64,000 nt of DNA from Opitutus sp. ER46. Lineage in GTDB: Bacteria > Verrucomicrobiota > Verrucomicrobiia > Opitutales > Opitutaceae. Below the pieces are notes generated by a model. It did no database searches. It had not been told where the DNA came from and saw nothing but the letters and a program-made list of their open reading frames with translations. Both the position numbers and the translations under genes were made by a program. The stretch lies in assembly GCF_003054705.1 (NCBI RefSeq), contig NZ_QAYX01000021.1, positions 186,001 to 250,000 on the forward strand, in the 5' to 3' direction. Below are positions 1-64,000 of the stretch, piece by piece (within the stretch, counting starts at the first letter, position 1; each line of letters opens with the position of its first letter).

Positions 1-278
1 TGCGAGCGGATGCGGGCGAGTTCGAGGCGGCCCGGATTCAGGTCGCAGATACCGACAAGTTCCGCGTGCGCCGCGTAGGTCTTCTCAATCGCATCCTGGT
101 ACATCGTGTGGCGGCCGCCGACGCCGACGATGGCGTAGCGTTTGCGCCGCGGGCCCGTGACGCTGGCGACGGATTCGGTGGCGAAGCTGGTGCCCAGGGC
201 GGCGAGCCCGAGCCCGGTGGCGGAGACGGATTTCACGAACGTGCGGCGGTCGATAGGGGTGGAGATTGGGGATGACAT
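1..278 (-). CDS. Gfo/Idh/MocA-family oxidoreductase, Tat-exported, 3' part outside window
   Basis: The reading frame starts at ATG 278 and runs off the left edge, leaving about 92 residues. A twin-arginine motif (DRRTFVKS, residues 10-17) and a hydrophobic, Ala/Gly/Leu-rich stretch form a Tat-type signal. After it comes a Rossmann start ([14 protein letters not shown]) and an acidic residue ending strand two ([10 protein letters not shown]), as in NAD(P)-dependent sugar dehydrogenases of the Gfo/Idh/MocA family. Family members oxidise sugars or sugar acids; Tat export suggests action outside the cytoplasm with cofactor already bound, which is inferred. It is the first of two such proteins here (the other at 30637). 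The substrate cannot be named because the catalytic half is missing. Confidence 0.8.
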
Positions 279-402
279 GCTCCCCCGCAAGACGCGCGGG
301 CCGGGGTGGGAGATTCGCGGGGCGGCGGGGGGGCGGTAACCCCGCCGCCTCTTTCTCTTACTCTTCCTCTTTCTCATACTCCTCCGGCCTCGATCCAGAC
401 CG

Positions 403-484
<82 letters not shown>

Positions 485-485
485 G

Positions 486-510
486 GCGCCGGCTACGAAA
501 AGGCCGGCGC
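486..510 (-). terminator. GC-rich hairpin downstream of GH28 gene
   Basis: GCGCCGGC (486-493) pairs with GCCGGCGC (503-510) around a 9-base loop. On the minus strand this lies about 70 bases after the polygalacturonase stop codon. The loop contains CTTTT but no T-run follows the stem, so intrinsic termination is only possible, not clear. Confidence 0.35.
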
Positions 511-513
511 AGC

Positions 514-566
514 CTCAATCCCTCGAGAGAAAGAGTAAGAGAAAGAGTAAGAGGAAGAGAAAGAGG
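514..566. repeat. CTCAATCC-type purine-word tract, copy 1
   Basis: CTCAATCCCTCGAGAGAAAGAG (514-535) is followed by GAGTAAGAGAAAGAG words up to about 566. The first 22 bases match 27967-27988 at 21 positions, and the leading 11 bases recur exactly at 40617-40627. Each copy sits directly downstream of the stop codon of a minus-strand gene, here GH28. Confidence 0.75.
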
Positions 567-581
567 GGGGCGGGGGGGCGC

Positions 582-2117
582 TCAGTCGGCGATGCGGACG
601 GCGTCGGCGGCGACGCCATCGGCCAAGGTGTAAGGCTTCTTGGCGAGGCGAAGATCGCTCTCCTCGATGCGGATGCCGCGGGAGTCGACGCCGGCCACGG
701 TCATGAAGACATCGGTCGCGGGGGAGGTGATGCCGTGAAGGATGATGTCCTGCGCGTGATTCAGCGCGTACACCGGGCCTTTCGTCGGCGTGATGGCGAC
801 GTGTTCGAAGGCGACCTGCTTGACGTAATTGGCGACGACGCCGGCGGTCGAGTTCACCTCGATCGAGGAGAAGCTGAGGTTCTCGAGATAGGAGTCCGCC
901 GAACCTTGAAGCCGGATTGCGGTGGGGGCGCCGGAGCCGGTGACGCGCCGGACATGGATGTTGCGAAAGCGCGGGGCCTTCGCGCCGACGGGCTGGTTAC
1001 GGTCCGCGCCGTAGTCCATGTTTATGATCACGACCTCGTACTTCAGGTCCTTTACGCGGAGGTTCTCCGCCCAGACGTTCTCGACGATCCCGCCCCGGTC
1101 CTGGCGCGATTTGATGCGCACCGCGCGGTCGGTCCCTTCGAATTCGCAGTTGTGCAGGTAGACGTTGCGCACGTCGCCTGACATCTCGCTGCCGATGACC
1201 AGGCCGCCGTGGCCGCGCTTCGAGGAGCACCAGCGCATGACGACGTTCTCGGTCGGGCGGCCGACGCGCCAACCGTCCTCGTTGTAGCCGGACTTGAGGA
1301 CGACGCAGTCGTCGCCGGTGTCGAACACGCAGTGCTCGATGAGGACGTTGCGGCAGGAGTCGGGATCGATGCCGTCGTTGTTGGGGCCGTCGGTGAGGAC
1401 GTGCACGCGTCGGATGATGATGTTCTCCGAATAGATCGGGTGGATTGTCCAGTTGGGCCCGCCGCCGATCGTAAAACCCTCCATCAGCACGTTGCGGCAC
1501 CCGTGGAAGACCACGAAGCTCGGGCGCATGGCCGCCTCGACGGTGCCGAAGATGCGTTGCGCAACAGGCACGCCTTTCGCGCCGGCCTCGAAATGCTTCC
1601 GGGTCTCCTTCTTCGCCCAGGCCCACCAAGCCTTGGCGTTGCCGTTGAGCCGGCCCGGGCCGGTGATGCCGACGTTGGTGCAGCCGCGCGCGTAAATGAG
1701 CGGCGAGTAGTTGTACACGTCGATGCCGCCCACGCGGACGAGCACGACGGGCAGGTAGTCCTCGAACACATCGCTGAACACCACCTCGGCATCTTGTGCG
1801 AGATGCAGTTCGATATTGCTGCGGAGATGGATCGGCCCGGTGAGCCAGCGTCCGGCCGGCACGAGCACGCGGCCGCCGCCAGCCTCCGCGCACGCGGCGA
1901 TGGCCTTGGCGAACGCGGCGGTGTTCTTGATTTCGCCGCCCGGCACCGCTCCGAAGTCGACGATGTTCATCACGCGGTCGCCAAAGGCAGGGCGCTCCAG
2001 CGCCGGGAAGGGGAAGGGCGCGCGCACGGGCGCGATCGGGTCGGGCGCGGCGGAGGCGAGGCCCGCGGCGAGGCAACTGAGGGCGACAAACCAGCGGAGG
2101 CGGAGCAACGGGGTCAT
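582..2117 (-). CDS. Secreted polygalacturonase, glycoside hydrolase family 28
   Basis: This 511-residue protein has a Sec signal peptide (residues 1-24, ending GLASA) and then a right-handed beta-helix domain. All four GH28 signatures are visible: NNDGID near residue 246 (usual NTDG), DTGDDC near 265, GHGG near 300 and RIKS near 333; the Asp residues are the catalytic acid and base that cleave alpha-1,4-galacturonosyl bonds by inversion. It should attack homogalacturonan or rhamnogalacturonan outside the cytoplasm. ATG 2117 is preferred over the in-frame GTG at 2132 because the signal peptide begins there. It is divergent from a LacI regulator 136 bases away, its likely controller. GH88, CE12 and GH106 genes elsewhere in the window point to the same pectin pathway. 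Confidence 0.93.
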   Translation of the reverse strand: MTPLLRLRWFVALSCLAAGLASAAPDPIAPVRAPFPFPALERPAFGDRVMNIVDFGAVPGGEIKNTAAFAKAIAACAEAGGGRVLVPAGRWLTGPIHLRSNIELHLAQDAEVVFSDVFEDYLPVVLVRVGGIDVYNYSPLIYARGCTNVGITGPGRLNGNAKAWWAWAKKETRKHFEAGAKGVPVAQRIFGTVEAAMRPSFVVFHGCRNVLMEGFTIGGGPNWTIHPIYSENIIIRRVHVLTDGPNNDGIDPDSCRNVLIEHCVFDTGDDCVVLKSGYNEDGWRVGRPTENVVMRWCSSKRGHGGLVIGSEMSGDVRNVYLHNCEFEGTDRAVRIKSRQDRGGIVENVWAENLRVKDLKYEVVIINMDYGADRNQPVGAKAPRFRNIHVRRVTGSGAPTAIRLQGSADSYLENLSFSSIEVNSTAGVVANYVKQVAFEHVAITPTKGPVYALNHAQDIILHGITSPATDVFMTVAGVDSRGIRIEESDLRLAKKPYTLADGVAADAVRIAD

Positions 2118-2155
2118 GCGTCGAAACTGCACGAAGGCTTCCCGTTGTCAGCAAA

Positions 2156-2169
2156 AGCGCCGTTGCGCT
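2156..2169. promoter_or_regulatory. Candidate LacI-type operator
   Basis: AGCGC-CGTT-GCGCT is a short inverted repeat in the divergent gap between GH28 and lacI-like genes. LacI-family operators are usually palindromes with a central CG and AGCGC-like half-sites. Only one copy is seen, so this is a suggestion. Confidence 0.3.
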
Positions 2170-2253
2170 CATCGTCGCCTGCGCTGGGGCGGTCGCGGGT
2201 CCCTCCGGCTCCGACCTTGCCCCGGAGCGCGCGGCCGGTGATACCTGTCCGGC

Positions 2254-3288
2254 ATGGCTCGCGGCAAAAGCTCTCCGGTGACGGTACACACGATCGCCCA
2301 GCACGTCGGCGTTTCGGCGGCGGCGGTGTCGACGGTCCTGGCCAACCGCCATGAGGAGCGCCGACTGGCGGCGGCGACGGTGGAGCGGATCCGGCAGGCC
2401 ATCCGCGACCTGGGATACGTCCCCAACGTGGCCGCGCGGCGGCTGCAGGCGCACGACCCGGAGGTCCGCCACCTCGAGCTGGGCATCCTTACCACCTTTG
2501 AAGCGCCGCTTTCACTGGTCAGCCGGGTGCTGCGGCAGCTGCAGCGCACGGTGGATGCCAAGTCCGGGCCGACGCGGCAGTTCTCGGTTTCGATCGACAT
2601 GTTTCACGCCGGGCGGCTGCGCGAGATGCCGGGGTTGCTCAATGCCAGTCGCTTCAACGGCTTGATCATCACCAACACCCTGCCGGCCGACGACGCGTTC
2701 CTTACCGGGGCGTCGTTGCCGTACCCGGTGGTGGTGCTCGGCCGCCAGCTGGCGAACTACTCCTGCGTGCTCGATACGCCGGGCGAGATCGGCCGGCGCG
2801 CGGCGGAGATCCTGCTGGGTGCGGGGCGCAAGGCGCCAGTCGTGCTGGTTCCCGCGCTGCTGACGCAGAGCACCTCGGAGCGCGCTGAGTCCTTTTGCGC
2901 CACCATCCGGTCGCGGATGGGCCGTGAACCAGCCCGCGCCACGGCGCCCGACTTCACGCCGTCCGGCGGCGCGACCGCAGTGCGGACCCATCTGGAGGCG
3001 AACCGCGGCTGCGACGCGCTGTTCGCGGTGACGGACTCGCTGGCGCTGGGGGCGTATCAGGCGATCCGCGGCAGTGGCCGCGCCATTCCCCGCGACGTGT
3101 CGGTCGTCGGGGTAGGCGACCTCGATCCGGCGGAGTTTTTTGATCCGCCGCTGACGTGTGTCGGCCCGGCCAGCGACAAGATCGTGGAGCAGGTGGTGAT
3201 GCAGCTCTTCCAGCTCATGACCCAGCGGCGGCTCAATCCCGCCGAGATCTTCGTGCCGCCGCAAACCGTGTTGCGGGCATCGGTGTAG
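2254..3288 (+). CDS. LacI-family transcriptional regulator
   Basis: The 344-residue protein has an N-terminal LacI helix-turn-helix (VHTIAQHVGVSAAAVSTVLA, about residues 11-30), a hinge region (YVPNVAARRLQ, 55-65) and a periplasmic-binding-protein-like sensor domain (about 75-340) with the family motif GDLDPAEFFDPPLT. Typical members are 330-350 residues and release DNA on binding a sugar. It is transcribed away from the GH28 gene, so repression of pectin breakdown until an oligogalacturonide or related sugar appears is the simplest reading; the ligand is not known. The insert after the hinge (DPEVRHLELGILTTF) is slightly longer than in E. coli LacI. Confidence 0.92.
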   Translation: MARGKSSPVTVHTIAQHVGVSAAAVSTVLANRHEERRLAAATVERIRQAIRDLGYVPNVAARRLQAHDPEVRHLELGILTTFEAPLSLVSRVLRQLQRTVDAKSGPTRQFSVSIDMFHAGRLREMPGLLNASRFNGLIITNTLPADDAFLTGASLPYPVVVLGRQLANYSCVLDTPGEIGRRAAEILLGAGRKAPVVLVPALLTQSTSERAESFCATIRSRMGREPARATAPDFTPSGGATAVRTHLEANRGCDALFAVTDSLALGAYQAIRGSGRAIPRDVSVVGVGDLDPAEFFDPPLTCVGPASDKIVEQVVMQLFQLMTQRRLNPAEIFVPPQTVLRASV

Positions 3289-3299
3289 CCGCGCGGCCT

Positions 3300-3346
3300 T
3301 CCGCCCGACGAGCGGCGCGCGGGCGGACTCCGGCGTGGCGCGCCGG
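3300..3346. terminator. Two hairpins in convergent gap, possible bidirectional terminator
   Basis: TCCGCCCG (3300-3307) pairs with CGGGCGGA (3320-3327), and CCGGCG (3330-3335) pairs with CGCCGG (3341-3346). They fill the 60-base gap between the convergent LacI and PAS-sensor genes. Neither is followed by a T-run. Confidence 0.4.
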
Positions 3347-3348
3347 CT

Positions 3349-6300
3349 TCAACTGACGGCACCTTCCTGGTCGGCGCTCGGGTATCGGGTTGGCGCCCCG
3401 CTGGCGCGGAGCAGCTCGTTCACCTCGCGCTTGAGTTCGAGCACGCGGCTCTCGCGGCCGAAGGTGGCCTGGTGCCAGCGCTGCAGTTCGTCCACCTGCG
3501 CGGCGAGCGTCGTCTCCGCCTGTTTCCGTTCGGTGATGTCCTCGGTGAAGATCACGATGCCGCCGACGTCGCCGAGGGCGTCGCGCCACGGGCGCACCTC
3601 CCAGCGCAGCCACTGCACGGAGCCGTCGGCGCGATCGAAGCGGTCCTCTTCTTGGCGGATGATTTCGCCGGCGAGGCCGCGGCGATGCACCTCGCGCCAC
3701 GCAGCGGTGATTTCCGGGAAGATATCGTAGTGGCAGGCTCCCCGCAGCTCCTGGTCGCCGAGGCGGTAGTCCTGTTTCCAGCGGCGGCTGGCGTTGATGT
3801 AGCACATGTCGCGATCAAACATCGCGAGGGCCGCCGGGGCGTGCTCGATGAACAGCCGCAGCCGCTCTTCGCTCTCGCGAATTGCATTTTCAGCGGCCTT
3901 ACGCTGGGTCACGTCGCGGGCGAACACGAGCGCACCATCCTCGCCCTCGTACGTGAAAGGCACCGCCGAGACCTCGACATCCACCGAGGTGTCGTCGAGC
4001 CGCAACCATGTCTCCTCCATCTGGCCGACCGGCGTTCGGTTCACGAGCAGCTGCGCGATGCGCTCCTGGATGACTTCGTGCAGCTCGGGGGCGAAGCGTT
4101 CGAGCACGGAGCGGCCAATGAGGGTGGAGGCGTCGGCCGCGCCGAAGAGTCGTTGTGCGGCGGGATTCAGGTAGGCGAAACGGCCTCCGGCCTGGACGAA
4201 AATCGCATCGGGAGCGGTCTCCACCGCCTGGCGAAACCGATCCTCGCTCTCGCGCAGCGCCTGTTCCGTGCGCCTCTGCTGGGTGATGTCCCGAATGATC
4301 AGGCTGCAGCGACGCTGGCCACTGTGCTCGGTGAACATGACGGTCGAAACCTCGGCTTCGAAGGCGGAGCCGTCGCGACGCAGGAACCGGACCTCGCCCC
4401 GGGCGCGTCCGGTGCGGGCGCGTTCCGCCACGAGGGCTGGTCCCCGCGGGTCCGTGTGATCGATCAGGCCGGCGCGTCCTGCGGCGCAGATTTCCGCGGC
4501 AGTGAGCCCGAAGAGCTGGGAGGCGGCGGGATTTGCGGCCAGGTAGCGACCGTCGGGCGTGGCGAGCAGGACCGCGTCCATGTTGCTCTCGAACAGCATG
4601 CGAAAGCGTTCCTCGCTCTCGCGCAGGTTCGCATTCGCGCGCCGCCGCTCGTCCCGGCTCCGCAGGGACGTGATCCCGTAGGCGAGGTCGTCGGCGAGCT
4701 CAAGCAGGAGCTTGGTTTCGTCGGGGTGGAAGGCGTCGACGTCGCCGGAGTAGATGTTGAGCGCGCCGAATGTCTGGCCCTCCCGGCGGAGGGGCAGGGC
4801 GATGGACGAGTGGAAGCCGCGCTGGAGGGCGAGCTCGCGCCAGGGCGCGAACCGCGGCTCGTCGAGCATGTTGCGGCAGACGGCGACTTCGCCGTTGCGG
4901 ATGCAGGTGCCCGTGGGACCGCGGCCCCGCTCGTCGTCGGTGGCCGTGATGCGCAGGCGCTTCAGGTATTCGGGAGCCACGCCCTCCTGGGCCACGACGC
5001 TCACGGTGCGGTCGGGAGTGTCGCTGACGTAGCCGACCCAGGCCATGCTGTAGCCGCCGAACTCGACGACCTGCTTGCAGATCTGCTGGAGCAGGTTGCC
5101 CTCCTCGGTGGCGCGCACGAGGACCTGGTTGCATTCACTGATCGTGCGCAACGCGCGGTTGGCGCGTACGAGTTCGACCTCCGCATGTTTGCGGTCGGTG
5201 ATGTCGCGCACCACCGCGAGCACGTAGGTGCCGTCATGCAGTTCCGCGTAGCGCAGGCTGAGCTCAACCGGGAAGAACGTGCCGTCCTTGCGCTGGTGCA
5301 GCGTTTCGAGGCGCGCGGAGCCGCTCGCCCGCAACTGGTCGTACTCGAGTTGGAGGCTTTCCCGCAGTTCCGGGGGCGAGAGATCCACCCCGGTCATGGC
5401 CTGGAACTCCGCGAGCGAGTAACCGTACGTGGCGAGCGCGCAGTCGTTCGCCTCAAGGATCCGCAGTCTGTCATCCATCAGCAGGATACAGTCATTCGCG
5501 TAGCGCGTGACCAGCGCCAGACGCTCGGCGACGCGGCGCGCGTCCTGCTCCACGCCAAGCGTGTGCCGCAGGACCCGCTGCTGTTGCATGCGCCAGAACA
5601 CCACGAGACCACCGGCGAAACAGCCGAGGAGCACCGTGGCGGCGACCGCGGCGGTGAGGTCCTCGCGGCGAATGCCGGCGTAGGCTTCGGCGCGATCCAT
5701 CTTGGCGAGGATATACCAGCCCGCCTCGGGTACATGGCGAATGGTCGACACAACCGGTATGCCGCGGTAATCGACGCCCTCATAGACCCCGATGTAGCCG
5801 GCCGCGGCCTTGGTCATCGGCAGCTTCTCGTTGTCGATCCGGAGCCGCAGCGACATCGGCGGCTCGGTCTGGTTGCGCGGCGTGTTCAGGATCACCATCT
5901 CGTTGCCCTCGCGGCGGGCGAGCGCCGCCGTGCCGGTGGCGCTGCTGGTGGGCCAGTCCCGCAGCAGCGGGAAGAGGACCTGCTCGGGGTTGATCCGCAG
6001 CACGATCACCGCGATCGGGCGCGCCCGCGATTCCGTGTCGACCGATGATACCGTGCGTCCGCCGGCGAACACCGGTACGATCAGATCCATGTAGATCGGG
6101 CGGTTCGCATCGGTGCGGCTCATGTCCGTGAGACGCAGATCGCCCTGGCCAAAGGCGTGGGCCACGTTGGCCAGCAATTCGGGGTCGCCCGCATCCCCAT
6201 CACTCGGAATGGCGAAAACGTTGCGCCGGCCGGGCCCGAAGATCAGCACCGACTGGTAGCGGGTGCCGGCCCGCATCGGCTCCAGCAGTTCGAGCGCGGC

Positions 6301-6606
6301 GTGGCGCCGTGCGGGATCATCCGGCGCCTTCACCAACTCGGCGATTGCCCCGGCGACGGCGGGAGTCCGCATTAGGAACCGGCCATCGTTCAGCCGCTCT
6401 GCGCGCCACTCGACGACGCGCCGGACCGTGAAGTCGGCGAGAGTGTCGAGCTCGCGCCAGATCGTTCGCCGGAGGTTCTCACGTTTGCCGTGGTAGACGA
6501 AGGCGGCGGCGACGATCAGCAGGGTGATGATAAGGCTCGCGCCGAGCGCGAGCCAGAGATTGCCCGAAATACGCGAAGGCGCGCGCGCTGACGTGGGAGG
6601 CGGCAT
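3349..6606 (-). CDS. Membrane PAS/GAF multi-sensor protein without kinase domain
   Basis: The 1085-residue protein has TM1 (about residues 17-39), an extracytoplasmic sensor region of roughly 275 residues, TM2 (about 315-337), then PAS (365-485), GAF (485-650) and three further PAS domains (about 667-790, 790-910, 915-1040), several ending in the PAC-type DITxRK signature. It ends with a charged helical tail (ELKREVNELLRASG near the C terminus). No histidine-kinase H-box, ATPase, GGDEF, EAL or HD output follows, although this PAS layout is usual for kinases. The external domain may be Cache-like, an inference from its position. ATG 6606 is chosen over an upstream in-frame start at 6795 because the extra 63 residues are Pro/Arg-rich and do not resemble a signal. 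It could work as an adaptor for a separate kinase such as the one at 35935; the partner is unknown. Confidence 0.85.
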   Translation of the reverse strand: MPPPTSARAPSRISGNLWLALGASLIITLLIVAAAFVYHGKRENLRRTIWRELDTLADFTVRRVVEWRAERLNDGRFLMRTPAVAGAIAELVKAPDDPARRHAALELLEPMRAGTRYQSVLIFGPGRRNVFAIPSDGDAGDPELLANVAHAFGQGDLRLTDMSRTDANRPIYMDLIVPVFAGGRTVSSVDTESRARPIAVIVLRINPEQVLFPLLRDWPTSSATGTAALARREGNEMVILNTPRNQTEPPMSLRLRIDNEKLPMTKAAAGYIGVYEGVDYRGIPVVSTIRHVPEAGWYILAKMDRAEAYAGIRREDLTAAVAATVLLGCFAGGLVVFWRMQQQRVLRHTLGVEQDARRVAERLALVTRYANDCILLMDDRLRILEANDCALATYGYSLAEFQAMTGVDLSPPELRESLQLEYDQLRASGSARLETLHQRKDGTFFPVELSLRYAELHDGTYVLAVVRDITDRKHAEVELVRANRALRTISECNQVLVRATEEGNLLQQICKQVVEFGGYSMAWVGYVSDTPDRTVSVVAQEGVAPEYLKRLRITATDDERGRGPTGTCIRNGEVAVCRNMLDEPRFAPWRELALQRGFHSSIALPLRREGQTFGALNIYSGDVDAFHPDETKLLLELADDLAYGITSLRSRDERRRANANLRESEERFRMLFESNMDAVLLATPDGRYLAANPAASQLFGLTAAEICAAGRAGLIDHTDPRGPALVAERARTGRARGEVRFLRRDGSAFEAEVSTVMFTEHSGQRRCSLIIRDITQQRRTEQALRESEDRFRQAVETAPDAIFVQAGGRFAYLNPAAQRLFGAADASTLIGRSVLERFAPELHEVIQERIAQLLVNRTPVGQMEETWLRLDDTSVDVEVSAVPFTYEGEDGALVFARDVTQRKAAENAIRESEERLRLFIEHAPAALAMFDRDMCYINASRRWKQDYRLGDQELRGACHYDIFPEITAAWREVHRRGLAGEIIRQEEDRFDRADGSVQWLRWEVRPWRDALGDVGGIVIFTEDITERKQAETTLAAQVDELQRWHQATFGRESRVLELKREVNELLRASGAPTRYPSADQEGAVS

Positions 6607-6805
6607 GGCGGGGTGGGGCTGAGCCGGAATGTTGTGCCTGGTTGTGCCCAAGCCAAGGGTGATATCGGCCCGTCGGCTAATCTCTTTGCGGTGGCTCACG
6701 GGCCGCGGGCGGGCCCCCCAAGCGGGCTCGGAGTCTGATGAGGTCTGCCACGAAGGGGCGAGGGAGGGCTTGTGCCGCGGGATAGGCGCTGACAAACCAG
6801 CCGGC

Positions 6806-7654
6806 GTGCATGCTCCCCTCGTGCGCCGGTTTCTCTTGCTGCTGGTGATACTGGGCGTGGCCGCGAATCACGGCGGCGCCGCCGATACGGAGGAGCGCGC
6901 GGCGATTCGCGATTTCGACTTGGACACCGCAGGCCGGCTGGGGCGCGCCATTTATGAGCACGATCGCCTGGCGTGGGTCGCAACCGACGTGATGCTTGCC
7001 CAGGTGCCGAAGACGACGCTCCAAAAGGAGAAGGTTTCCGGCTGGGTTGTGGAAACGGCACCGCATTCGGCGCTCGTGCGTTTCCTGCGCGCCGCCGAGG
7101 GAGGCGGCCAGGAGGCAGCCTACGACGTGGTGTTTGAGAAAAACGTGAAGCCGCGGCTCATGGTCCCGGAGCGGCGAGCGTTGACGGTGTCGCAGCTCGC
7201 GCGGGCGAAGCGCCTGTTCACGGCTACGAAAGCATTGGCGGGTCGACCCCAGTGCCCGGGCCGGTCGAACGTGGTGGTGCTGGATGATCCGAGCGGCGAC
7301 GGGCTGATCGTTTACGTCCTGCGGCCGAAAATGAAACCTGAGGAGATTCCGGTCGGCGGCCACTATCGCGTCATGGTGACCGCGAATGGCGAAACGGTGA
7401 AGCAGGTGGATCAGTTGTTCGCGTCCTGCCTCACGTTGAACCGGCCTGAGGGCGAGCACGCGGCGGAGGCCATGCTCTTCATGAGCCACATCGTCTCACC
7501 GCGGCCGCTGGAGACGCACGTGTTCCTGTCGCTGCAGGAGAAACTGCCGTTCCTGGTGATGACCGGAGAAAAGGAAATCTGGGAGGTGAAGGAGGGGCGG
7601 ATCACCCTCTCGAACATCGACCTGGAGGCGGCACCTCCGGCGGCGAAGCCCTGA
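6806..7654 (+). CDS. Secreted protein of unknown function
   Basis: This frame encodes about 282 residues with a clear signal peptide (VRRFLLLLVILGVAANHGGAA). No ATG is well placed; GTG 6806 or GTG 6821 are likely starts, and the far-upstream start at 6629 would add 59 residues of non-signal sequence overlapping the divergent control region. The mature part is a mixed alpha/beta sequence without motifs I recognise; it has two cysteines (RPQCPG and FASCLT) that could pair. It lies between the divergent PAS sensor and an SGNH hydrolase on the same strand 79 bases downstream. No function is assigned. Confidence 0.7.
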   Translation: MHAPLVRRFLLLLVILGVAANHGGAADTEERAAIRDFDLDTAGRLGRAIYEHDRLAWVATDVMLAQVPKTTLQKEKVSGWVVETAPHSALVRFLRAAEGGGQEAAYDVVFEKNVKPRLMVPERRALTVSQLARAKRLFTATKALAGRPQCPGRSNVVVLDDPSGDGLIVYVLRPKMKPEEIPVGGHYRVMVTANGETVKQVDQLFASCLTLNRPEGEHAAEAMLFMSHIVSPRPLETHVFLSLQEKLPFLVMTGEKEIWEVKEGRITLSNIDLEAAPPAAKP

Positions 7655-7733
7655 GCCAGGCGGGGCGCTGGCGGGCGGCGCCCCCCACGAGATCGGCGTT
7701 GCGCGCGGTTCAAGGCGTGGCGTGATGGAGACC

Positions 7734-8426
7734 ATGAAGCCCCGTTTTCTTTCCTGGTTACTCCTGGCCCTGTTGGGTGTGTCGCTCGTCCGCGCGGAGG
7801 GCGCACCGACGCCGCGGCCGGACCCGCAACGCTACGCGAAGGAAATTACGGCGTTTGCCGCGCAGGCTCCCGAGAAGGGCGGGATCGTCTTCACGGGGAG
7901 TTCGAGCATCCGCCTCTGGAAAACGCTCGCGGCCGACTTCCCCGGCCTGCCCGTGCTCAACCGCGGCTTCGGCGGCAGCGTCGCGAACGACCTGATGGTT
8001 CACTTCGAGACCGTCATCGCGCGGCATGAGCCGAAGCTGCTGGTGCTCTACACCGGCGGAAACGATATCAACGCCAAGCTCACCGTCGACGAGGCGATGG
8101 CTGATTACGTGGGTGTCCTCGAAAAGGTCCACCAGCGGTTCCCGGTCACGCGGGTGATCATCAACTCCGTGAAGGTGTCCCCGCGCCGCATCACCGAGAC
8201 GCCCCAGATCCTGGAAATGAACCGCCGATTGCAGGCGTGGACGAAAGACCATGCCTGGGTCCGGTACGTCGACACGACCTCGTACCTGATGGATGCGAAT
8301 GGCCAGCCGCAGCCGAAGTACTACGTGAAGGACATGCTGCACCTGAACGCCGACGGCTACGCCGAGTGGCGCAAAATTCTGTTCCCGATCGTGGAGGAAG
8401 AGTGGCGCGCGGTCCGAAAAGGCTGA
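7734..8426 (+). CDS. Secreted SGNH/GDSL-type hydrolase
   Basis: The protein has about 230 residues, with a signal peptide (MKPRFLSWLLLALLGVSLVRA region) followed by SGNH blocks: block I FTGSSSIRLW with the nucleophile Ser in a GSS rather than GDS context, block II GFGGS, block III GGND, and block V DMLHLNADGY with the Asp-His pair. These enzymes are esterases or acetylhydrolases of the alpha/beta flavodoxin-like fold acting outside the cytoplasm, often deacetylating polysaccharides or lipids; the substrate is open. ATG 7734 gives the cleanest signal peptide; in-frame GTG 7722 and ATG 7725 are alternatives. The stop codon lies inside a repeat element that starts at 8421. Confidence 0.85.
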   Translation: MKPRFLSWLLLALLGVSLVRAEGAPTPRPDPQRYAKEITAFAAQAPEKGGIVFTGSSSIRLWKTLAADFPGLPVLNRGFGGSVANDLMVHFETVIARHEPKLLVLYTGGNDINAKLTVDEAMADYVGVLEKVHQRFPVTRVIINSVKVSPRRITETPQILEMNRRLQAWTKDHAWVRYVDTTSYLMDANGQPQPKYYVKDMLHLNADGYAEWRKILFPIVEEEWRAVRKG

Positions 8427-8500
8427 AGGACTGAAAGGCTGAAGCCGGAAGTCGGAGGCCAGAGGGCGGAAGCCGGAGGCCCGAAGCCAGAAGCCGGAGG
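8421..8500. repeat. CTGAAG-word repeat overlapping a stop codon, copy 1
   Basis: GGCTGAAGGACTGAA (8421-8435) is identical to 40454-40468. It continues as imperfect GCCGGAAG/GCCAGAAG words to 8500. The TGA at 8424-8426, which ends the SGNH hydrolase, belongs to the repeat. The rest of the convergent gap up to 8685 holds another repeat (8532-8566) and a terminator. Confidence 0.8.
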
Positions 8501-8531
8501 TGCGTGGTGCGTTCAGGACATCCAATCCTCG

Positions 8532-8566
8532 GTGCCCTCCTCGGAACTCGGTGACCTCTGTGACCC
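8532..8566 (-). repeat. Dispersed 35-base intergenic repeat, copy 1
   Basis: Read on the minus strand, these 35 bases (GGGTCACAGAGG...GAGGAGGGCAC) match 38027-38061 on the plus strand at 32 of 35 positions, and the last part also matches 27853-27876. The element is in the convergent gap between the SGNH hydrolase and hpf genes. Confidence 0.75.
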
Positions 8567-8618
8567 GCCTTCAGATCGGTCTGATCGGTCGGATCACTCG
8601 ATCTCGCGGACGCGAAAA

Positions 8619-8640
8619 AGGGCCGGGGGATTCCGGCCCT
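8619..8640 (-). terminator. Rho-independent terminator of hpf
   Basis: On the minus strand AGGGCCGG (8640-8633), a 6-base loop and CCGGCCCT (8626-8619) form an 8-bp GC-rich stem that runs straight into TTTTT. It begins 45 bases after the hpf stop codon and is the clearest intrinsic terminator in the window. Confidence 0.85.
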
Positions 8641-8684
8641 GAGGTTGGCGCCCGAAGCTCTCGGGCGCGCGTGCGGCGATCGGC

Positions 8685-9089
8685 TTACTCCGGCGTGCCG
8701 AGCTTGTCGTGGAATTCCGTGCCTTCGGGCCGGTCGTTGCGCTGGTTGACGCGGGAGCGCGTGCGCTCGATCAGCATGCGGTCGAGTTTCGCGACGAGCA
8801 GGTCGATCGACTTGTACATCTCGTCACTCGCCACGTGCGCAATCAGGTCGGGTCCGCTGATCTCGATCCGCCCGGTCGCGACGAAGCGTTCGGCCAGGTC
8901 CTTCGCCGGCCGGAATTCCAGGTCGAGCCGGATGCGCAGGATACGCTGGTGGTGCACCAACAGTCGCGCGGCCTTTTTCTCCGCCGCGGCGCGCAGGGCC
9001 GGGGTGATCTCCAGGTGGACGCCGCGCACGATGATATCTCCGGAGCTCGAGGGGACTCCGGCCGTTGAGGAGGACGTTGGGTTGTTCAC
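8685..9089 (-). CDS. hpf: Ribosome hibernation promoting factor, short HPF/RaiA type
   Basis: The conserved core (RGVHLEITPALRAAAEKKAA through DEMYKSIDLLVAKLDRML) matches the beta-alpha-beta-beta-beta-alpha fold of HPF/RaiA, which binds the 30S decoding region and silences ribosomes in stationary phase. Only the short domain is present; the C-terminal dimerisation domain of long HPF is missing. The start is uncertain: GTG 9029 has a good GGAG eight bases upstream but would clip the first strand; GTG 9089 (used here, 134 residues) and GTG 9125 keep it but add a Ser/Thr-rich leader and lack a ribosome site. A strong intrinsic terminator follows. It is divergent from a flavin-oxidase-like gene. 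Confidence 0.88.
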   Translation of the reverse strand: MNNPTSSSTAGVPSSSGDIIVRGVHLEITPALRAAAEKKAARLLVHHQRILRIRLDLEFRPAKDLAERFVATGRIEISGPDLIAHVASDEMYKSIDLLVAKLDRMLIERTRSRVNQRNDRPEGTEFHDKLGTPE

Positions 9090-9237
9090 AGAGGGAAAGA
9101 CGTCACACCCCCATACTTTGTTCACTGGAAAAGGCTTCGGCCAATTCCAGCCGGACGGTAATGCCGGCCGCTGGCGGTTGCGCCCGCGTGCCGGCGCTTG
9201 CCCCGCCCCAGCGGCTCAGCTGCACTCGGCGGCTTCG

Positions 9238-9615
9238 ATGAACTCCCTTCCTGACGTGGTGTGCAAAGCCTTCGCCGAGCGCGAGGGCGTGGTGATCCTT
9301 ACGACGGTCGACGCCGCCGGCGTGCCGAACTCCATTTACGCCGGCAGCGTGCGTGAGCCGGGCAACGGCACGATCGTCATTGCCGACAATTATTTCCACA
9401 AGACGCGGGCCAATATCCACGCCGGGAGCCTGGGCTCACTGCTGTTCATCACCAAGGAGCGCAAGGCGTACCAGCTCAAGGGCCACTTCTCGTACCACAC
9501 CTCGGGGCCGCTGTTCGCGGACATGAAGAGCTGGAACAAGCCCGAGTATCCCGGCGTCGCCGCCGCGGTGCTCCACGTGGACGAGATCTACAGCGGCGCG
9601 GAGCGGATCGCCTGA
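9238..9615 (+). CDS. Pyridoxamine 5'-phosphate oxidase-like FMN-binding protein
   Basis: The 125-residue protein has a split-barrel flavin-binding pattern: an early VVILTTVDAAGVPNSIYAG strand pair, then TIVIADNYFHKTRANI and LLFITKERKAYQLKGHFSYH. Short members of the PNPOx-like superfamily bind FMN, F420 or haem and act as oxidases or reductases on small molecules; specific vitamin B6 synthesis is unlikely because the classical PdxH C-terminal region is absent. ATG 9238 is the start matching the family N terminus; the open frame extends far upstream without family resemblance. The gene converges on the 5'-nucleotidase gene with only 21 bases between stops. Confidence 0.8.
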   Translation: MNSLPDVVCKAFAEREGVVILTTVDAAGVPNSIYAGSVREPGNGTIVIADNYFHKTRANIHAGSLGSLLFITKERKAYQLKGHFSYHTSGPLFADMKSWNKPEYPGVAAAVLHVDEIYSGAERIA

Positions 9616-9636
9616 TTCGCGCCGGCGTCCCCGCGC

Positions 9637-11277
9637 TCAGTACAGCAGCTTCCAGTTCCGCGTCGGCTCCGCGGGGATCTCGTGGTGCCGCTCCACCCAG
9701 CCGATCATGAGGTCGCGGATCTCGGTGCTCGAGCGGTCGAGGACCTTTGCGCCCTTGAACATCGTGTACCCGCCGCCGCCATTGTACCGGTAGTTATTCG
9801 TGGCGAGGCGGAGCTTGCGCGCGGGGTCGAGCGGCGCGCCCTGGAAGGTGAGATTGAGGATGCGATCGCCCGGCGGCCGGCGCAGGTCGATTTCGTAGGA
9901 GACGCCTTCGGCGATATCGAACGCGTAGCCCGGAATGTTGGGGTCGACGAGCTGCGCGGGCGTCTTGCCCGCCTCGTACGGTAGGAAATAACGCGCGGCG
10001 TGCTCGAGCGCGGCCTTGAGCTGCGCGCCCGTCACCTCGATCACGTAGAGCGTGTTCTCGTAAATGTAGATGCCGGCCAGGTCGCGGACCGTCACGGGGC
10101 CGGCCGGGATGCGCGCACGGGGATTGAAGTTGGCCGCGAGCGAGACGTCGGCCTTGCCCGCCTCGAGCTGGGCGCGGTGCACGAGATCAAGCAGCGCGGT
10201 GTCCTCGAAGTGGCCGCTGGCGGCGGAAAGCGGCTGCGCGCAATGGCCAATGGCGCGGCTGAGCCACGCCTCGGTTTCGGCGTGATACGGCGCCGCGAGC
10301 GCGAGCACCGCGGAATCGGCCGCAACCTCCGGCCCGGTGGCGAGCGAGCGGGCGTCCCGGGCCAGCACGGACCAGGCGCCGCCGTCTTCCCGGGAGAAAG
10401 TCAGCTCCACGCGCGCGAGGTGGTCGGCCCAGCGGCCAGCCTGGCAGAGGAGCACGCCGTTGACCACGAGCGCGGGAATGTCGCGGTGCGAATGCCCCAG
10501 GAACATCACGTCCACCCCCGGCACCTCGCGGGCGATGCTGAGCGCGGCGTTCTCGCCGTCAAAGTCCCCGGGCCGGCGGCGGCCGGTGGCGAGATCCTCG
10601 TCGAGGCCGCAGTGCACTGCGATCACGACGGCGTCGACTTTTTCGCCCTCGCGCAGCCGCGGAACCCACTTTTTGGCTTCGCTGACCAGCGGACGAAATT
10701 CGAGGCCGGCGTAATTCTCGGGGTTCTCCCAATTCGGGATGGCGGGCGTGGTCAGCCCGAGAATGCCGATGCGCACGCCGCCGATCTCGCGCACGACGTA
10801 CGGCTGGAAGGCAGTCTCGTCAGTGCCTACGCGGTACGTGTTGGCCGAGACCCAGGGGAAGCTGGCCTCCCGCCGCGCCTTCTCGAGCACACCGAGGCCA
10901 AAATTGTACTCGTGGTTGCCGGGCGTCATCGAAACGTAGCCCAGCGAGTTCATCACGAGCATCATCGGGTCGGGCGGCGTGTTGTTCTTACGGTTGTGAA
11001 AATACGCGAGCGGCGTGCCCTGGATGGTGTCGCCGCAGTCGAGCAGCAGGACGTGGCGCGACTCCTTGCGGACTTGGGCAACGAGCGTGGCGATCTTCGC
11101 CAGGCCGAGGTCGGCCGGCTTGTTCGCGTAATAGTCGACAGGGTAGATCCGGCCGTGGGTGTCGGTCGTGGCGAGCAGCGTGACTTGGGTGCGTTCGGGC
11201 GCGGCGAGCGCGGTCCCGGCAAAGACCAGCGCGAGGAGCGTCAGGAGGCGGCGGGAAAGCGGGAGCGAAGCGGGCAT
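9637..11277 (-). CDS. Secreted 5'-nucleotidase / UshA-type metallophosphoesterase
   Basis: The protein has 546 residues with a signal peptide (cleavage near GTALA). The N-terminal calcineurin-like domain carries the two-metal motifs TTDTHGRIYP, LLDCGDTIQG, MTPGNHEYNFG and FLGHSHRD; the C-terminal 5'-nucleotidase domain contains the substrate-binding motif NNYRYNGGGGY near the end. Members dephosphorylate nucleotides, cyclic nucleotides or UDP-sugars in the periplasm for phosphate and nucleoside salvage; the exact substrate is not evident. ATG 11277 is chosen over a GTG at 11316 because it opens directly into the signal peptide. GH88 lies upstream on the same strand, 131 bases away and separated by a repeat tract, so they are probably not one operon. 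Confidence 0.9.
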   Translation of the reverse strand: MPASLPLSRRLLTLLALVFAGTALAAPERTQVTLLATTDTHGRIYPVDYYANKPADLGLAKIATLVAQVRKESRHVLLLDCGDTIQGTPLAYFHNRKNNTPPDPMMLVMNSLGYVSMTPGNHEYNFGLGVLEKARREASFPWVSANTYRVGTDETAFQPYVVREIGGVRIGILGLTTPAIPNWENPENYAGLEFRPLVSEAKKWVPRLREGEKVDAVVIAVHCGLDEDLATGRRRPGDFDGENAALSIAREVPGVDVMFLGHSHRDIPALVVNGVLLCQAGRWADHLARVELTFSREDGGAWSVLARDARSLATGPEVAADSAVLALAAPYHAETEAWLSRAIGHCAQPLSAASGHFEDTALLDLVHRAQLEAGKADVSLAANFNPRARIPAGPVTVRDLAGIYIYENTLYVIEVTGAQLKAALEHAARYFLPYEAGKTPAQLVDPNIPGYAFDIAEGVSYEIDLRRPPGDRILNLTFQGAPLDPARKLRLATNNYRYNGGGGYTMFKGAKVLDRSSTEIRDLMIGWVERHHEIPAEPTRNWKLLY

Positions 11278-11363
11278 GGAAGCCGGCAATGAGAACCGCC
11301 CCGCTCCCGTTCGCAAGCCGCGCCCCCGGGGTGCCGGGGGGCGGTGTCGCGTCCCCGCCCTAT

Positions 11364-11397
11364 CTTGCTCCTACTCTTTCTCTTACTCTTGCTCTCG
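11364..11397. repeat. Purine/pyrimidine word tract downstream of GH88
   Basis: Minus-strand GAGCAAGAGTAAGAGAAAGAG-type words start 11 bases after the GH88 stop codon. The word composition matches the tracts at 531-566 and 27980-28009, but here the purine strand is the sense strand of the preceding gene, the reverse of those two, and the CTCAATCC head is missing. Confidence 0.6.
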
Positions 11398-11408
11398 ATC
11401 CGTCAGCC

Positions 11409-12587
11409 TCACTCCAGCGCCTTCGCGCGCAGCAGCGCCTCGAGAAAATAGTAGTCGGCGTAGGCGAGCGGCACATCGATTTCCGAGTTCTTCGGCTTGT
11501 GGCCGGTCGCGTGCATCAGCAGGAAGCAGCCGTTGCCGCCCAGCGGGGCGCGGTAGGCGGGCGAGGACATGGCGCGGAGCTGCTCGAGCGCGGCCGCCTT
11601 GTACGTCGCGGCCGGCCCGGGCTCCACGTATCGGGCGAGTTCCAACAACGCCGAGCAGGTGATCGCGGCGGCGGAGACGTCGCGCGGCGCGCGCGGAATG
11701 TCGGGCGCGTCGAAGTCCCAGTACGGGATCTTGTCCGCCGGCAGGCGCGGGTGGTTGAGGAAAAAGTCGGCGATGCGTACCGCCTGTGCGAGGTACTCCG
11801 GCCGCTTCGTTTCGCGGTACATCATTGTGTAGCCATAGAGCCCCCACGCCTGGCCCCGCGCCCAGCTCGAGTCGTCGGCGAAGCCCTGGTGCGTGCCGCG
11901 GCCGCGGACTTTGCCGGTGGTGACATCGTAGTCGACCACATGGAAGCTGCTGGCGTCCGGCCGGAAGTGGTTGCGCAAGGTGGTGTCCGCGTGGGCGAGC
12001 GCGATGGCGCGGAAGCGGGGCTCCTTGCCGGCGTTGGCAGCCCAGGTGAGCAGTTCGAGGTTCATCATGTTGTCGATGATGACGGGGTACTGCCAGGTGC
12101 CGTGGTCCCAGGAACGGATGGCGCCAACTGTGGGATTGAAGCGCGTGGCGAGCGAGGCGGCGCCGGTGAGGAGCACCGCGCGGTAGCGGGGATCGTTGGT
12201 GAGGCGCAGGCCGTTGCCGAAGCTGCAATAAAGCATGAACCCGAGGTCGTGCGTGCGCTTCAGGTCCTTGGCCGGCTCAACCAGCGCGGTGTAGCGCTCC
12301 GCCGCCTCGCGCCAGCGCGTGTCGCCCGTGCCCTCGAACAGGTACCAGAGCGAGCCCGGGAAGAAGCCGCTGGTCCAGTTGTCGAACTTCGTCACCACGA
12401 GCTGGCCGTTCTCCCACGTGCGCGGCAGGCCGGGCTGGCGTTCGAGCTGCGCGAGCATCTGGGTGTACTGCGCCGCGGCGAACTCGAGGTTGTCCTTGAT
12501 CAGCTCGCGCAGCGGCGCGGCGGCCCAGACCGGGCGCAGGACAAAGAGCAGGGCGAGGGTAACGACGGCGCGAAGAGGAAATCTCAT
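11409..12587 (-). CDS. Secreted unsaturated glucuronyl hydrolase, glycoside hydrolase family 88
   Basis: The 392-residue protein has a signal peptide (ends VWAAA) and an alpha/alpha-barrel with GH88 signatures: DNWTSGFFPGSLWY, THDLGFMLYCSFGNGLRLT, SWDHGTW and IDNMMNLELL. The two conserved Asp residues in HDLGF and IDNMMN correspond to the catalytic pair that hydrates the double bond of unsaturated uronic acids left by polysaccharide lyases. GH105, the rhamnogalacturonyl relative, is less likely from these motifs. The substrate could be unsaturated oligosaccharides of pectin, alginate-like or glycosaminoglycan origin; the window's pectinases favour plant cell-wall material. ATG 12587 is chosen for the signal peptide. 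A hairpin separates it from the PHP gene upstream. Confidence 0.9.
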   Translation of the reverse strand: MRFPLRAVVTLALLFVLRPVWAAAPLRELIKDNLEFAAAQYTQMLAQLERQPGLPRTWENGQLVVTKFDNWTSGFFPGSLWYLFEGTGDTRWREAAERYTALVEPAKDLKRTHDLGFMLYCSFGNGLRLTNDPRYRAVLLTGAASLATRFNPTVGAIRSWDHGTWQYPVIIDNMMNLELLTWAANAGKEPRFRAIALAHADTTLRNHFRPDASSFHVVDYDVTTGKVRGRGTHQGFADDSSWARGQAWGLYGYTMMYRETKRPEYLAQAVRIADFFLNHPRLPADKIPYWDFDAPDIPRAPRDVSAAAITCSALLELARYVEPGPAATYKAAALEQLRAMSSPAYRAPLGGNGCFLLMHATGHKPKNSEIDVPLAYADYYFLEALLRAKALE

Positions 12588-12653
12588 GGCAGGTCCCGCC
12601 AGGGAATCCGCCGGCGCGACCCCGCGCAATGGGCGGGGTGTTGCTATCGTTAA

Positions 12654-12682
12654 GCGGCGCCGACGGGTAATCGCGGCGCCGC
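12654..12682 (-). terminator. Strong hairpin between PHP and GH88 genes
   Basis: GCGGCGCCG (12654-12662) pairs perfectly with CGGCGCCGC (12674-12682). It lies just after the PHP-domain gene stop (12696) and before the GH88 start on the same strand. The following bases on the minus strand are CTTAACG, not a T-run, so it may terminate weakly or stabilise the upstream transcript. Confidence 0.4.
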
Positions 12683-12695
12683 AGGGCGTGAGTGC

Positions 12696-13871
12696 TTACG
12701 GGGCCTTGGGCTGCACCGTGAGCGTGACGCTGCCATGCTTGCCGGGGGCCGTGACCGCGTTGAGGACCTCAAAGGTGAGGACGACCTCGGGCAGGTGTTT
12801 GACCGTCTTCACCTGAACGAGCTTGGTGCTGTGCCGCGGGAGCGTGAGCACGTCCGCGTTTTCGTGGAGCGTGTACGCGCTGCGGTTCTGCAGGATGAAG
12901 TCCACGTCGCTGGTGTTCTCGAGCTCCACGTTGAGGACCGAGGTGACAACCGGCTTGCCCGTCCGGGCCAGCACCGCGTAGTGGGCGGACTTGGACACGA
13001 TCGAGACGCCGAGGAGCGGCTCCAGCCACTCGGGGCGGCCGACGAGCGTGTTCGCAAACCAGACGACGGTGCGCCGGTTCACGAGGGCATCCTTGATGCC
13101 GGCTTCGCTGCGCTCCTTGACGAAGACCAGGTTGGTGGGCCGGTGGCTGCCCTCGTACACCCAGGCGGTGATGCTGTGAATGTCGCTGTTGCCGAGGATC
13201 GTGAGGTTGTGGTCGAGCGCGATCTGCAGGGCCTCGTCGGAGTAGGTGTCCTCGTTCACGATCTCGATGCCCTGCAGCAGGCCCTCCTTGAGGAGCTGGC
13301 GGTGGAGGTCGGACAGCCGCGCGACGCCGTCATGTGCCTGCACGATCCAGTGCGGATGATTCCAGAAGACGAAGCAGTCCTGCGCGCGGGCCGCCCGGTA
13401 GGCGTCGATCGGCTCCTCCTTGTAGAGCGCGGCGGCGTCCTTCGCGAAGATGGCGTTGCCGTGGCCCGGGGGCATCGAGCGGGTGATCTCGGTGCCGCGG
13501 ATGACGATCACCTTGTTCGCCTTGGCCGCCTCGAGGGCGAGCGTGGCGGAGCGGTTGGCGTCGGCCGCCGTGGTGACGTCGGCGCTGAAGCGCTGCTTCT
13601 CGCGGTGATCGGTAATGGCGATCGCGTCGAGCCCGTCACGAGCGGCCTCGGCGACGCGCGTCGTGGGCCAGACCTGGCCGTCGGAGAAGACGGTGTGAAT
13701 GTGAAAATCGCATTTCAGCACCTCGTACCCGGCGGGGTTGCGAAAGCTCGCAGGGCGCGGTTCCGCCGGCGCGGCAAGAAGGGCGGACGCGCCCGTCAGG
13801 GCGACGACCGTGAGAAGAAGGTGGCGCGCGCGGCAGCGGCGGGCGCAGGAAAGCGGAAGGGGTCTGCTCAT
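12696..13871 (-). CDS. Secreted PHP-domain phosphoesterase
   Basis: The protein has 391 residues, with an N-terminal signal (about residues 15-34) followed by a PHP domain: DFHIHTVFSDG (metal ligands H-x-H), ITDHRE, a glutamate in RGTEIT, NHPHW and the closing NSDIH. The order fits the polymerase/histidinol phosphatase superfamily, which binds two or three metals and hydrolyses phosphoesters. A C-terminal beta-rich domain of about 110 residues follows. Exported PHP proteins of this build are seen beside phosphodiesterases; here a 5'-nucleotidase lies 1.4 kb downstream. The natural substrate is unknown. ATG 13871 opens the signal peptide; a start at 13922 is also in frame. Confidence 0.85.
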   Translation of the reverse strand: MSRPLPLSCARRCRARHLLLTVVALTGASALLAAPAEPRPASFRNPAGYEVLKCDFHIHTVFSDGQVWPTTRVAEAARDGLDAIAITDHREKQRFSADVTTAADANRSATLALEAAKANKVIVIRGTEITRSMPPGHGNAIFAKDAAALYKEEPIDAYRAARAQDCFVFWNHPHWIVQAHDGVARLSDLHRQLLKEGLLQGIEIVNEDTYSDEALQIALDHNLTILGNSDIHSITAWVYEGSHRPTNLVFVKERSEAGIKDALVNRRTVVWFANTLVGRPEWLEPLLGVSIVSKSAHYAVLARTGKPVVTSVLNVELENTSDVDFILQNRSAYTLHENADVLTLPRHSTKLVQVKTVKHLPEVVLTFEVLNAVTAPGKHGSVTLTVQPKAP

Positions 13872-13929
13872 GGGCAGGAATGAGACGCCTTTGGCGGCGA
13901 CCGTGCCAGCTCTGAGCTGCAAAAATGCC

Positions 13930-13939
13930 TATGCGCATA
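13930..13939. promoter_or_regulatory. Perfect 10-bp palindrome in divergent gap
   Basis: TATGCGCATA lies 59 bases upstream of the PHP gene start in the 227-base gap shared with the divergent propeller gene, next to the AT-rich stretch AAAATAC. It could be a regulator half-site pair; there is no second copy. Confidence 0.25.
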
Positions 13940-14098
13940 AAATACAACGCTCGCCAACGCCCAGGCCGCCGGCAGTGTCCGGGCACACGCTTTGCCCGCA
14001 GCCAATTTCGGCTCCTGGCTCCAGGCGGCCGGCTTTTCACAGGGACCGAAAGCCTGGCGCCGGGAGCTGTCCCCGGGGGGGCGGGCTGAAATTTCGCC

Positions 14099-15067
14099 AT
14101 GATGCACCCGATTGCCTTGCTGTCGTCCTCTGCGCGCCGCGCCCCGCGCCTCACCGTTGCCTCGTGCCGTCGCTGCGCCTTGTTGGCCGTGCTGGCATTT
14201 GTGGTTGGCGTGGCCGGTGCGGCCGAGCCCATCCTGGGAACCCGCCCGGGCTACACGCGGCGCCGGGTGAAGGAAGTGCCGAACGACCAGGCGTTCGGCC
14301 TGCGCATCTGGGCCCCGGGCCTCGATGCCGGCTACATCCCGCAGGGGCTGACGACGTTGGGCGGGCGCTTCCTGGTGTCGGGGTACTACGACATCGGGGA
14401 AAAGAAGCAGGCGCACCGTCCCTGTATGGTGTTCCAGGTCGATCCCACCAATGGCGCCGTCACGGGGCAGTTCGATCTGCCCGAGGAAATTCATCACGCC
14501 GGCGGCTTGGCGGCCGACGCCGAGGCCTTGTACGTGGCCGATCTCGGCGTGCTGCTCCGCGTGGATGTGGCCCGTTCCCTGGCGGAGGGGCATGCGGTCG
14601 TGACCGGACGCCGCGAGGTGAATCGGAAGATGGGGCCGTCGTTCCTCGCATTTGGCGACGGCGCGCTCTGGTTCGGCCTGTTCGTGCGCGAGCCGGAGGC
14701 CCACCCCGAGTTGTTCGCGGTGCCGCTCGCCCGCATTTTTCGCGCCGGCGCCGAGGAGCCGCTCCAACCGCGTGACGCCCGCCTGCAGATTCCGTTACCA
14801 GTGCTCGCCCAGGGCGCGGCGGTGGATGCCGAAGGGCGCGTGTGGATCAGCGCGAGCGTGCAGAAGTCGGGCTGGCTCTACCGGATCGATACGAGCACGG
14901 GGCGCGTGATGCGGAAGTACGGCATGCCTGGGGGCATCGAGGACCTGGCGCACGTCGGGGATGCCCTTTGGGCCGTTGGCGAGTCCGGTTCCCAGCGCTG
15001 GGTCGACTCGCCCATGTTCTTCCCGCTGCTCTTCGAGATTAATCCGAAGGAGCTCGTCGCCGAGTAG
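14099..15067 (+). CDS. Secreted beta-propeller protein of unknown function
   Basis: The 322-residue protein has an Arg-rich N terminus and a hydrophobic signal (LLAVLAFVVGVAGAA, about residues 27-41). The mature part shows repeated propeller-like strands (GGLAADAEALYVAD, AFGDGALWFGLF, AAVDAEGRVWISAS, DLAHVGDALWAVGE), roughly one per blade, as in NHL or SMP-30-like propellers. No catalytic residues could be assigned. A second ATG at 14102 is equally possible. It is divergent from the PHP gene and converges with a methyltransferase. A binding or scaffolding role is as likely as an enzymatic one. Confidence 0.7.
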   Translation: MMHPIALLSSSARRAPRLTVASCRRCALLAVLAFVVGVAGAAEPILGTRPGYTRRRVKEVPNDQAFGLRIWAPGLDAGYIPQGLTTLGGRFLVSGYYDIGEKKQAHRPCMVFQVDPTNGAVTGQFDLPEEIHHAGGLAADAEALYVADLGVLLRVDVARSLAEGHAVVTGRREVNRKMGPSFLAFGDGALWFGLFVREPEAHPELFAVPLARIFRAGAEEPLQPRDARLQIPLPVLAQGAAVDAEGRVWISASVQKSGWLYRIDTSTGRVMRKYGMPGGIEDLAHVGDALWAVGESGSQRWVDSPMFFPLLFEINPKELVAE

Positions 15068-15081
15068 GCCTGCGCTGCGCT

Positions 15082-15110
15082 AATGCGGAATGATGAATGC
15101 AGAATGCGGA
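15082..15110. repeat. AATGCGGA-word repeat in convergent gap
   Basis: The gap between the propeller and methyltransferase genes contains AATGCGGAATGATGAATGC followed by AGAATGCGGA, an imperfect array of an AATGCxGA word. It begins 14 bases after the propeller stop codon. It is the same kind of short-word element found in the other convergent gaps, with a different word. Confidence 0.55.
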
Positions 15111-15194
15111 AATATAGGGGTGCACCTAGGAACCGCGGCAGGAAGCGGTCATAGCGGCCGAGCGCTTAGGTCTTCCTAATCCGTCAGATCGGTC

Positions 15195-16277
15195 CTACCG
15201 CGGCGTCCTCGGCGATTGCGCCGCTTCGGCTTCCACCTGGCTGCGCCCGAGGAGCGACTCACCTGCGGGGCCGGAGGGCGGCGTTTGTTCTCTGCTAAGG
15301 AGGGTGCCATTCCTTGCGCAGGTTTCGCCATCCGGGGCTGGCGCCGCGGACGGGCGACGAAGGACAAAGACGCCGAGGTCGCCGTCGCCGGTCCGGTTGA
15401 GTTGCCGTGCGAGTCGGACTTTGGCCCGTCGACCTTGACGGTCCAGGTCCATTTCGGGCGCGATCATGGGCACGTCGCGCGCGTAGCGCTCGCTCATGAT
15501 GATCGACTTCTCGTCGCCGTCGTATTCCGCGTGAACGAGATCGAGCCCGGCTCGCTCCGCGAGGATGGTCATGCCACGCCGCGAGGGAATGGCGAGGTGG
15601 CGCGGCGCATCGAGGTTGAACCAGTTGGCGCCGAAGCGTTGAGCCAGGTGACTTCCAGCGACCGGGATGCGCACGAGGATTGCGCCGCCGGGGCGGAGTT
15701 TGGCGCGCGCGAGGGTCAGGGTCGCGAGCGGATCGGCCACGTGTTCGAGCACGTGATTGAACATGATGACGTCGAACGTCGCCTCGACTTGGGCCAGCTC
15801 CGCCCGTTCCACGACTAGGCCGGGCTCGCGCACGGTGTTGCCGGTGAAGGGATCGACTCCGCGAAGATTGGAGAAGCCCCAACGACGCATCCGGTAGAGC
15901 AGCCCGCCGCTCCCGCAGCCCACATCGAGCACCGCGGCCTTGGTGCTCGCGCTGCACAACCGCAGCCAACGCAGGAAGGGGTACTTTCGTACGAGCAGAC
16001 GGCTCGCGCGCTCTGCGATGCCCGAGCGCGACGCCAGCAGCCAGCGGGCAAACTGACCGCGCACACCGGTGCCTTTACGCTTTGGGCGGGCCGGCGCCGC
16101 GAGCGAATAGTATTGTCTCGGGTAAAACCGTCCCAAGTCCGCCGGTACCGTGAGCAGATGCAAGCTGCCGCAGTGCGGGCACTCCGCGTAGGAGAAGACT
16201 TCCCGCCAACCAAACATCATCTCGCGCGCATCGACGCGCCGAAACTCACCGACCGCCGCGCATATCGGACAAATCAC
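15195..16277 (-). CDS. SAM-dependent methyltransferase with N-terminal zinc-ribbon
   Basis: The 360-residue protein starts at GTG 16277. It opens with CPIC and CPHC pairs (residues 3-6 and about 34-37), a likely zinc site, then a class I methyltransferase domain: motif I LDVGCGSGG near residue 116, an acidic residue in GVDPFTG, and NHVLEHVADP. Proteins of this layout methylate sugars or sugar nucleotides in polysaccharide clusters, which would fit but is not shown by its neighbours. The last 45 or so residues are Pro/Arg/Glu-rich and low in structure, perhaps a drifted C terminus. The gene stands alone, with an AT-richer 247-base region upstream. Confidence 0.82.
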   Translation of the reverse strand: MICPICAAVGEFRRVDAREMMFGWREVFSYAECPHCGSLHLLTVPADLGRFYPRQYYSLAAPARPKRKGTGVRGQFARWLLASRSGIAERASRLLVRKYPFLRWLRLCSASTKAAVLDVGCGSGGLLYRMRRWGFSNLRGVDPFTGNTVREPGLVVERAELAQVEATFDVIMFNHVLEHVADPLATLTLARAKLRPGGAILVRIPVAGSHLAQRFGANWFNLDAPRHLAIPSRRGMTILAERAGLDLVHAEYDGDEKSIIMSERYARDVPMIAPEMDLDRQGRRAKVRLARQLNRTGDGDLGVFVLRRPSAAPAPDGETCARNGTLLSREQTPPSGPAGESLLGRSQVEAEAAQSPRTPR

Positions 16278-16524
16278 AACCGCGTTTCAGTATCTAGGAT
16301 GTCTTTCGGCAATGAGAAATTGCTATTGATGGCGTACCCGGTCGGCCCCACCTCGAAAATCCCGCGGGCGGTGGCTAATGTAAGTTTACCTAACAATAAC
16401 CGGTTAGATTGCGGCAATAAGTTGCGCAACGACGGGCGTTAGCCGGAAACGAATTCTCGGTTGGGCACCGGCGGGTTGTGCCCTCCGCTTCGGCTCTGGG
16501 GATGGCCGCCGCCGGCGACCCCGG
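16278..16524. other. AT-richer intergenic region upstream of methyltransferase
   Basis: The stretch 16300-16440 is clearly poorer in GC than its surroundings (TAAGTTTACCTAACAATAAC). It contains the perfect palindrome GTTGCGCAAC (16421-16430), an imperfect CTAAC...GTTAG repeat and, at 16463-16483, a GGGCAC/GTGCCC hairpin close to the stop of the next minus-strand gene. I see no gene. It probably carries the methyltransferase promoter, or it marks an old insertion. Confidence 0.4.
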
Positions 16525-17307
16525 TCAGGGCACGACGTAGATTTCTAGCAACGCTTCGCCGCCGGCGGTTGGGCTGGGCGTCGCGACGGTCGCGGTGTAC
16601 TCGCCGGGCGGGAGCGTCAACAACAGCACGGCGTCTTTGCTGGTGCGGGGCAGCGCAAACGCGCCGAGCTGGCCGCCGATTTGCGCGATCGCGTCGGCTT
16701 CCGGCTGCGTGCCCCAGTTGTCATTCTCGAAGAGCTTCGTCTGGCCGCGAAACACCGCGAGCACCGGGTCGGCGAGCGGGTTGGGCACGTTGAGTTGGGC
16801 GAGGGTCGGCCCGACTGCGCGAATCAACACCCGGCGCGGCTGTCCGGTGATCACGAAGCCGCCGATCAGCGACGGCGTGAGCCCGGGCGCGACCGCGCCG
16901 CGGCTGGACAGGTTGACCACGTCACCGGTGGCGAGCTGAGCCTGCGGGTCCGGTTCGACCTCATAGTAGAGCAGGTTGCCGACCTCGATCGGAGTGCCGC
17001 CACCCGCGAGGCGGAAATTGGCGCGAGCCTCGGCTCCCAGCTGCCCGTACGCAAACCACGCCTCGGTGAACACGACGATCTTCCCGAGCGCTGACGCCGG
17101 GACGGCGATCAACGGGGAGGGGTTGTCGCTGTCGATCGTGAGCGTGCCGTTCGCGGCCAGTCGGCCGCTTTGGAAGTGCCCCTGACCGGAGTCGTCCCGC
17201 AGGAAGCGGGTCACCCCGATCTCGAAAAGCCGGAACGGCGCGGCGGTGAGGGCGGAGCTGGCGGCACAGGCGGCGCCAAGCAGGAGGAGAAGGCGGAGGA
17301 GGTGCAT
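16525..17307 (-). CDS. Secreted protein with C-terminal GGFVI/VLIRAVGPTL module
   Basis: The 260-residue protein has a signal peptide (LLLLLGAACAASSALTAA). The N-terminal half is beta-rich. The C-terminal half, from about residue 135, contains the module LIGGFVITGQPRRVLIRAVG followed by an FENDNWG turn and a closing LPPGEYTATV strand. I recognise this module from Opitutaceae-type secreted proteins, where it occurs mostly in long multidomain chains; that is recollection, not a search. It ends in EIYVVP. Role unknown, perhaps attachment or carbohydrate binding. ATG 17307 is chosen because it begins the signal peptide; the frame continues upstream without sense. Confidence 0.72.
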   Translation of the reverse strand: MHLLRLLLLLGAACAASSALTAAPFRLFEIGVTRFLRDDSGQGHFQSGRLAANGTLTIDSDNPSPLIAVPASALGKIVVFTEAWFAYGQLGAEARANFRLAGGGTPIEVGNLLYYEVEPDPQAQLATGDVVNLSSRGAVAPGLTPSLIGGFVITGQPRRVLIRAVGPTLAQLNVPNPLADPVLAVFRGQTKLFENDNWGTQPEADAIAQIGGQLGAFALPRTSKDAVLLLTLPPGEYTATVATPSPTAGGEALLEIYVVP

Positions 17308-17509
17308 GTGAAAAGGAAATGCGCCCTTAGCACGGCGCATTCCATGCGCACGTAGCCAATTCAAAATGCTGACTGAAAGCAAGTAATGAGCGCATGCGTC
17401 TTGGACGGCCGGCTTGCACAGGTCTGTTTCTGGGATTCGGCCGTTCCGGATCCGAGACGGCAGCCGCATCGTATCCGCGCCGTCGAATGCACGTTGCCAA
17501 AAACAAGGC

Positions 17510-17538
17510 AGCCCGCCGCCGGCGAACCGGGGCGGGCT
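17510..17538 (-). terminator. Intrinsic terminator of the YceI gene
   Basis: On the minus strand AGCCCGCC (17538-17531) pairs with GGCGGGCT (17517-17510); the bases after the stem are GCCTTGTTTTTGG. The hairpin starts 44 bases beyond the YceI stop. The rest of the gap 17308-17581 shows nothing coding. Confidence 0.6.
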
Positions 17539-17581
17539 GTTGGGTGTGGGGGGAATGGGGATCGCGCGCGGCGGCGCTGGC

Positions 17582-18205
17582 TCAGGCGGCGGGTGCCGCG
17601 CCGGCGATGGCAAGCGAGAGTTGGATTTCCTCGGACACCTTGTCGGTGTACTCGCCCGCCTGGATGCCGTAGTCGGCGCGGTTGATCGTGAACGTCGCGC
17701 GTAGGACGAGCAGGTCGCCCTTCACCTTCGGGTCGTTGACGCGCGCACCGAGCTTGTCGGCGAGGTAGGTCAGCGTGACGGGCACGGTGACTTCCTTGCT
17801 GACGCCCTTGACGGTGAGCGTGCCGGTGACGTCGGCCTGGGTCTGGTTGCCGTTCTGGCGGACGTTCGCGAGGCGGGTCGCCTCGAAGGTGATCGTCGGG
17901 TGCTTCGCCACCGCGAGCCAGTTGTCGCTGTGGAGGTGCTCGCGCATGACCGGGTTGCCGACCGTGAGCGACGCGGCGTCGAGGACGATGCGGCCCGTGG
18001 TCGCGCCGGGATTGGTGGGATCGAAGCTAACGGTGCCGCTGATGCCGGTGCCCGTGCCGCTGATCGACTCCAGGGGAGCGTCGAGCTTGAACTGGACGTT
18101 GTTCACGCCCTTCGGGTCCTTGAAATCGAAGGCGCGGGGAGCGGCGGAGGCGGAGACGGCGGCCACGGCAAACGCCGCGACGAGGAGGTGGATTCGGGTG
18201 GTCAT
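17582..18205 (-). CDS. YceI-family periplasmic lipid-binding-like protein
   Basis: The 207-residue protein has a signal peptide (ends VSASAAP) and the YceI lipocalin-like barrel: FDFKDPKGVNNVQFKLDAP, GTVSFDPTNPGATTG, NPVMREHLHSDNWL, HPTITFEATRLA, GTLTVKGVSKEVTVPV and RADYGIQAG are the usual landmarks in order. The family binds isoprenoids or other hydrophobic molecules in the periplasm and is often stress-induced; the ligand is unknown. It follows a small membrane protein gene by 25 bases, likely as one transcript ending at the hairpin at 17510-17538. Confidence 0.92.
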   Translation of the reverse strand: MTTRIHLLVAAFAVAAVSASAAPRAFDFKDPKGVNNVQFKLDAPLESISGTGTGISGTVSFDPTNPGATTGRIVLDAASLTVGNPVMREHLHSDNWLAVAKHPTITFEATRLANVRQNGNQTQADVTGTLTVKGVSKEVTVPVTLTYLADKLGARVNDPKVKGDLLVLRATFTINRADYGIQAGEYTDKVSEEIQLSLAIAGAAPAA

Positions 18206-18230
18206 GATGGGAAAGGAGAACGGTTGCGGA

Positions 18231-18506
18231 TCAGGCGTGGGTGGGGCGGCGGCGGAGCAGCAGGCTGGCGCCGGCAAGGACCAACGCTGCCACGGCGGCG
18301 CCGGCGGGAATTTCGAGGCCGGCCACGAAGGTGTCTTCGCGCAAGGGGTATTCGATGCCGGTAACCTCATCCTGACGCAGGGTGACGCGGCTCGTCTGCG
18401 TCCAGCCCACATGCCGGCCCGTGGCGAACCACGTCGCGACCCCCGCGAGGAGGATCACGAGGGCGGCGAGCCGGAGGCTGCGGATGAAGCGGCGGGAGCT
18501 GAACAT
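18231..18506 (-). CDS. Small membrane protein upstream of YceI
   Basis: The 91-residue protein has two hydrophobic helices (about residues 11-28 and 66-85) separated by an extracytoplasmic segment of about 38 residues (HVGWTQTSRVTLRQDEVTGI), and ends in RRRPTHA. I recognise no family. Placement 25 bases before the YceI gene suggests co-expression, perhaps as a partner in the membrane. ATG 18506 is chosen because the upstream part of the frame is Arg-rich and unlike a membrane protein start. Confidence 0.65.
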   Translation of the reverse strand: MFSSRRFIRSLRLAALVILLAGVATWFATGRHVGWTQTSRVTLRQDEVTGIEYPLREDTFVAGLEIPAGAAVAALVLAGASLLLRRRPTHA

Positions 18507-18717
18507 GCCGCCAGTGTACCGGCGGCCAGCGGATCTGCCTACTGCGCAGACCGCCTCGCGGCCATGCAAGCCGCGCATGGCCCACTGGCGGAGGAGTTTG
18601 TCTGCGGACGAGCGAGCCTGGGCGAGCCGTAGCACCACGTCCGCCGCCGGACCGGCGAGCGTAGGAACGGCGGCGCATTCGGCCGCCGCCCGCGCTCACG
18701 CTCGACCGTGGTCCGCG

Positions 18718-21700
18718 TCACTTCACCTCGAGCGTCACGCTCTCCGAGTGGCTGTTGAACTCGGGGGCGTACATGCACTGGATCTCGGCGATGCCGGACT
18801 GGTACCGCCCGGCAAGCTGCACGCGCACCGAGTACTCGAAGACGAACGTGCCCTTGCGCAGGTAATCGATGAAGAAGTGCGAGGCGGTGTCTCGCGTGCT
18901 TTCGTAGTACGCGAACCCATCCTGGTACTTGTACTGGCTGAGCACGTTCACCGGCTCCGTGCCGCTGCCGCGCTGGTCCTTCAAGTGCACGAACTCCAGG
19001 TCGCGGTCGGTCCGGAGTTCGATCCGGACGACGAGTTCGTCGCCCACCGCGAGCGGCCCGGTGATGGGTTTGAGTTCCGGACCGCGGCTGGTGTTTTCCT
19101 TCACGTAGAGCGTCTTCTTCAGCCGCAGCGGCGTGCCCTCGTGCGGCGTGACCTTGCTGATGTCCTCAAGGTACTGCCAGTGCACGGCACCCCAGCTCAC
19201 GCCCTGGTCGGGCTTTTCCACCGTGATTCGGCCCATGGCGGGCTTGATCTCGGCGGGGGTGAAGCGGTGCTCGTAGAACCCGGTGCCGGCCTCGACCTTC
19301 TCCGGTTTGATCTTCTCGCCGCCGAGCGAGAGCTCGACGCGGGCGTCGCTAGCCAGCCGCGAGGCGCCGCCACGGAGCAGGAGACCATAGATGGCATCGG
19401 CGGTGGCCTTCGTCGTGCGCCAGTCCTGTGTCTGCTTCTGTTTCAGGAGCCACACCTGGCAATCCTCGACGGCCTGCGCGTCCTGGGTGACCTCGGCGAA
19501 CATCTCGATCATCAGCGCCTGGGTCTCGATCGGCGCCTGGTACCACCACCAGCCGCCTTCCTGGTCGCGCCAGAAGCGGCCGAACTCCTCGTTGGTGACG
19601 CTGCGTTCCTTCAGCGAGCGGACGATTGCCTGGGCGGTCGTGGCGTCACCGAAGCGCTGCAGCGCGATCGCGAGGTGCGCGAGCGTCTGCCGCGAGTTGA
19701 TCTTGGTCCAACGCTTGCGCGCCTGCTCGAGGAAGTAGGCGATCGCGGGGCGGTTCTGCTCGGTGATCGGCTGGTCTTCGAGGAAGAAGCTGCGTCCGTA
19801 CAGGTAGAGCGCGTCGTAGCTCGAGGGCACGTAGTTGGCGAAGTCGCGCGTGCCGTGGAGCTTTTCGTAGAAGCGGCGATGGCCGTCGTCGAGTACGCCG
19901 AGCGTCTTGCGCGCCGGGGCGATGTCGACGTCCACCCCGAGGTGCCGCAGCCGGCCGAAACCGGTCGTAATGTAGAGCGTGATGAACTCGCTCGGCTGGC
20001 CGCCGGGGAACCAGGGCCAGAAGCCCTCGCCAAGTTGCTGCTCCGTGAGTTTTTGGAGCGTACGCGTGGATTCGTCGTTGAGCCGGTTGTCGTCGAAGAG
20101 CAGGCCCACGTTGCGGCGCGCCTGGCTTTCCTTCGCGGCCTGCCGGACCCACGGGGTCTCCTCGAGCGCGACCGACTTCAGCTCGGCGTTCTTCTCGAGC
20201 GGGCTGTCGAGCGCGGGTGTGTTCTTCCACAGGTCGAACACGCGGCGGATCTTCGGATCCGACTTCGCGATGTGCCGCGCGAGCGCGTTGGCGTAGTAAC
20301 GGTTGAACACCTGTTCGCTGCACTCGTACGGGTACTCCATCAGGTAGGGCAGGGCCAGGACGGCGTACCAGGCAGGCTGGGACGTCATCTGCGCCGTGAG
20401 CGACTGATGGCGGAGCGTGTCCGAGCCGCCCGAGGCGAGGAGCTTCGGGAAGGTAAACTCGCGCGTAGCCGGGCCGCGGATCGGCAGCGGCAGCGACTCG
20501 GTCACGAGCACGCGCCGGCTGAGCATGGGCAGGTTGCCCTCCTCGCCGTCGCTCAGCGCGCCGGTCGACGCGACCGCCTTGTAGGTCAGGAACCCGAGCC
20601 CGTCGGGCACGGTGATCCGCCAGGTGATGGCGCGGGCCTCCTTGGCGGGAAGGTCGAAGGACTTTTCGGTCTCGCGGTTGCCCAGCGCGGCGTCGGCCGA
20701 CTGCAACGTGGCGGCGTCGGCGAACGTCAGCCGGATCTTCCCGCGCTGCGGCTGCTCGCTGAGGTTGGTTACCTTGACGCTGAACTCGACGGTGTCGCCC
20801 TCGCGGAGGAAGCGCGGCGCGTTGGGCTGTACCATCAGGTCCTTGGCCGTGACGACGCTGTCGGTCAGGAACCCCGAGCGCAGATGCGCGTCGTGGGCAA
20901 AGCCGAGGAACCGCCAGCGGGTGAGCGCCTCGGGCATCGTGAACACGATCCGCACCTCGCCGTGTTCGTCGGCGAGCAGGTGCGGGAAGAAGAAGGCGGT
21001 TTCCTGGAGGTTCTTGCGCGCGGTGACCTGGTCGAGGTCCGGCGCGGCGGGGCGACTCTCGGGGGCGGGTCGGTCGATCGTGGCGCTGTCGTAGATAACC
21101 GCGCCGACGGAGTTCATCTCTCGCTTGAGCGAGGCGCCCTTCCCCGCCACGGCCGCTGGTGCCGCGGTTCCGTACAGGTACCCGCGGTCCGCCGCGCTCG
21201 CCACGGAGAATGCGTTCAGGGTGATAAGCTCATTCTCCGGCCCGTGCAGGATCTCTTGCGGGAAGGCCCGGTAGCGCCAGCGCGCGTCCTGTTCCCGCGG
21301 AGATGGGAAGCCGTGGATCATGTTGAGCAACGTGATCTGGTTCTGCAGCGACATGCTCACGCTGGAGTACTGCTGGCGGAAGCCCGGGAACCGCTCCGGC
21401 CACGAGTTCAGCCGGTACTGGTCGAGCGAGGCGTCGTAGAGCGCCGCGACCATTTCCGCCGCGGTTCGTTTCGCGTCGGGCCCGGTGACGATCGCGGTCC
21501 ACGTCTCCTTCTCGCCCGGCAGCAGCTTCGAGCGGAACCGTTCCCACTTCACGTTGAGCTGCCGGTCGGACCACGGGACCTGCACGATCTCCTGGTGCGC
21601 GTAGACGCGATTCTCGCGCACGAACATGACGCGCAGGGCGACGCCGCCGCGCATGTCCTCGGTCACCGGGAGCTCGATCTTCTGCTGCGTGCGGCCCGCC

Positions 21701-24700
21701 GTCGTCCAGTAACTGCGCAGCAACTTGCCGGCGCACTCGAGCTCCACGAAGGCGCGGCCGGTGTCGTATCCGGTTCCCCAGATCGCCGTGAAGGTCTGCC
21801 CCGGTTCGACCGACCACGTCGGCGCGGCGAGGAAGTCCGGCTGCTTCACGCCGTAGCGCGAGCTCTCCGGGTCGATCACCTCGACGGTGTGGCGGCCGGT
21901 CACTGGTTGCTCGAAGCGGTCCTTCGTCTCGAGGTCCGCGCGGTAGATGCCGGCCGGGAGTTTCGCGGTGAGCTCCACCTTGCCCTTGGCGTCGGTGGCG
22001 AACGGCAGCTCCTGCATCACCTCGCCTGCCGCCCAGCTGTCGGGCTTCATCGGATCGAAGGGCGGCTCCTCCGGGCCGAACCGGAACCACGGCCGCGATG
22101 CGTTCAGCGCGGCGCGCTGCACGTGGTCTGGCTGTTTCAGCGCGCGAAGGCGCACCGTGCCGCGGGCGGGCTGCGGGTCGCCGTCGAGCGATTCGGTCGT
22201 GACCGTGAGCTTCACCGGCTGCCCCGGCGTCTGCCAGTCTTCGGCGGTGACCGTGGCCCGGAGCGCGGTATATCCGGCCCGAACTGCCCGTCGCGTGGAG
22301 CGCGTCTCGCCGGAGACGTCGGTGACATCCGCGTGAACCGAATACACGAAGACGGGCTCGAGCTTGCGGGCGACGCTGCGGTCGGCCGCGGCGGTGAACT
22401 CGATCTTGAACGTGCCGTCGTTCTCCGTGGCGGCCGTGCCGTGCGCGATGGCCTTGGCTTCCGGCGGCTGCCACCACCAGCACCACAGCGGCATCTGCAC
22501 GCGGCGCTCGACGCGCCATTTGACCTTTGCGCCGCCGATTGGGGCGCCGGTGTAGGCCGTGGCCTTGCCGGTGAGATGGACCGGCGCGTCCAGCTTCGCG
22601 GCTTCGGCCGGCGCCTGCAGCGCCACCTCGAATTGCGGGCGCTTGTACTCTTCGACGCTGATCGACGTGGCGCCATTGGGCCCGCGGTGTACGGCGAGAG
22701 TCATATTCCCGGTGCGCCGGCCGGATGGTGCGGTGAAGGTGCCGCTGAAGGAACCGTACTCATTGGTCCGGTGTTGGGCGGTGCTGATCTCCTCACCATT
22801 GGCGTCGCGGAGCACCACCTCGACGCGTTCGTCGGGGAGCGCGGCGTAGTTGGCGTCGGCCGGGGCGGCCTCGAGGCAGATGCCCTTGTAGTGGATCGTC
22901 TGCCCGGGGCGGTAGATCGCGCGGTCGGTGAAAAAGAGCGTCTGCAGCGTAGCGCGGCGATCAGCGCGGTCGCGATTGCGGCCGGTGTAGATCGGGTGCA
23001 GCGAGGACACCGCGTGTCCGCCGGACTCAGCCACCACGACGACAGGGCGATCGCGACCGTCCAAAGTGAAGCGGCCGTCCGTGTTCGTGGTCAGGTCGGG
23101 CAGCGGTTCGTAGATGCCGTCGTTGCCCATCAACCAACGGTGAATGACCGCGCCGGCGACAGGCTCGCCGGTGTCCGCGCGCAGGACGAAGCCGCCCGCT
23201 TCCTTTTCGCCGTTGCGTAGGACGAGCGCGAGGTCGCTGACCCAGAAGGGCGTGGCGCTGACGTGGTTCTCGCCCGGGGAGAGCGAACCGTTGGTGCTCG
23301 AGGCGAGGAGGTAAAACCCGGGCTTGAGTGTGGGCGGCGTGAGCCGCTCGGTGCGGTTGGTGAAGTCGGGCGTGGGCGGCAGGTCGGCGGACCACTGCAC
23401 CACCTCGCCGGCAGGCGTGAGTTGCTGGAGCTGTTCCTCGCTGACGTTGCCGAAATTCCAGCGGGCCTGACCGAGGTAGTTGGAGAATCGGATGGGTATC
23501 GCGCGGAAATAGACCTTCTGGAGATTGCGGTACGTGACGTTCACCGTGGGCCAAGGTGCGTTCCATACCTGCTCGGTGTCGGTCTGGATCCAGGGCGCCT
23601 CGATCTCGCGGCGCACGTTGCGGCACATCGCGGCGCCGGGGCTATTGGGGAACGCGCGCTCGTTGCGCGTGACGACCGTGTGCGCGTCGGCGAGTCGGTC
23701 GTTGTTCTTCAGGAACTTTCCCAACTCCGCCTCGGCCAGCCGCGAGATCTCATGGGCGGACGTGCGGCTAATGAAAGCCTGCATCGCCGCCTCGTAACGG
23801 GCGTCCTTGTCCTCCCCGACGGCGGCGTTTCGGCCGTACGTGAGCCGTGCGAGGTCGGCGTCGAAGAACGCCGAGCGGTCCGCGTCGCGTTCATGGAAAC
23901 GCAGCAGCTGCTGCAGCAGGTCGAGCGCCTTGAGCTGGGGCGCGCTCGCGTCGCCCGCCGGGAGTTTCCAGCCGAGAAACGCGGCGGGGTCATCGAAGAC
24001 GGGACCGGCGGCCTCGACCGTAAAGCCTGCCTCCGCGGCAGTGGGCGGCTGTTCGCCGGCCTGATAGAAGCTGAGCGCCTCGTGAGCGAGAAAGTCGAAC
24101 AGCGTGGGGCGGTACGCATCGGGCGTGAGCGCCGGCGCGAGCAACTCGTTATAGGTCGCGATGGGCGTGGCCTGGAGCGTTGGCGCATCGGCGAGCGCCG
24201 CCTGAAAATGCCGGTCGATCTCCTCCAGAATCCGCGCGAGGTCCCAGGTGTTGAGGTCCGACCCCGGCGATACCGCCGTCCGGGTGCGTTGCATGAAGCG
24301 CCAGCGGTTCTGCTGGAAGTATTGCCAGTACCGATGCGCGAGGAGGGTCTCGAGCACGGGCTTCATCTCCATCGGCGCGGTGGCGACGGCCGCTTGCAGC
24401 CGGGTGATATGCTCCTCGGGTTTGTCGCCCTGAATCGCACTTTGGAGCGCGATCTTCTGCGCCAGCGCGCGGATGGCCTCAGGCCAGGCCTTGGCGGCGG
24501 TGGCGCGGGCGATGATGGGCTCGAGCCGCTCGATCGCGGTTTGCGGCAGGCGCGCGTCGATGGCTTCCTTCACAGCCTTCCACTCGGGGGAGGTGGGATC
24601 AGCCTCGACCGCGGGGGCGGAAACAGGCGCTGTGACGGGTGCCGGCTTGAACCTCGGTGCGGGCTTGGACGACGCCGCCTGGGCGGCGGGAAGGAGAGTC

Positions 24701-24744
24701 AGGGCGAGCAGGACGGCGGCAAAAGCGGGGGAACGCAGGTGCAT
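18718..24744 (-). CDS. Bacterial alpha-2-macroglobulin family protein
   Basis: At 2008 residues this is the largest gene here. A Sec signal without lipobox cysteine (ends PAAQAA) is followed by an alpha-helical region of about 450 residues, macroglobulin-like domains with the MG1-type YRPGQTIHYKG and the A2M domain near residue 1250 (FFFPHLLADEHGEVRIVFTM). The thioester motif is intact as CSEQ near residue 1474 in a PYECSEQVF context, with the terpenoid-like barrel and receptor-binding-like domain behind it. Such proteins trap attacking proteases, probably in the periplasm or, lacking a lipid anchor, at the cell surface. The usual partner pbpC is not adjacent; topB is divergent, 227 bases away. 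The long antisense frames over this gene are shadows. Confidence 0.92.
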   Translation of the reverse strand: MHLRSPAFAAVLLALTLLPAAQAASSKPAPRFKPAPVTAPVSAPAVEADPTSPEWKAVKEAIDARLPQTAIERLEPIIARATAAKAWPEAIRALAQKIALQSAIQGDKPEEHITRLQAAVATAPMEMKPVLETLLAHRYWQYFQQNRWRFMQRTRTAVSPGSDLNTWDLARILEEIDRHFQAALADAPTLQATPIATYNELLAPALTPDAYRPTLFDFLAHEALSFYQAGEQPPTAAEAGFTVEAAGPVFDDPAAFLGWKLPAGDASAPQLKALDLLQQLLRFHERDADRSAFFDADLARLTYGRNAAVGEDKDARYEAAMQAFISRTSAHEISRLAEAELGKFLKNNDRLADAHTVVTRNERAFPNSPGAAMCRNVRREIEAPWIQTDTEQVWNAPWPTVNVTYRNLQKVYFRAIPIRFSNYLGQARWNFGNVSEEQLQQLTPAGEVVQWSADLPPTPDFTNRTERLTPPTLKPGFYLLASSTNGSLSPGENHVSATPFWVSDLALVLRNGEKEAGGFVLRADTGEPVAGAVIHRWLMGNDGIYEPLPDLTTNTDGRFTLDGRDRPVVVVAESGGHAVSSLHPIYTGRNRDRADRRATLQTLFFTDRAIYRPGQTIHYKGICLEAAPADANYAALPDERVEVVLRDANGEEISTAQHRTNEYGSFSGTFTAPSGRRTGNMTLAVHRGPNGATSISVEEYKRPQFEVALQAPAEAAKLDAPVHLTGKATAYTGAPIGGAKVKWRVERRVQMPLWCWWWQPPEAKAIAHGTAATENDGTFKIEFTAAADRSVARKLEPVFVYSVHADVTDVSGETRSTRRAVRAGYTALRATVTAEDWQTPGQPVKLTVTTESLDGDPQPARGTVRLRALKQPDHVQRAALNASRPWFRFGPEEPPFDPMKPDSWAAGEVMQELPFATDAKGKVELTAKLPAGIYRADLETKDRFEQPVTGRHTVEVIDPESSRYGVKQPDFLAAPTWSVEPGQTFTAIWGTGYDTGRAFVELECAGKLLRSYWTTAGRTQQKIELPVTEDMRGGVALRVMFVRENRVYAHQEIVQVPWSDRQLNVKWERFRSKLLPGEKETWTAIVTGPDAKRTAAEMVAALYDASLDQYRLNSWPERFPGFRQQYSSVSMSLQNQITLLNMIHGFPSPREQDARWRYRAFPQEILHGPENELITLNAFSVASAADRGYLYGTAAPAAVAGKGASLKREMNSVGAVIYDSATIDRPAPESRPAAPDLDQVTARKNLQETAFFFPHLLADEHGEVRIVFTMPEALTRWRFLGFAHDAHLRSGFLTDSVVTAKDLMVQPNAPRFLREGDTVEFSVKVTNLSEQPQRGKIRLTFADAATLQSADAALGNRETEKSFDLPAKEARAITWRITVPDGLGFLTYKAVASTGALSDGEEGNLPMLSRRVLVTESLPLPIRGPATREFTFPKLLASGGSDTLRHQSLTAQMTSQPAWYAVLALPYLMEYPYECSEQVFNRYYANALARHIAKSDPKIRRVFDLWKNTPALDSPLEKNAELKSVALEETPWVRQAAKESQARRNVGLLFDDNRLNDESTRTLQKLTEQQLGEGFWPWFPGGQPSEFITLYITTGFGRLRHLGVDVDIAPARKTLGVLDDGHRRFYEKLHGTRDFANYVPSSYDALYLYGRSFFLEDQPITEQNRPAIAYFLEQARKRWTKINSRQTLAHLAIALQRFGDATTAQAIVRSLKERSVTNEEFGRFWRDQEGGWWWYQAPIETQALMIEMFAEVTQDAQAVEDCQVWLLKQKQTQDWRTTKATADAIYGLLLRGGASRLASDARVELSLGGEKIKPEKVEAGTGFYEHRFTPAEIKPAMGRITVEKPDQGVSWGAVHWQYLEDISKVTPHEGTPLRLKKTLYVKENTSRGPELKPITGPLAVGDELVVRIELRTDRDLEFVHLKDQRGSGTEPVNVLSQYKYQDGFAYYESTRDTASHFFIDYLRKGTFVFEYSVRVQLAGRYQSGIAEIQCMYAPEFNSHSESVTLEVK

Positions 24745-24971
24745 GGCAGAAAAGTGAGGTGGATTGCGACAGCGGGTTGGGCGGAAAGTCGCAGGGGAGA
24801 CAGGTGGGCGCAGTATTTCGCGGCGTTGACGGGTGGCAATCCAGGTTAACGGCCGGCGCGTAATGTTCTTAGGGGTCTCGCGCACGCGACGACGGCGGTC
24901 GCACCGCGGGGGCAGATTTCCGCCGCCGAAAACCTAGACTTTGGCCGACCCGGTCGCACCATCGGGCGTCC

Positions 24972-27677
24972 ATGCCAAAGATCCTCCTCGTTGCCGAAAA
25001 GCCCGACGTGGCGCGCAGCCTCGCGGCGGCGCTGCTGGGCGGCAAATTCGAGGGCATCGGACCCCACCGGGGCAAGTTGCCCACGGGCGAGGAGGTGTCC
25101 GTCGTCAGCGGTCGCGGCCACCTGTTCGAGCTCGCGCCCCCGGAGTTCTACGATCCGAAGTACGGCCGCTGGAACGTGCACGACATTCCGATCCTGCCCA
25201 CCCCGGGACCGGCGGGGAAATGGGCCTTCCAGCAGATCGAGCGCGAGGACGGCGCGCGTTACCTCCAGATCCTTCGCACGCAGATCGCGCAGCACCACGG
25301 CGAGGAAATCGTCAACGCGTGCGACGCCGGGCGGGAGGGCGAGGTGATTTTCCGCAAGATCATGCGCGGCTGCGGCGCGCGGGCGGACAGCAGGTACTCG
25401 CGCGTCTGGGCCCAGGAGACGACCGAGGAGGGCCTGCGCGAGGCGTTCGCCACCCGGATGCCGTCCGCGAGCAAGAACGGCCTCGGCCAGGCAGGGTTCA
25501 CGCGCGACGAGGCCGACTGGCTCGTCGGCATGAACATCACCGTGCTCGCGCAGAAGACCCTCCCGCGCGGCCACGGCAAATGGAAGGTCTGGAGCGTCGG
25601 CCGCGTGCAGACACCCACGCTGGCGCTCGTCGATACGCGCGACCGGCTGATCGCGAACTTCAAGCCGCAGCCGTTCTGGGAGGCGTATGGGGTGTTCGAC
25701 GGGCTCGAGGCCAAAGCCGACCTCGATGCCTACGCCGCCTCGCCCGACCGGCCGAAGCTGCTCGGCGCGCCGGAGGTTAACACCGAGCGCGAGAAGAAGG
25801 TGTTCTGGCACAAAGCCAAGGCGGAGACCTTCGCGGCCGCCGCGCGGGCGCCTGATGCGTACGACGTGGCCGAAAAGAAGTCGGTCCGCACGAGCAAGCC
25901 GCCGCTGCCGTTCAACCTGCAGGAGGTCCAGAAACTCTGCGCCAAACAGCGCGGGCTCACCGGCACGCAGACGCTCGAGGTGCTCCAGTCGCTCTACGAG
26001 GCACGCAAGCTCCTGAGTTACCCGCGAACCGACAGCCGCCACCTGCCGACGAAGCTCAAGGGCCGGTTGCACGAGGACCTCACCGCCGTGCTCGGCCATC
26101 TCAAGGCCACGCAGCCCGCGCTGCACCTGTGCACGCAGGAGATGATGCCGGCGGCGATCGCGGAGAAGTCGCGGGCGTTCGACGACAGCAAGATCACCGA
26201 CCACTACGGCATCGTTCCCACGGGCAAGACCCACAGCATCAGCGAACTCACGCCCGACGAGCGCTTCGTCTTCCTCGCGGTGCTCAAGGCCACGCTCATG
26301 GCGCTCGACGAGCCGTCCCGCGCCAACGTCGTGACGCGCGTGTACACGCAGAAGGACGCGTCTGGCCCGTACGCCCCCGCGGTGTTCAAAATTGCGCGCG
26401 AGGAGCTCGATTATCCCGGCTACCAGCGCTGGGAACGCCCCGACAACCGCAAGGAGCGCAAGCCGCCCCTGCGGCCCATCGAGGGCGGCGTGGCGCACCT
26501 CGCCGAGGTACAGTTGCGCCAGAGCCAGACGAATCCACCCGAGCCCTACCGCGACGACACGCTGCTCGACGCGATGCTTTACGCCGGCGAGTCGTTCGAG
26601 ACCGACGACCCCGAGCAGCAGGAGGCGATGATCGACATCCTGAAGGACAAGGGCATTGGCACCCCCGCCACGCGCGCCAACATCATCGACACGCTCGTCG
26701 AGCGCGGCTTCCTTGAGCGGCAGGGCAAGAACATCGTCACCACCGAGAACGGCCGGCTCCTGATCCGCGAACTGGGCAAGCGCATCCCGGAGTTCCTCTC
26801 CGCCAAGCTCACCGCCGAATGGGAGCTGACGCTGAAGCAGATGGAGCAGGGGACCGCCGCGATGAACCGCGTGCAGTTCCTCGACGCGCTCCTGGAGAAA
26901 ATTCTCGTGATGAAAGACGCCTTCATCCGCAGCTCGCAGCGGGTGCTCGACGTTGGCGAGTCGGTGCCGATCACCGACGGCACGCCCGTGGCCGACGCGC
27001 TCTGCCCAAAGTCAGGGCAACCCTTGCTCGATCGCGGGCCGTTCTACGAGGCGCCAGGCTGGCCCGGCCTGCGGCTGTGGAAGCGGGCCTTCGGACGGGA
27101 GTTTCCCGTGACGGAGTACGTCGCGCTGCTCACCGCGGTGCACGGCGGCAAGCCGTATCATGGCACCGGCCTCAAGTCCGGCACCGGGCGCGAGTACGAG
27201 GCTGACATCGGCATCGATCCCGAGGGCAAGAAGCTGTGCCTGATCCTGCCGGAGCCGACGAAGGTGAAGGGCGTGAAGTGTCCGAAGTCCGGCAAGCTCT
27301 TCTTCGACCACGGCAACTACTTCATCGCGCCCGGCTGGCCGCAGGTGCGGCTCTACAAGCAGGCCTTTGGACGGACGTTCACCGCGGCGGACTACGTGCC
27401 GATCCTGCAGGGCTGGGACAGTGGGACGATTCTCACGGTCGACGGGCTGGTTTCGAAGAGCGGCAAGACCTACCGCGCGAAACTGATCGTCGATCCGGAA
27501 ACGAACCGCGTCCGGCTCGACCTGCCCCCGCGCAACGGTCCGGCACCAACGCCACCGCCCGAGCCGCCGGCGTCGATGGCGCCGCAGCAGCCACAGGAAC
27601 CTCCGCCGGCGGTGAGCGAAGCTTCAGCTGAACCGCTCCCTCCCGGACCGGAACTTGGGGAGCCGCCCTCCGCGTAG
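24972..27677 (+). CDS. topB: DNA topoisomerase III
   Basis: The 901-residue type IA topoisomerase has an N-terminal Toprim domain (residues 3-150) with VAEKPDVAR and the metal site CDAGREGEVIFR, the VGRVQTPTLALV motif and the active-site tyrosine in SYPRTDS near residue 350. Two C-terminal repeats (about 675-755 and 765-855), each with CPKSG...FGR...Y, belong to the topoisomerase C-terminal repeat type rather than zinc fingers. The end is a Pro-rich tail of some 45 residues. It relaxes or decatenates DNA by single-strand passage. The DAGREGE form is typical of TopB. It stands alone, divergent from the macroglobulin gene. Confidence 0.95.
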   Translation: MPKILLVAEKPDVARSLAAALLGGKFEGIGPHRGKLPTGEEVSVVSGRGHLFELAPPEFYDPKYGRWNVHDIPILPTPGPAGKWAFQQIEREDGARYLQILRTQIAQHHGEEIVNACDAGREGEVIFRKIMRGCGARADSRYSRVWAQETTEEGLREAFATRMPSASKNGLGQAGFTRDEADWLVGMNITVLAQKTLPRGHGKWKVWSVGRVQTPTLALVDTRDRLIANFKPQPFWEAYGVFDGLEAKADLDAYAASPDRPKLLGAPEVNTEREKKVFWHKAKAETFAAAARAPDAYDVAEKKSVRTSKPPLPFNLQEVQKLCAKQRGLTGTQTLEVLQSLYEARKLLSYPRTDSRHLPTKLKGRLHEDLTAVLGHLKATQPALHLCTQEMMPAAIAEKSRAFDDSKITDHYGIVPTGKTHSISELTPDERFVFLAVLKATLMALDEPSRANVVTRVYTQKDASGPYAPAVFKIAREELDYPGYQRWERPDNRKERKPPLRPIEGGVAHLAEVQLRQSQTNPPEPYRDDTLLDAMLYAGESFETDDPEQQEAMIDILKDKGIGTPATRANIIDTLVERGFLERQGKNIVTTENGRLLIRELGKRIPEFLSAKLTAEWELTLKQMEQGTAAMNRVQFLDALLEKILVMKDAFIRSSQRVLDVGESVPITDGTPVADALCPKSGQPLLDRGPFYEAPGWPGLRLWKRAFGREFPVTEYVALLTAVHGGKPYHGTGLKSGTGREYEADIGIDPEGKKLCLILPEPTKVKGVKCPKSGKLFFDHGNYFIAPGWPQVRLYKQAFGRTFTAADYVPILQGWDSGTILTVDGLVSKSGKTYRAKLIVDPETNRVRLDLPPRNGPAPTPPPEPPASMAPQQPQEPPPAVSEASAEPLPPGPELGEPPSA

Positions 27678-27852
27678 CGTCGGAATTCCAGGCCCCCGAG
27701 CCGCCTTACAGGAGGCAACAGAGGCAAGGGATGGTTCAGACAGGATGATCGTGAGCCGGCACGACGCTCTGTCGCGGCCGGTAGCCGTGAGATGTGAACC
27801 AGAGAGACCCCGACGGCATAGTGGAGACCGGGCGAGACGGGCAGGACACTGA

Positions 27853-27922
27853 GATCACCGAGCTCGGAGGAGGGCACGGAGCGCAGCCCCGTATGGCTGA
27901 TTCTCCTCCGTGTCCCTCCTCC
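27853..27922. repeat. Dispersed 35-base repeat copy 2 with long inverted repeat
   Basis: Positions 27853-27876 resemble the repeat at 8532-8566 (reversed) and 38027-38061. GGAGGAGGGCACGGAG (27866-27881) is also complementary, with one bulged base, to 27906-27922, so the region can fold as a long hairpin. It lies in the 336-base convergent gap between topB (stop 27677) and the phosphatase-propeller gene (stop 28014), where I see no gene; 27678-27850 shows only scattered short words. Confidence 0.7.
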
Positions 27923-27966
27923 GGCCTCCGTGCGCTCTGTGCCGAGAGCTAGAACGGGACCGGACC

Positions 27967-28009
27967 CTCAATCCTTCGAGAGAAAGAGAAAGAGTAGGAG
28001 TAAGAGAAA
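27967..28009. repeat. CTCAATCC-type purine-word tract, copy 2
   Basis: CTCAATCCTTCGAGAGAAAGAG (27967-27988) differs from 514-535 by one base and is followed by the same kind of GAGTAAGAGAAAG words. It ends 4 bases before the stop codon of the minus-strand phosphatase-propeller gene, the same placement and orientation as copy 1 beside GH28. Confidence 0.8.
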
Positions 28010-28013
28010 GACG

Positions 28014-29873
28014 TCAGCGGGGCTCTATGACCGCAACGTGACCGGCTTGGTCGGTGAGGAGGACTGCACCGTTGGCCAGGGGGCAGGGCGTGTTCAGCGC
28101 GGCGACGGCGAGCCGGTACTTCCAGCGGATCGCGCCCGTCTTCGCGTCGAGCGCGAGCAGGATTCCCGTCTTGGTGCCGTAGTACACGGTGTCGTCGCGC
28201 TCGGTGAGCATTGCCGTGTTGAAGTCGGCGCCGTACTCGGCGTCGGTTTCCCACACGAGTTCCGGCTTGGCGGAGGCGGTGCGATAGGCGCGGATGAACT
28301 GGCGCATCGCGCCGACGTACACGCGCTGCCCGTCAGCGGAGATCCCGATCGACTCGCGCGCGGAGTACGGCTCCTTCACCTGCCACACCTCGGCGCCGGT
28401 GCGGGCGTCCAGCGCGATGACCTTCTGCTCGGGATTGACGATGAAGACCTTGCCCTCGGCCGCGACCGGCCAGCACGCGGCAGGCGAATAGAAGCGGCTC
28501 TCGCGCGCGACTTTCCACGTCCACGCCTCGGCCCCCGTCTTCGCGTCCAACGCATAGAAGGTCCGATCCCAGGCGCCGAAGTACACGCGGCCGTCGTGGA
28601 TCAGGGGGCGAGTTTCGATGTAACCCTGCCCCCCGGCGTGCTCCCAGCGCAGCTTGCCGTCGGCGAGCCCGAGCGCCCGGAAGCGCCCTTCGCTCGAGCC
28701 GATATAGACCACGTCGTCCGCCACCTGCGGACACGCGACGATCGGTCGCGCGGTCTTGAACTGCCAGCGGACGGTGCCGTCGGCGGCCTTGAGCGCGTAA
28801 ACGCTGCCGTCGGTCGAGGCGACGACCACGGTGTCGCCGGCCACGCACGGCGTGGAGTGCACCGCGCCGCCGGTCTGGAACGTCCAGGCGGGTGCGCCAT
28901 CGGCGAGCGCGAAGCTGCGCACCGCCCCCGAGGCGTCACCGATGATCGCGTGGTCGCGCCACACCACGGGCGAGGACACGATGGTCCAGCCGGTATCCTG
29001 CTGCCAGCGGCGGCGCAAGGGCGGGTAGTTTTGGGCGAAGCCGAAGCGCGGCCGCGGCGTCTGCGGCGCGCCTGCGAACTCCGCCCGCCGGTCGCGTAAT
29101 GCGACCTCGTGCCAAGGCGCGGCGGTGGCGCCGCCGTGCGGGTGCACCGCGAATGTCATCCGGTCCGCGGATACGCGGACAATCGTGAACGCGCCGACGG
29201 GTGCCGTGGCGCGGAGATTCGAGCGCGCCATCACGCCCGGCACGCCCTCGTGGTCGAAGACGCGGTTGGCGTGGCCGTGGCCAAAGAGCGCCGCCTGCGT
29301 GTTCACGCGCTTGAGGCGGTCGAGCACCTCAAACCAGTTGGTGATGTCGGGATCGAGCGGGTAATGCGTGACGAAGACCACCGGCTCTCCTTTGGCGGCA
29401 TCGCGCGCGAGCGTCTCGTCCAGCCAACGCAAGTCCTGCGGCGCGAAGTGCCCGTTGCCCATCCGCAACACCGGTCCCTCGTGCAGCCCGATGAAGCGGA
29501 TGCCCGCATGCGTGAACGCGAACCGGTCCGCGCCGAATACGCGCGGGAAATCGGTCGCACCCGACTCCGACCATTTGCAGTCGTGGTTGCCGGGGATGAT
29601 GTGCAGCGGCACGCGCAGCCCGCCGAGGATCTCCCGGGCACGCGTGAGCTCCGCGAGCGTGCCCAGATCGGTCACGTCACCTGACACGATCACGAATGCG
29701 AGGTCGGGCATCGCGTTGATGTCGCGCACGGCGGCGGCGAGATCCTCCGCGCCCGTGCGCCCCCCGACGTGCGTGTCGGTGAGCCAGGCAAAGGAAAAGT
29801 CCGCCGCGCGCCCCGGGGTCACGCCGAGCGTCAGCAACGCAAGCAGCAGGGGAAATAGGTTCAATCGCCGCAT
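28014..29873 (-). CDS. Secreted metallophosphoesterase fused to PQQ-type beta-propeller
   Basis: The 619-residue protein has a signal peptide (ends TPGRAA). The N-terminal half is a calcineurin-like phosphoesterase with LTDTHVG, SGDVTD, PGNHDCKW, VTHYPLD and FGHGHANR, giving all two-metal ligands. From about residue 285 a propeller of PQQ-like repeats follows (for example DGSVYALKAADGTVRWQF, DRTFYALDAKTGAEAW and GILLALDAKTGAIRWKY). The propeller could place the phosphatase on a polymer or protein partner. No PQQ-enzyme active site is visible, so the repeats are probably structural. ATG 29873 is selected for its signal peptide; the extra upstream codons would run into the palindrome array. Confidence 0.88.
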   Translation of the reverse strand: MRRLNLFPLLLALLTLGVTPGRAADFSFAWLTDTHVGGRTGAEDLAAAVRDINAMPDLAFVIVSGDVTDLGTLAELTRAREILGGLRVPLHIIPGNHDCKWSESGATDFPRVFGADRFAFTHAGIRFIGLHEGPVLRMGNGHFAPQDLRWLDETLARDAAKGEPVVFVTHYPLDPDITNWFEVLDRLKRVNTQAALFGHGHANRVFDHEGVPGVMARSNLRATAPVGAFTIVRVSADRMTFAVHPHGGATAAPWHEVALRDRRAEFAGAPQTPRPRFGFAQNYPPLRRRWQQDTGWTIVSSPVVWRDHAIIGDASGAVRSFALADGAPAWTFQTGGAVHSTPCVAGDTVVVASTDGSVYALKAADGTVRWQFKTARPIVACPQVADDVVYIGSSEGRFRALGLADGKLRWEHAGGQGYIETRPLIHDGRVYFGAWDRTFYALDAKTGAEAWTWKVARESRFYSPAACWPVAAEGKVFIVNPEQKVIALDARTGAEVWQVKEPYSARESIGISADGQRVYVGAMRQFIRAYRTASAKPELVWETDAEYGADFNTAMLTERDDTVYYGTKTGILLALDAKTGAIRWKYRLAVAALNTPCPLANGAVLLTDQAGHVAVIEPR

Positions 29874-29902
29874 GCCCGCCACCATCGCGACGTCCTCCGC
29901 CG

Positions 29903-30071
29903 GTGTCACGTGTTACGTGACACTCCGGCCCCGCGCGCTCGCCACGAAACTGTCACGCAATACGTGACAGTTTCGCGGGGCGCCCGAGGGAGGCGTGCGG
30001 AAAAGTGTCACGTATTGCGTGACACTGACGGCCGGGTACGAGGGTGAGAGTGTCACGTATTACGTGACACT
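29903..30071. promoter_or_regulatory. Array of four TGTCACG-CGTGACA palindromes in a divergent gap
   Basis: Four near-identical palindromes lie in the gap between the divergent genes starting at 29873 and 30153: GTGTCACGTGTTACGTGACAC (29903-29923, one base beyond twenty is only its final C); 29945-29975 with 13-bp arms CGAAACTGTCACG around CAATA; 30004-30026 with 9-bp arms AGTGTCACG; and 30049-30071 with perfect 11-bp arms AGTGTCACGTA around a single T. Centres are 47, 55 and 45 bases apart. The conserved core is TGTCACGnnnnnCGTGACA. Likely a multi-site operator for a dimeric regulator, or a cluster of mobile hairpins; the sequence alone does not decide. Confidence 0.8.
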
Positions 30072-30152
30072 TTTGGCGCCGGGGCGGTGCGTAAAAAATC
30101 CATGGCGCTGCGGCGGCGGAGGCGACACGCTCGGAGGCTGAATCTCCCCTGC

Positions 30153-30623
30153 ATGAACCCCGATGATGCTCCCGCCCCGACTCCCGGCGCCCGGCCGGGG
30201 TGCGAATACGCGGCCGCCTTCCTCCTGCTGCGGCTCTTCCTGGGCCTGCGCACGCTGCTGTCGGGCGTGGAGAAGTTCGAGAACCAGGGTACGTACGGCC
30301 TGGGCAACTACGCGCAGAACGCGGCGCACCTGGCCCAGGGCATCACCAACGCGTCGTTCCTGCCGCTGTGGTTGACGCGGGGATACGCGCTGGCGCTCGG
30401 CTACGGACTGCTGGTCGTCGGCGGCATGCTGCTGCTCGGGATCAAGTCGCGGCTGGCGCTGATGCTCGCGGGGGCGGTCTACCTCTCGCTCGCCTTCGGA
30501 CTGATGGCGGTGCAGGAGGCCGAGGGCGTGGCCTGGCTGGCCATTCACATCGGCCTGATCGCGGGGGCGCTGGTGCTGGTACGCCACGAGCGGTTCGCGC
30601 TGTGGCCGACGAACCGATCCTAA
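30153..30623 (+). CDS. DoxX-like small membrane protein
   Basis: The 156-residue protein has four predicted membrane helices: about residues 20-38 (AAFLLLRLFLGLRTLLSG), 82-104, 110-127 and 130-147. The N-terminal RLFLGLRTLLSGVEKFE is DoxX/TQO-subunit-like. Family members support quinone-linked oxidation or unknown membrane redox functions; no assignment beyond that. ATG 30153 is favoured because the longer frame from 30087 adds an Arg-rich stretch. It is the first gene of an apparent operon through 35870 and lies just downstream of the palindrome array; the next gene starts 13 bases later. Confidence 0.68.
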   Translation: MNPDDAPAPTPGARPGCEYAAAFLLLRLFLGLRTLLSGVEKFENQGTYGLGNYAQNAAHLAQGITNASFLPLWLTRGYALALGYGLLVVGGMLLLGIKSRLALMLAGAVYLSLAFGLMAVQEAEGVAWLAIHIGLIAGALVLVRHERFALWPTNRS

Positions 30624-30636
30624 CCCTGGCGCCGCG

Positions 30637-32067
30637 ATGTCCGCTTCGACGCCTCCCTCCGGCCCCGGGTGCACCCGGCGGCACTTTCTGAGCACTTCGG
30701 CGAAGCTGGGGACGGTGATCCTGGCGGCGCCGCACGTGGCGCGGGCGGCCGTCGGCGGCCCCGCGACGGTCAACGTCGCGCTGGTGGGCTGCGGCCTGCA
30801 GGGCCGGGTGCTGCTGAACGCCGCGTTGCGGATCCCGGGCGTGCGGTTTCGGGCGGTGTGCGACATCTGGCCGCGCAACCGGGTGCGGGCGGAGCGGCTG
30901 CTGGGCAAGTTCGGCCATGACGTGACCGGGTTTGAGAACCACGCGGAGATGCTCGCGACGGTGAGGGACCTGGATGCGGTGCTCGTGGCCACGCCGGACT
31001 TCGTGCACGCGGAACACACGAACGCCGGCCTCCGCGCGGGCAAGCACGTGTACTGCGAGAAGCTGATGGCGCACACGGTCGAGGCGGCGCGCTCGATGGT
31101 CCTGACGGCGCGCGAGACCGGAAAACTCCTGCAGATCGGGCACCAGCGGCGCAGCAACCCGCGGTACCGGCACGCGCGCGACCGGTTGGTCCGGGAGGCG
31201 CGGCTGTTCGGCCGGATCACGCAGGCGACGGCGCAGTGGAATCGGGCGGTGGCGGCGGACTTCGCCGTGCCGGCCACGCAGGCCGTGCCCGAGGCGACGC
31301 TGCAGCGTTACGGCTATGCGAACCTGCACGAGTTTCTGAACTGGCGCTGGTTCCGGCGCTATTCCGGCGGCCCGATCTCCGACCTCGGCGCGCATCAGAT
31401 CGACATCTTCAACTGGATGCTCGGGGCGAATCCGAGCTCGGTCCTCGCGGGCGGCGGCGCCGACTACTACCGCAATCACGAGTGGTACGACAACGTGGTC
31501 GCCATCTACGAGTTTCCGACGGCTGACGGCGTCGTGCGCGCGACGTATCAGGTGTCTACCACCACGAGCGCGGGCGGGGGCTATCACGAGTACTTCATGG
31601 GGGACCAGGGCGCGCTCAAGATTTCGGAGGACCCCGCCAACACGGCGGTGTACCGCGAGGCGCATGCCCCCGACTGGGATCCGCTGGTGGCGAAAGGCCT
31701 GGTCGCGCGCCGCGGGTCGGGCCAGGCGGTCGCCCGGTATCCCTGGGAAAAGCCGCGGCCGGCGTTTGCGCTCCCGGCGCCGCGGAAGTCGGTGCTGGAT
31801 GTGCGCGAGACCGCGGCGCTGGCCGCCTGGGACTTGCCCGTCAGACTCGACCAGCCGATTCACCAGCCGCACCTCGAGAACTTTTTCGCGGCGATCCGCG
31901 AGGGAACGCCGCTGGCGTGCCCGGCGGAGTCCGCCTTCGCGACCGCGGTGACGGTGCTCAGCGTCAACGACGCGGTCGCCGCGCGCCGCATGCTCACGTT
32001 GCGGCCGGAGGATTTCCTCGTGACGCCTTCGCTGCCGGGCCCGGCAACTCCGCCCGCATCCGCCTGA
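30637..32067 (+). CDS. Tat-exported Gfo/Idh/MocA-family oxidoreductase
   Basis: The 476-residue protein has a twin-arginine signal (TRRHFLSTSAKLG, residues 13-25), a Rossmann domain with VALVGCGLQGRV, AVCDIWPRN and VYCEKLMAHT (the family EKP motif reads EKL), and the C-terminal substrate domain with the motif DLGAHQIDIFNWML, whose histidine is the usual catalytic residue. It probably oxidises or reduces a sugar or cyclitol outside the cytoplasm using tightly held NADP, as glucose-fructose oxidoreductase does; the substrate is unknown. It sits 13 bases after the DoxX-like gene and 25 bases before a secreted discoidin-like gene. Confidence 0.88.
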   Translation: MSASTPPSGPGCTRRHFLSTSAKLGTVILAAPHVARAAVGGPATVNVALVGCGLQGRVLLNAALRIPGVRFRAVCDIWPRNRVRAERLLGKFGHDVTGFENHAEMLATVRDLDAVLVATPDFVHAEHTNAGLRAGKHVYCEKLMAHTVEAARSMVLTARETGKLLQIGHQRRSNPRYRHARDRLVREARLFGRITQATAQWNRAVAADFAVPATQAVPEATLQRYGYANLHEFLNWRWFRRYSGGPISDLGAHQIDIFNWMLGANPSSVLAGGGADYYRNHEWYDNVVAIYEFPTADGVVRATYQVSTTTSAGGGYHEYFMGDQGALKISEDPANTAVYREAHAPDWDPLVAKGLVARRGSGQAVARYPWEKPRPAFALPAPRKSVLDVRETAALAAWDLPVRLDQPIHQPHLENFFAAIREGTPLACPAESAFATAVTVLSVNDAVAARRMLTLRPEDFLVTPSLPGPATPPASA

Positions 32068-32092
32068 CGGTCGGCTGCGTCTCGCCTTCATC

Positions 32093-32779
32093 ATGTCGAA
32101 CCTGCGCTCCACTCCGATCGTCTCCCTTTCGTTGGCTGCAATCGCCCTCGCCGCCCTGGCTCCCGGTGCCGCGTGCGCCGAGGAGAAGGTGCCGCTGAAG
32201 GTGGAGCTGCCGCCGCCGCTGTTCGTGGGCACGCCGGTGCCGGTGCAATTGCCGCAGCTGGAGAAGCCCACGCCGGGCAAGCGGCCCGATCTCATGGTGC
32301 CGGTGGGCACGAAACTGCTCTCCCGCAAGCGGCCGGTGACGAGCAGCGATGAGGCGCCGATCATGGGCGAGGCCAGACAGGTCACCGATGGCAACAAGAG
32401 CGGCGCCGACGGTGAGTGCGTGGAATTCGGGCCGGGCCTGCAGTGGGTGCAGATCGACTTGGGCGCGCCGGCCCGCGTGGCGGCGATCGCGGTCTGGCAT
32501 TTTCACTCCGAGGCGCGCGTGTACCACGATGTGATCGTGCAGGTGTCGGACGACCCTGCCTTCAAACGCGGCGTGCACACCGTCTTCAATAACGATGACG
32601 ACAACTCGGCCCGCATGGGCAAAGGCTCCGATCCGGCGTACATCGAGACCAACGAAGGCCGGCTGATCGATGCGCAGGGAGCGAAGGGCCGCTACGTGCG
32701 GCTCTACAGCAACGGCAACACCTCGAACGACCTGAACGAGTACTGCGAGGTCGAGGTCTTCGGCACGCCCGAGAAGTAA
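32093..32779 (+). CDS. Secreted discoidin (F5/8 type C)-like protein
   Basis: The 228-residue protein has a signal peptide (ends PGAACAE). After a Pro-rich linker of about 50 residues, one beta-sandwich domain shows discoidin-like strands: WVQIDLGAPARVAAIAVWHF, YHDVIVQVSDDPAF, and the C-terminal GRYVRLYSNGN...EVEVFG. Such domains bind carbohydrate or other surface ligands. There is no catalytic domain, so it may be a binding accessory for the operon's export products or for the Gfo/Idh protein. It follows that gene by 25 bases and precedes the Agl23-type gene by 57. Confidence 0.78.
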   Translation: MSNLRSTPIVSLSLAAIALAALAPGAACAEEKVPLKVELPPPLFVGTPVPVQLPQLEKPTPGKRPDLMVPVGTKLLSRKRPVTSSDEAPIMGEARQVTDGNKSGADGECVEFGPGLQWVQIDLGAPARVAAIAVWHFHSEARVYHDVIVQVSDDPAFKRGVHTVFNNDDDNSARMGKGSDPAYIETNEGRLIDAQGAKGRYVRLYSNGNTSNDLNEYCEVEVFGTPEK

Positions 32780-32836
32780 CCCGGCGGATCGCCGCCGCGG
32801 TTCTCCCCGCGGGCCGAGGTCCTCCCGCCGTCGCGC

Positions 32837-34279
32837 ATGTCCTCCCTCCGCCTCGCCGCCTTTGTCACCTTGCTGCTCCTGGCGCTCGGCCCGCGCGTCT
32901 GGGAGTTGTCGCGCCGGCCGATGCATGCGGATGAGGCCAACCAGGCGCTGAAGACCGGTCGGCTGCTTGAGGACGGCGCCTACGCTTTCGATCCGCGGGA
33001 CCATCACGGTCCGACGCTCTATTATGCCGCGCTGCCGCTGGCGTGGGTGCGCGGTGAGCGCACGCTGGCGGAGTTGAGCGAGACCACCTTGCGGCTGGGG
33101 CCGGCGCTGTGGGGCGTGGCCGCGGTCTTGCTCCTCGCGGTCCTCGGCCCGGTGGAAGCATACGGAGCACGCTGGCTTGCGGCGGCGTTCCTCGCGCTCT
33201 CGCCGCCCGCGGTGTACTACGCGCGCTGCTACATCCAGGAAACGCTGCTGCTGGCGTTTACGCTGCTGGCGGTGGCCCTGGCGCAGCGCTGGTGGCGCAC
33301 GGGACGCGCGGCCTGGGCGGCCGGGGCGGGCGGGGCGCTGGGCCTGATGCTGGCCACGAAGGAGTCGGCGCTGCTATTGGTCGCGGCGCTGGTGGTGGCC
33401 GGGGTGGCAGCTCGCCCGGCGCGGCCGGCAGCGCAGCGGCCCGGACGCGACGTGCTCCTGGCGCTCGTTTGTGCGGCGGCGGTTGCCGCCGCCTTTTATT
33501 CCTCGTTCGGCGGGAATCCCGCCGGGTTGCGCGATGCGCTGCTGGCGCCGTGGCTCGGGGGGCAGCGCGCGGTCGGCATGACCGGACACGAGAAACCGTG
33601 GTGGTACTATCTGCAGCTCCTCACGACGGCCGCGTCGGGCGGGCCCGGGTGGGGACAGACCGTGTTGCTCCTGCTGGCCCTGCTGGGTGCGGCGCGCGGC
33701 TGGGTCGAGCGCTCGGCCTGGCTCCGCGGGAACGCGGTCTATGCGTTCGTCCTGCTGCTGGTGCTGTCGGTCGTGCCATACAAGACGCCCTGGAACCTCG
33801 TATCCGTGCTGCCCGCGCTCGCCGTGCTCGCGGCCGGCGGGATCGCCGGCATCACGCGGAGGCGCGGCGGGGCGCTGGTCGCGCGCGTGCTCGCGGCGCT
33901 CGCGCTGGTGACGCTGGCGGTCGACGCGTGGCGGGTGGCGATCCAGCGTCCGGCCGACTCAAGGAATCCCTGGGCGTATGTGCAGAGCGGATTCGATGTA
34001 TTGAAAGTGCGGTCTTGGGGGATCGTGGCGCGGGCGGCGGCGCCGGACGAGCCGATCCGCGTGATCGCGCCGGAGTACTGGCCGGTCCCGTGGTACCTGC
34101 GCGGCGTGCCGCGCGTCGGCTACTGGAACGCGCCGCCGGCGGCGTGCGACGGCGCGGTGGTGTTGGTCGCGGCGGAGCAGGCGGACGTGGTGCGCGCGCG
34201 GCTGCATGGCCGATATCGCGAGCGCTTTATCGGGCTGCGGCCCGGTGTGCTGCTGGTGGCGTTCGTCCGCGCGCCATGA
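32837..34279 (+). CDS. Agl23/TIGR03663-type membrane glycosyltransferase-like protein
   Basis: The 480-residue integral membrane protein has about 10 hydrophobic helices and, after the first one, the catalytic-loop motif MHADEANQALKTG followed by DPRDHHGPTLYY, characteristic of the GT39-like family TIGR03663 named after archaeal Agl23. These enzymes or flippase-associated proteins use polyprenyl-phosphate sugars; the acidic DE pair in HADEA would be the metal or acceptor site. Its stop overlaps the start of a GT2 gene (ATGA), implying translational coupling with the enzyme that would make the lipid-linked sugar donor. Confidence 0.83.
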   Translation: MSSLRLAAFVTLLLLALGPRVWELSRRPMHADEANQALKTGRLLEDGAYAFDPRDHHGPTLYYAALPLAWVRGERTLAELSETTLRLGPALWGVAAVLLLAVLGPVEAYGARWLAAAFLALSPPAVYYARCYIQETLLLAFTLLAVALAQRWWRTGRAAWAAGAGGALGLMLATKESALLLVAALVVAGVAARPARPAAQRPGRDVLLALVCAAAVAAAFYSSFGGNPAGLRDALLAPWLGGQRAVGMTGHEKPWWYYLQLLTTAASGGPGWGQTVLLLLALLGAARGWVERSAWLRGNAVYAFVLLLVLSVVPYKTPWNLVSVLPALAVLAAGGIAGITRRRGGALVARVLAALALVTLAVDAWRVAIQRPADSRNPWAYVQSGFDVLKVRSWGIVARAAAPDEPIRVIAPEYWPVPWYLRGVPRVGYWNAPPAACDGAVVLVAAEQADVVRARLHGRYRERFIGLRPGVLLVAFVRAP

Positions 34280-35025
34280 GCCCCGAAATCTCAGTCGTAA
34301 TTCCGGTGTACAACGAGGCCGGCAACCTCCGGCCGTTGTTGCGACGGCTGGCGGCGGTGTTGTCGCGCCTCGGCCGGCCGGCCGAGGTGCTCGTGGTCAA
34401 CGACGGCAGCACGGACGGGACGGCGGTGGAGATCGCCGCGGTTGCCGGCGAGGTGGCGGGCTTGCGGGAACTACGTTTGCCCAGTCAGTCGGGCCAGGCG
34501 CACGCGCTTTGGGTCGGACTGCAGGCGGCGGCGGGCGGGTATATCGTGACGCTGGACGGCGATGGGCAGGACGATCCCGAGGACATTCCGCTCCTGCTGG
34601 CCGCCGTGGCGAAAGGGGAGGCCGACCTGGCCTGCGGCTGGCGGGTGGACCGGCAGGACACGCGCCTGCGGCGGGCGATGTCGGCCCTGGCAAACGCGGT
34701 GCGCCGGGGCGTGCTGCGCGACGGGCTGCATGACGCGGGCTGCCAGTTGCGGGTTTTCCGGCGGGCGGTGGGCGGGGTGATGCGGCCGGGCACCCTGATG
34801 CAGACCTTCCTGCCGGCGCTGGCGGTGGCGGCGGGCTTTCGCGTGCGGGAGTATCCGGTGCGCCATCACGCGCGGCGGCATGGCGCCTCGCATTACGGGC
34901 TGGCCCAGCTCTGGTGGCGGCCGGCAGTGGCGCTGGTGGCGGTGGCGTGGCGCCTGAGGCGCGAACGGCGGGCGCGGTTCGCGCGTTCGGGGACGGGACG
35001 CGGGCGGCGGGGGGCGACGCCATGA
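34276..35025 (+). CDS. Family 2 glycosyltransferase, polyprenol-phosphate sugar synthase-like
   Basis: The 249-residue protein begins with SVVIPVYNEAGNL and has VVNDGSTDGT and LDGDGQDDPEDIP, the nucleotide-sugar and metal-binding motifs of GT2 enzymes close to dolichol/polyprenol-phosphate mannosyl synthases. No C-terminal membrane helix is clear; the end is Arg-rich (RRERRARFARSG). It overlaps the preceding Agl23-like gene and the following ApbE gene by ATGA junctions, so the three are translated together. It probably charges polyprenyl phosphate with a hexose for the upstream enzyme; the sugar is unknown. Confidence 0.88.
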   Translation: MSPEISVVIPVYNEAGNLRPLLRRLAAVLSRLGRPAEVLVVNDGSTDGTAVEIAAVAGEVAGLRELRLPSQSGQAHALWVGLQAAAGGYIVTLDGDGQDDPEDIPLLLAAVAKGEADLACGWRVDRQDTRLRRAMSALANAVRRGVLRDGLHDAGCQLRVFRRAVGGVMRPGTLMQTFLPALAVAAGFRVREYPVRHHARRHGASHYGLAQLWWRPAVALVAVAWRLRRERRARFARSGTGRGRRGATP

Positions 35026-35870
35026 GCTGGCTGACCTTTCGGCACCAGGCGATGGCGACGCACTTTGAGATTGCGGTGGCGGCGCAGCCGGAGGCGCATG
35101 CACGCCAGGCGGCCGCGGCGGCATTTCGCGAGGTGGACCGGCTGGAGGGCGAATTTAGCCGGTTCGTGGCGTCGAGTGACATCGCGCGGTGCCAGGGACT
35201 GGAAGAGGGGAAGACGGTGATGATCGGCGAGGACGCGATGGCGTGCCTGGTGGTGGCGGCCGACCTGGCGATCGCGACCGAGCGGGCGTTTGACCCGGCC
35301 TATGCCGCGGTGCGGGCCTCCGACTGGGACGCCGCGCTCCCGGCGTTCCAGCTGGACCCGGTGAATCACACGTTGACCTCGCGCGCGGCCGAGTTGCGGC
35401 TCGACCTGGGCGCGATCGGCAAAGGCTTTGCGCTCGACGCGGCGGCGGACGTGTTGCGGGAGTGGGACGTGACGGCGGCCTGCCTGGTGGCCGGGGGCAG
35501 CACGGTGCTGGCCTTGGAACCTCCGCCGGGTGAACGCGGGTGGAGGGTTGGCCTGGGCGAAGCCGCCGCGGTTCGGGAAATCTGGATACGGCAGCAGGCG
35601 CTGAGTGCGTCGGGGACGGCGGTCCAGGGCCAGCACCTGATCGACCCCCGGACGGGTCGGCCCGCGAGGCGGCAGGCACGGGCGTGGGCGCTGGCCCCGG
35701 GGGCGGCGCAGTCGGACGGGCTGTCGACGGCGTTCTTCGTCTGGAGCGATCCGGAAGTGGCGGCGTTCTGTGCGCGGCAGCCGGAGATCGGCGGGGCGCT
35801 GGCCGGTGCGGAGGGCGGATTGCGGGCGCTGGGTGCGCTGGCGCCGCTGCTGCGCGCCGAGGCGGGATAG
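35022..35870 (+). CDS. apbE: ApbE-type FAD:protein FMN transferase, without signal peptide
   Basis: The 282-residue protein carries ApbE motifs: QAMATHFEI, LDLGAIGKGFALDAAADVLRE split here as DLGAIGKGFALD and AADVLR, VAGGSTVLAL and LIDPRTGRPA. ApbE joins FMN from FAD to a threonine of flavoproteins such as NqrC or RnfG. Most homologues are periplasmic lipoproteins, but this one begins directly with the domain and has no signal peptide or lipobox. No target with the usual flavinylation motif was noticed in the window. It overlaps the GT2 gene by ATGA and ends the operon, facing a convergent histidine kinase. Confidence 0.88.
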   Translation: MSWLTFRHQAMATHFEIAVAAQPEAHARQAAAAAFREVDRLEGEFSRFVASSDIARCQGLEEGKTVMIGEDAMACLVVAADLAIATERAFDPAYAAVRASDWDAALPAFQLDPVNHTLTSRAAELRLDLGAIGKGFALDAAADVLREWDVTAACLVAGGSTVLALEPPPGERGWRVGLGEAAAVREIWIRQQALSASGTAVQGQHLIDPRTGRPARRQARAWALAPGAAQSDGLSTAFFVWSDPEVAAFCARQPEIGGALAGAEGGLRALGALAPLLRAEAG

Positions 35871-35934
35871 CAGTCGCCCAGCCGCGTTCAGCGGCGGTAA
35901 TGCATCCCGGTCGAACTCGGCCGCAGGTCCATGC

Positions 35935-37875
35935 TCAGGTGGCGCTGCGGGGGGACGCGGCGGTGGCGGACCGCCCTGTACTCGCTGAAGCCGCAGGGGT
36001 ATGTACGGTGAGGGCGGCGCGGAGTTCGGCGAGCTTCACGGGCTTGGCGACAAAACCATCCATGCCGGCGGCCTGGCAGCGGGTGCGTTCGTCGGGGAGC
36101 GTGGCGGCAGTGAGCGCGAGCACGCGCACGCCGGCGGCCCGGCGCTGGGCCGGATCGGCGGAGTCCCGCCAGGCGCGCAGCCGGCGCGTGGCCTCCCAGC
36201 CATCGACCTTCGGCATGTGGCAATCCATGAGCACGGCGTCCGGCAGGGGGCCGCGGGCCAGCGCGGCCAGCGCGGCGGCGCCATCCGCCACCATCTCGTA
36301 CGCGCAGCCGAGGGCGCGGAGCTGCTGCTCGATAATCTTCCGGTTTACCGGGTTGTCCTCGGCCACGAGCACGCGGAGCTGCAGCGGCGCGATCCGTTCG
36401 GGCGACGGCGGGCCTTCCGGGGCGGGGGCGGCGACGACTGGCAGCGACAGGGTGAAATGGAAGACCGAGCCCTTGCCGGGCGTGCTTCGGGCCTCGAGCT
36501 TTCCGCCCATGAGCGCCACGAGCCGCGAGCTGATCGCCAGTCCCAGGCCGGTCCCGCCGAAACGCCGCGTGGTGGAGGAGTCGGCTTGCGTGAACCGTTC
36601 GAACACGCGCGCGAGCGTCGCTTCGTCCATGCCGATGCCGGTGTCACGGACCTCGAAGCGCACGAAATGCCGGTCACCCTCCCAACCGCGCGAGGTCACC
36701 ACGATCTCGGCGCGCCCGGGCGCAGGGGTGAACTTCACCGCGTTGGACACCAGGTTGAGCAGCACCTGGCGGAGGCGGTAGCTGTCGCCCAGGAAGCCGC
36801 GGGGGAGTTGGGGGTCCCGTTTCTGGCAGAGCACGACGCCGGCGTCCGCGCCGCGCTGGGCGAGCAGGGCGATGGTGTCGGACACGAGTGCGCCGAGGTC
36901 GAATGGCTGCCGCTCCAGGGTCACCTGGCCGGCCTCGACCTTGGAGAAGTCGAGGATGTCGGTGAGCTGCTTGAGCAGCAGGTCGCCGGAGTCGGAGATC
37001 AGCCGGATCTGTTCCCGTGCCGCCGGCGCGAGATCCTCGCGGCGGGCGAGCAGCTCGGTGGAGGCGATGATGCCATGGAGCGGGGTCCGGATCTCGTGGC
37101 TCATGTTGGCCAGGAACTCGCTCTTGGCCCGGGAGGCGGCTTCGGCCTCGCGGCTGGCGCTTTCGGCGCGCGCCTTGGCGGCCTGCAGCTCATAGGTCCG
37201 CTCGGCCACAAGGTGCTCCAGCTTGTCGTTGATGCGCTCGGACTCCCGGATCGCGGCATCGCTGCGCGACTGCGCCGCGTCGATCATGCGCGCCACGGTG
37301 ATGCCCAGACAGAACTCGAGCGACAGAGTGATGAGACCGTCGCGCAGCAGCCGGTCGAAGAAGAACTGGTCCACCGTATCGAACCGCGTGTGGTGGAGCA
37401 CGAGGAGATAGAAGCTGATGTGGCCCGTGGCCATGGCGGCGTACACGAGCGTGGCGACGCGCTGGGAGGCGAAGAGGATCGCGAGGAGGAGCGTCACCAG
37501 GTTGTAGGCGAGCGCCTGCACACCGACGCTGAGCGGGTAGATCGGGCGCACAAACAGGGGGCCTACGACCAGGGAGAGCTGGATCGTGCTGACCAGGGCG
37601 GCGGCAAACAGATTGCCGGCACGCTCGAGGCGGCCGCGGAGGATGTTCCAGATGCAGAGGCTGGCAGCGACCATGATCGCCGTGTTCACGGCGACCCTCA
37701 TGCCAAGCGATGGCGCGTTCTCCCAGATGCTCTTCGCGGTGCTGATCGGGACCAGCGTCATCGCGCACAACACGATTCCCGCCAGCAGCCGGGCCCGGAC
37801 GGCAATGAAGTACGACTTGCCCCGATAGGGGGCGTCGAGCCGGTCCGCGAATCGAACTAGGAAGCTGGGTATCAT
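35935..37875 (-). CDS. Hybrid sensor histidine kinase/response regulator
   Basis: The 646-residue protein has six predicted membrane helices in the first 200 residues with short loops, a coiled-coil linker (about 205-250), a dimerisation domain with H-box SHEIRTPL near residue 258, the ATPase motifs NLVSNAVKFT, DTGIGM and GGTGLGLAIS, and a C-terminal receiver with the phospho-Asp in LMDCHMPKVDGWE near 549 and the lysine in AKPV. It autophosphorylates His and passes the phosphate to its own receiver; further targets are not encoded nearby. The signal may be sensed in the membrane. A low-complexity Ala/Ser/Thr tail ends the protein. It converges on apbE. Confidence 0.93.
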   Translation of the reverse strand: MIPSFLVRFADRLDAPYRGKSYFIAVRARLLAGIVLCAMTLVPISTAKSIWENAPSLGMRVAVNTAIMVAASLCIWNILRGRLERAGNLFAAALVSTIQLSLVVGPLFVRPIYPLSVGVQALAYNLVTLLLAILFASQRVATLVYAAMATGHISFYLLVLHHTRFDTVDQFFFDRLLRDGLITLSLEFCLGITVARMIDAAQSRSDAAIRESERINDKLEHLVAERTYELQAAKARAESASREAEAASRAKSEFLANMSHEIRTPLHGIIASTELLARREDLAPAAREQIRLISDSGDLLLKQLTDILDFSKVEAGQVTLERQPFDLGALVSDTIALLAQRGADAGVVLCQKRDPQLPRGFLGDSYRLRQVLLNLVSNAVKFTPAPGRAEIVVTSRGWEGDRHFVRFEVRDTGIGMDEATLARVFERFTQADSSTTRRFGGTGLGLAISSRLVALMGGKLEARSTPGKGSVFHFTLSLPVVAAPAPEGPPSPERIAPLQLRVLVAEDNPVNRKIIEQQLRALGCAYEMVADGAAALAALARGPLPDAVLMDCHMPKVDGWEATRRLRAWRDSADPAQRRAAGVRVLALTAATLPDERTRCQAAGMDGFVAKPVKLAELRAALTVHTPAASASTGRSATAASPRSAT

Positions 37876-37981
37876 GCCGACGCGAAAGCGCTGACACTTA
37901 GAGACATCGGCTTGCTATACCACCCAAAATTCCGGTCGCGGGCGTCTCTCGCTTCTGACCTCAGGTGTTCGGTCTGAAATG

Positions 37982-38115
37982 AACCACGGAGACAGAGAGG
38001 ACACAGAGAAGACGGGTTGATCGGGCGGGTCACAGAGGGCACGGAGTTCGGAGGAGGGCACAGAGCTTCTGACCATCGGCCCTCTGACATCTGACGTCCG
38101 ACTGCTGACCTCTGC
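37982..38115. repeat. Word-repeat block: CACGGAGA, 35-base repeat copy 3, and TCTGAC words
   Basis: Three elements follow one another in the gap 37876-38115. AACCACGGAGACAGAGAGG and related CACAGAG words occupy 37982-38013; 38027-38061 is the 35-base repeat shared with 8532-8566 (32 of 35 positions, reversed); and 38066-38115 is a string of CTGAC/TCTGAC words reaching the stop codon of the CE12 gene at 38118. A shorter TTCTGACCTC word is at 37952. I see no gene. Confidence 0.75.
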
Positions 38116-39441
38116 CTAATTCCCGCGGGGAGCAATGTCGCTGTGGCCGGCGCTGGGGGGAACAGCGAAGGTCTCGAGTGGATCGGGATGCGCCGGGTCG
38201 TAACTGGCAAAGTCCTCCACGATAAAGGCCGCCAGCGGGAGCTGCGCGGCGCGGATGCCCTGCGCCACGCATTTCGCGAGTTGATACGCGCCGTAGTTGT
38301 TGTGGTGCGTGGCGTCGCGGCCACCCGCGCTGAAGGCCTGCGGCGAGCGCTCGGGGCCGAGCGCCTCGTACAGCCGGACGCTGTCGCGATCGAGATCGAT
38401 GACGGCCACGTTTTCCTCCTGCGCCACCTCGCGCACCGCCTGCGGATAGTCGCCGTGGGTGTTCTTGATCCGGCCGGCGGCATCGAAGGTGCGGCGCTGC
38501 ATCGAGGTGACGAGCACGGGCGTGGCACCACGCCGGCGCGCTTCGGAGATGTAGACCTTGAGCCAGGCTTTGTAGGTGGTGTGGGCCTCGACGTAGGTCT
38601 GGGGCCACTGCTGCTTCTCGTCGTTGTGCCCGAACTGGATGAACAGCCAGTCCCCCGCCTTCATCTGGCTGAGCAGTTTCGCGAGCCGCAGCTCGGAGCT
38701 GAAGGACTTAAGCGTCTCACCGGACTCGGCGTAGTTGGCGACGACGACGCCGGGCTGGAGGAAACGCGTGAGCATCTGGCCCCAACTGGCGCCCGGTTCG
38801 CTGGGCTGGTCGGTGACGGTGGAATCGCCGGCGAGGAACACGGTCGGCAGGTTGGGAGCGGGCACGATTTCGACGGCGCACACGTTGGCCGCCGGGCCGC
38901 CGAACTCGAGCGTGAGCTTGTCGTCCCACGTCGGTGAGCCGCGCTCGCGGTCATTCGTGAGCACCTCGGTGCCGCCGGGCGCGTTCAGCGGCGGTGGCGG
39001 CAGCCGGCGGTTGCGCACGTGGACCGCGAAGGTGCGGCTCGCATACGCTCCCGGGGCCGTGGTCGCGGCTTCGACCATCAGTCGGCGGGCCTCAGCCTTG
39101 ACGGTGAGATTGGTGGCTGCGCTGGCGTCGCCGAACGTCACGGTGACGAGGTAGGTGCCCTCCGGCGCCGCGACAGAAAAGCGGGAGGGCTGCACGGCGC
39201 GCAGGCCATCGGCGCGCAGCGGATCGCCGCCCTCGTGCACGATGCCGGTGATGTTGGCGCCCGGCTCGAAACCGAATCCGGTCTCGACTGTGAACGGCTG
39301 CGACGAAGGCACGGCGGTGTAGCCGGCGGCCACCGGGCCGGGTCCGAAATCGAATCTCCAGCCCGGCGCCGCAGGAGCGGTCGGGGCGGCGCGAAGGCCG
39401 GAGCAGAGGAGCGGGACAAGACAGACGAGGAGGAGGCGCAT
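38116..39441 (-). CDS. Secreted rhamnogalacturonan acetylesterase, CE12-type SGNH hydrolase
   Basis: The 441-residue protein has a signal peptide (ends SGLRAAP), then an N-terminal beta-sandwich module of about 170 residues (WRFDFGPGPVAAGYT, VTVTFGD, FAVHVRN) that is a likely carbohydrate-binding part, followed by an SGNH esterase: LAGDSTVTD near residue 205, NYAESGETLKS, FIQFGHNDEKQQW near 272 and the catalytic Asp/His pair in DATHHNNYGA near 379. This combination is typical of CE12 rhamnogalacturonan acetylesterases, which remove acetyl groups that block backbone cleavage. ATG 39441 is chosen for the signal; the frame continues 325 codons upstream as noise. It is divergent from another esterase gene. 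Confidence 0.88.
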   Translation of the reverse strand: MRLLLVCLVPLLCSGLRAAPTAPAAPGWRFDFGPGPVAAGYTAVPSSQPFTVETGFGFEPGANITGIVHEGGDPLRADGLRAVQPSRFSVAAPEGTYLVTVTFGDASAATNLTVKAEARRLMVEAATTAPGAYASRTFAVHVRNRRLPPPPLNAPGGTEVLTNDRERGSPTWDDKLTLEFGGPAANVCAVEIVPAPNLPTVFLAGDSTVTDQPSEPGASWGQMLTRFLQPGVVVANYAESGETLKSFSSELRLAKLLSQMKAGDWLFIQFGHNDEKQQWPQTYVEAHTTYKAWLKVYISEARRRGATPVLVTSMQRRTFDAAGRIKNTHGDYPQAVREVAQEENVAVIDLDRDSVRLYEALGPERSPQAFSAGGRDATHHNNYGAYQLAKCVAQGIRAAQLPLAAFIVEDFASYDPAHPDPLETFAVPPSAGHSDIAPRGN

Positions 39442-39639
39442 GATCGGGCGGGCCGAAGCCTCCACTCCGGCCGGTGCCACGGCAGGAGCAAGGTTCAAGT
39501 CCGCTGGACGGTCCGCCAGTTCGGGCGTGCCACGTCCGAAATCGCGGGCGCGAGGGCGAACGCAGTGCCGCCCCGCAGGCCGCCGCGCCGACATCTTTGT
39601 GGTTTCCGCGCCGCCGGAGCTTTGCTTCCTTGCGCGACC

Positions 39640-40467
39640 ATGTCCTGCCGTCACGTCGTTCGTCTGCTCGTCCTCCTTGTCGCGCTGGCCGGCGCCACGC
39701 TGCGCGCGGAGCCCTGGAAAATGCTGTTTGTTTTCGGCGACAGCTACTCTGACAGCGGGGCCGGCTTCGTCTACGCGGATGGCCCCACGGCCGTGGTGTA
39801 CCTGGCGCGCGGGCTGGGCATTCCGTTCACGCATGCGCGGGACGCCGACCGGGCCGGGAAGGGGTTGAACTTTGCGGTGAGCGGAGCGCGCACGGGAGCA
39901 GACGAGGGCGCGAAGCTCGGGCCGGCGGTGATGGGCCGCGGCGTGTGGACGCAGGTGGAGGACTTCGCGGAGCGCGTGCACGCGGGCGAAGTGAAATTCG
40001 ACCCGGCGCACACACTCTTCTTCATCGCCGCCGGGCTGAACGACGTGCGGGTGCCGACGGAGACCTCGGTGGCGAACCTGCGCAATGAGATCCGACTGCT
40101 CTACGCGGCCGGAGCCCGGCACTTCCGCGTGGCGCTGCTTCCGACGAAGATCGCTGGATTCGCGGTGACGGCGCGCCGGCTGAACCCCGCGATTGCGGGC
40201 ATCCCGACCTCGCTCCGCCTGGAAGGGGCCACGATCGAGCTCAGCCACTGGGGCGAGTACTTCGACGCCGTGATGGATAACCCGCGGGCCTACGGAATTC
40301 TCAACACGACCGACTCCTGCGCGGGCCGCGCAAGCATCGGCGTCAAGCCGGTGGAGAAGGGTGATCCCGCGACATACTACTTCTATTACGACGCCCATCC
40401 CTCGACCGCAGTGCACCGCGCGGTCGGCGAGATGATGCTGCGCGAAGAAAAAGGGCTGAAGGACTGA
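39640..40467 (+). CDS. Secreted GDSL-family esterase/lipase
   Basis: The 275-residue protein has a signal peptide (ends AGATLRAEP). The GDSL nucleophile motif is FVFGDSYSDSG near residue 33, with an NFAVSGA block II, an AAGLNDVR block III, and a C-terminal DAHPSTAVH catalytic pair near 251. It resembles plant-type GDSL lipases and phospholipases more than CE12. The substrate is open. Its last codons (LKD and stop) lie inside a CTGAAG repeat that is identical for 15 bases to the one ending the SGNH gene at 8426. The start is divergent from CE12, 198 bases away. Confidence 0.85.
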   Translation: MSCRHVVRLLVLLVALAGATLRAEPWKMLFVFGDSYSDSGAGFVYADGPTAVVYLARGLGIPFTHARDADRAGKGLNFAVSGARTGADEGAKLGPAVMGRGVWTQVEDFAERVHAGEVKFDPAHTLFFIAAGLNDVRVPTETSVANLRNEIRLLYAAGARHFRVALLPTKIAGFAVTARRLNPAIAGIPTSLRLEGATIELSHWGEYFDAVMDNPRAYGILNTTDSCAGRASIGVKPVEKGDPATYYFYYDAHPSTAVHRAVGEMMLREEKGLKD

Positions 40468-40518
40468 AGAGCTGAAAGGCTGAAGCCGGAGGCCAGAAGC
40501 CGGAAGACGGAAGACACT
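40454..40518. repeat. CTGAAG-word repeat overlapping a stop codon, copy 2
   Basis: GGCTGAAGGACTGAA (40454-40468) is identical to 8421-8435 and is followed by GCTGAAAGGCTGAAGCCGGA and GCCAGAAG words to 40518. The stop codon TGA at 40465-40467 is the second CTGAA word, whereas in copy 1 the first word supplies the stop. Confidence 0.8.
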
Positions 40519-40567
40519 TCGGGTTTCGCGGAGGCGAAAACCGGCGAGAACGAGAACGACCTTCGGA

Positions 40568-40627
40568 GTGAAAGTGAGAGTGAGAGTGAAAGTGACGAGG
40601 CAGTGACGGGGGCGCCCTCAATCCCTC
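40568..40627. repeat. GTGAAAGTGAGA word tract and CTCAATCC head, copy 3
   Basis: GTGAAAGTGAGAGTGAGAGT and following words occupy 40568-40596, preceded by GAGAACGAGAACGAC. CTCAATCCCTC (40617-40627) matches 514-524 and 27967-27977 and here overlaps the end of the GH106 gene, whose TGA stop (40620-40618) is part of the motif. Confidence 0.65.
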
Positions 40628-43600
40628 TTGTCGCCTAGGCGCAGACGGACGGGGCCGAGGAGGCCGGAGGGGACGAGGGAGTCGGTCGGGCGGTACGGAT
40701 TGTCGGTCGTCCAGGTGAGGCGCTGGTTCGCGGGGAGGCCCGCGTCGGCGATCAGCCGGTTGACCCAGGTGTTTACGACGCGGACTTCGAGTTCGTTGCG
40801 ACCAGATTGCAGGGCGGCGGTCGCGTCGACGGCGAACGGAGCCTTCCACACCGTGCCGAGATCGCGGCCGTTGAGCTTGACCGAGGCGAGGACGGCCACG
40901 TCGCCGAGATCGAGGAGCACGCGGCGGCCGGCGGCGGTGGCGGGCGCGTCAAAAGACTTTCGATACACGGCCGCGCCGGAGTAGTGGCGGATTCCGGGAT
41001 CGGCGGTGGCGTTCCAGGGCGCCAGCTCGGCGAAGGAGGTTTCGGCGGGGCCGCCCCAGGCGGACGCAAAGGAGACCTGCCAGGGACCGGTGAGCGTCTG
41101 GAGCACGGGACGCTCGGCGACGAGTTGAGCAGGCGCGACCGCTGCCGGCGCGATGCCGGTCGTGGGGCCGAACACAACGAAAACCGATGCGTGCGCTTCC
41201 AGCGGCAGGTTCACCTCGGTGCGGCCGTCGGCGGTCGGCCGCCATGCCGCGGGGGAAGTGATCGCGCCGGTCTCAGGATGCCAGAGCTGCGGCGTGCGGC
41301 CGCGCACGCGGAAGGTGGCGGTCACGTGCCGCGGCTGCGCGCGGTGGTTCGCGATAAAGTAGATCTCGCGGTCGGTGGTCCGCCGATGCGCGTGGAGCAC
41401 GTCGAGCCGGTCGGTCCCGCCGGCGTCGAAGTCGCGGGGCACGCCGAGAGCGGCGAGCACCGCGGCGGGAGACTGTCCCCAGCACACGCGGCCGGCGCCC
41501 GTCTGGCGCACGCCGCGGGTCGCGAGTGGACCGGCGCCCCAGAGTTCGTCGGCGATCCGGCGCACTTCCGCATCGCCGGCGGCGGCGTCGCCGAGACTGG
41601 GCGAACCGACGGGTTTGGTCGGGCCGAGCACGACCGCGCCGGCGACGACGAGCGCTTTCAGATGGCGGGCGGCGGCGAGGCTGAGCCGGTCGCCGCCCGC
41701 CAGCACGAGCAACGTGTAGCTCATGCCATCGGGGAGGACGATGCGTCCATCGCGGACCGACGTGCGGCGAATGAGCGCGTCATCGGTGCAGACGTCGTAG
41801 TCGTAGCCGTCGGGCGGCGCGGGACGCATGCGCCAGGTGGCGATCTTGGCGGGCGTGTCGCTGCCGAGATGATACAGGACGTCGCTCACCGGCAGGCCCT
41901 GGCGCAGGACGGAGGCCGAACGCGTGAGCGTGGCCCAGAAGCCGGCGCTGTCCTCCCACCACGTGTTATGCCGCTGGTACGGCAGGTAGAAACGCGGCTC
42001 GGTCACGCCGGGCTTCCGGTCGTCCCACGGCTGGTGCACGTACGCGAGGACGACAAAGCGGTTAATGCCGAGCGCGAGCGCGGCGTCGGCGAAGGGCTTC
42101 ATCATCGCGGGGTGCACCTCGGCGCGGCTGCCGGTGAAGGCCTCGGCGGCGGCGACAGGCAACCCGTAGAGGTGGGCGGCGCTGGCGGCTTCCTTGCAGT
42201 CGATGGTGCCGTCGCTCTGTGTCATCCAGAACTCGCCCATCGGGGTGTCGGTGCGGCCCTTGGCCTGGAAATTGTCGCTCGGCAGGCAGGTCGCGATCCC
42301 GGGCGCCTGGGCGATGAGCGTGAGGCCGTGCTCGTGGCAGAGGCGCTGGAAGCCGCCGAAATATTCGTCGCTCATCAGGTCGGCGATCGTACGGCGGACA
42401 TCGTGGAGGAATCGGTCCGACTCCGCGCGCGAACCGACGACACGGCCGAGCATGGCGGGCAGGTATCGGGTGATCGGGTACCCGCGGCGTCGCTCGAATT
42501 GCGCGGCGAAGTCGGCCGTCCAGTTCTGCGCGCCGTGTTCGTTGCTGTCCATGGTGACGCTCGCCAGCCGGGCGCCCGGCACGGCCTGGATTTCGCGCAG
42601 AATGACGCCGACATAGTGTTCGAACTGCACGCGGGCGGCGGCGGCGCTCAACTTGTCGCATTCGAGGCCGGCGGACTCGGGACGACCGTGTTTCGTCTTC
42701 GCGCCGGTGGGCGTGTGACCCAGGCGGAAGATGGTCCAGCGGCCCGGCGGCGCGTCCCAGGAGAGTTTGCCGTCGGGCGCGAGCCGGCTGGTGAGGTCGA
42801 CGACGCGAGTCGGGTCGAGGGTCTCGGCGGGAGCGTAGTCTGGGGTGCGATCCGCGGCGGCGAAGTCGGCGACGTTCCCGGACTTCGATTCCCAGTGATC
42901 CACGCGGGCGACGGAACTGAGTGAGACGCGGGCGAGCAGGAGGTCGTCGTCCTTGGCCCGTTCGTTGCGGCCCCAGTCGTGGAGGTTGAGCCGGAAGTAG
43001 CGGGCGGTGGTGGCCGGGAAGGCGACGGTCTGCTGGGTCCAGGAATCGTGCTGGTAGCCGATCGCCGGCAACTGGCACACGCGCTGCCAGGACGCCCCGT
43101 CCGTGCTGGCCTCGAGTTCGCCGATGGGCGGGTTCAGCCGCATGTTCTCGCCGTAGAAATCGTCGGCCCAGGACGTAGGCACCTGCGTGGCGATGACGAG
43201 GGCCTTGGCGTTGGGGCGGAGCGAGTAGGTGAGGCTGCGGAGCGTGACGGCGGCGCCGTAGTCGAGCTGGATCAGGACGGGCGCGTGGTTGGCGGGTGGA
43301 GCGAGGCGGACGCGGGCGCCGTTGGCGGCATCGAAGACCGTGGTGAGATCGACGCCGGCGGGGAAACTCGCGCGCTGCGGCACGGGCAGGACCTCGCCGG
43401 CCAGCGCGGCGGGAGTGGGGTAGGCCAGGACGGCGACGTCGCGGTAGTAGTCCAGTTTCGAGGCGGGTTGCGGCAGTGTGAGGGCAACCGTGCGGCCGCC
43501 CTCGACGGTGGTCTCGGTGCCGACGAGCCGCTGCATGCCGAGTTCGGGCGTGATCCAGGGGCCGCCGGCGACGAAGCCCGGACCGACGTTGAGTTCGAAT

Positions 43601-43938
43601 GCGAGGCCGAGCCGCGCGCACTCGGCGGCGGCGAAGCGGACGCGCGCGAGCCACTCGGGCGAGAGGCTCTTCAGGGCGTCGGGTGCGTCGGAGAAGACTT
43701 GCTCGTAAAGGACGACGCTGCCGAAGCCGGCGCGCTGCAGGGCTTCGAGGTCGCGGGTGATGCCGTGGTCGGTCGTGACGGACTCTCCCCAGAACCACCA
43801 GATGCCCGGCCGGGCGTCGGCGGCCGGCGTGAGAAACGCGGCCGGCGTCGGATCGGCCGCCGCCGAGGCGAGGCGGAAGTTGATCAGGATGAGACAGAGG
43901 AGGGCCGCGCTGAAGCGCACCAAACGGGACCTTGGCAT
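40618..43938 (-). CDS. Secreted alpha-L-rhamnosidase, glycoside hydrolase family 106
   Basis: The 1106-residue protein has a signal peptide (ends FRLASAA) and the GH106 start: [40 protein letters not shown] and [17 protein letters not shown], consistent with the (beta/alpha)8 barrel that releases terminal L-rhamnose with inversion. A catalytic-region Glu in [11 protein letters not shown] and a glutamine-glycine rich pocket follow, then C-terminal beta-sandwich domains with [18 protein letters not shown]. It would complement GH28, GH88 and CE12 in rhamnogalacturonan I breakdown. The final codon context belongs to a dispersed repeat motif. A pair of direct repeats lies upstream of its start. 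Confidence 0.88.
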
Positions 43939-44037
43939 GTCCCGCCAGACGAGCGCGCGGCGGTGGAGTCACAAACCAAAACTGCGGCGTTCAAACCGGC
44001 CGGCGCGATCTGCCCCGTGGCGCTCCGGCAGCGCGGG

Positions 44038-44108
44038 GAGTATCTGGACATTATTCCGGCGAGTATCTGGACATTATCGCTAATACCCGAAGGTGAGGCG
44101 GATATAAT
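44038..44108. promoter_or_regulatory. Tandem direct repeat and -10-like box in divergent gap
   Basis: GAGTATCTGGACATTAT occurs at 44038-44054 and again at 44061-44077, 23 bases apart (about two helical turns). A TATAAT hexamer follows at 44103-44108. They lie in the 339-base gap 43939-44277 between the divergent GH106 and Asp-box propeller genes, which contains nothing coding that I can see. Direct repeats at this spacing suit a regulator binding as a tandem dimer, for example AraC-like. Confidence 0.5.
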
Positions 44109-44277
44109 TGCAGCCTCCTTGCCTCGGTGTCCTGCGGCGGGCGTGTGGCGAGGTCGTTGTCCGCCGCGGGGCGGCTCGTTCGTTGTGACGGGAGGCTCGC
44201 GCCGGCGAGTCGTCCTGTTGCCACACCCACACGTTATCACCCGCGGCGGGCCGGTCGCCCGCGGCATTCCCACACCC

Positions 44278-45444
44278 ATGAGCAGAGTACGTCTTCTGGT
44301 CGGCACGAAGAAGGGCGCGTTCGTGCTGACGTCCGACGGCGCGCGGCGCGACTGGCGCGTCGCCGGCCCGCATTTCGCGGGCTGGGAGGTCTATCACCTG
44401 AAGGGTTCCCCGGCGGATTCGAACCGGATCTACGCGTCGCAGTCCAGCAGCTGGTTCGGTCAGGTCATCCAGCGTTCCGACGACGGCGGGGAAACCTGGC
44501 AAACGCCGGGCAGCAGTGCGGCGGACCTCGCCGGGGCGAACGGCTTCCCACGCGGGGAGAGCAACAAATTCACGTATGTCGGCCACGTCGGGACGCATCT
44601 TTGGTACGACGGCAGCCAGCATCCCTGGGAGTTCAAGCGCGTGTGGCACGTGGAGCCGTCGCTGACGGACCCCGACGTGGCGTACGCGGGCGTCGAGGAT
44701 GCAGCGCTGTTTCGGACCGACGACGGCGGCAAGACCTGGGCGGAGCTGCCGGGCCTGCGCGGCGCGAAAGGCGACCTTTGGCAACCCGGCGCAGGCGGAC
44801 TCGCGGTGCACACGATCCTGCTCGACCCGAGGCGGAACGGGCGGCTGTACGTGGCGATCTCGGCCGCGGGGGTGTTTCGGAGTGATGACCACGGCGCGAC
44901 GTGGAAGCCGGTGAATCGCGGGCTGAAGTCGCTCTGGGAGCTGCCGGATCCCGATGCGGCGGTCGGGCATTGCGTGCACCGGATCGCGCTGCACGCGGCG
45001 CGGCCGGACGTGTTGTTCATGCAGAAGCACTGGGACGTGATGCGGTCCGACGACGCTGGCGAGATGTGGCGCGAGGTGAGTGGCAACCTGCCGAGCGATT
45101 TCGGGTTTCCGATCGATGTGCACACGCACGAGCCGGACACGGTGTACGTGGTGCCGATCAAGAGCGACTCGGAGCACTACCCGCCGGAGGGGAAACTGCG
45201 CGTGTATCGCTCGAAGACGGGCGGCAACGAATGGGAGCCGCTCACGCGCGGGCTGCCGCAGCGTGACTGCTACGTGAACGTGCTGCGCGACGCCATGGCG
45301 GTGGATGCGCTCGATCCCTGTGGCGTGTACTTCGGCACGACGGGTGGGCAGGTGTACGGCTCGGCGGACGCCGGCGACACCTGGACGCCGATCGTGCGCG
45401 ATCTACCGCCGGTGTACTCGGTGGAGGCGCAGGTGCTGCCATGA
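44278..45444 (+). CDS. Asp-box (BNR) beta-propeller, sialidase/VPS10-like fold
   Basis: The 388-residue protein has no signal peptide ([20 protein letters not shown]). Five Asp-box turns SxDxGxTW are visible: [40 protein letters not shown] and [10 protein letters not shown], one per propeller blade. The fold is that of sialidases and sortilin VPS10 domains, but no arginine triad or other sialidase active site is evident, so glycosidase activity is doubtful. The stop overlaps the start of a MoaD-like gene by ATGA, an unusual but probably functional pairing. ATG 44278 fits the family N terminus; the longer frame upstream is antisense to GH106. Confidence 0.83.
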
Positions 45445-45737
45445 TCCGGGTCGTGCTGCCGTTTCACTTGCGCAATCTCGCCGGGGTGTCGGGCGAGTTG
45501 GCGTTGGACGTCGCGGCGCCGGTGACGTTGCGGGCGGTGGTTGACGCGGTGGAGGCGCGCTACCCGGTCCTGCGCGGGACGATTCGCGACCACGCGAGCG
45601 GCAAGCGACGCACGCTGGTGCGGTTCTTCGTGTGTCGCGAGGACTGGTCGGCGCGGCCGCCGGAGACGGAGTTGCCGGCGGAAATCGTCAGCGGCCGCGA
45701 ACCGCTGCTGATCGTCGGCGCGATGGCGGGCGGATAG
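45441..45737 (+). CDS. MoaD/ThiS-family ubiquitin-like protein with C-terminal Gly-Gly
   Basis: The 98-residue protein has a beta-grasp pattern ([45 protein letters not shown]) and ends in Gly-Gly, as MoaD and ThiS do before adenylation and thiocarboxylation. Its middle is longer than in MoaD (81 residues in E. coli). No MoaE, MoeB, ThiF or ThiG gene is in the window. Coupled by ATGA to the Asp-box propeller, it is probably a sulfur carrier or a protein modifier rather than part of a standard molybdopterin operon. The E1-like partner must be encoded elsewhere. Confidence 0.85.
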
Positions 45738-45865
45738 CGCGGCGCGATCGCGCCGCGCGCGTAAGGACGCGCCCTGCGGGGCGCACGTGTAAGGTGTAAG
45801 GTTTGAAGGGGCGGGGGGCGACGCCGCGCGAAGGCAGTCCGGGGGGCGGAGCCGGAGCTTGAAAG

Positions 45866-46041
45866 TTGCAGGTTTGAAAGTTGAAGGTTGGGGCCACGGA
45901 GTCCGGAGGAGGTGAACCGCGAAAGGCGCGAAATGCCGCGAAAACGGACGAAGGGAAACCACTGGGGCGACGGAGAGGCCGCGGATCCAAAACCTGGGCG
46001 GGACTTCCGGCCCGCGAAACCTGCAACTTTCAAACCTGCAA
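45866..46041. repeat. Composite inverted-arm element, copy 1
   Basis: A 24-base arm at 45866-45889 (TTGCAGGTTTGAAAGTTG plus AAGGTT) is matched in inverted orientation by 46018-46041 at 23 of 24 positions. The 128 bases between hold GCGAAA words (AACCGCGAAAGGCGCGAAAT at 45915-45934) and no frame. The whole lies in the 344-base convergent gap 45738-46081; the rest of it is GC-rich without features. A second element of the same build is at 53538-53816. Confidence 0.78.
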
Positions 46042-46081
46042 CCTGCAACGGCCGCGATGGCTGCAACGGCCGTTCCGGCCG

Positions 46082-48922
46082 TTACGGAGCCACTGCGGAG
46101 GAGCGCGTGAGGTCGCCTTTGATTACCTGCTGAACCTGGGCGGGCGTGACTTCCACCGTCGGCGCGAAGGCGGGGCTCGCGAGGTAGGCGAGCAGGCTGG
46201 CGCGCAGCTGGCGGCGCACGGGATCGAGCGCGGCGTCGTGCAGGGCGATGCTGGTCACGAGGAGTTTTCCCCGGCCGACGCGCGCCTCGAAGCCGAGGGC
46301 GAGCTTTCGGTTGGTGAACCAGTCGTCGATGACCTGGACCGTTGGCCGGAGGTCGCGCGGGAGGGAGTCGAGGACCATCGGCGCGGCGTGGCGCAGCGGG
46401 TACCACCATTGCCAGTTGGAATACGCGTCGGTCGGGAACTGTGCCAGGGCTGGATGCGCGGGATCGCAGAGCACGCCGAGGGTGTGCGGCGCCTGGCCGT
46501 TCGTCCACGCGGTGTTCCAGAAGATGCTGGAGAAGCCGAGCGCGATGGGGCCTTTCACCGGGTCGGGCGCGACGCGGTCAGGCGGCAGCATCAGCCAAAC
46601 CGTCGCGCCGGCCGCGAGGCGCGCCTGCGTGGCGGCGTCGAGCTGCGTGACAACCTCGATGCCGGCGGGCACGGCGACTGCGACGTCAGCAGGACGTGGA
46701 TACACCCAGACCTCCCAGTCGTTGGCGAAGTCCGTGCCCGGGAGGCGGACCTCCAGTCGATAGCGCGCGGGGGCCGGCAGGTCGGCGCAGGGGAGGTCGA
46801 TCCGGCCGAGCCTTTGGCCGGCGCCCACGGCGACGTCGCGAGGGGCGAACCGGCCCTGCGCGACAGTGCGGCCGTCGTCCGCCTGCAGACTCCATTCGGC
46901 GGACACGCCGGGCAGCGGGGCGGCGCCGAAGTGCGCGACCTCGACATCGGCAATGAGGTGCTCGTCGGTCGTGAAGACGCGCCGGTCGAGCCGCGCGAGC
47001 GGGACGGTGCTGGCGCAGAAACGGCGATACGCCGCGGGCGTGACATAGCCCTTGGATTCCCAGAACGCATCGAGCACGCCGACGAGGGCCGTGCCCTGGC
47101 CGGGAAAATCCGCGAGCCCGAGGAGCTGAAAGCCACCCATGCCAGGCGTGCGCAAGGCGGACTCGATGTCCTCCTTGTAGCAGAGCGTCTGGAGTTTCCC
47201 AGAGGCGGCAACGAAGGCGTCGGCCTGGTCGGCGAGCCCGTGCGCGGCGAGAGAGGCCTGGAAGATCTCGAAGTTTCGCGGCTGCAGGTAGCCCGTGTAC
47301 TTCGCCCGCTCGGCGAAATTGGGGTACGCGCACCACTGGCCGATCTCGTGGGCGACGACGGGCCGGTCGCGGGGCTGGATGTAGTCGGTGTAGTCGGTGC
47401 GGGTCTCGGGGGCGCGGGCGTTGAGGCGGGAGGCGAGGCCCTCGAGCCAGTGCTGGATGCGCGGCTCCGGGCTGATGTGGAAATCGTTGGCGGGGATCTC
47501 GGGCCAGCCGGCGCCGGCAGTGTAAAGGCGGCGCGGGTCGGCCGCGCGGTGGCGTGCAACCCAGGCGCCGAGCCACGCCTTGTGGTGGGGACCTTCGGGC
47601 TCGTTGCACGCGCAGAGGATGACGAAGGACGGGTGGTTGCCGTAGACGCGCAGGATGCGCGCGGTCTCGGCCTCGAGCCAGGCATCGACCGGCTTGCCGT
47701 CACCGAGGGTCGTCGACCAGTTCGGCCACGAGGCCACCTCGACCTGCACGTACAGGCCCAGCTCGTCGGCGGCGACGAACGCGGCCTCGGGCGGACACCA
47801 GGAGTGAAAGCGCACATGGTTCAGCCCGTGCGCCTTGATCACTTCGAGCTGGCGCTTCCAGTCCGCGACGCGGGTCGGCGGATGTCCGGTGCGCGGGAAG
47901 GCCGCGCAATCGAGGGCGCCGCGCAGAAAGAGGCGGCGCCCGTTGAACCGGAGCTGCCGGCCGTCGGTCGCGATCTGCCGGAAGCCGAAGGCGACTTCGC
48001 GGCTTTCGCCGTTGGGCATGGACACAGTGAGCGTGTGCAACGCGGGGGTGAACTCGTCCCACGCGGCGGCCCCGGCGGGGAAGGCGTATTCCGCGGCGAA
48101 ACGGCCGTCGGCGGCCACCGGCACGTCGAGCACCGCGGGGGCGCCGGGCGAGGCGAGCTGGATGCGGACGGGCCAGGGCTGGTTCTCCGCGCGGCCGAGC
48201 TGGCCGCGCACGACGACGGTGCGATCGGCGAGGCGAGGCGCGACCTGAACGTCGTCGAACCAGACAGCCTCCGTAGCCGAGAGCTCGATCCGCCCGACGA
48301 TCCCGTTCCAGTTGCCCTGCGTGTGATCGGAGACGCTGTGGGCGTTTTCGCCGACGTCGGGATCGAGGGTGTTGTCGACGAGGATCGTGAGCCGGCGCCG
48401 GCCGGACGTCCGCAGCAGGCCGAGCGCGTAGCGATGCGGCACGGAGTTTGCCGAGTTGGTGCCGATCTCCTCGTCGTCGAGCCACAACGCGGTCTTCCAG
48501 TGGGGCCGCTCGAGGGTGAGCCACACTTGGCGGCCGACCCAGGCCGCGGGCAGGTCGATCTCGCGCTGGTACCACACGTGACCGACGAAGTGCGTGGCGG
48601 GCTGCAGCCAGAACGGAATCTTGATGTTGTCGGACTGGCGGTACGGCGCGTACTCGGGCGCGGTGAAGTAGGCGCGGTCGAAGATCCCACCGGTCCAGGG
48701 CGTATCGACGCCGATCGGGTCGCCGAGCCGGTTCTCCTGCACGCTGCCCGGGAGGGTAAGTGTGGTATCGCCGGGCAGCGCGGCGGCCGGCCAGCGTTGG
48801 TCGCGTCCCCGGCGGTCGCGATCGAGCGCGACGCGCCAGGCGCCGGCGAGCGACACGGGGCCGGGGCCGGGAGCAGGGGCCGGATGAGAGTGGGCGTCGG
48901 GATCAGGGCGCGGGCTTGGCAT
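46082..48922 (-). CDS. Glycoside hydrolase family 2 protein
   Basis: The 946-residue protein has no signal peptide; a Pro/His-rich leader of some 20 residues precedes SLAGAWRV. The order is sugar-binding jelly-roll (RPHWKTALWLDDEEIG), immunoglobulin-like domain, then a TIM barrel with NHVRFHSWCPPEAA, the acid/base Glu in CACNEPEG near residue 438 and the nucleophile Glu in AHEIGQW near 524. Additional C-terminal beta domains follow. GH2 enzymes cleave beta-galactosides, glucuronides or mannosides; specificity cannot be read. Being cytoplasmic, it should finish imported oligosaccharides. The AraC gene lies 125 bases upstream on the same strand. ATG 48922 is favoured over a start at 49138 that would overlap the AraC gene. 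Confidence 0.87.
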   Translation of the reverse strand: MPSPRPDPDAHSHPAPAPGPGPVSLAGAWRVALDRDRRGRDQRWPAAALPGDTTLTLPGSVQENRLGDPIGVDTPWTGGIFDRAYFTAPEYAPYRQSDNIKIPFWLQPATHFVGHVWYQREIDLPAAWVGRQVWLTLERPHWKTALWLDDEEIGTNSANSVPHRYALGLLRTSGRRRLTILVDNTLDPDVGENAHSVSDHTQGNWNGIVGRIELSATEAVWFDDVQVAPRLADRTVVVRGQLGRAENQPWPVRIQLASPGAPAVLDVPVAADGRFAAEYAFPAGAAAWDEFTPALHTLTVSMPNGESREVAFGFRQIATDGRQLRFNGRRLFLRGALDCAAFPRTGHPPTRVADWKRQLEVIKAHGLNHVRFHSWCPPEAAFVAADELGLYVQVEVASWPNWSTTLGDGKPVDAWLEAETARILRVYGNHPSFVILCACNEPEGPHHKAWLGAWVARHRAADPRRLYTAGAGWPEIPANDFHISPEPRIQHWLEGLASRLNARAPETRTDYTDYIQPRDRPVVAHEIGQWCAYPNFAERAKYTGYLQPRNFEIFQASLAAHGLADQADAFVAASGKLQTLCYKEDIESALRTPGMGGFQLLGLADFPGQGTALVGVLDAFWESKGYVTPAAYRRFCASTVPLARLDRRVFTTDEHLIADVEVAHFGAAPLPGVSAEWSLQADDGRTVAQGRFAPRDVAVGAGQRLGRIDLPCADLPAPARYRLEVRLPGTDFANDWEVWVYPRPADVAVAVPAGIEVVTQLDAATQARLAAGATVWLMLPPDRVAPDPVKGPIALGFSSIFWNTAWTNGQAPHTLGVLCDPAHPALAQFPTDAYSNWQWWYPLRHAAPMVLDSLPRDLRPTVQVIDDWFTNRKLALGFEARVGRGKLLVTSIALHDAALDPVRRQLRASLLAYLASPAFAPTVEVTPAQVQQVIKGDLTRSSAVAP

Positions 48923-49046
48923 GCGAGGCGCCTGATCGTACCTCCGACGGGGCGGAACGGCAATGGACGGATCCGATGAAGACCTGCACGATCTTATTGC
49001 TCGGCGGTCGTGCCGAGCGGGCGGGTCCGGACAGGCGTGCGAGATG

Positions 49047-50003
49047 TCAGGCCTTGACGGCCTTGCGGTAGGCGAGCGGCGACCGGCCCATGACGCGCCG
49101 GAAGCAGCGGCTGAAGTAGTATGGATCCTGAAAGCCAACCTGTTCCGCGATCGCGGCGACCGAGATCGGGGTGGTGTCGAGCAACTGGCACGCGGCGCGG
49201 ATGCGCTGGCGGATCAGAAAGTCGATCGGCGCAAAGCCAGTCTGCTTGCGGAACAGGAGGGAGAAGTGCGGCACGCTCAGGCCGGCGGCGGCGGCGAGCT
49301 CGTCGAGGCGGTAATTGCGCGCGGACGTGCGTAGGAGCTGGTCGCGCACGCGGGTGATGCGCTCGGCGGCGGAGCGGGGGGCGCCGCCGTCCTGGCGCAA
49401 TTCCAGAAGCGTGCAGAAGGCGGTGCGCAGGGCGGCCGCGGCCGCGAGCATGTGCGGGACGGAGTAGCCGTGTTCGAGCACGTGGTACGCCTGATCGAGC
49501 CCGAGTTCGGGCACGCGGTTGGCGGTGACATGCAAGGTGCCCAGGGCGTCACCCGCGCCCCAGCCGAGCTCCCGGCGCCAATGCGGCAGCTCATCGCCGG
49601 CGGAGTGAACCCAGACGATGGTCCACGGATCGGTCTCGGCGGCGCCGTAGGCGTGGGCGTGGTCGGCGGCGAGCCAGACGACGTCGCCGGGGTGGACGGG
49701 TTCCGAGCGTTCCGGCGTGCGCACCCAGCCCTCGCCCTGCAGGCAGGCGATAATCAGGTCGGTCGCCGCGCCGAGCGGCCGTTCCACCCGGTGGCTGGTG
49801 GCCCGGGGAAAGTAGCCGGCGTCGGTGACATGGAGCCCTTGCAGCAGCGGGTGATCGCGCGCCTGTCGGCGCACGGGATCGGGCACCACCACGAGGTGCT
49901 GGCCTGCAAAGCCGTGCCGCCGAATCCGGGTGCCGTTCATGGTGAGGTGAATGCGGGGCCAAGGAAACGCGGGCGGCGGCGCGGTTGTCAACGGGCTGGG
50001 CAT
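49047..50003 (-). CDS. AraC-family transcriptional regulator
   Basis: The 318-residue protein has an N-terminal cupin-like effector domain (VHPGDVVWLAADHAHAYG) and two C-terminal helix-turn-helix motifs: YRLDELAAAAGLSVPHFSLL and ISVAAIAEQVGFQDPYYFSR, ending in the typical FRRVMGRSPLAYRK. It probably senses a sugar and activates neighbouring genes: the divergent DUF5107-TPR gene (127 bases away) or GH2 downstream. ATG 50003 is used because TGGAC lies about 8 bases upstream; ATG 50036 is in frame and adds 11 residues. Confidence 0.9.
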   Translation of the reverse strand: MPSPLTTAPPPAFPWPRIHLTMNGTRIRRHGFAGQHLVVVPDPVRRQARDHPLLQGLHVTDAGYFPRATSHRVERPLGAATDLIIACLQGEGWVRTPERSEPVHPGDVVWLAADHAHAYGAAETDPWTIVWVHSAGDELPHWRRELGWGAGDALGTLHVTANRVPELGLDQAYHVLEHGYSVPHMLAAAAALRTAFCTLLELRQDGGAPRSAAERITRVRDQLLRTSARNYRLDELAAAAGLSVPHFSLLFRKQTGFAPIDFLIRQRIRAACQLLDTTPISVAAIAEQVGFQDPYYFSRCFRRVMGRSPLAYRKAVKA

Positions 50004-50129
50004 AAGATTGTCCAGCCGTTTCAGAAGGCCCTGCATGGGCACGGCGGCCGAGGGGGCGTAGGCTGGGGCTGTCGCGCCCCGGCTTGGTGGGGCGGGCAAG
50101 GAACCGTCGCCAACCTCCCCGCAGTCTCC

Positions 50130-53100
50130 ATGTCCTCCCGTTCTGTTGTCGTCCGGCGCGAGCCGGTGGTCATCCCCACGTATGTGCCATTGCCGCCGGA
50201 CAAGAACCCAATGTTCCTGGAGCGGCGCGTTTACCAGGGCAGCAACGGTGCGGTGTACCCGCTGCCCTTCTACAATCGGGTGGCGGACACGAAGGTCGAC
50301 CGCGCCTGGCACGCGATCACGCTCGAGAACGACTACCTGCGGGTGATGGTGCTGCCGGAGATCGGCGGCCGGATCCACGTGGGTCAGGACAAGACGAACG
50401 GCTACCACTTCTTTTATCACCAGGATGCGATCAAGCCGGCGCTCGTGGGGCTGGCGGGCCCGTGGGCCTCCGGCGGGGTGGAGATCAACTGGCCGCAGCA
50501 TCACCGGCCGGCGACGTTCATGCCGGTGGACGCCTGCGTTGAGGAGCACGCGGATGGCAGCAAGACGGTGTGGCTGTCGGACCATGATCCGCTGGCGCGG
50601 ATGAAGGGCATGCACGGCATCTGCCTGCATCCCGACCGTGGCGTGATTGAGCTGAAGGTGCGGGCGTACAACCGCACGCCGTACGTGCAGACCTTCCTGT
50701 GGTGGGCCAATGTGGCCACGCGGGTGCACGAGGGGTACCAGTCATTTTTCCCGCCGGACGTGACCGCGGTCGCGGACCACGCCAAGCGGGCGATGAGCCG
50801 GTTTCCGCGGTGTGACGGCCGGTACTACGGGGTGGATTATGCGGGGCGGGCGCGGGACGGCGTGCCGGCGGAGGAGGTGCCGACGCAGTTCGTGCCGCCG
50901 CATTGCCGGCCGGCGGCCGAGCGGCCGGCGAATATCCCGGCGTACGCGCCGAATGACCTGTCGTGGTACGCCAACATCCCGGTGCCGACCTCGTACATGT
51001 GCCTCGGCTCGAAGGAGGATTTCTCGGGCGGCTACGATCACCTGGCGCGGGCCGGGCTCGTGCAGGTGAGCAACCATCATATTTCCCCCGGCAAGAAGCA
51101 GTGGACCTGGGGCAATCACGCCTTTGGTTACGCGTGGGATCGGAACCTGACCGATGCGGGCGGCCCCTACATCGAGCTGATGCTCGGCGTGTACACCGAC
51201 AACCAGCCGGACTTCTCCTTCCTGCAGCCTGGCGAGACCAAGACGTGGAGCGTGTACTGGTACCCGATCCAGCAGATCGGGCCGGTGCAGCGCGCCAACG
51301 AGCATGCGGCGGTCTCGCTGAACGTCGGCCCGCGCGCCGCGCGGATCGGCGTGGCGGTGACGGAGCCGCGAGCGGGCCTGCAGGTGACCCTCGCGCGCGG
51401 CGACCGCGTGTTGCGCCGGTGGACGCGCGACCTCGCACCGGGCCAGCCCCTCGTGGAGTCGTGCGCGGTCAAGTCCGGCACGACGCCACACGAGCTGCGG
51501 GTGACGGTTACGACGGCGGCTGGGGCGCAATTGCTGACATACGCGCCGGCCGCGCCGCAGTCGAAGGCGCCGCCGCTGCCGGAGCCGGCGACCGAGCCGG
51601 CCGCGCCCGCGGACATCGCTTCGGCCGACGAGCTGTATGTGACCGGGCTGCACCTGTGGCAGTACCGTCACGCCACGCGTTCGCCGGTGCTGTACTGGCA
51701 GGAGGCGCTGCGGCGCGATCCGGGCGACAGCCGGTGCAACACGGCGATGGGGGGCTGGCATCTGCGGCGCGGGGAATTCGCGGCGGCGGAGACGTATTTT
51801 CGAGCGGCGATCGCGCGGTTGGTGCAGCGCAATCCGAACCCGGCGGAAGGCGAGGCGTGGTATCAGCTCGGACTTACGCTGCGCTTCCTGGGTCGGGCCG
51901 ACGAGGCGTACGACGTGCTGTACAAGGCGACGTGGAACCAGGCCTGGCAGGCGGCGGGCTTTCACGCGCTGGCGGAGATCGACTGCACGCGGCGGGCATG
52001 GTCGGCGGCGCTGGAACATCTCGACCGTTCGTTGCGGCTGAACACGGACAATCTCCGCGCCCGGAACCTGCGCGTGCTCGTGCTGCGTGAACTCGGTCGC
52101 GCCGCGGAGGCGGACGCGGCCCTCGAGGAGACGCTGCGCCTCGATCCGCTGGATGGGTGGGCGCGGCACCTGCGCGGAGAGAAACTGGGCTGTGATACGC
52201 AGACCCGGATGGACCTCGCGCTCGATTGCGCGCGGGCCGGTTTCCACGCCGCGGCGATCGCGTTGCTCGAAGGGGCCAAGCCGGAACCGGGATCGGGCAC
52301 GGCGCCGATGCTGCAGTACCATCTCGCGTGCCTGTACGAGACCGTGGGCAATCGCCGGGCGGCGGCGCGGGCGACGAAGGCGGCGCGCGCGGCGTCACCG
52401 GACTACTGTTTCCCGGCGCGGCTGGAGGACATGTTGGTGCTGGAGGCGGCGCTGCGGCGCACGCCCGACGATGCGCGGGCGGCGTACTATCTCGGCAACC
52501 TTTACTACGACCGGCGGCGACATCGGGAAGCGATGACCTGCTGGGAGCGCGCGGTGCGGCACGAGCCGGAGAACGCGGTGGCGTGGCGCAACCTGGGCAT
52601 CGCGTACTTCAATGTGGCCGAGGCGCCGAAGCGGGCGTTGCAGGCTTATGAGCGGGCCTTTCGGGCGAATCCTGCCGACGCGCGGCTGTTGTACGAACGC
52701 GACCAGCTCTGGAAACGGTTGGGCCGACCCGCGGCGCAGCGGTTGCGGGAACTCGAGGCGCGGCCGGAACTCGTGAGCGCGCGCGACGACGCGACGATCG
52801 AGCTGTGTGCGCTGTACAACCAGACGGGGCAGCCGGACAAGGCGCTGGCGATCCTCACAACGCGGCGGTTCCAGCCCTGGGAGGGAGGCGAGGGGCAGAC
52901 GCTCGGGCAGTACGTGCGCGCGCGGCTGCTGCTCGGCCGGCAGGCGCTGGCGGCGAAGGATGCCGCGCGGGCGATCGAGCACTTCGAGGCGGCGCTGGAG
53001 CCGCCGCCGAACCTGGGCGAGGCGCGGCACCTGTTGGCGAACCCGAGCGATATTCACTACTGGCTCGGCTGTGCGCTGTCCGCCGCCGGTCGGAAGGACG

Positions 53101-53501
53101 AAGCACGACGGCACTGGCGGACGGCCGCGGAGTTCCGCGGCGACTTCCAGGAAATGAGCGTGCGCGCGTATTCGGACATGACCTACTTCTCGGCGGCGGC
53201 ACTGCAGCGGCTCGGCCGATCGGCGGAGGCGGCGCGGCTTCTGCGCGGACTCCGGACGTACGCGCGCGAGTTGCGGCGCACGCCGGCGAAGATCGACTAC
53301 TTCGCCACGTCGTTGCCGAGCATGTTGCTCTTCGAGGACGACCTCACGCAACGACAGCAGACCACGGCGCTGTTCCTGGAGGCGCAGGCGGAACTCGGCT
53401 TGGGTCACCGCGCGACGGCGCGGCGCCTTTTGCGCGGGGTGCTGCGGCGCGACCCAAGTCACGGCCTCGCGGCGGACTTCGTCGCCGCCGCCGCCGCGTA
53501 G
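50130..53501 (+). CDS. DUF5107 domain protein with C-terminal TPR repeats
   Basis: The 1123-residue protein has an N-terminal DUF5107 domain (about residues 15-400) recognisable from TLENDYLRVMVLPEIGGRI, ASGGVEINWPQHHRPATF and WWANVATRVHEGYQSFFPPD, a mutarotase-like beta-sandwich. From about residue 510 the rest is TPR-type helical repeats (AAETYFRAAIARL, ALEHLDRSLRLNTDNLRARN, AMTCWERAVRHEPENAVAWR). There is no signal peptide, so it acts inside the cell, perhaps as a sugar-binding scaffold; no enzymatic activity is known to me. It is divergent from the AraC gene, a pairing I associate with this family in Opitutaceae-type genomes. Confidence 0.87.
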   Translation: MSSRSVVVRREPVVIPTYVPLPPDKNPMFLERRVYQGSNGAVYPLPFYNRVADTKVDRAWHAITLENDYLRVMVLPEIGGRIHVGQDKTNGYHFFYHQDAIKPALVGLAGPWASGGVEINWPQHHRPATFMPVDACVEEHADGSKTVWLSDHDPLARMKGMHGICLHPDRGVIELKVRAYNRTPYVQTFLWWANVATRVHEGYQSFFPPDVTAVADHAKRAMSRFPRCDGRYYGVDYAGRARDGVPAEEVPTQFVPPHCRPAAERPANIPAYAPNDLSWYANIPVPTSYMCLGSKEDFSGGYDHLARAGLVQVSNHHISPGKKQWTWGNHAFGYAWDRNLTDAGGPYIELMLGVYTDNQPDFSFLQPGETKTWSVYWYPIQQIGPVQRANEHAAVSLNVGPRAARIGVAVTEPRAGLQVTLARGDRVLRRWTRDLAPGQPLVESCAVKSGTTPHELRVTVTTAAGAQLLTYAPAAPQSKAPPLPEPATEPAAPADIASADELYVTGLHLWQYRHATRSPVLYWQEALRRDPGDSRCNTAMGGWHLRRGEFAAAETYFRAAIARLVQRNPNPAEGEAWYQLGLTLRFLGRADEAYDVLYKATWNQAWQAAGFHALAEIDCTRRAWSAALEHLDRSLRLNTDNLRARNLRVLVLRELGRAAEADAALEETLRLDPLDGWARHLRGEKLGCDTQTRMDLALDCARAGFHAAAIALLEGAKPEPGSGTAPMLQYHLACLYETVGNRRAAARATKAARAASPDYCFPARLEDMLVLEAALRRTPDDARAAYYLGNLYYDRRRHREAMTCWERAVRHEPENAVAWRNLGIAYFNVAEAPKRALQAYERAFRANPADARLLYERDQLWKRLGRPAAQRLRELEARPELVSARDDATIELCALYNQTGQPDKALAILTTRRFQPWEGGEGQTLGQYVRARLLLGRQALAAKDAARAIEHFEAALEPPPNLGEARHLLANPSDIHYWLGCALSAAGRKDEARRHWRTAAEFRGDFQEMSVRAYSDMTYFSAAALQRLGRSAEAARLLRGLRTYARELRRTPAKIDYFATSLPSMLLFEDDLTQRQQTTALFLEAQAELGLGHRATARRLLRGVLRRDPSHGLAADFVAAAAA

Positions 53502-53537
53502 CCGCCGCCGAAATGCGGCGGCGTTCTCAGGTGAAGA

Positions 53538-53816
53538 GGTTGAAGGTTGCAGGTTCCTGAGATCAGCGCCGGAAACGCGGCGAGGTTGATGACGGAAGCC
53601 GGGCGTTGGTGACCCGCGAACGGAGAAGGGGGCACCGCGAACGGGCGCGAAGAGACGCGAAAACTGGGGGTGGGCGGCGGGGAGAAGGGAATGCGTGAGC
53701 GGGACCTGAGGGCCGCGGTTTTTCGTGGCTGGGTTCGCGAGTTTTCGCGGTTAGCTCCGGTTTGGAAGTCGGGGAGTGATCCGCGTGCGGTCGGGAAACC
53801 TGCAGCTTTCCAACTT
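53538..53816. repeat. Composite inverted-arm element, copy 2
   Basis: GGTTGAAGGTTGCAGGTTCC (53538-53557) faces the related inverted arm GGAAACCTGCAGCTTTCCAA (53794-53813). Inside, ACCGCGAACGGGCGCGAAGA (53634-53653) resembles the core of copy 1, and CGCGAAAACT (53656-53665) is inverted exactly at 53740-53749. It fills the 347-base convergent gap between the DUF5107-TPR stop (53501) and the membrane-anchored gene stop (53849); no frame there looks coding. A six-base-pair GGCGC hairpin follows at 53830-53844. Confidence 0.72.
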
Positions 53817-53848
53817 AAATCTGGCCCGCCGGCGCTTGGCGCCGCCTG

Positions 53849-54718
53849 TCACGGTCTCCGGGAGAGTGCGATGAAGGCGTCAGCGAGGACGGCGTCGCTG
53901 ACCTGGTCGATGCTGGGGTAGCTGCGCAGTTGGGCCGGGGACGAAGGTGGGGTGCCATTCTGCTGCGTGAATTTGGCGAACGCATCGGAGATCCGCTTCG
54001 CCGTGCTGCTCGCTGCAGAGGTGACCACCACATCGCCGCCGTCGCTGTAGTAGAGAGAGCTATCCCAGACGGGGTCGACGAGCTTGTCGGCGAGGCCGAA
54101 CTGGCGCGTCGGTCCGGAACCGATGGCGCGCAGGCCCGGGACCTGGCCGCCGGAGTTGAGTTGCAGATAGGCGGGGAGGGTGGCGCGGTAGGCGTCGGGC
54201 AGATACGGGGCGAGCGCCTGCGGGTCGGTGGGCAGGTGGCCGCCGTTCGCGGCCATTGCCTGCTTGAGGGCATCGGCGACCATGGGCGCGACGCGTTGGC
54301 GGGCTTTGAGCCGGAGGGCCGCGAGCGCCTGGCGGTAGGAGGCTTCGGAGTCGAGGGCGATGCCCTTGACCGCCTCGAGCCAATCCTCGGCGGTGAGGAC
54401 GTCCAGCTGCGGGACCCGCCACTCGGGGTGCTGGTCGAGGAAGCCGGCGAGTCGCTGGGCCTTGTCGATCCACTTGAGCATCGCGTCTTCATACGCGGCA
54501 GCCAGCGGCGCGCCCGCGGCCGGCGCCGGGGTGGTTTCGCTCGCCGGGACCGGGGCGGCCGCCGCGGGCGCAGGTGACGGCGTGGCGACGAACCGGGTGG
54601 ACGGGGGCCGCGCCGCGGCGCGGGCGAGGGCGAGTTCCGTATTCAGATGCTGGATCTTCACCCACGCGTACGTGGCGAGACCCGCGAGCAAGACCCAGGG
54701 GAGGAGGGAACGAATCAT
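53849..54718 (-). CDS. Membrane-anchored hypothetical protein
   Basis: The 289-residue protein has a single N-terminal helix (LLPWVLLAGLATYAWVKI) followed by a short coiled coil, an Ala/Pro-rich linker of about 40 residues and a soluble helical domain with no motif I recognise (for example YEDAMLKWIDKAQRLAGFLD, LRLKARQRVAPMVADALKQA). Its C-terminal half contains a small repeated theme (GGHLPTDPQALAPYLPD and NGTPPSSPAQLRSYPS), which may be two copies of one helical hairpin. It is monocistronic. Function unknown. Confidence 0.7.
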   Translation of the reverse strand: MIRSLLPWVLLAGLATYAWVKIQHLNTELALARAAARPPSTRFVATPSPAPAAAAPVPASETTPAPAAGAPLAAAYEDAMLKWIDKAQRLAGFLDQHPEWRVPQLDVLTAEDWLEAVKGIALDSEASYRQALAALRLKARQRVAPMVADALKQAMAANGGHLPTDPQALAPYLPDAYRATLPAYLQLNSGGQVPGLRAIGSGPTRQFGLADKLVDPVWDSSLYYSDGGDVVVTSAASSTAKRISDAFAKFTQQNGTPPSSPAQLRSYPSIDQVSDAVLADAFIALSRRP

Positions 54719-54848
54719 GCGTGGGGAAAGGAAGCTTCGGCAGGAGCTATGCATGGGTCAATCCGCGGGTCGTGCGGGATCCTGCCGCGTGGCGGTGCAT
54801 CCGGTCCGGCCATTTGACTTCCCTGGCTTATGAGATACAGGGATTTCT

Positions 54849-55097
54849 GTGAAATCTACCGTCAGCATCAGCGAGGGGCAGGACTCGTTTCCGGCCTTGG
54901 TCAAGGCGGCCGAAAAGGGCGGGGTCGTGACCGTCACGCGGCACGATGAGCCCGTGGCTTGTGTGATCGGGCATGACCGGATGAGCGCGATCGCGGAGAC
55001 GCTCGAGATCCTCGGCAACGCTGTAGCCATGAAGGCGATCACGGAGCACAGAGCGGGGCGCACGAAGTTCGGACAACTCGACGACATTCCCGAATGA
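54849..55097 (+). CDS. Phd/YefM-type antitoxin
   Basis: The 82-residue protein, starting at GTG 54849 with AGGG about 6 bases upstream, has the Phd/YefM DNA-binding N terminus (TVSISEGQDSFPALVKAAEK, GGVVTVTRHDEPVACVIG) and a short C-terminal toxin-binding tail. It would neutralise the toxin encoded next, with which it overlaps by ATGA, and repress their shared promoter. The pair is type II. Confidence 0.88.
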   Translation: MKSTVSISEGQDSFPALVKAAEKGGVVTVTRHDEPVACVIGHDRMSAIAETLEILGNAVAMKAITEHRAGRTKFGQLDDIPE

Positions 55098-55381
55098 CCC
55101 GCGAAGTCCGGCTTTCGGCGCAGGTAATTGCTTTCGCGAAACGCTTGGCGCCGGAGCCGCGGCGAGCGCTCAAGCAGGGGCTCAAGGGGCTGCAACAGGA
55201 GCGCGGTGACATCCGAGCGCTGGAAGCGAACCTCTCCGGCTATTACCGGCTCCGGGTTGGCCGCCACCGGATCATTTTCAGCTACGGCGCGGATGGGGCG
55301 ATCGACGCGGTCTTCATTGAAGAGCGTCAGCTTGTTTACGAGCTGTTCGAGGCGCAGTTCATCAAGCGACTGAAGTCATGA
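55094..55381 (+). CDS. RelE/ParE-family toxin
   Basis: The 95-residue basic protein has the RelE/ParE pattern: LSAQVIAFAKRLAPEPRRAL, a central LEANLSGYYRLRVGRHRIIF and the C-terminal IEERQLVYELF. RelE-like members cut mRNA on the ribosome and ParE-like ones poison gyrase; the YRLRVGRHRIIF block suits RelE/YoeB-type folds, but the distinction needs structure. It overlaps the antitoxin upstream and, unusually, the monooxygenase gene downstream (55378-55381), each by ATGA. Confidence 0.87.
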   Translation: MTREVRLSAQVIAFAKRLAPEPRRALKQGLKGLQQERGDIRALEANLSGYYRLRVGRHRIIFSYGADGAIDAVFIEERQLVYELFEAQFIKRLKS

Positions 55382-56400
55382 AGAATATCGGCTTCCTGTC
55401 CTTCGGTCATTGGACGCCCTCGTCGCAGTCGCAGGCGCGATCGGCGGCGGATGTGCTGTTGCAGTCCATCGAGCTCGCAGTGGAGGCGGAGCGCATCGGG
55501 ATGGATGGAGCGTACTTCCGGGTGCATCACTTTGCCCGGCAACTGGCATCGCCGTTTCCGTTGCTGGCGGCGGTGGGCGCACGCACGCGGAAGATCGAGA
55601 TCGGGACCGCGGTCATCGACATGCGGTATGAGAATCCGCACTACATGGCCGAGGACGCCGGCGCCGCCGATTTGATCGCGGGTTCACGGCTGCAGCTGGG
55701 CATCAGCCGCGGTTCGCCGGAGCAGGTGATCGAGGGGTGGCGCCACTTTGGCTACCGGCTCAACGAGGGTGAGGACGATGCGGGCCTGGGACGGCGCCAT
55801 GCGGAGGCCTTTCTCGGGCTGCTCGAAGGAAAGGGTTTTGCGCAGCCCAACCCGCGGCCGATGTTTCCCAATCCACCCGGGCTCTTGCGCCTCGAGCCGT
55901 TCTCGGCGGGATTGCGGGAGCGGATCTGGTGGGGCTCGGCGACCAATGCGACGGCGGTGTGGGCGGCGAAGCATGGGATGAACCTGCAGAGTTCGACGCT
56001 GAAGTTCGACGAGTCGGGTGAGCCGCTGCACGTCCAGCAGGCCGCGCAGATTCGTGCCTACCGCAAGGCGTGGGCCGAGGCGGGCCACACCCGGGTGCCG
56101 CGCGTGTCGGTCAGCCGCAGCATCTTTGCCCTGATGGATGGTCGCGACCGCGCGTATTTCGGGAGCGACGAGGAGCAGCGGGATCAGATCGGCTTGATCG
56201 ACGCGAACACGCGGGCGGTCTTCGGGCGCAGCTACGCGGCGGAACCGGATGTGCTCATCGAACAACTGCGGCGAGATGAAGCCATCGCCGAGGCGGACAC
56301 CCTCCTGCTGACGATCCCCAACCAATTGGGCGTGGCCTACAACGTCCACGTCATGGAGGCCATCCTCGCACACGTCGCGCCCGCCCTCGGCTGGCGCTGA
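55378..56400 (+). CDS. LLM-class flavin-dependent monooxygenase
   Basis: The 340-residue protein has the luciferase-like TIM barrel: MKNIGFLSFGHW, AERIGMDGAYFRVHHFARQ, the flavin-region IEIGTAVIDMRYENPHYMAE and LGISRGSPEQVIEGW. Such enzymes use reduced FMN or F420 and oxygen on aldehydes, sulfonates or other compounds; the substrate is unknown. The start overlaps the toxin stop by ATGA, so it is co-translated with the toxin-antitoxin pair. It converges with a membrane-protein gene, one base apart. Confidence 0.87.
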   Translation: MKNIGFLSFGHWTPSSQSQARSAADVLLQSIELAVEAERIGMDGAYFRVHHFARQLASPFPLLAAVGARTRKIEIGTAVIDMRYENPHYMAEDAGAADLIAGSRLQLGISRGSPEQVIEGWRHFGYRLNEGEDDAGLGRRHAEAFLGLLEGKGFAQPNPRPMFPNPPGLLRLEPFSAGLRERIWWGSATNATAVWAAKHGMNLQSSTLKFDESGEPLHVQQAAQIRAYRKAWAEAGHTRVPRVSVSRSIFALMDGRDRAYFGSDEEQRDQIGLIDANTRAVFGRSYAAEPDVLIEQLRRDEAIAEADTLLLTIPNQLGVAYNVHVMEAILAHVAPALGWR

Positions 56401-56401
56401 C

Positions 56402-57466
56402 CTATGCCTTCGCCCGGGCGGGGATCCAGTTATTTAGCGCCGGGGGAAGGTGAAGGTCGATCCACGTGTGTATCGCCTCCGCTTTCCGGCGGTACAGAAT
56501 CCCGAGGTAGATGATCCCGAGCCCGATGAAGCTGAGGACGAAGGGGAACGCGAAGGAGTCCTTGAACAGGTCGTGGGCGAGGTGCCCCAGGTAGAAGCAG
56601 ACGCCGAGCGCGCCGAACAGGATGAAGGTTCGCCGCCGGAGAATAACCGCGGTCGCGACGAGCCCCAGGTTGATGAGAAAATAGATGAACTTCCCGAGTT
56701 CGCTGCTGCTGTTCATCGCGGTGAGGCCGCCCCAGAAGGTCAGGAGCCCGAAGAGGTAGCCCCAAAACGTGAGGTCCTCTTGTTTCCGCCGAAGGTCGGC
56801 TAGGTAGGTGAAGCCGAGCATGAGCAGGCCGAAGGCGACGGAGAAAAACTTCTTTTCATCCCCGCTGAGCGGCTGGGTGAAGAAGAGTTCGGGCGCGTCC
56901 ATGGACGCATACCATAGCGCGTAGGCGATCGGTGCCGTGATGAAGGGGAAGCGCCACTTCCTGAGCGTGAAGAGTCCGACCAGGACCGTGCTCGCTTCCA
57001 TGACGAGCCAGCTCCCATTGACGTAGGGATGGAAGCGGCTGTAGCCGCCCGGGTCTGCGACGGGCCAGAAACCGGTGGCGCGTTCGATGCCGTACACGGC
57101 CAGCGGCGTCATGCAGACTGCCGCCGTGAGCAGCAGACCGCCTGGTACCCGGCGATGGGCCGTGTTCCAGAAGCGGGCGCCGATCAGGTAGAACAACGTG
57201 GCATAGGCGAGGGCAACGATCGCCAGTCCGAGGCCGTCGAGGTAGTCCCAGGCATTGGTCATGAACCAGCCCATGGCTCCGATGATGATCAACGCGCCGA
57301 AATAGTAGGCGACGTTCTCGGCGTCGAATTTCGGCGCCTGGGTCTCGTTGGGCTTCGGCTGAAGCTTCGCCCAGAGAATCTCGGCCTGTTCACGGGAAAT
57401 GCCGGAAAGACGGGCCGACTCGTGGAGTTCGTCGTAGCTGACCTTAACCGCACCTGCTTTCTTCAT
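56402..57466 (-). CDS. Polytopic membrane protein, DUF2157-like
   Basis: The 354-residue protein has a soluble N-terminal stretch of about 55 residues (YDELHESARLSGISREQAEI) and then about ten hydrophobic helices, ending with a short cytoplasmic tail (PALNNWIPARAKA). The N-terminal helical segment before a membrane region recalls DUF2157-type proteins; this is a tentative likeness. No transport or catalytic motif is visible. ATG 57466 is preferred over upstream starts because the rest of the frame is Pro/Ala-rich and not membrane-like. It lies downstream of the rng-rodA genes on the same strand but 210 bases away, so co-transcription is uncertain. Confidence 0.72.
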   Translation of the reverse strand: MKKAGAVKVSYDELHESARLSGISREQAEILWAKLQPKPNETQAPKFDAENVAYYFGALIIIGAMGWFMTNAWDYLDGLGLAIVALAYATLFYLIGARFWNTAHRRVPGGLLLTAAVCMTPLAVYGIERATGFWPVADPGGYSRFHPYVNGSWLVMEASTVLVGLFTLRKWRFPFITAPIAYALWYASMDAPELFFTQPLSGDEKKFFSVAFGLLMLGFTYLADLRRKQEDLTFWGYLFGLLTFWGGLTAMNSSSELGKFIYFLINLGLVATAVILRRRTFILFGALGVCFYLGHLAHDLFKDSFAFPFVLSFIGLGIIYLGILYRRKAEAIHTWIDLHLPPALNNWIPARAKA

Positions 57467-57676
57467 GACTACGGGTACCGCGTGGTGGTTTTTTTGAGGG
57501 ACGGCGATCGTGACCGCCGCCAGTGCACGGTGATCGCGAGGCTGCTCCAAGGCGAGGCGATAGCCGGAGCGCGTCAGGGGCACGAAAAACCCGCCGGGCC
57601 AAGGGGGCGCGGCGGGCGGAAGATGTGGCGCTGGCGCGGTGTTCGCGTCAGCGCATGGGATTCTCGTCAAGAACGC

Positions 57677-59437
<1,761 letters not shown>

Positions 59438-59527
59438 GGCGGGTGTGCGGCTTGTTTACGGGGCACCCGAGTGCGGCGGTTGCGGCGCAGGAAATTCCGG
59501 CAGGGCGGTCAATGGCGACGCAGGGCT

Positions 59528-60793
59528 TCATGAGAAGTCCTTTCGAAAGCGCCAGACGCTCTGGACCAGTCCTTGCAGCAAGCAGCAACTGAGCACAAAG
59601 GAGCCACCGTAGCTGATAAAGGGAAGCGGTATGCCCGTGATGGGCACCAGCCCGATGGTCATCGCGATGTTCACAAACACATGCACCGCAAAGAGAACTG
59701 TCACGCCGATGGCGAGGAGCGTCCCTAATCGGTCCCTTGCGGAACCCGCGATGCGTATGCCGTTGAACAACACTATTCCAAACAGGCCCAGGACCGTGAG
59801 GCTTCCCAGAAATCCTTTCTCCTCGGCGATGACCGAGAAGATGAAGTCGTTATGCGAGACCCCGGTCGGCAGATAGCCGAGCTGGGCCTGCGTCCCTTCC
59901 GTCCATCCCTTGCCCGCCAGACCGCCGCTGCCGACGGAGATCAGCGATTGGCGGAGGTTCCAGCTCGGGCCGGTGCCCTTGGGGTCGATGGTGTCGGGGG
60001 AGACAAAAGTGAGGATCCGCGTCCGCTGGTAGTCGTGGAGCGGGAGAAAAGAATGCGGCTCGTACTTCCCTAAGTCCTTCTTGGTGTAAGAGTAGCCATT
60101 CTCTTTCATAAACCTGGCAAACTGCCAGGTGTCGATGGAAACGATGCCGACGATGACCGCGAAGGCTCCGAGCGCGCCCAGGAAGAACCGGGTCGACAGC
60201 TTTGAAACGTAGAGCATCGCGAATACCATCGGGGGCAGGACAATCGCCGACTTCAGGTCGGGCTGCTTCAAGATCAAGAGCATGGGTACCCCCACCGCAA
60301 GGGCCAATTTCCCGAGGGTGCCAAGCGACTGCACCACGGTGCCGACCTTGGAGTGCATCAGGATGCTGGCGGTGATCAGGAGGACGGCGATCTTGGCGGT
60401 TTCGGAGGGCTGGTAGCTGATGAAGCCGAGGTTGATCCAACGCTGTGCGCCCCAGGAGCTTGAGCCGCCGCCGATCCCAGGGATGAGGACCAGGAAGAGG
60501 GGGATCATGCAGGCGGCATAGAACCAGTGGGCGACGCTGAGCCAGAAGCGGTAGTCGATCAGGGAGACGACGACGTAGATGGCGCTCCCCAAGATGAGGT
60601 AAATGATCTGCTTGAACCATTCCTCGCGGAGCAGCGAGGGGGTGACGTGGACATTGGCGAAGGTCGCCGAGTAGATGAAGGCGATGCCGAAGGCGCTCAG
60701 GCTCAGCAGCGCGAGCGGCGTCAGGGCGTCCCACTTCCCGCGTGTCGTAGGTTTGAAGACAGCCAGGGACTCGGTGAGCGCGGGGAGATTCAC
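59528..60793 (-). CDS. rodA: Rod-shape peptidoglycan polymerase RodA (SEDS family)
   Basis: The 421-residue protein has about ten membrane helices with SEDS signatures: FIYSATFANVHVTP early, SYQPSETAKIAVLL, KQPDLKSAIVLPP, a central extracytoplasmic loop with YQRTRILTFVSP and TGTQAQLGYLPTG-type QAQLGY, then TGVSHNDFIFSVIAEEKGFLG split as SHNDFIFSVIAEEKGF, and finally TGIPLPFISYGGS. RodA polymerises glycan strands with a class B PBP for lateral wall growth. GTG 60793 is chosen because it gives the usual length; the longer frame adds 27 basic residues. Its partner PBP2 and mreBCD are not in the window. Confidence 0.92.
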   Translation of the reverse strand: MNLPALTESLAVFKPTTRGKWDALTPLALLSLSAFGIAFIYSATFANVHVTPSLLREEWFKQIIYLILGSAIYVVVSLIDYRFWLSVAHWFYAACMIPLFLVLIPGIGGGSSSWGAQRWINLGFISYQPSETAKIAVLLITASILMHSKVGTVVQSLGTLGKLALAVGVPMLLILKQPDLKSAIVLPPMVFAMLYVSKLSTRFFLGALGAFAVIVGIVSIDTWQFARFMKENGYSYTKKDLGKYEPHSFLPLHDYQRTRILTFVSPDTIDPKGTGPSWNLRQSLISVGSGGLAGKGWTEGTQAQLGYLPTGVSHNDFIFSVIAEEKGFLGSLTVLGLFGIVLFNGIRIAGSARDRLGTLLAIGVTVLFAVHVFVNIAMTIGLVPITGIPLPFISYGGSFVLSCCLLQGLVQSVWRFRKDFS

Positions 60794-60937
60794 GATACGG
60801 GACGTCGATCGGACGAGGAGGTGCAGGAAGAGAACCTGCAACCTCAGCCGGCGCAATGTTTGTTCGTCGCCCAAATGGCCGGACGCCGGGAAACGCCCGC
60901 GCGGTGCTTCGGGGCCTCGGAACCGGGCCGGTGAGGA

Positions 60938-62101
60938 TCAGCGCCAGAGCGCGCCGGGGCAGACGCGCGTCACGACACCGAGCGGCAACACGTCCGCGAG
61001 CCGCGGTTGGCGGCGGGGCTGGTCGCTGCGCGAGACGCGAGGCAGGTCGGCGAGGCGCCGCAAGAATCCGGCAAAATCGGCGCCGTATCGTTCCGGCTGA
61101 TGCGCGGTGGCCAGGGCGCGGCCCCGGTCCCGGCAGGTGGCGATGGCTCCCGCCGGCTCGCGGCTCAACTCGCCAATGCGCTGCGCCAGCGCCCGCAGGT
61201 CGCCTGGTGGATAGTGGCAGCGCGCGTCGATCAGTGGCGCGTACACGTCGCCCAGACTGCCGCCGATGGCCGGAAAGAAAGGAATCACGCCTGCCGCGAG
61301 GCCCTCGACCAGCGCGAGCGGCATGCCTTCGGTCTCGCTGAAAAAGACCATGGCGTCCCAGCGCGACAGCACACGCCAGTAATCCTCGCCAGTGCGCCAA
61401 CCGTGGAACACCACGCGGCCGCCCAGCGCGCGCTCAAGCGCGGGCCGCAGCCTTCCATCGCCGAGGACCTCGCAGCGCGCGGCAACGCCGGCCTTGGCCA
61501 GTGCCTCGACGAAAGCCGGCAACCGGTCGGCCCGCTTCTCGCTCCGTTCGAGCCGGCCGGCGTATCCAATGGTCCATGGCGTGGTCGCGGGTTGGCGCGG
61601 CGCCAGCGGCGATGGCTCCACGGGCGCGCACACGCCCAGTACGCGTTCCGGTGCCAGCTCGGGCAGCGCCCTGGCTACCGCGGACCGGACCGCCGGTGTC
61701 GTCACCACGACTCCGTCCACCCAGCCCCGCAGCCGCGGCAAGAATGGCGCCACGAACGTCGGGCCGCCGTGCAGGTAGGCGACGCGACGCGCGCTCTCGT
61801 CGCCATCCGCCAGCAGCGGGAGACCCCAGGCATTGTGGTACACGACGGTTGCACCGCGGTGTCCGGACATCGCCGCGCTGAACCGTCGGCGAATGATGAA
61901 CAAGGGGTGGCGCCAATCGGCTCGCAGGGAACCGCGGTGCGCGTCGGGGGCATCAGGCACCCGGTCGAAGAGGGCGAGCTGCCACGCGGCGAGCTGCTGC
62001 GCCACGTCCACGCGGCGATGCCAGCGCAGCAACGTTTCGATGCCGCCTCCGGTCGTCACCCACGGCGCCACATGTACGACCCTGTGCGTTGGCGCGCTCA
62101 T
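60938..62101 (-). CDS. Glycosyltransferase, GT4-like
   Basis: The 387-residue protein has a GT-B fold: N-terminal VVHVAPWVTTGGGIETLLRW with the glycine loop, and the C-terminal donor domain with WTIGYAGRLERSEKRADRL, VFHGWRTGEDY and the acidic EGMPLALVEGLAAGV, which matches the E-x7-E signature. It transfers a sugar from a nucleotide donor, probably to a surface polysaccharide or lipid-linked oligosaccharide. It overlaps the next minus-strand glycosyltransferase by four bases, so the three genes through 64000 form one transcription unit pointing toward rodA. Confidence 0.87.
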   Translation of the reverse strand: MSAPTHRVVHVAPWVTTGGGIETLLRWHRRVDVAQQLAAWQLALFDRVPDAPDAHRGSLRADWRHPLFIIRRRFSAAMSGHRGATVVYHNAWGLPLLADGDESARRVAYLHGGPTFVAPFLPRLRGWVDGVVVTTPAVRSAVARALPELAPERVLGVCAPVEPSPLAPRQPATTPWTIGYAGRLERSEKRADRLPAFVEALAKAGVAARCEVLGDGRLRPALERALGGRVVFHGWRTGEDYWRVLSRWDAMVFFSETEGMPLALVEGLAAGVIPFFPAIGGSLGDVYAPLIDARCHYPPGDLRALAQRIGELSREPAGAIATCRDRGRALATAHQPERYGADFAGFLRRLADLPRVSRSDQPRRQPRLADVLPLGVVTRVCPGALWR

Positions 62102-63198
62102 GCCATCAGCTTGGCGCGGTATAGCGCCGCGTGGCGTGCCGCGACGACGGGCGCGGTGAACGCGCGCAATGCCGTCTCATCGCGCTGCCAGCGCGTGAGC
62201 ACGTCGCCCGTCGCCAATTGTTGCCACGCCGTCGCGAGCCCCGCCGGCGAATCAGCCTGAAATAGCCAGCCACCGCGCGCCGTCGCGACCAGATCGCGCG
62301 TGCCTGCGGCGTCCGAGGCCAGTACGGGCACGCCGGCAACGAGCGCTTCCAGCGCGGCCATCGATGACGCCTCCCAGCGTGAGGCGACCAAGAGGCAGTC
62401 GATCGTCGCAAAAAAGTCCTGAAGGTCCGGCATCTCGCCCCACCACTCCACCCGGGAGTTCAACCCCAACGGTGCGACTCGTCGTCGCAATTCCGCCGCG
62501 TAGGCCGCGCTCTCAGGGGTGCCGTCCTCTCCGCCGGCGTGGATGACGTTGATCGGTGCCCCTGCCGGCAACCGCGCCAGCGCCTCGAGCACCAGCTCCC
62601 ATTGCTTGATCGGCACGAGAGCCCCCGCGCAGCCGAACGTCACGCGTCCCGCCCGACGCGGCAGCCGGGGCGCTGCGCGCCAAGCCGCCGCCGGCACACA
62701 ATCCGGCAGGCAGCCCTCCCAGCTTGGGTCGCGCAATTGGTAGTGCCGTTTCATCGCCGGTCCGAGCCAGTGCAGGTCGGCGCCCAGCCGGCGCGCCGCG
62801 AACCGATAGAACCAGCGCTGCCGTCCGAGAACGTGCACGGTGGCGAGGACGCGTGACTGACGCCACCGGCGCAGCCACAGCGCGACGAGGAGTCCTGGCC
62901 GGGAGTGGGCGTGAAACACCCGGGTGCCATCGGCCGCGAGCCAGGTTCGCACGCATCGCGCCACCGCCCGCGCCCGCCAGAGGCATGCCCAGTCGATCCG
63001 GTCCGGGCCCACCGCTGGAAACTCCAGCGTCGGCAAGGCCGGCATCAGATCCCTCGGATATCCGGGGCCAACGCCGAGAATGCTCGCGAACGCGTCGCTG
63101 CCTTGGGCCAGCGCCTGCAACGCTGCGATCGTCCCGCCGCGACTGCTCTGGTGGCCGACGTAGTGAAGGACCGTCGGTCTGGCATCCGAGGCGGCCAT
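62098..63198 (-). CDS. Glycosyltransferase, GT4-like
   Basis: The 366-residue GT-B enzyme begins VLHYVGHQSSRGGTIAALQA, contains FHAHSRPGLLVALWL and the C-terminal motifs FGCAGALVPIKQWELVLEAL, VEWWGEMPDLQDF and EASSMAALEALVAGVPVLAS, the last with the donor-binding Glu pair. It is a retaining-type transferase acting on a polysaccharide precursor; the acceptor and sugar are unknown. ATG 63198 starts two bases after the stop of the upstream GT2 gene, and the gene overlaps the next by ATGA, so it is tightly coupled on both sides. Confidence 0.87.
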   Translation of the reverse strand: MAASDARPTVLHYVGHQSSRGGTIAALQALAQGSDAFASILGVGPGYPRDLMPALPTLEFPAVGPDRIDWACLWRARAVARCVRTWLAADGTRVFHAHSRPGLLVALWLRRWRQSRVLATVHVLGRQRWFYRFAARRLGADLHWLGPAMKRHYQLRDPSWEGCLPDCVPAAAWRAAPRLPRRAGRVTFGCAGALVPIKQWELVLEALARLPAGAPINVIHAGGEDGTPESAAYAAELRRRVAPLGLNSRVEWWGEMPDLQDFFATIDCLLVASRWEASSMAALEALVAGVPVLASDAAGTRDLVATARGGWLFQADSPAGLATAWQQLATGDVLTRWQRDETALRAFTAPVVAARHAALYRAKLMA

Positions 63199-63200
63199 GG

Positions 63201-64000
63201 TCAGTAACGTGGCTGAACGGGGAAGCCCGCCCGGCGCAGCATCAGCCAGAACGGTCCCTTGGCCATGCCTCCGAGCGCCTCGCGCCACGATCCCGCGTCG
63301 GCTCGTACGGCGGCGATCAGGTCGCGCGCAAAGCGCAGTTTGGTCCCGGCCGAGGGCGCCACCCGTTGGGCGAGCGCGCTATGAAAAGCCGCCAGCAGCG
63401 GAAAACCTTCGGCCCGAAAATCATCCGCATAGAGTCGAAACGCGGTGCCCAATGACATGCCCGCCGCCAGGCGGGCGTCCACCGTGGCGAAGGCCTCGTC
63501 GATCCGTTCCGGGCGGCCGGCCCGGCGCCGCGCAGCTGCGAGCCGGATCGCGCACGTGCCCAACTCGTGCGCCAGGGGCATGGCCACGGTGCTCGAATGC
63601 GGGTGTCGGCGATAGGAGTAGAGGGGAAGCGAGAGGGCTCCGACACGCGCGCCGGCTTCGAGCAGCCGGAGCACAAAATCGTAGTCGGGCGCCCAGCGCA
63701 CGGCCGGGCGATACTCCAGTCGACGAAACCACTCGGCGCGCGCGAGGAGCGTCGGGTTTACCACCGGCATTCCGAAAGGCGCCTGTCCGCGGATCGCCTC
63801 GGGCGAGTGAGTACTGTCGATCCGGCCGGTCACGGTGCCGGCCTGGTCGATGGTCTCGGCGTCGGTCGCGATGGCATCGAGCGATCGATCGGCGGCGAGC
63901 GCCTTCAGCTGGAGCTCCAGCCGCAGCGGATGCGACCGGTCGTCACCGTCCGTCAGGGCGATCCAGGACGCCGTGGCGTGGGCGATCGCGAGGTTGATCC
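63201..64000 (-). CDS. Family 2 glycosyltransferase, 5' end outside window
   Basis: At least 266 residues are present; the frame stays open to the right edge, so the start is missing. The edge-proximal part reads NLAIAHATASWIALTDGDD followed by RSHPLRLELQ, the GT-A nucleotide-sugar/metal motif of GT2 enzymes, and further on APDYDFVLRL is the acceptor-site acidic motif. The rest is helical (FRLYADDFRAEGFPLLAAFH). It probably adds a sugar in the same surface-polysaccharide pathway as the two GT4 genes that follow in the operon. Confidence 0.85.
   Translation of the reverse strand, partial: INLAIAHATASWIALTDGDDRSHPLRLELQLKALAADRSLDAIATDAETIDQAGTVTGRIDSTHSPEAIRGQAPFGMPVVNPTLLARAEWFRRLEYRPAVRWAPDYDFVLRLLEAGARVGALSLPLYSYRRHPHSSTVAMPLAHELGTCAIRLAAARRRAGRPERIDEAFATVDARLAAGMSLGTAFRLYADDFRAEGFPLLAAFHSALAQRVAPSAGTKLRFARDLIAAVRADAGSWREALGGMAKGPFWLMLRRAGFPVQPRY

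Follow-up and report, generated by a model that had tools for sequence, protein, structure and literature searches.

Dispersed palindromes of the Opitutaceae and their putative helix-turn-helix partner protein

Background

Between two divergently oriented genes of Opitutus sp. ER46 lie four nearly identical palindromes at regular distances, and the question they raise is whether they serve these two genes or belong to something larger. For the window, i.e., the whole stretch of 64,000 nucleotides that was analysed, the original prediction had offered two readings, namely a cooperative operator of a dimeric regulator acting in both directions, or an amplified mobile hairpin linked to a transposase of the Y1/RAYT type. 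Both readings are weighed below against the occurrence of the palindrome in the rest of the genome and in related genomes, and against the genes that lie beside it.

Four palindromes in one intergenic gap

A pattern search of the window returned four exact copies of TGTCACG-N5-CGTGACA, with steps of 47, 55 and 45 bases (Table 1), each of which fits TGTCACGTRTTRCGTGACA on one of the two strands. Both this spacing and the predicted arm lengths of 9, 13, 9 and 11 bp were confirmed, the arms of 9 (palindromes 1 and 3) being read off the window sequence and those of 13 and 11 (palindromes 2 and 4) being computed. The arms are kept, as had been stated, but the centres are less different than claimed, since palindromes 2 and 3 are exact reverse complements of each other; they are not four unrelated words. 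The idea of a strand-specific wobble, pointing to an RNA orientation, was judged by eye and was dropped because the centre does not keep to one orientation.

Genes were called with a purpose-made codon-score caller, not a standard one. The gene to the left matched the Metallophos and PQQ-propeller domains, in line with the phosphatase-PQQ propeller that had been predicted, and gave no match in the genus at E 1e-40 when the orthologous gap was searched for. The right-hand genes were assigned to a MauE-like protein, a GFO/IDH/MocA oxidoreductase, F5/8-C, and PMT_2, the last by a weak match below the cut-off. A minus-strand gene call at 34471-34881 breaks the supposed six-gene operon on the right ahead of the ApbE gene. 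No regulator gene adjoins the gap, as had been noticed before, and the helix-turn-helix (HTH) gene described below is likewise absent there.

Table 1. Features of the palindrome array, its neighbours and related loci of Opitutus sp. ER46 (positions refer to the window unless a contig or locus is named)
Feature	Position	Strand	Remarks
Left neighbour, calcineurin-like phosphoesterase with PQQ-type beta-propeller	28014..29885	-	start faces array
Palindrome 1	29904..29922	+	TGTCACGTGTTACGTGACA; extended arm 29903-29923
Palindrome 2	29951..29969	-	TGTCACGCAATACGTGACA on + strand; extended arms 29945-29975 (13 bp, loop 5)
Middle spacer, 36 bases	29970..30005	+	contains GAGGGA
Palindrome 3	30006..30024	+	TGTCACGTATTGCGTGACA
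Palindrome 4	30051..30069	+	TGTCACGTATTACGTGACA; extended arms 30049-30071 (11 bp, loop 1)
Right neighbour, MauE-like membrane protein	30153..30623	+	PF07291, just above cut-off; start faces array
HTH gene	G000:C24:708627-709073		148 aa; locus L066; single copy in genome
Second palindrome family	L238 10709-10732; L239 1124-1147, 1154-1181		contigs C20, C22

Dispersal in the genome of Opitutus sp. ER46

Occurrence elsewhere at the rate of chance, the outcome that would have spoken against the original prediction, was not what was found. The genome (5,714,369 bases in 25 contigs) contained 70 exact palindromes and none of the reversed control pattern, which excludes chance for the palindromes of the window; with as many as three mismatches to the oriented form allowed, 76 palindromes were found. 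All 70 exact copies fall into 26 clusters. Nine of these are full four-site arrays, six are pairs at a distance of 54-55 and three are pairs at 112; two consist of a single copy, and the remaining six are of other kinds. The nine complete arrays have a spacing of 46-48, 55-56 and 45-47 bases, and their middle spacer always contains GAGGG (GAGGGA in seven of them), which gives the array a direction. In addition, GGAAAAG-like ends precede a palindrome in array spacers, and GAAAA occurred near 20 of 75 palindromes of this genome versus eight of 271 control places, the latter taken from all genomes. Mean pairwise identity among the full arrays amounted to 0.91 for the palindromes, 0.53 for the spacers (with 0.32 expected from composition) and 0.40 for the flanks. 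This difference between palindromes and spacers, together with the shared spacer direction, indicates that the arrays descend from one another, their spacers having decayed and their palindromes having been kept. The relatedness of the spacers of different arrays also speaks against a CRISPR array, with its unrelated, acquired spacers.

Occurrence among relatives and copies within genes

Within the genus, exact copies were present in seven of 27 genomes (70, 53, 27, 16, 14, 1 and 1 copies) and absent from 20. In the order, the exact core TGTCACGTAWTACGTGACA was retrieved from 15 of 372 genomes, all of them Opitutaceae, which corresponds to 15 of the 77 genomes and 10 of the 29 genera of this family. 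A pattern scan of contigs, giving a lower bound for the taxon spread, matched at least 116 named contigs, whose titles all name Opitutia, Opitutae, Opitutaceae, Verrucomicrobia, or one of the genera or candidate genera of that group, and the palindrome TGTCACGYAWTRCGTGACA was not found in viral contigs. In these searches, with the contig scan as a lower bound for the spread, the palindrome did not turn up outside the Opitutaceae, and within this family its distribution is patchy.

In relatives, the palindrome occurs as pairs at 48 or 54 bases, as tandem repeats of 43-45 bases, as single copies, and at the centre of an element of about 150 bases. The latter, seen at L094, L095, L101, L107, L149, L182, L190 and L199, has inverted termini like TAGTATTACTCTGTTA...TAACAGAGTAATACTA and looks like a MITE. 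Furthermore, 22 of 165 clusters in relatives were called within open reading frames, where they encode peptides such as CHVIRDT, CHVLRDT and SVTYYVT; this count includes some G004 loci twice and two doubtful cases (L068, which belongs to Opitutus sp. ER46 itself, and L123), and the lack of stop codons is partly by construction, as the caller scores a cluster as inside only where the frame is open. Compared with solved homologues, an RlmN protein of a relative carries about 26 extra residues bearing two palindromes, and a MoeA protein has 33 residues facing nine, a palindrome insertion. In G004 and G006, a sugar transferase gene holds a palindrome pair 54 bases apart, with one exact copy and one that has a single change, and in G025 it holds such a pair with one change in each copy; its orthologue in G007, where exact copies are absent, contains a decayed pair 54 bases apart, with four and three mismatches. 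An in-frame palindrome is also present in a SAM-methyltransferase-like gene of four genomes (L160, L189, L197 and L273), apparently at the same place, and in G356 (L273) it is the sole exact core copy of the genome.

The self-complementarity of the palindromes extends past their core. Pair positions 10 and 11, both outside the core, were complementary in 82% and 74%, respectively, of 287 hairpins, versus 38% and 43% expected, and all four pair types occurred at position 10. Similarly, at least four extra pairs were present in 25.8% of 97 single copies versus 3.6% of re-paired controls. As the flanks are self-complementary beyond the core, the palindromes probably form hairpins or cruciforms at some stage, which suggests that their copying passes through such an intermediate. 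As to other motifs, 15 of 285 palindromes and none of 271 controls had a CAGAGG at a distance of at most 15 bases; the loci concerned are in relatives, including L045, L178, L193 and L198, with no case among the 75 palindromes of Opitutus sp. ER46.

An HTH gene bracketed by palindromes

Clustering of palindrome-adjacent genes revealed a small protein encoded between palindrome pairs in different genomes. In Opitutus sp. ER46, its gene (Table 1) starts 48 bp downstream of a four-palindrome array (C24:708386-708578) and has palindromes on one side only; the L078 and L150 genes have them on both sides. A profile search retrieved the family from 36 of the 372 genomes of the order, all 36 belonging to the Opitutaceae, and from 10 of the 27 genomes of the genus, including all five with at least 14 palindromes. 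Across the phylum, it was present in 19 of 387 genomes, of which 17 belong to the own family and two (G528 and G548) gave weak, partial matches. Viral contigs yielded four pattern matches, none of which was confirmed, and a search with one HTH protein found none in plasmids and phages.

Examination of 49 distinct HTH genes, the best loci among 77 matches in the order and 19 in the genus, revealed a palindrome with an A-W-T-like centre within 500 bp of 44 of them (34 on both sides, six upstream only and four downstream only) and none such within that distance of the other five. The background was 35 of 1667 windows, and 70 of 1674 when the start filter was omitted (2-4%). Occurrence in the 77 family genomes, with two palindrome patterns summed, followed the same trend: the HTH gene was present in 13 of 13 genomes with at least 10 copies and in 17 of 18 with at least five, versus 19 of 59 with fewer than five (Fisher 3.4e-6). 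Six genomes lacking the gene hold one to seven copies. Conversely, 11 HTH-bearing genomes contained neither of the searched patterns, which may be explained by the variant palindromes that adjoin some of their HTH genes. In G006 (27 copies) and G016 (16 copies), which are drafts of 85% and 96% completeness, respectively, the HTH genes found adjoin palindromes other than TGTCACG. Several HTH paralogues may be present per genome, as in G004 (five matches) and G198 (eight matches), and those of G004 adjoin different palindromes.

Concerning the unit that moves, L078 (G004) and L322 (G025) share 586 bases at 73% identity, from outermost palindrome to outermost palindrome, and no further match of more than 150 bases. 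Other locus pairs share their flanks, indicating that the HTH gene is also inherited in place. No second gene that generally travels with the HTH cassette was found within flanks of 1.5 kb. The largest cluster in this search consisted of residual HTH proteins, and the remaining clusters had at most three members, save one of upstream genes formed by L142/L323, L322 and L337. This upstream gene family (L142 3736-4038, L322 2-1291 and L337 3-1265) adjoins HTH genes in three genomes, each time with other palindromes, as though different cassettes occupied a single slot.

Covariation between HTH residues and palindrome bases

The palindromes beside HTH genes differ in sequence and include TGTCACG, TGTCACC, TGTCACT, TGTCATC, TTTCACG, TTTAACG, TGTAACG, TGTAACC, TGTAGTC and TTTGCCG, among others. 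After the five genes without a palindrome had been left out, residue 2 of the predicted recognition-helix motif was R or K with G at base 2 in 39 cases and P with T in five, with no exception (n = 44; Fisher 9e-7). The palindrome filter required T or G at base 2, and a recount without this filter gave the same result. Where residue 6 was H, base 4 was C in 23 of 25 cases; D and G went with C in three of three cases, and Q, R and Y with A in six of six, whereas N was split, with five C and five A. In addition, distances between proteins correlated with distances between sites (Mantel r 0.40, p 0.0002). As the HTH sequences are interrelated, these p-values overstate independence, and the five P genes represent perhaps four independent cases. 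Variant palindromes were also dispersed in other HTH-bearing genomes, with 73 copies in G379, 64 in G335, 55 in G352, 22 in G326, 20 in G246 and 19 in G337.

An AlphaFold2 model, based on an alignment of 26 rows (pLDDT 79, pTM 0.53), comprises helices 9-40, 60-72, 77-85, 89-98 and 105-129, and the predicted recognition helix, 89-98, begins with the covarying residue R89. Among solved folds, lambda repressor (1rio; Z 7.3, rmsd 2.9, 68 aligned) and HNF-1A (8pi8; Z 6.9) were matched; the best Foldseek E was 0.21, and the Pfam matches HTH_3 (5e-4) and YdaS (9e-5) were both below the cut-off. These middling scores give the fold class at most. The HTH profile gave no match to PDB sequences or NCBIfam and only weak single-member matches to PHROGs, and no catalytic domain was recognised with Pfam, NCBIfam or PHROGs. 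Of the dimeric regulator in the original prediction, an HTH family in which the predicted recognition helix and the palindrome covary can be retained, and the divergent-promoter operator cannot, only five of the 26 clusters being divergent.

A REP-like family with its own partner

Taken together, the palindromes probably constitute a REP-like dispersed family of the Opitutaceae with a dedicated, putative DNA-binding HTH partner, and not with a Y1/RAYT transposase. The sequences show the dispersal and fixed spacing of the sites, the conservation of palindromes versus decayed spacers, the linkage to and co-occurrence with the HTH gene, and the covariation of residues and bases. Each palindrome would most likely serve as the target of a dedicated HTH homodimer of the Cro/XRE type, encoded once in this genome, and the palindromes and the HTH gene together would form one REP-like element family. 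As a rule, the HTH gene has its own palindrome on either side, and solo copies, pairs and four-site arrays are scattered elsewhere, mostly between genes and, in relatives, at times in frame within them. The copy in the window would have reached its gap by dispersal; it is an ordinary member of an unusual dispersed family, and no special operator for its two genes, although a protein bound there may affect both of them. Binding of the palindrome by the HTH dimer would be direct and cooperative along the array, and would expose the palindromes to purifying selection.

REP/REPIN-RAYT systems are described as short, mostly intergenic palindromes that frequently occur in pairs with variable spacers, with a linked gene flanked by repeats, REPs being commoner in genomes that hold a RAYT gene (PMC3116915, PMC3733652, PMC8049555). 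The palindromes of the Opitutaceae are likewise dispersed, mostly extragenic, and commoner where the linked gene is present. Unlike in those systems, the bracketed gene encodes a putative Cro/XRE-like HTH protein instead of a Y1 transposase, a GTAG tag is lacking, and the core, a near-perfect palindrome of 19 bp, forms arrays of four with a fixed 46/55/46 spacing in Opitutus sp. ER46. Palindromes with no known transposase, some of them in frame in genes, are described for CGTC REPs and Rickettsia palindromic elements (RPEs) (PMC3733652). The in-frame copies in genes of relatives, verified for RlmN and MoeA, resemble these, but a dedicated putative DNA-binding partner is present here; the CGTC tag itself was not enriched (38 of 285 palindromes versus 48 of 271 controls). 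The predicted fold and recognition-helix logic of the HTH protein may correspond to those of Cro/XRE regulators such as lambda repressor and C proteins; unlike in these, its sites are genome-wide and include convergent gaps as well as coding frames of relatives, and its gene is usually bracketed on both sides. Some palindromes of relatives are placed, as in MITEs, in the middle of an element with inverted terminal repeats; unlike in MITEs, no such repeats were seen by eye in Opitutus sp. ER46, whose arrays were inspected with 28 bases of flank. A literature search, with subscription papers outside its scope, found no HTH-REP pair.

Alternative explanations

A first alternative holds that the palindromes are REP/REPIN-type hairpins copied in trans by a Y1 (RAYT/IS200-like) transposase, with the HTH gene as a passenger or repressor. 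The dispersed, paired, intergenic and sometimes intragenic palindromes resemble the REPs of Opitutus terrae (PMC3733652), and flanks that are self-complementary past the core fit a hairpin substrate. Y1_Tnp was present in 23 of the 27 genomes of the genus; the five with at least 14 palindromes each had at least 11 Y1 matches, and the 20 palindrome-free ones had zero to seven. Against this, none of the 13 Y1 matches of Opitutus sp. ER46 lies within 5 kb of any cluster, 20 Y1 loci are without an exact palindrome (seven of them holding a match with 2-3 mismatches), and the palindromes bracket the HTH gene instead of Y1. Moreover, G339, with 24 copies and an HTH gene, has no Y1 match, and G335, with 64 copies, has one. 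Finally, 12 of 285 palindromes (one of 75 in Opitutus sp. ER46) and five of 271 controls had a GTAG in their 15-base flanks, which does not amount to a REP tag. Copying by Y1 in trans is a rather unlikely explanation, and Y1/RAYT as a cis partner was rejected for this genome, no Y1 match being within 5 kb of a cluster. As regards the amplified mobile hairpin that had been proposed, the dispersal is borne out by the 70 copies and by the in-frame copies in relatives, whereas the linkage to Y1/RAYT is not supported, in view of the distances in this genome and of the palindrome-rich G339. This genome also has a second family of palindromes, TAACTAGCCA...TGGCTAGTTA, at a few kb from Y1 transposase genes (Table 1).

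SlmA, Noc and MatP targets are chromosome-organising sites. Palindromes comparable to these, with the HTH protein bridging or anchoring many clusters, would account for scattered multi-site clusters of fixed spacing, and in G246 the distribution of 20 variant sites along the chromosome shows no departure from uniformity. Such a role is improbable, as the patchiness in close relatives and the absence from 20 of the 27 genomes of the genus are unlike a core function, and as reading frames of relatives contain copies.

Still less probable is a classic regulon, in which the palindromes would be operators of a transcription factor governing the flanking genes, in the window in both directions. It is consistent with the HTH partner, with symmetric sites of the homodimer type, and with the position of the window array between two gene starts. 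The other clusters argue against it: 13 of the 26 lie between tandem genes, eight between convergent and five between divergent ones, with 59 tandem, 27 convergent and 33 divergent among the background gaps of at least 100 bp at the same loci. At least 24 clusters are clear of any called gene and two overlap one; the neighbouring genes present their end to the array in 29 of 52 cases and their start in 23. In addition, no Pfam family occurred in more than three of 47 nearest neighbours, one taken on each side; these 47 remained of 52 after removal of three calls of fewer than 90 aa, one duplicate and one overlapping call. The in-frame copies in relatives and the variable presence among them also weigh against a regulon. 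The few divergent clusters and the lack of a shared function among the neighbours indicate that the palindromes are not a divergent-promoter operator. The genome-wide search that had been proposed for finding operators gave dispersed copies, as described above, and no functionally related set of genes beside them.

RNA hairpins acting in transcripts, through termination or stability, are very unlikely: the pairing at positions 10 and 11, with all four pair types at position 10, is in their favour, but the exact core sequence is conserved beyond the needs of a stem, the window has no Rfam match, and the covarying partner protein resembles a DNA-binding fold.

Conclusions

The preferred reading of the palindromes is a REP-like family with a dedicated HTH partner, and it is this partner protein that is new: the sequence comparisons indicate that every variant of the repeat is accompanied by a small, putative DNA-binding protein of its own, in place of the transposase that such repeats usually have. 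The family would spread as REP systems do and be recognised like an operator, and it shows neither the tag nor the repeat-flanked transposase of the REP families considered. As a tentative extension, which is possible but on balance doubtful, the family may represent a self-propagating class that consists only of an HTH gene and its palindrome and lacks its own transposase. By pairing palindromes or opening them, the protein would then recruit host replication or repair to copy them, and protein and palindrome would have co-evolved into many mutually private pairs in this one bacterial family. The family bears on how palindromic repeats that lack a transposase, such as CGTC REPs and RPEs, spread and persist. 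As the partner protein is identifiable, dozens of diverged pairs are available and the residue-base code is readable, binding, dispersal and benefit to the host are directly testable. In addition, it would be a natural source of orthogonal HTH-operator pairs.
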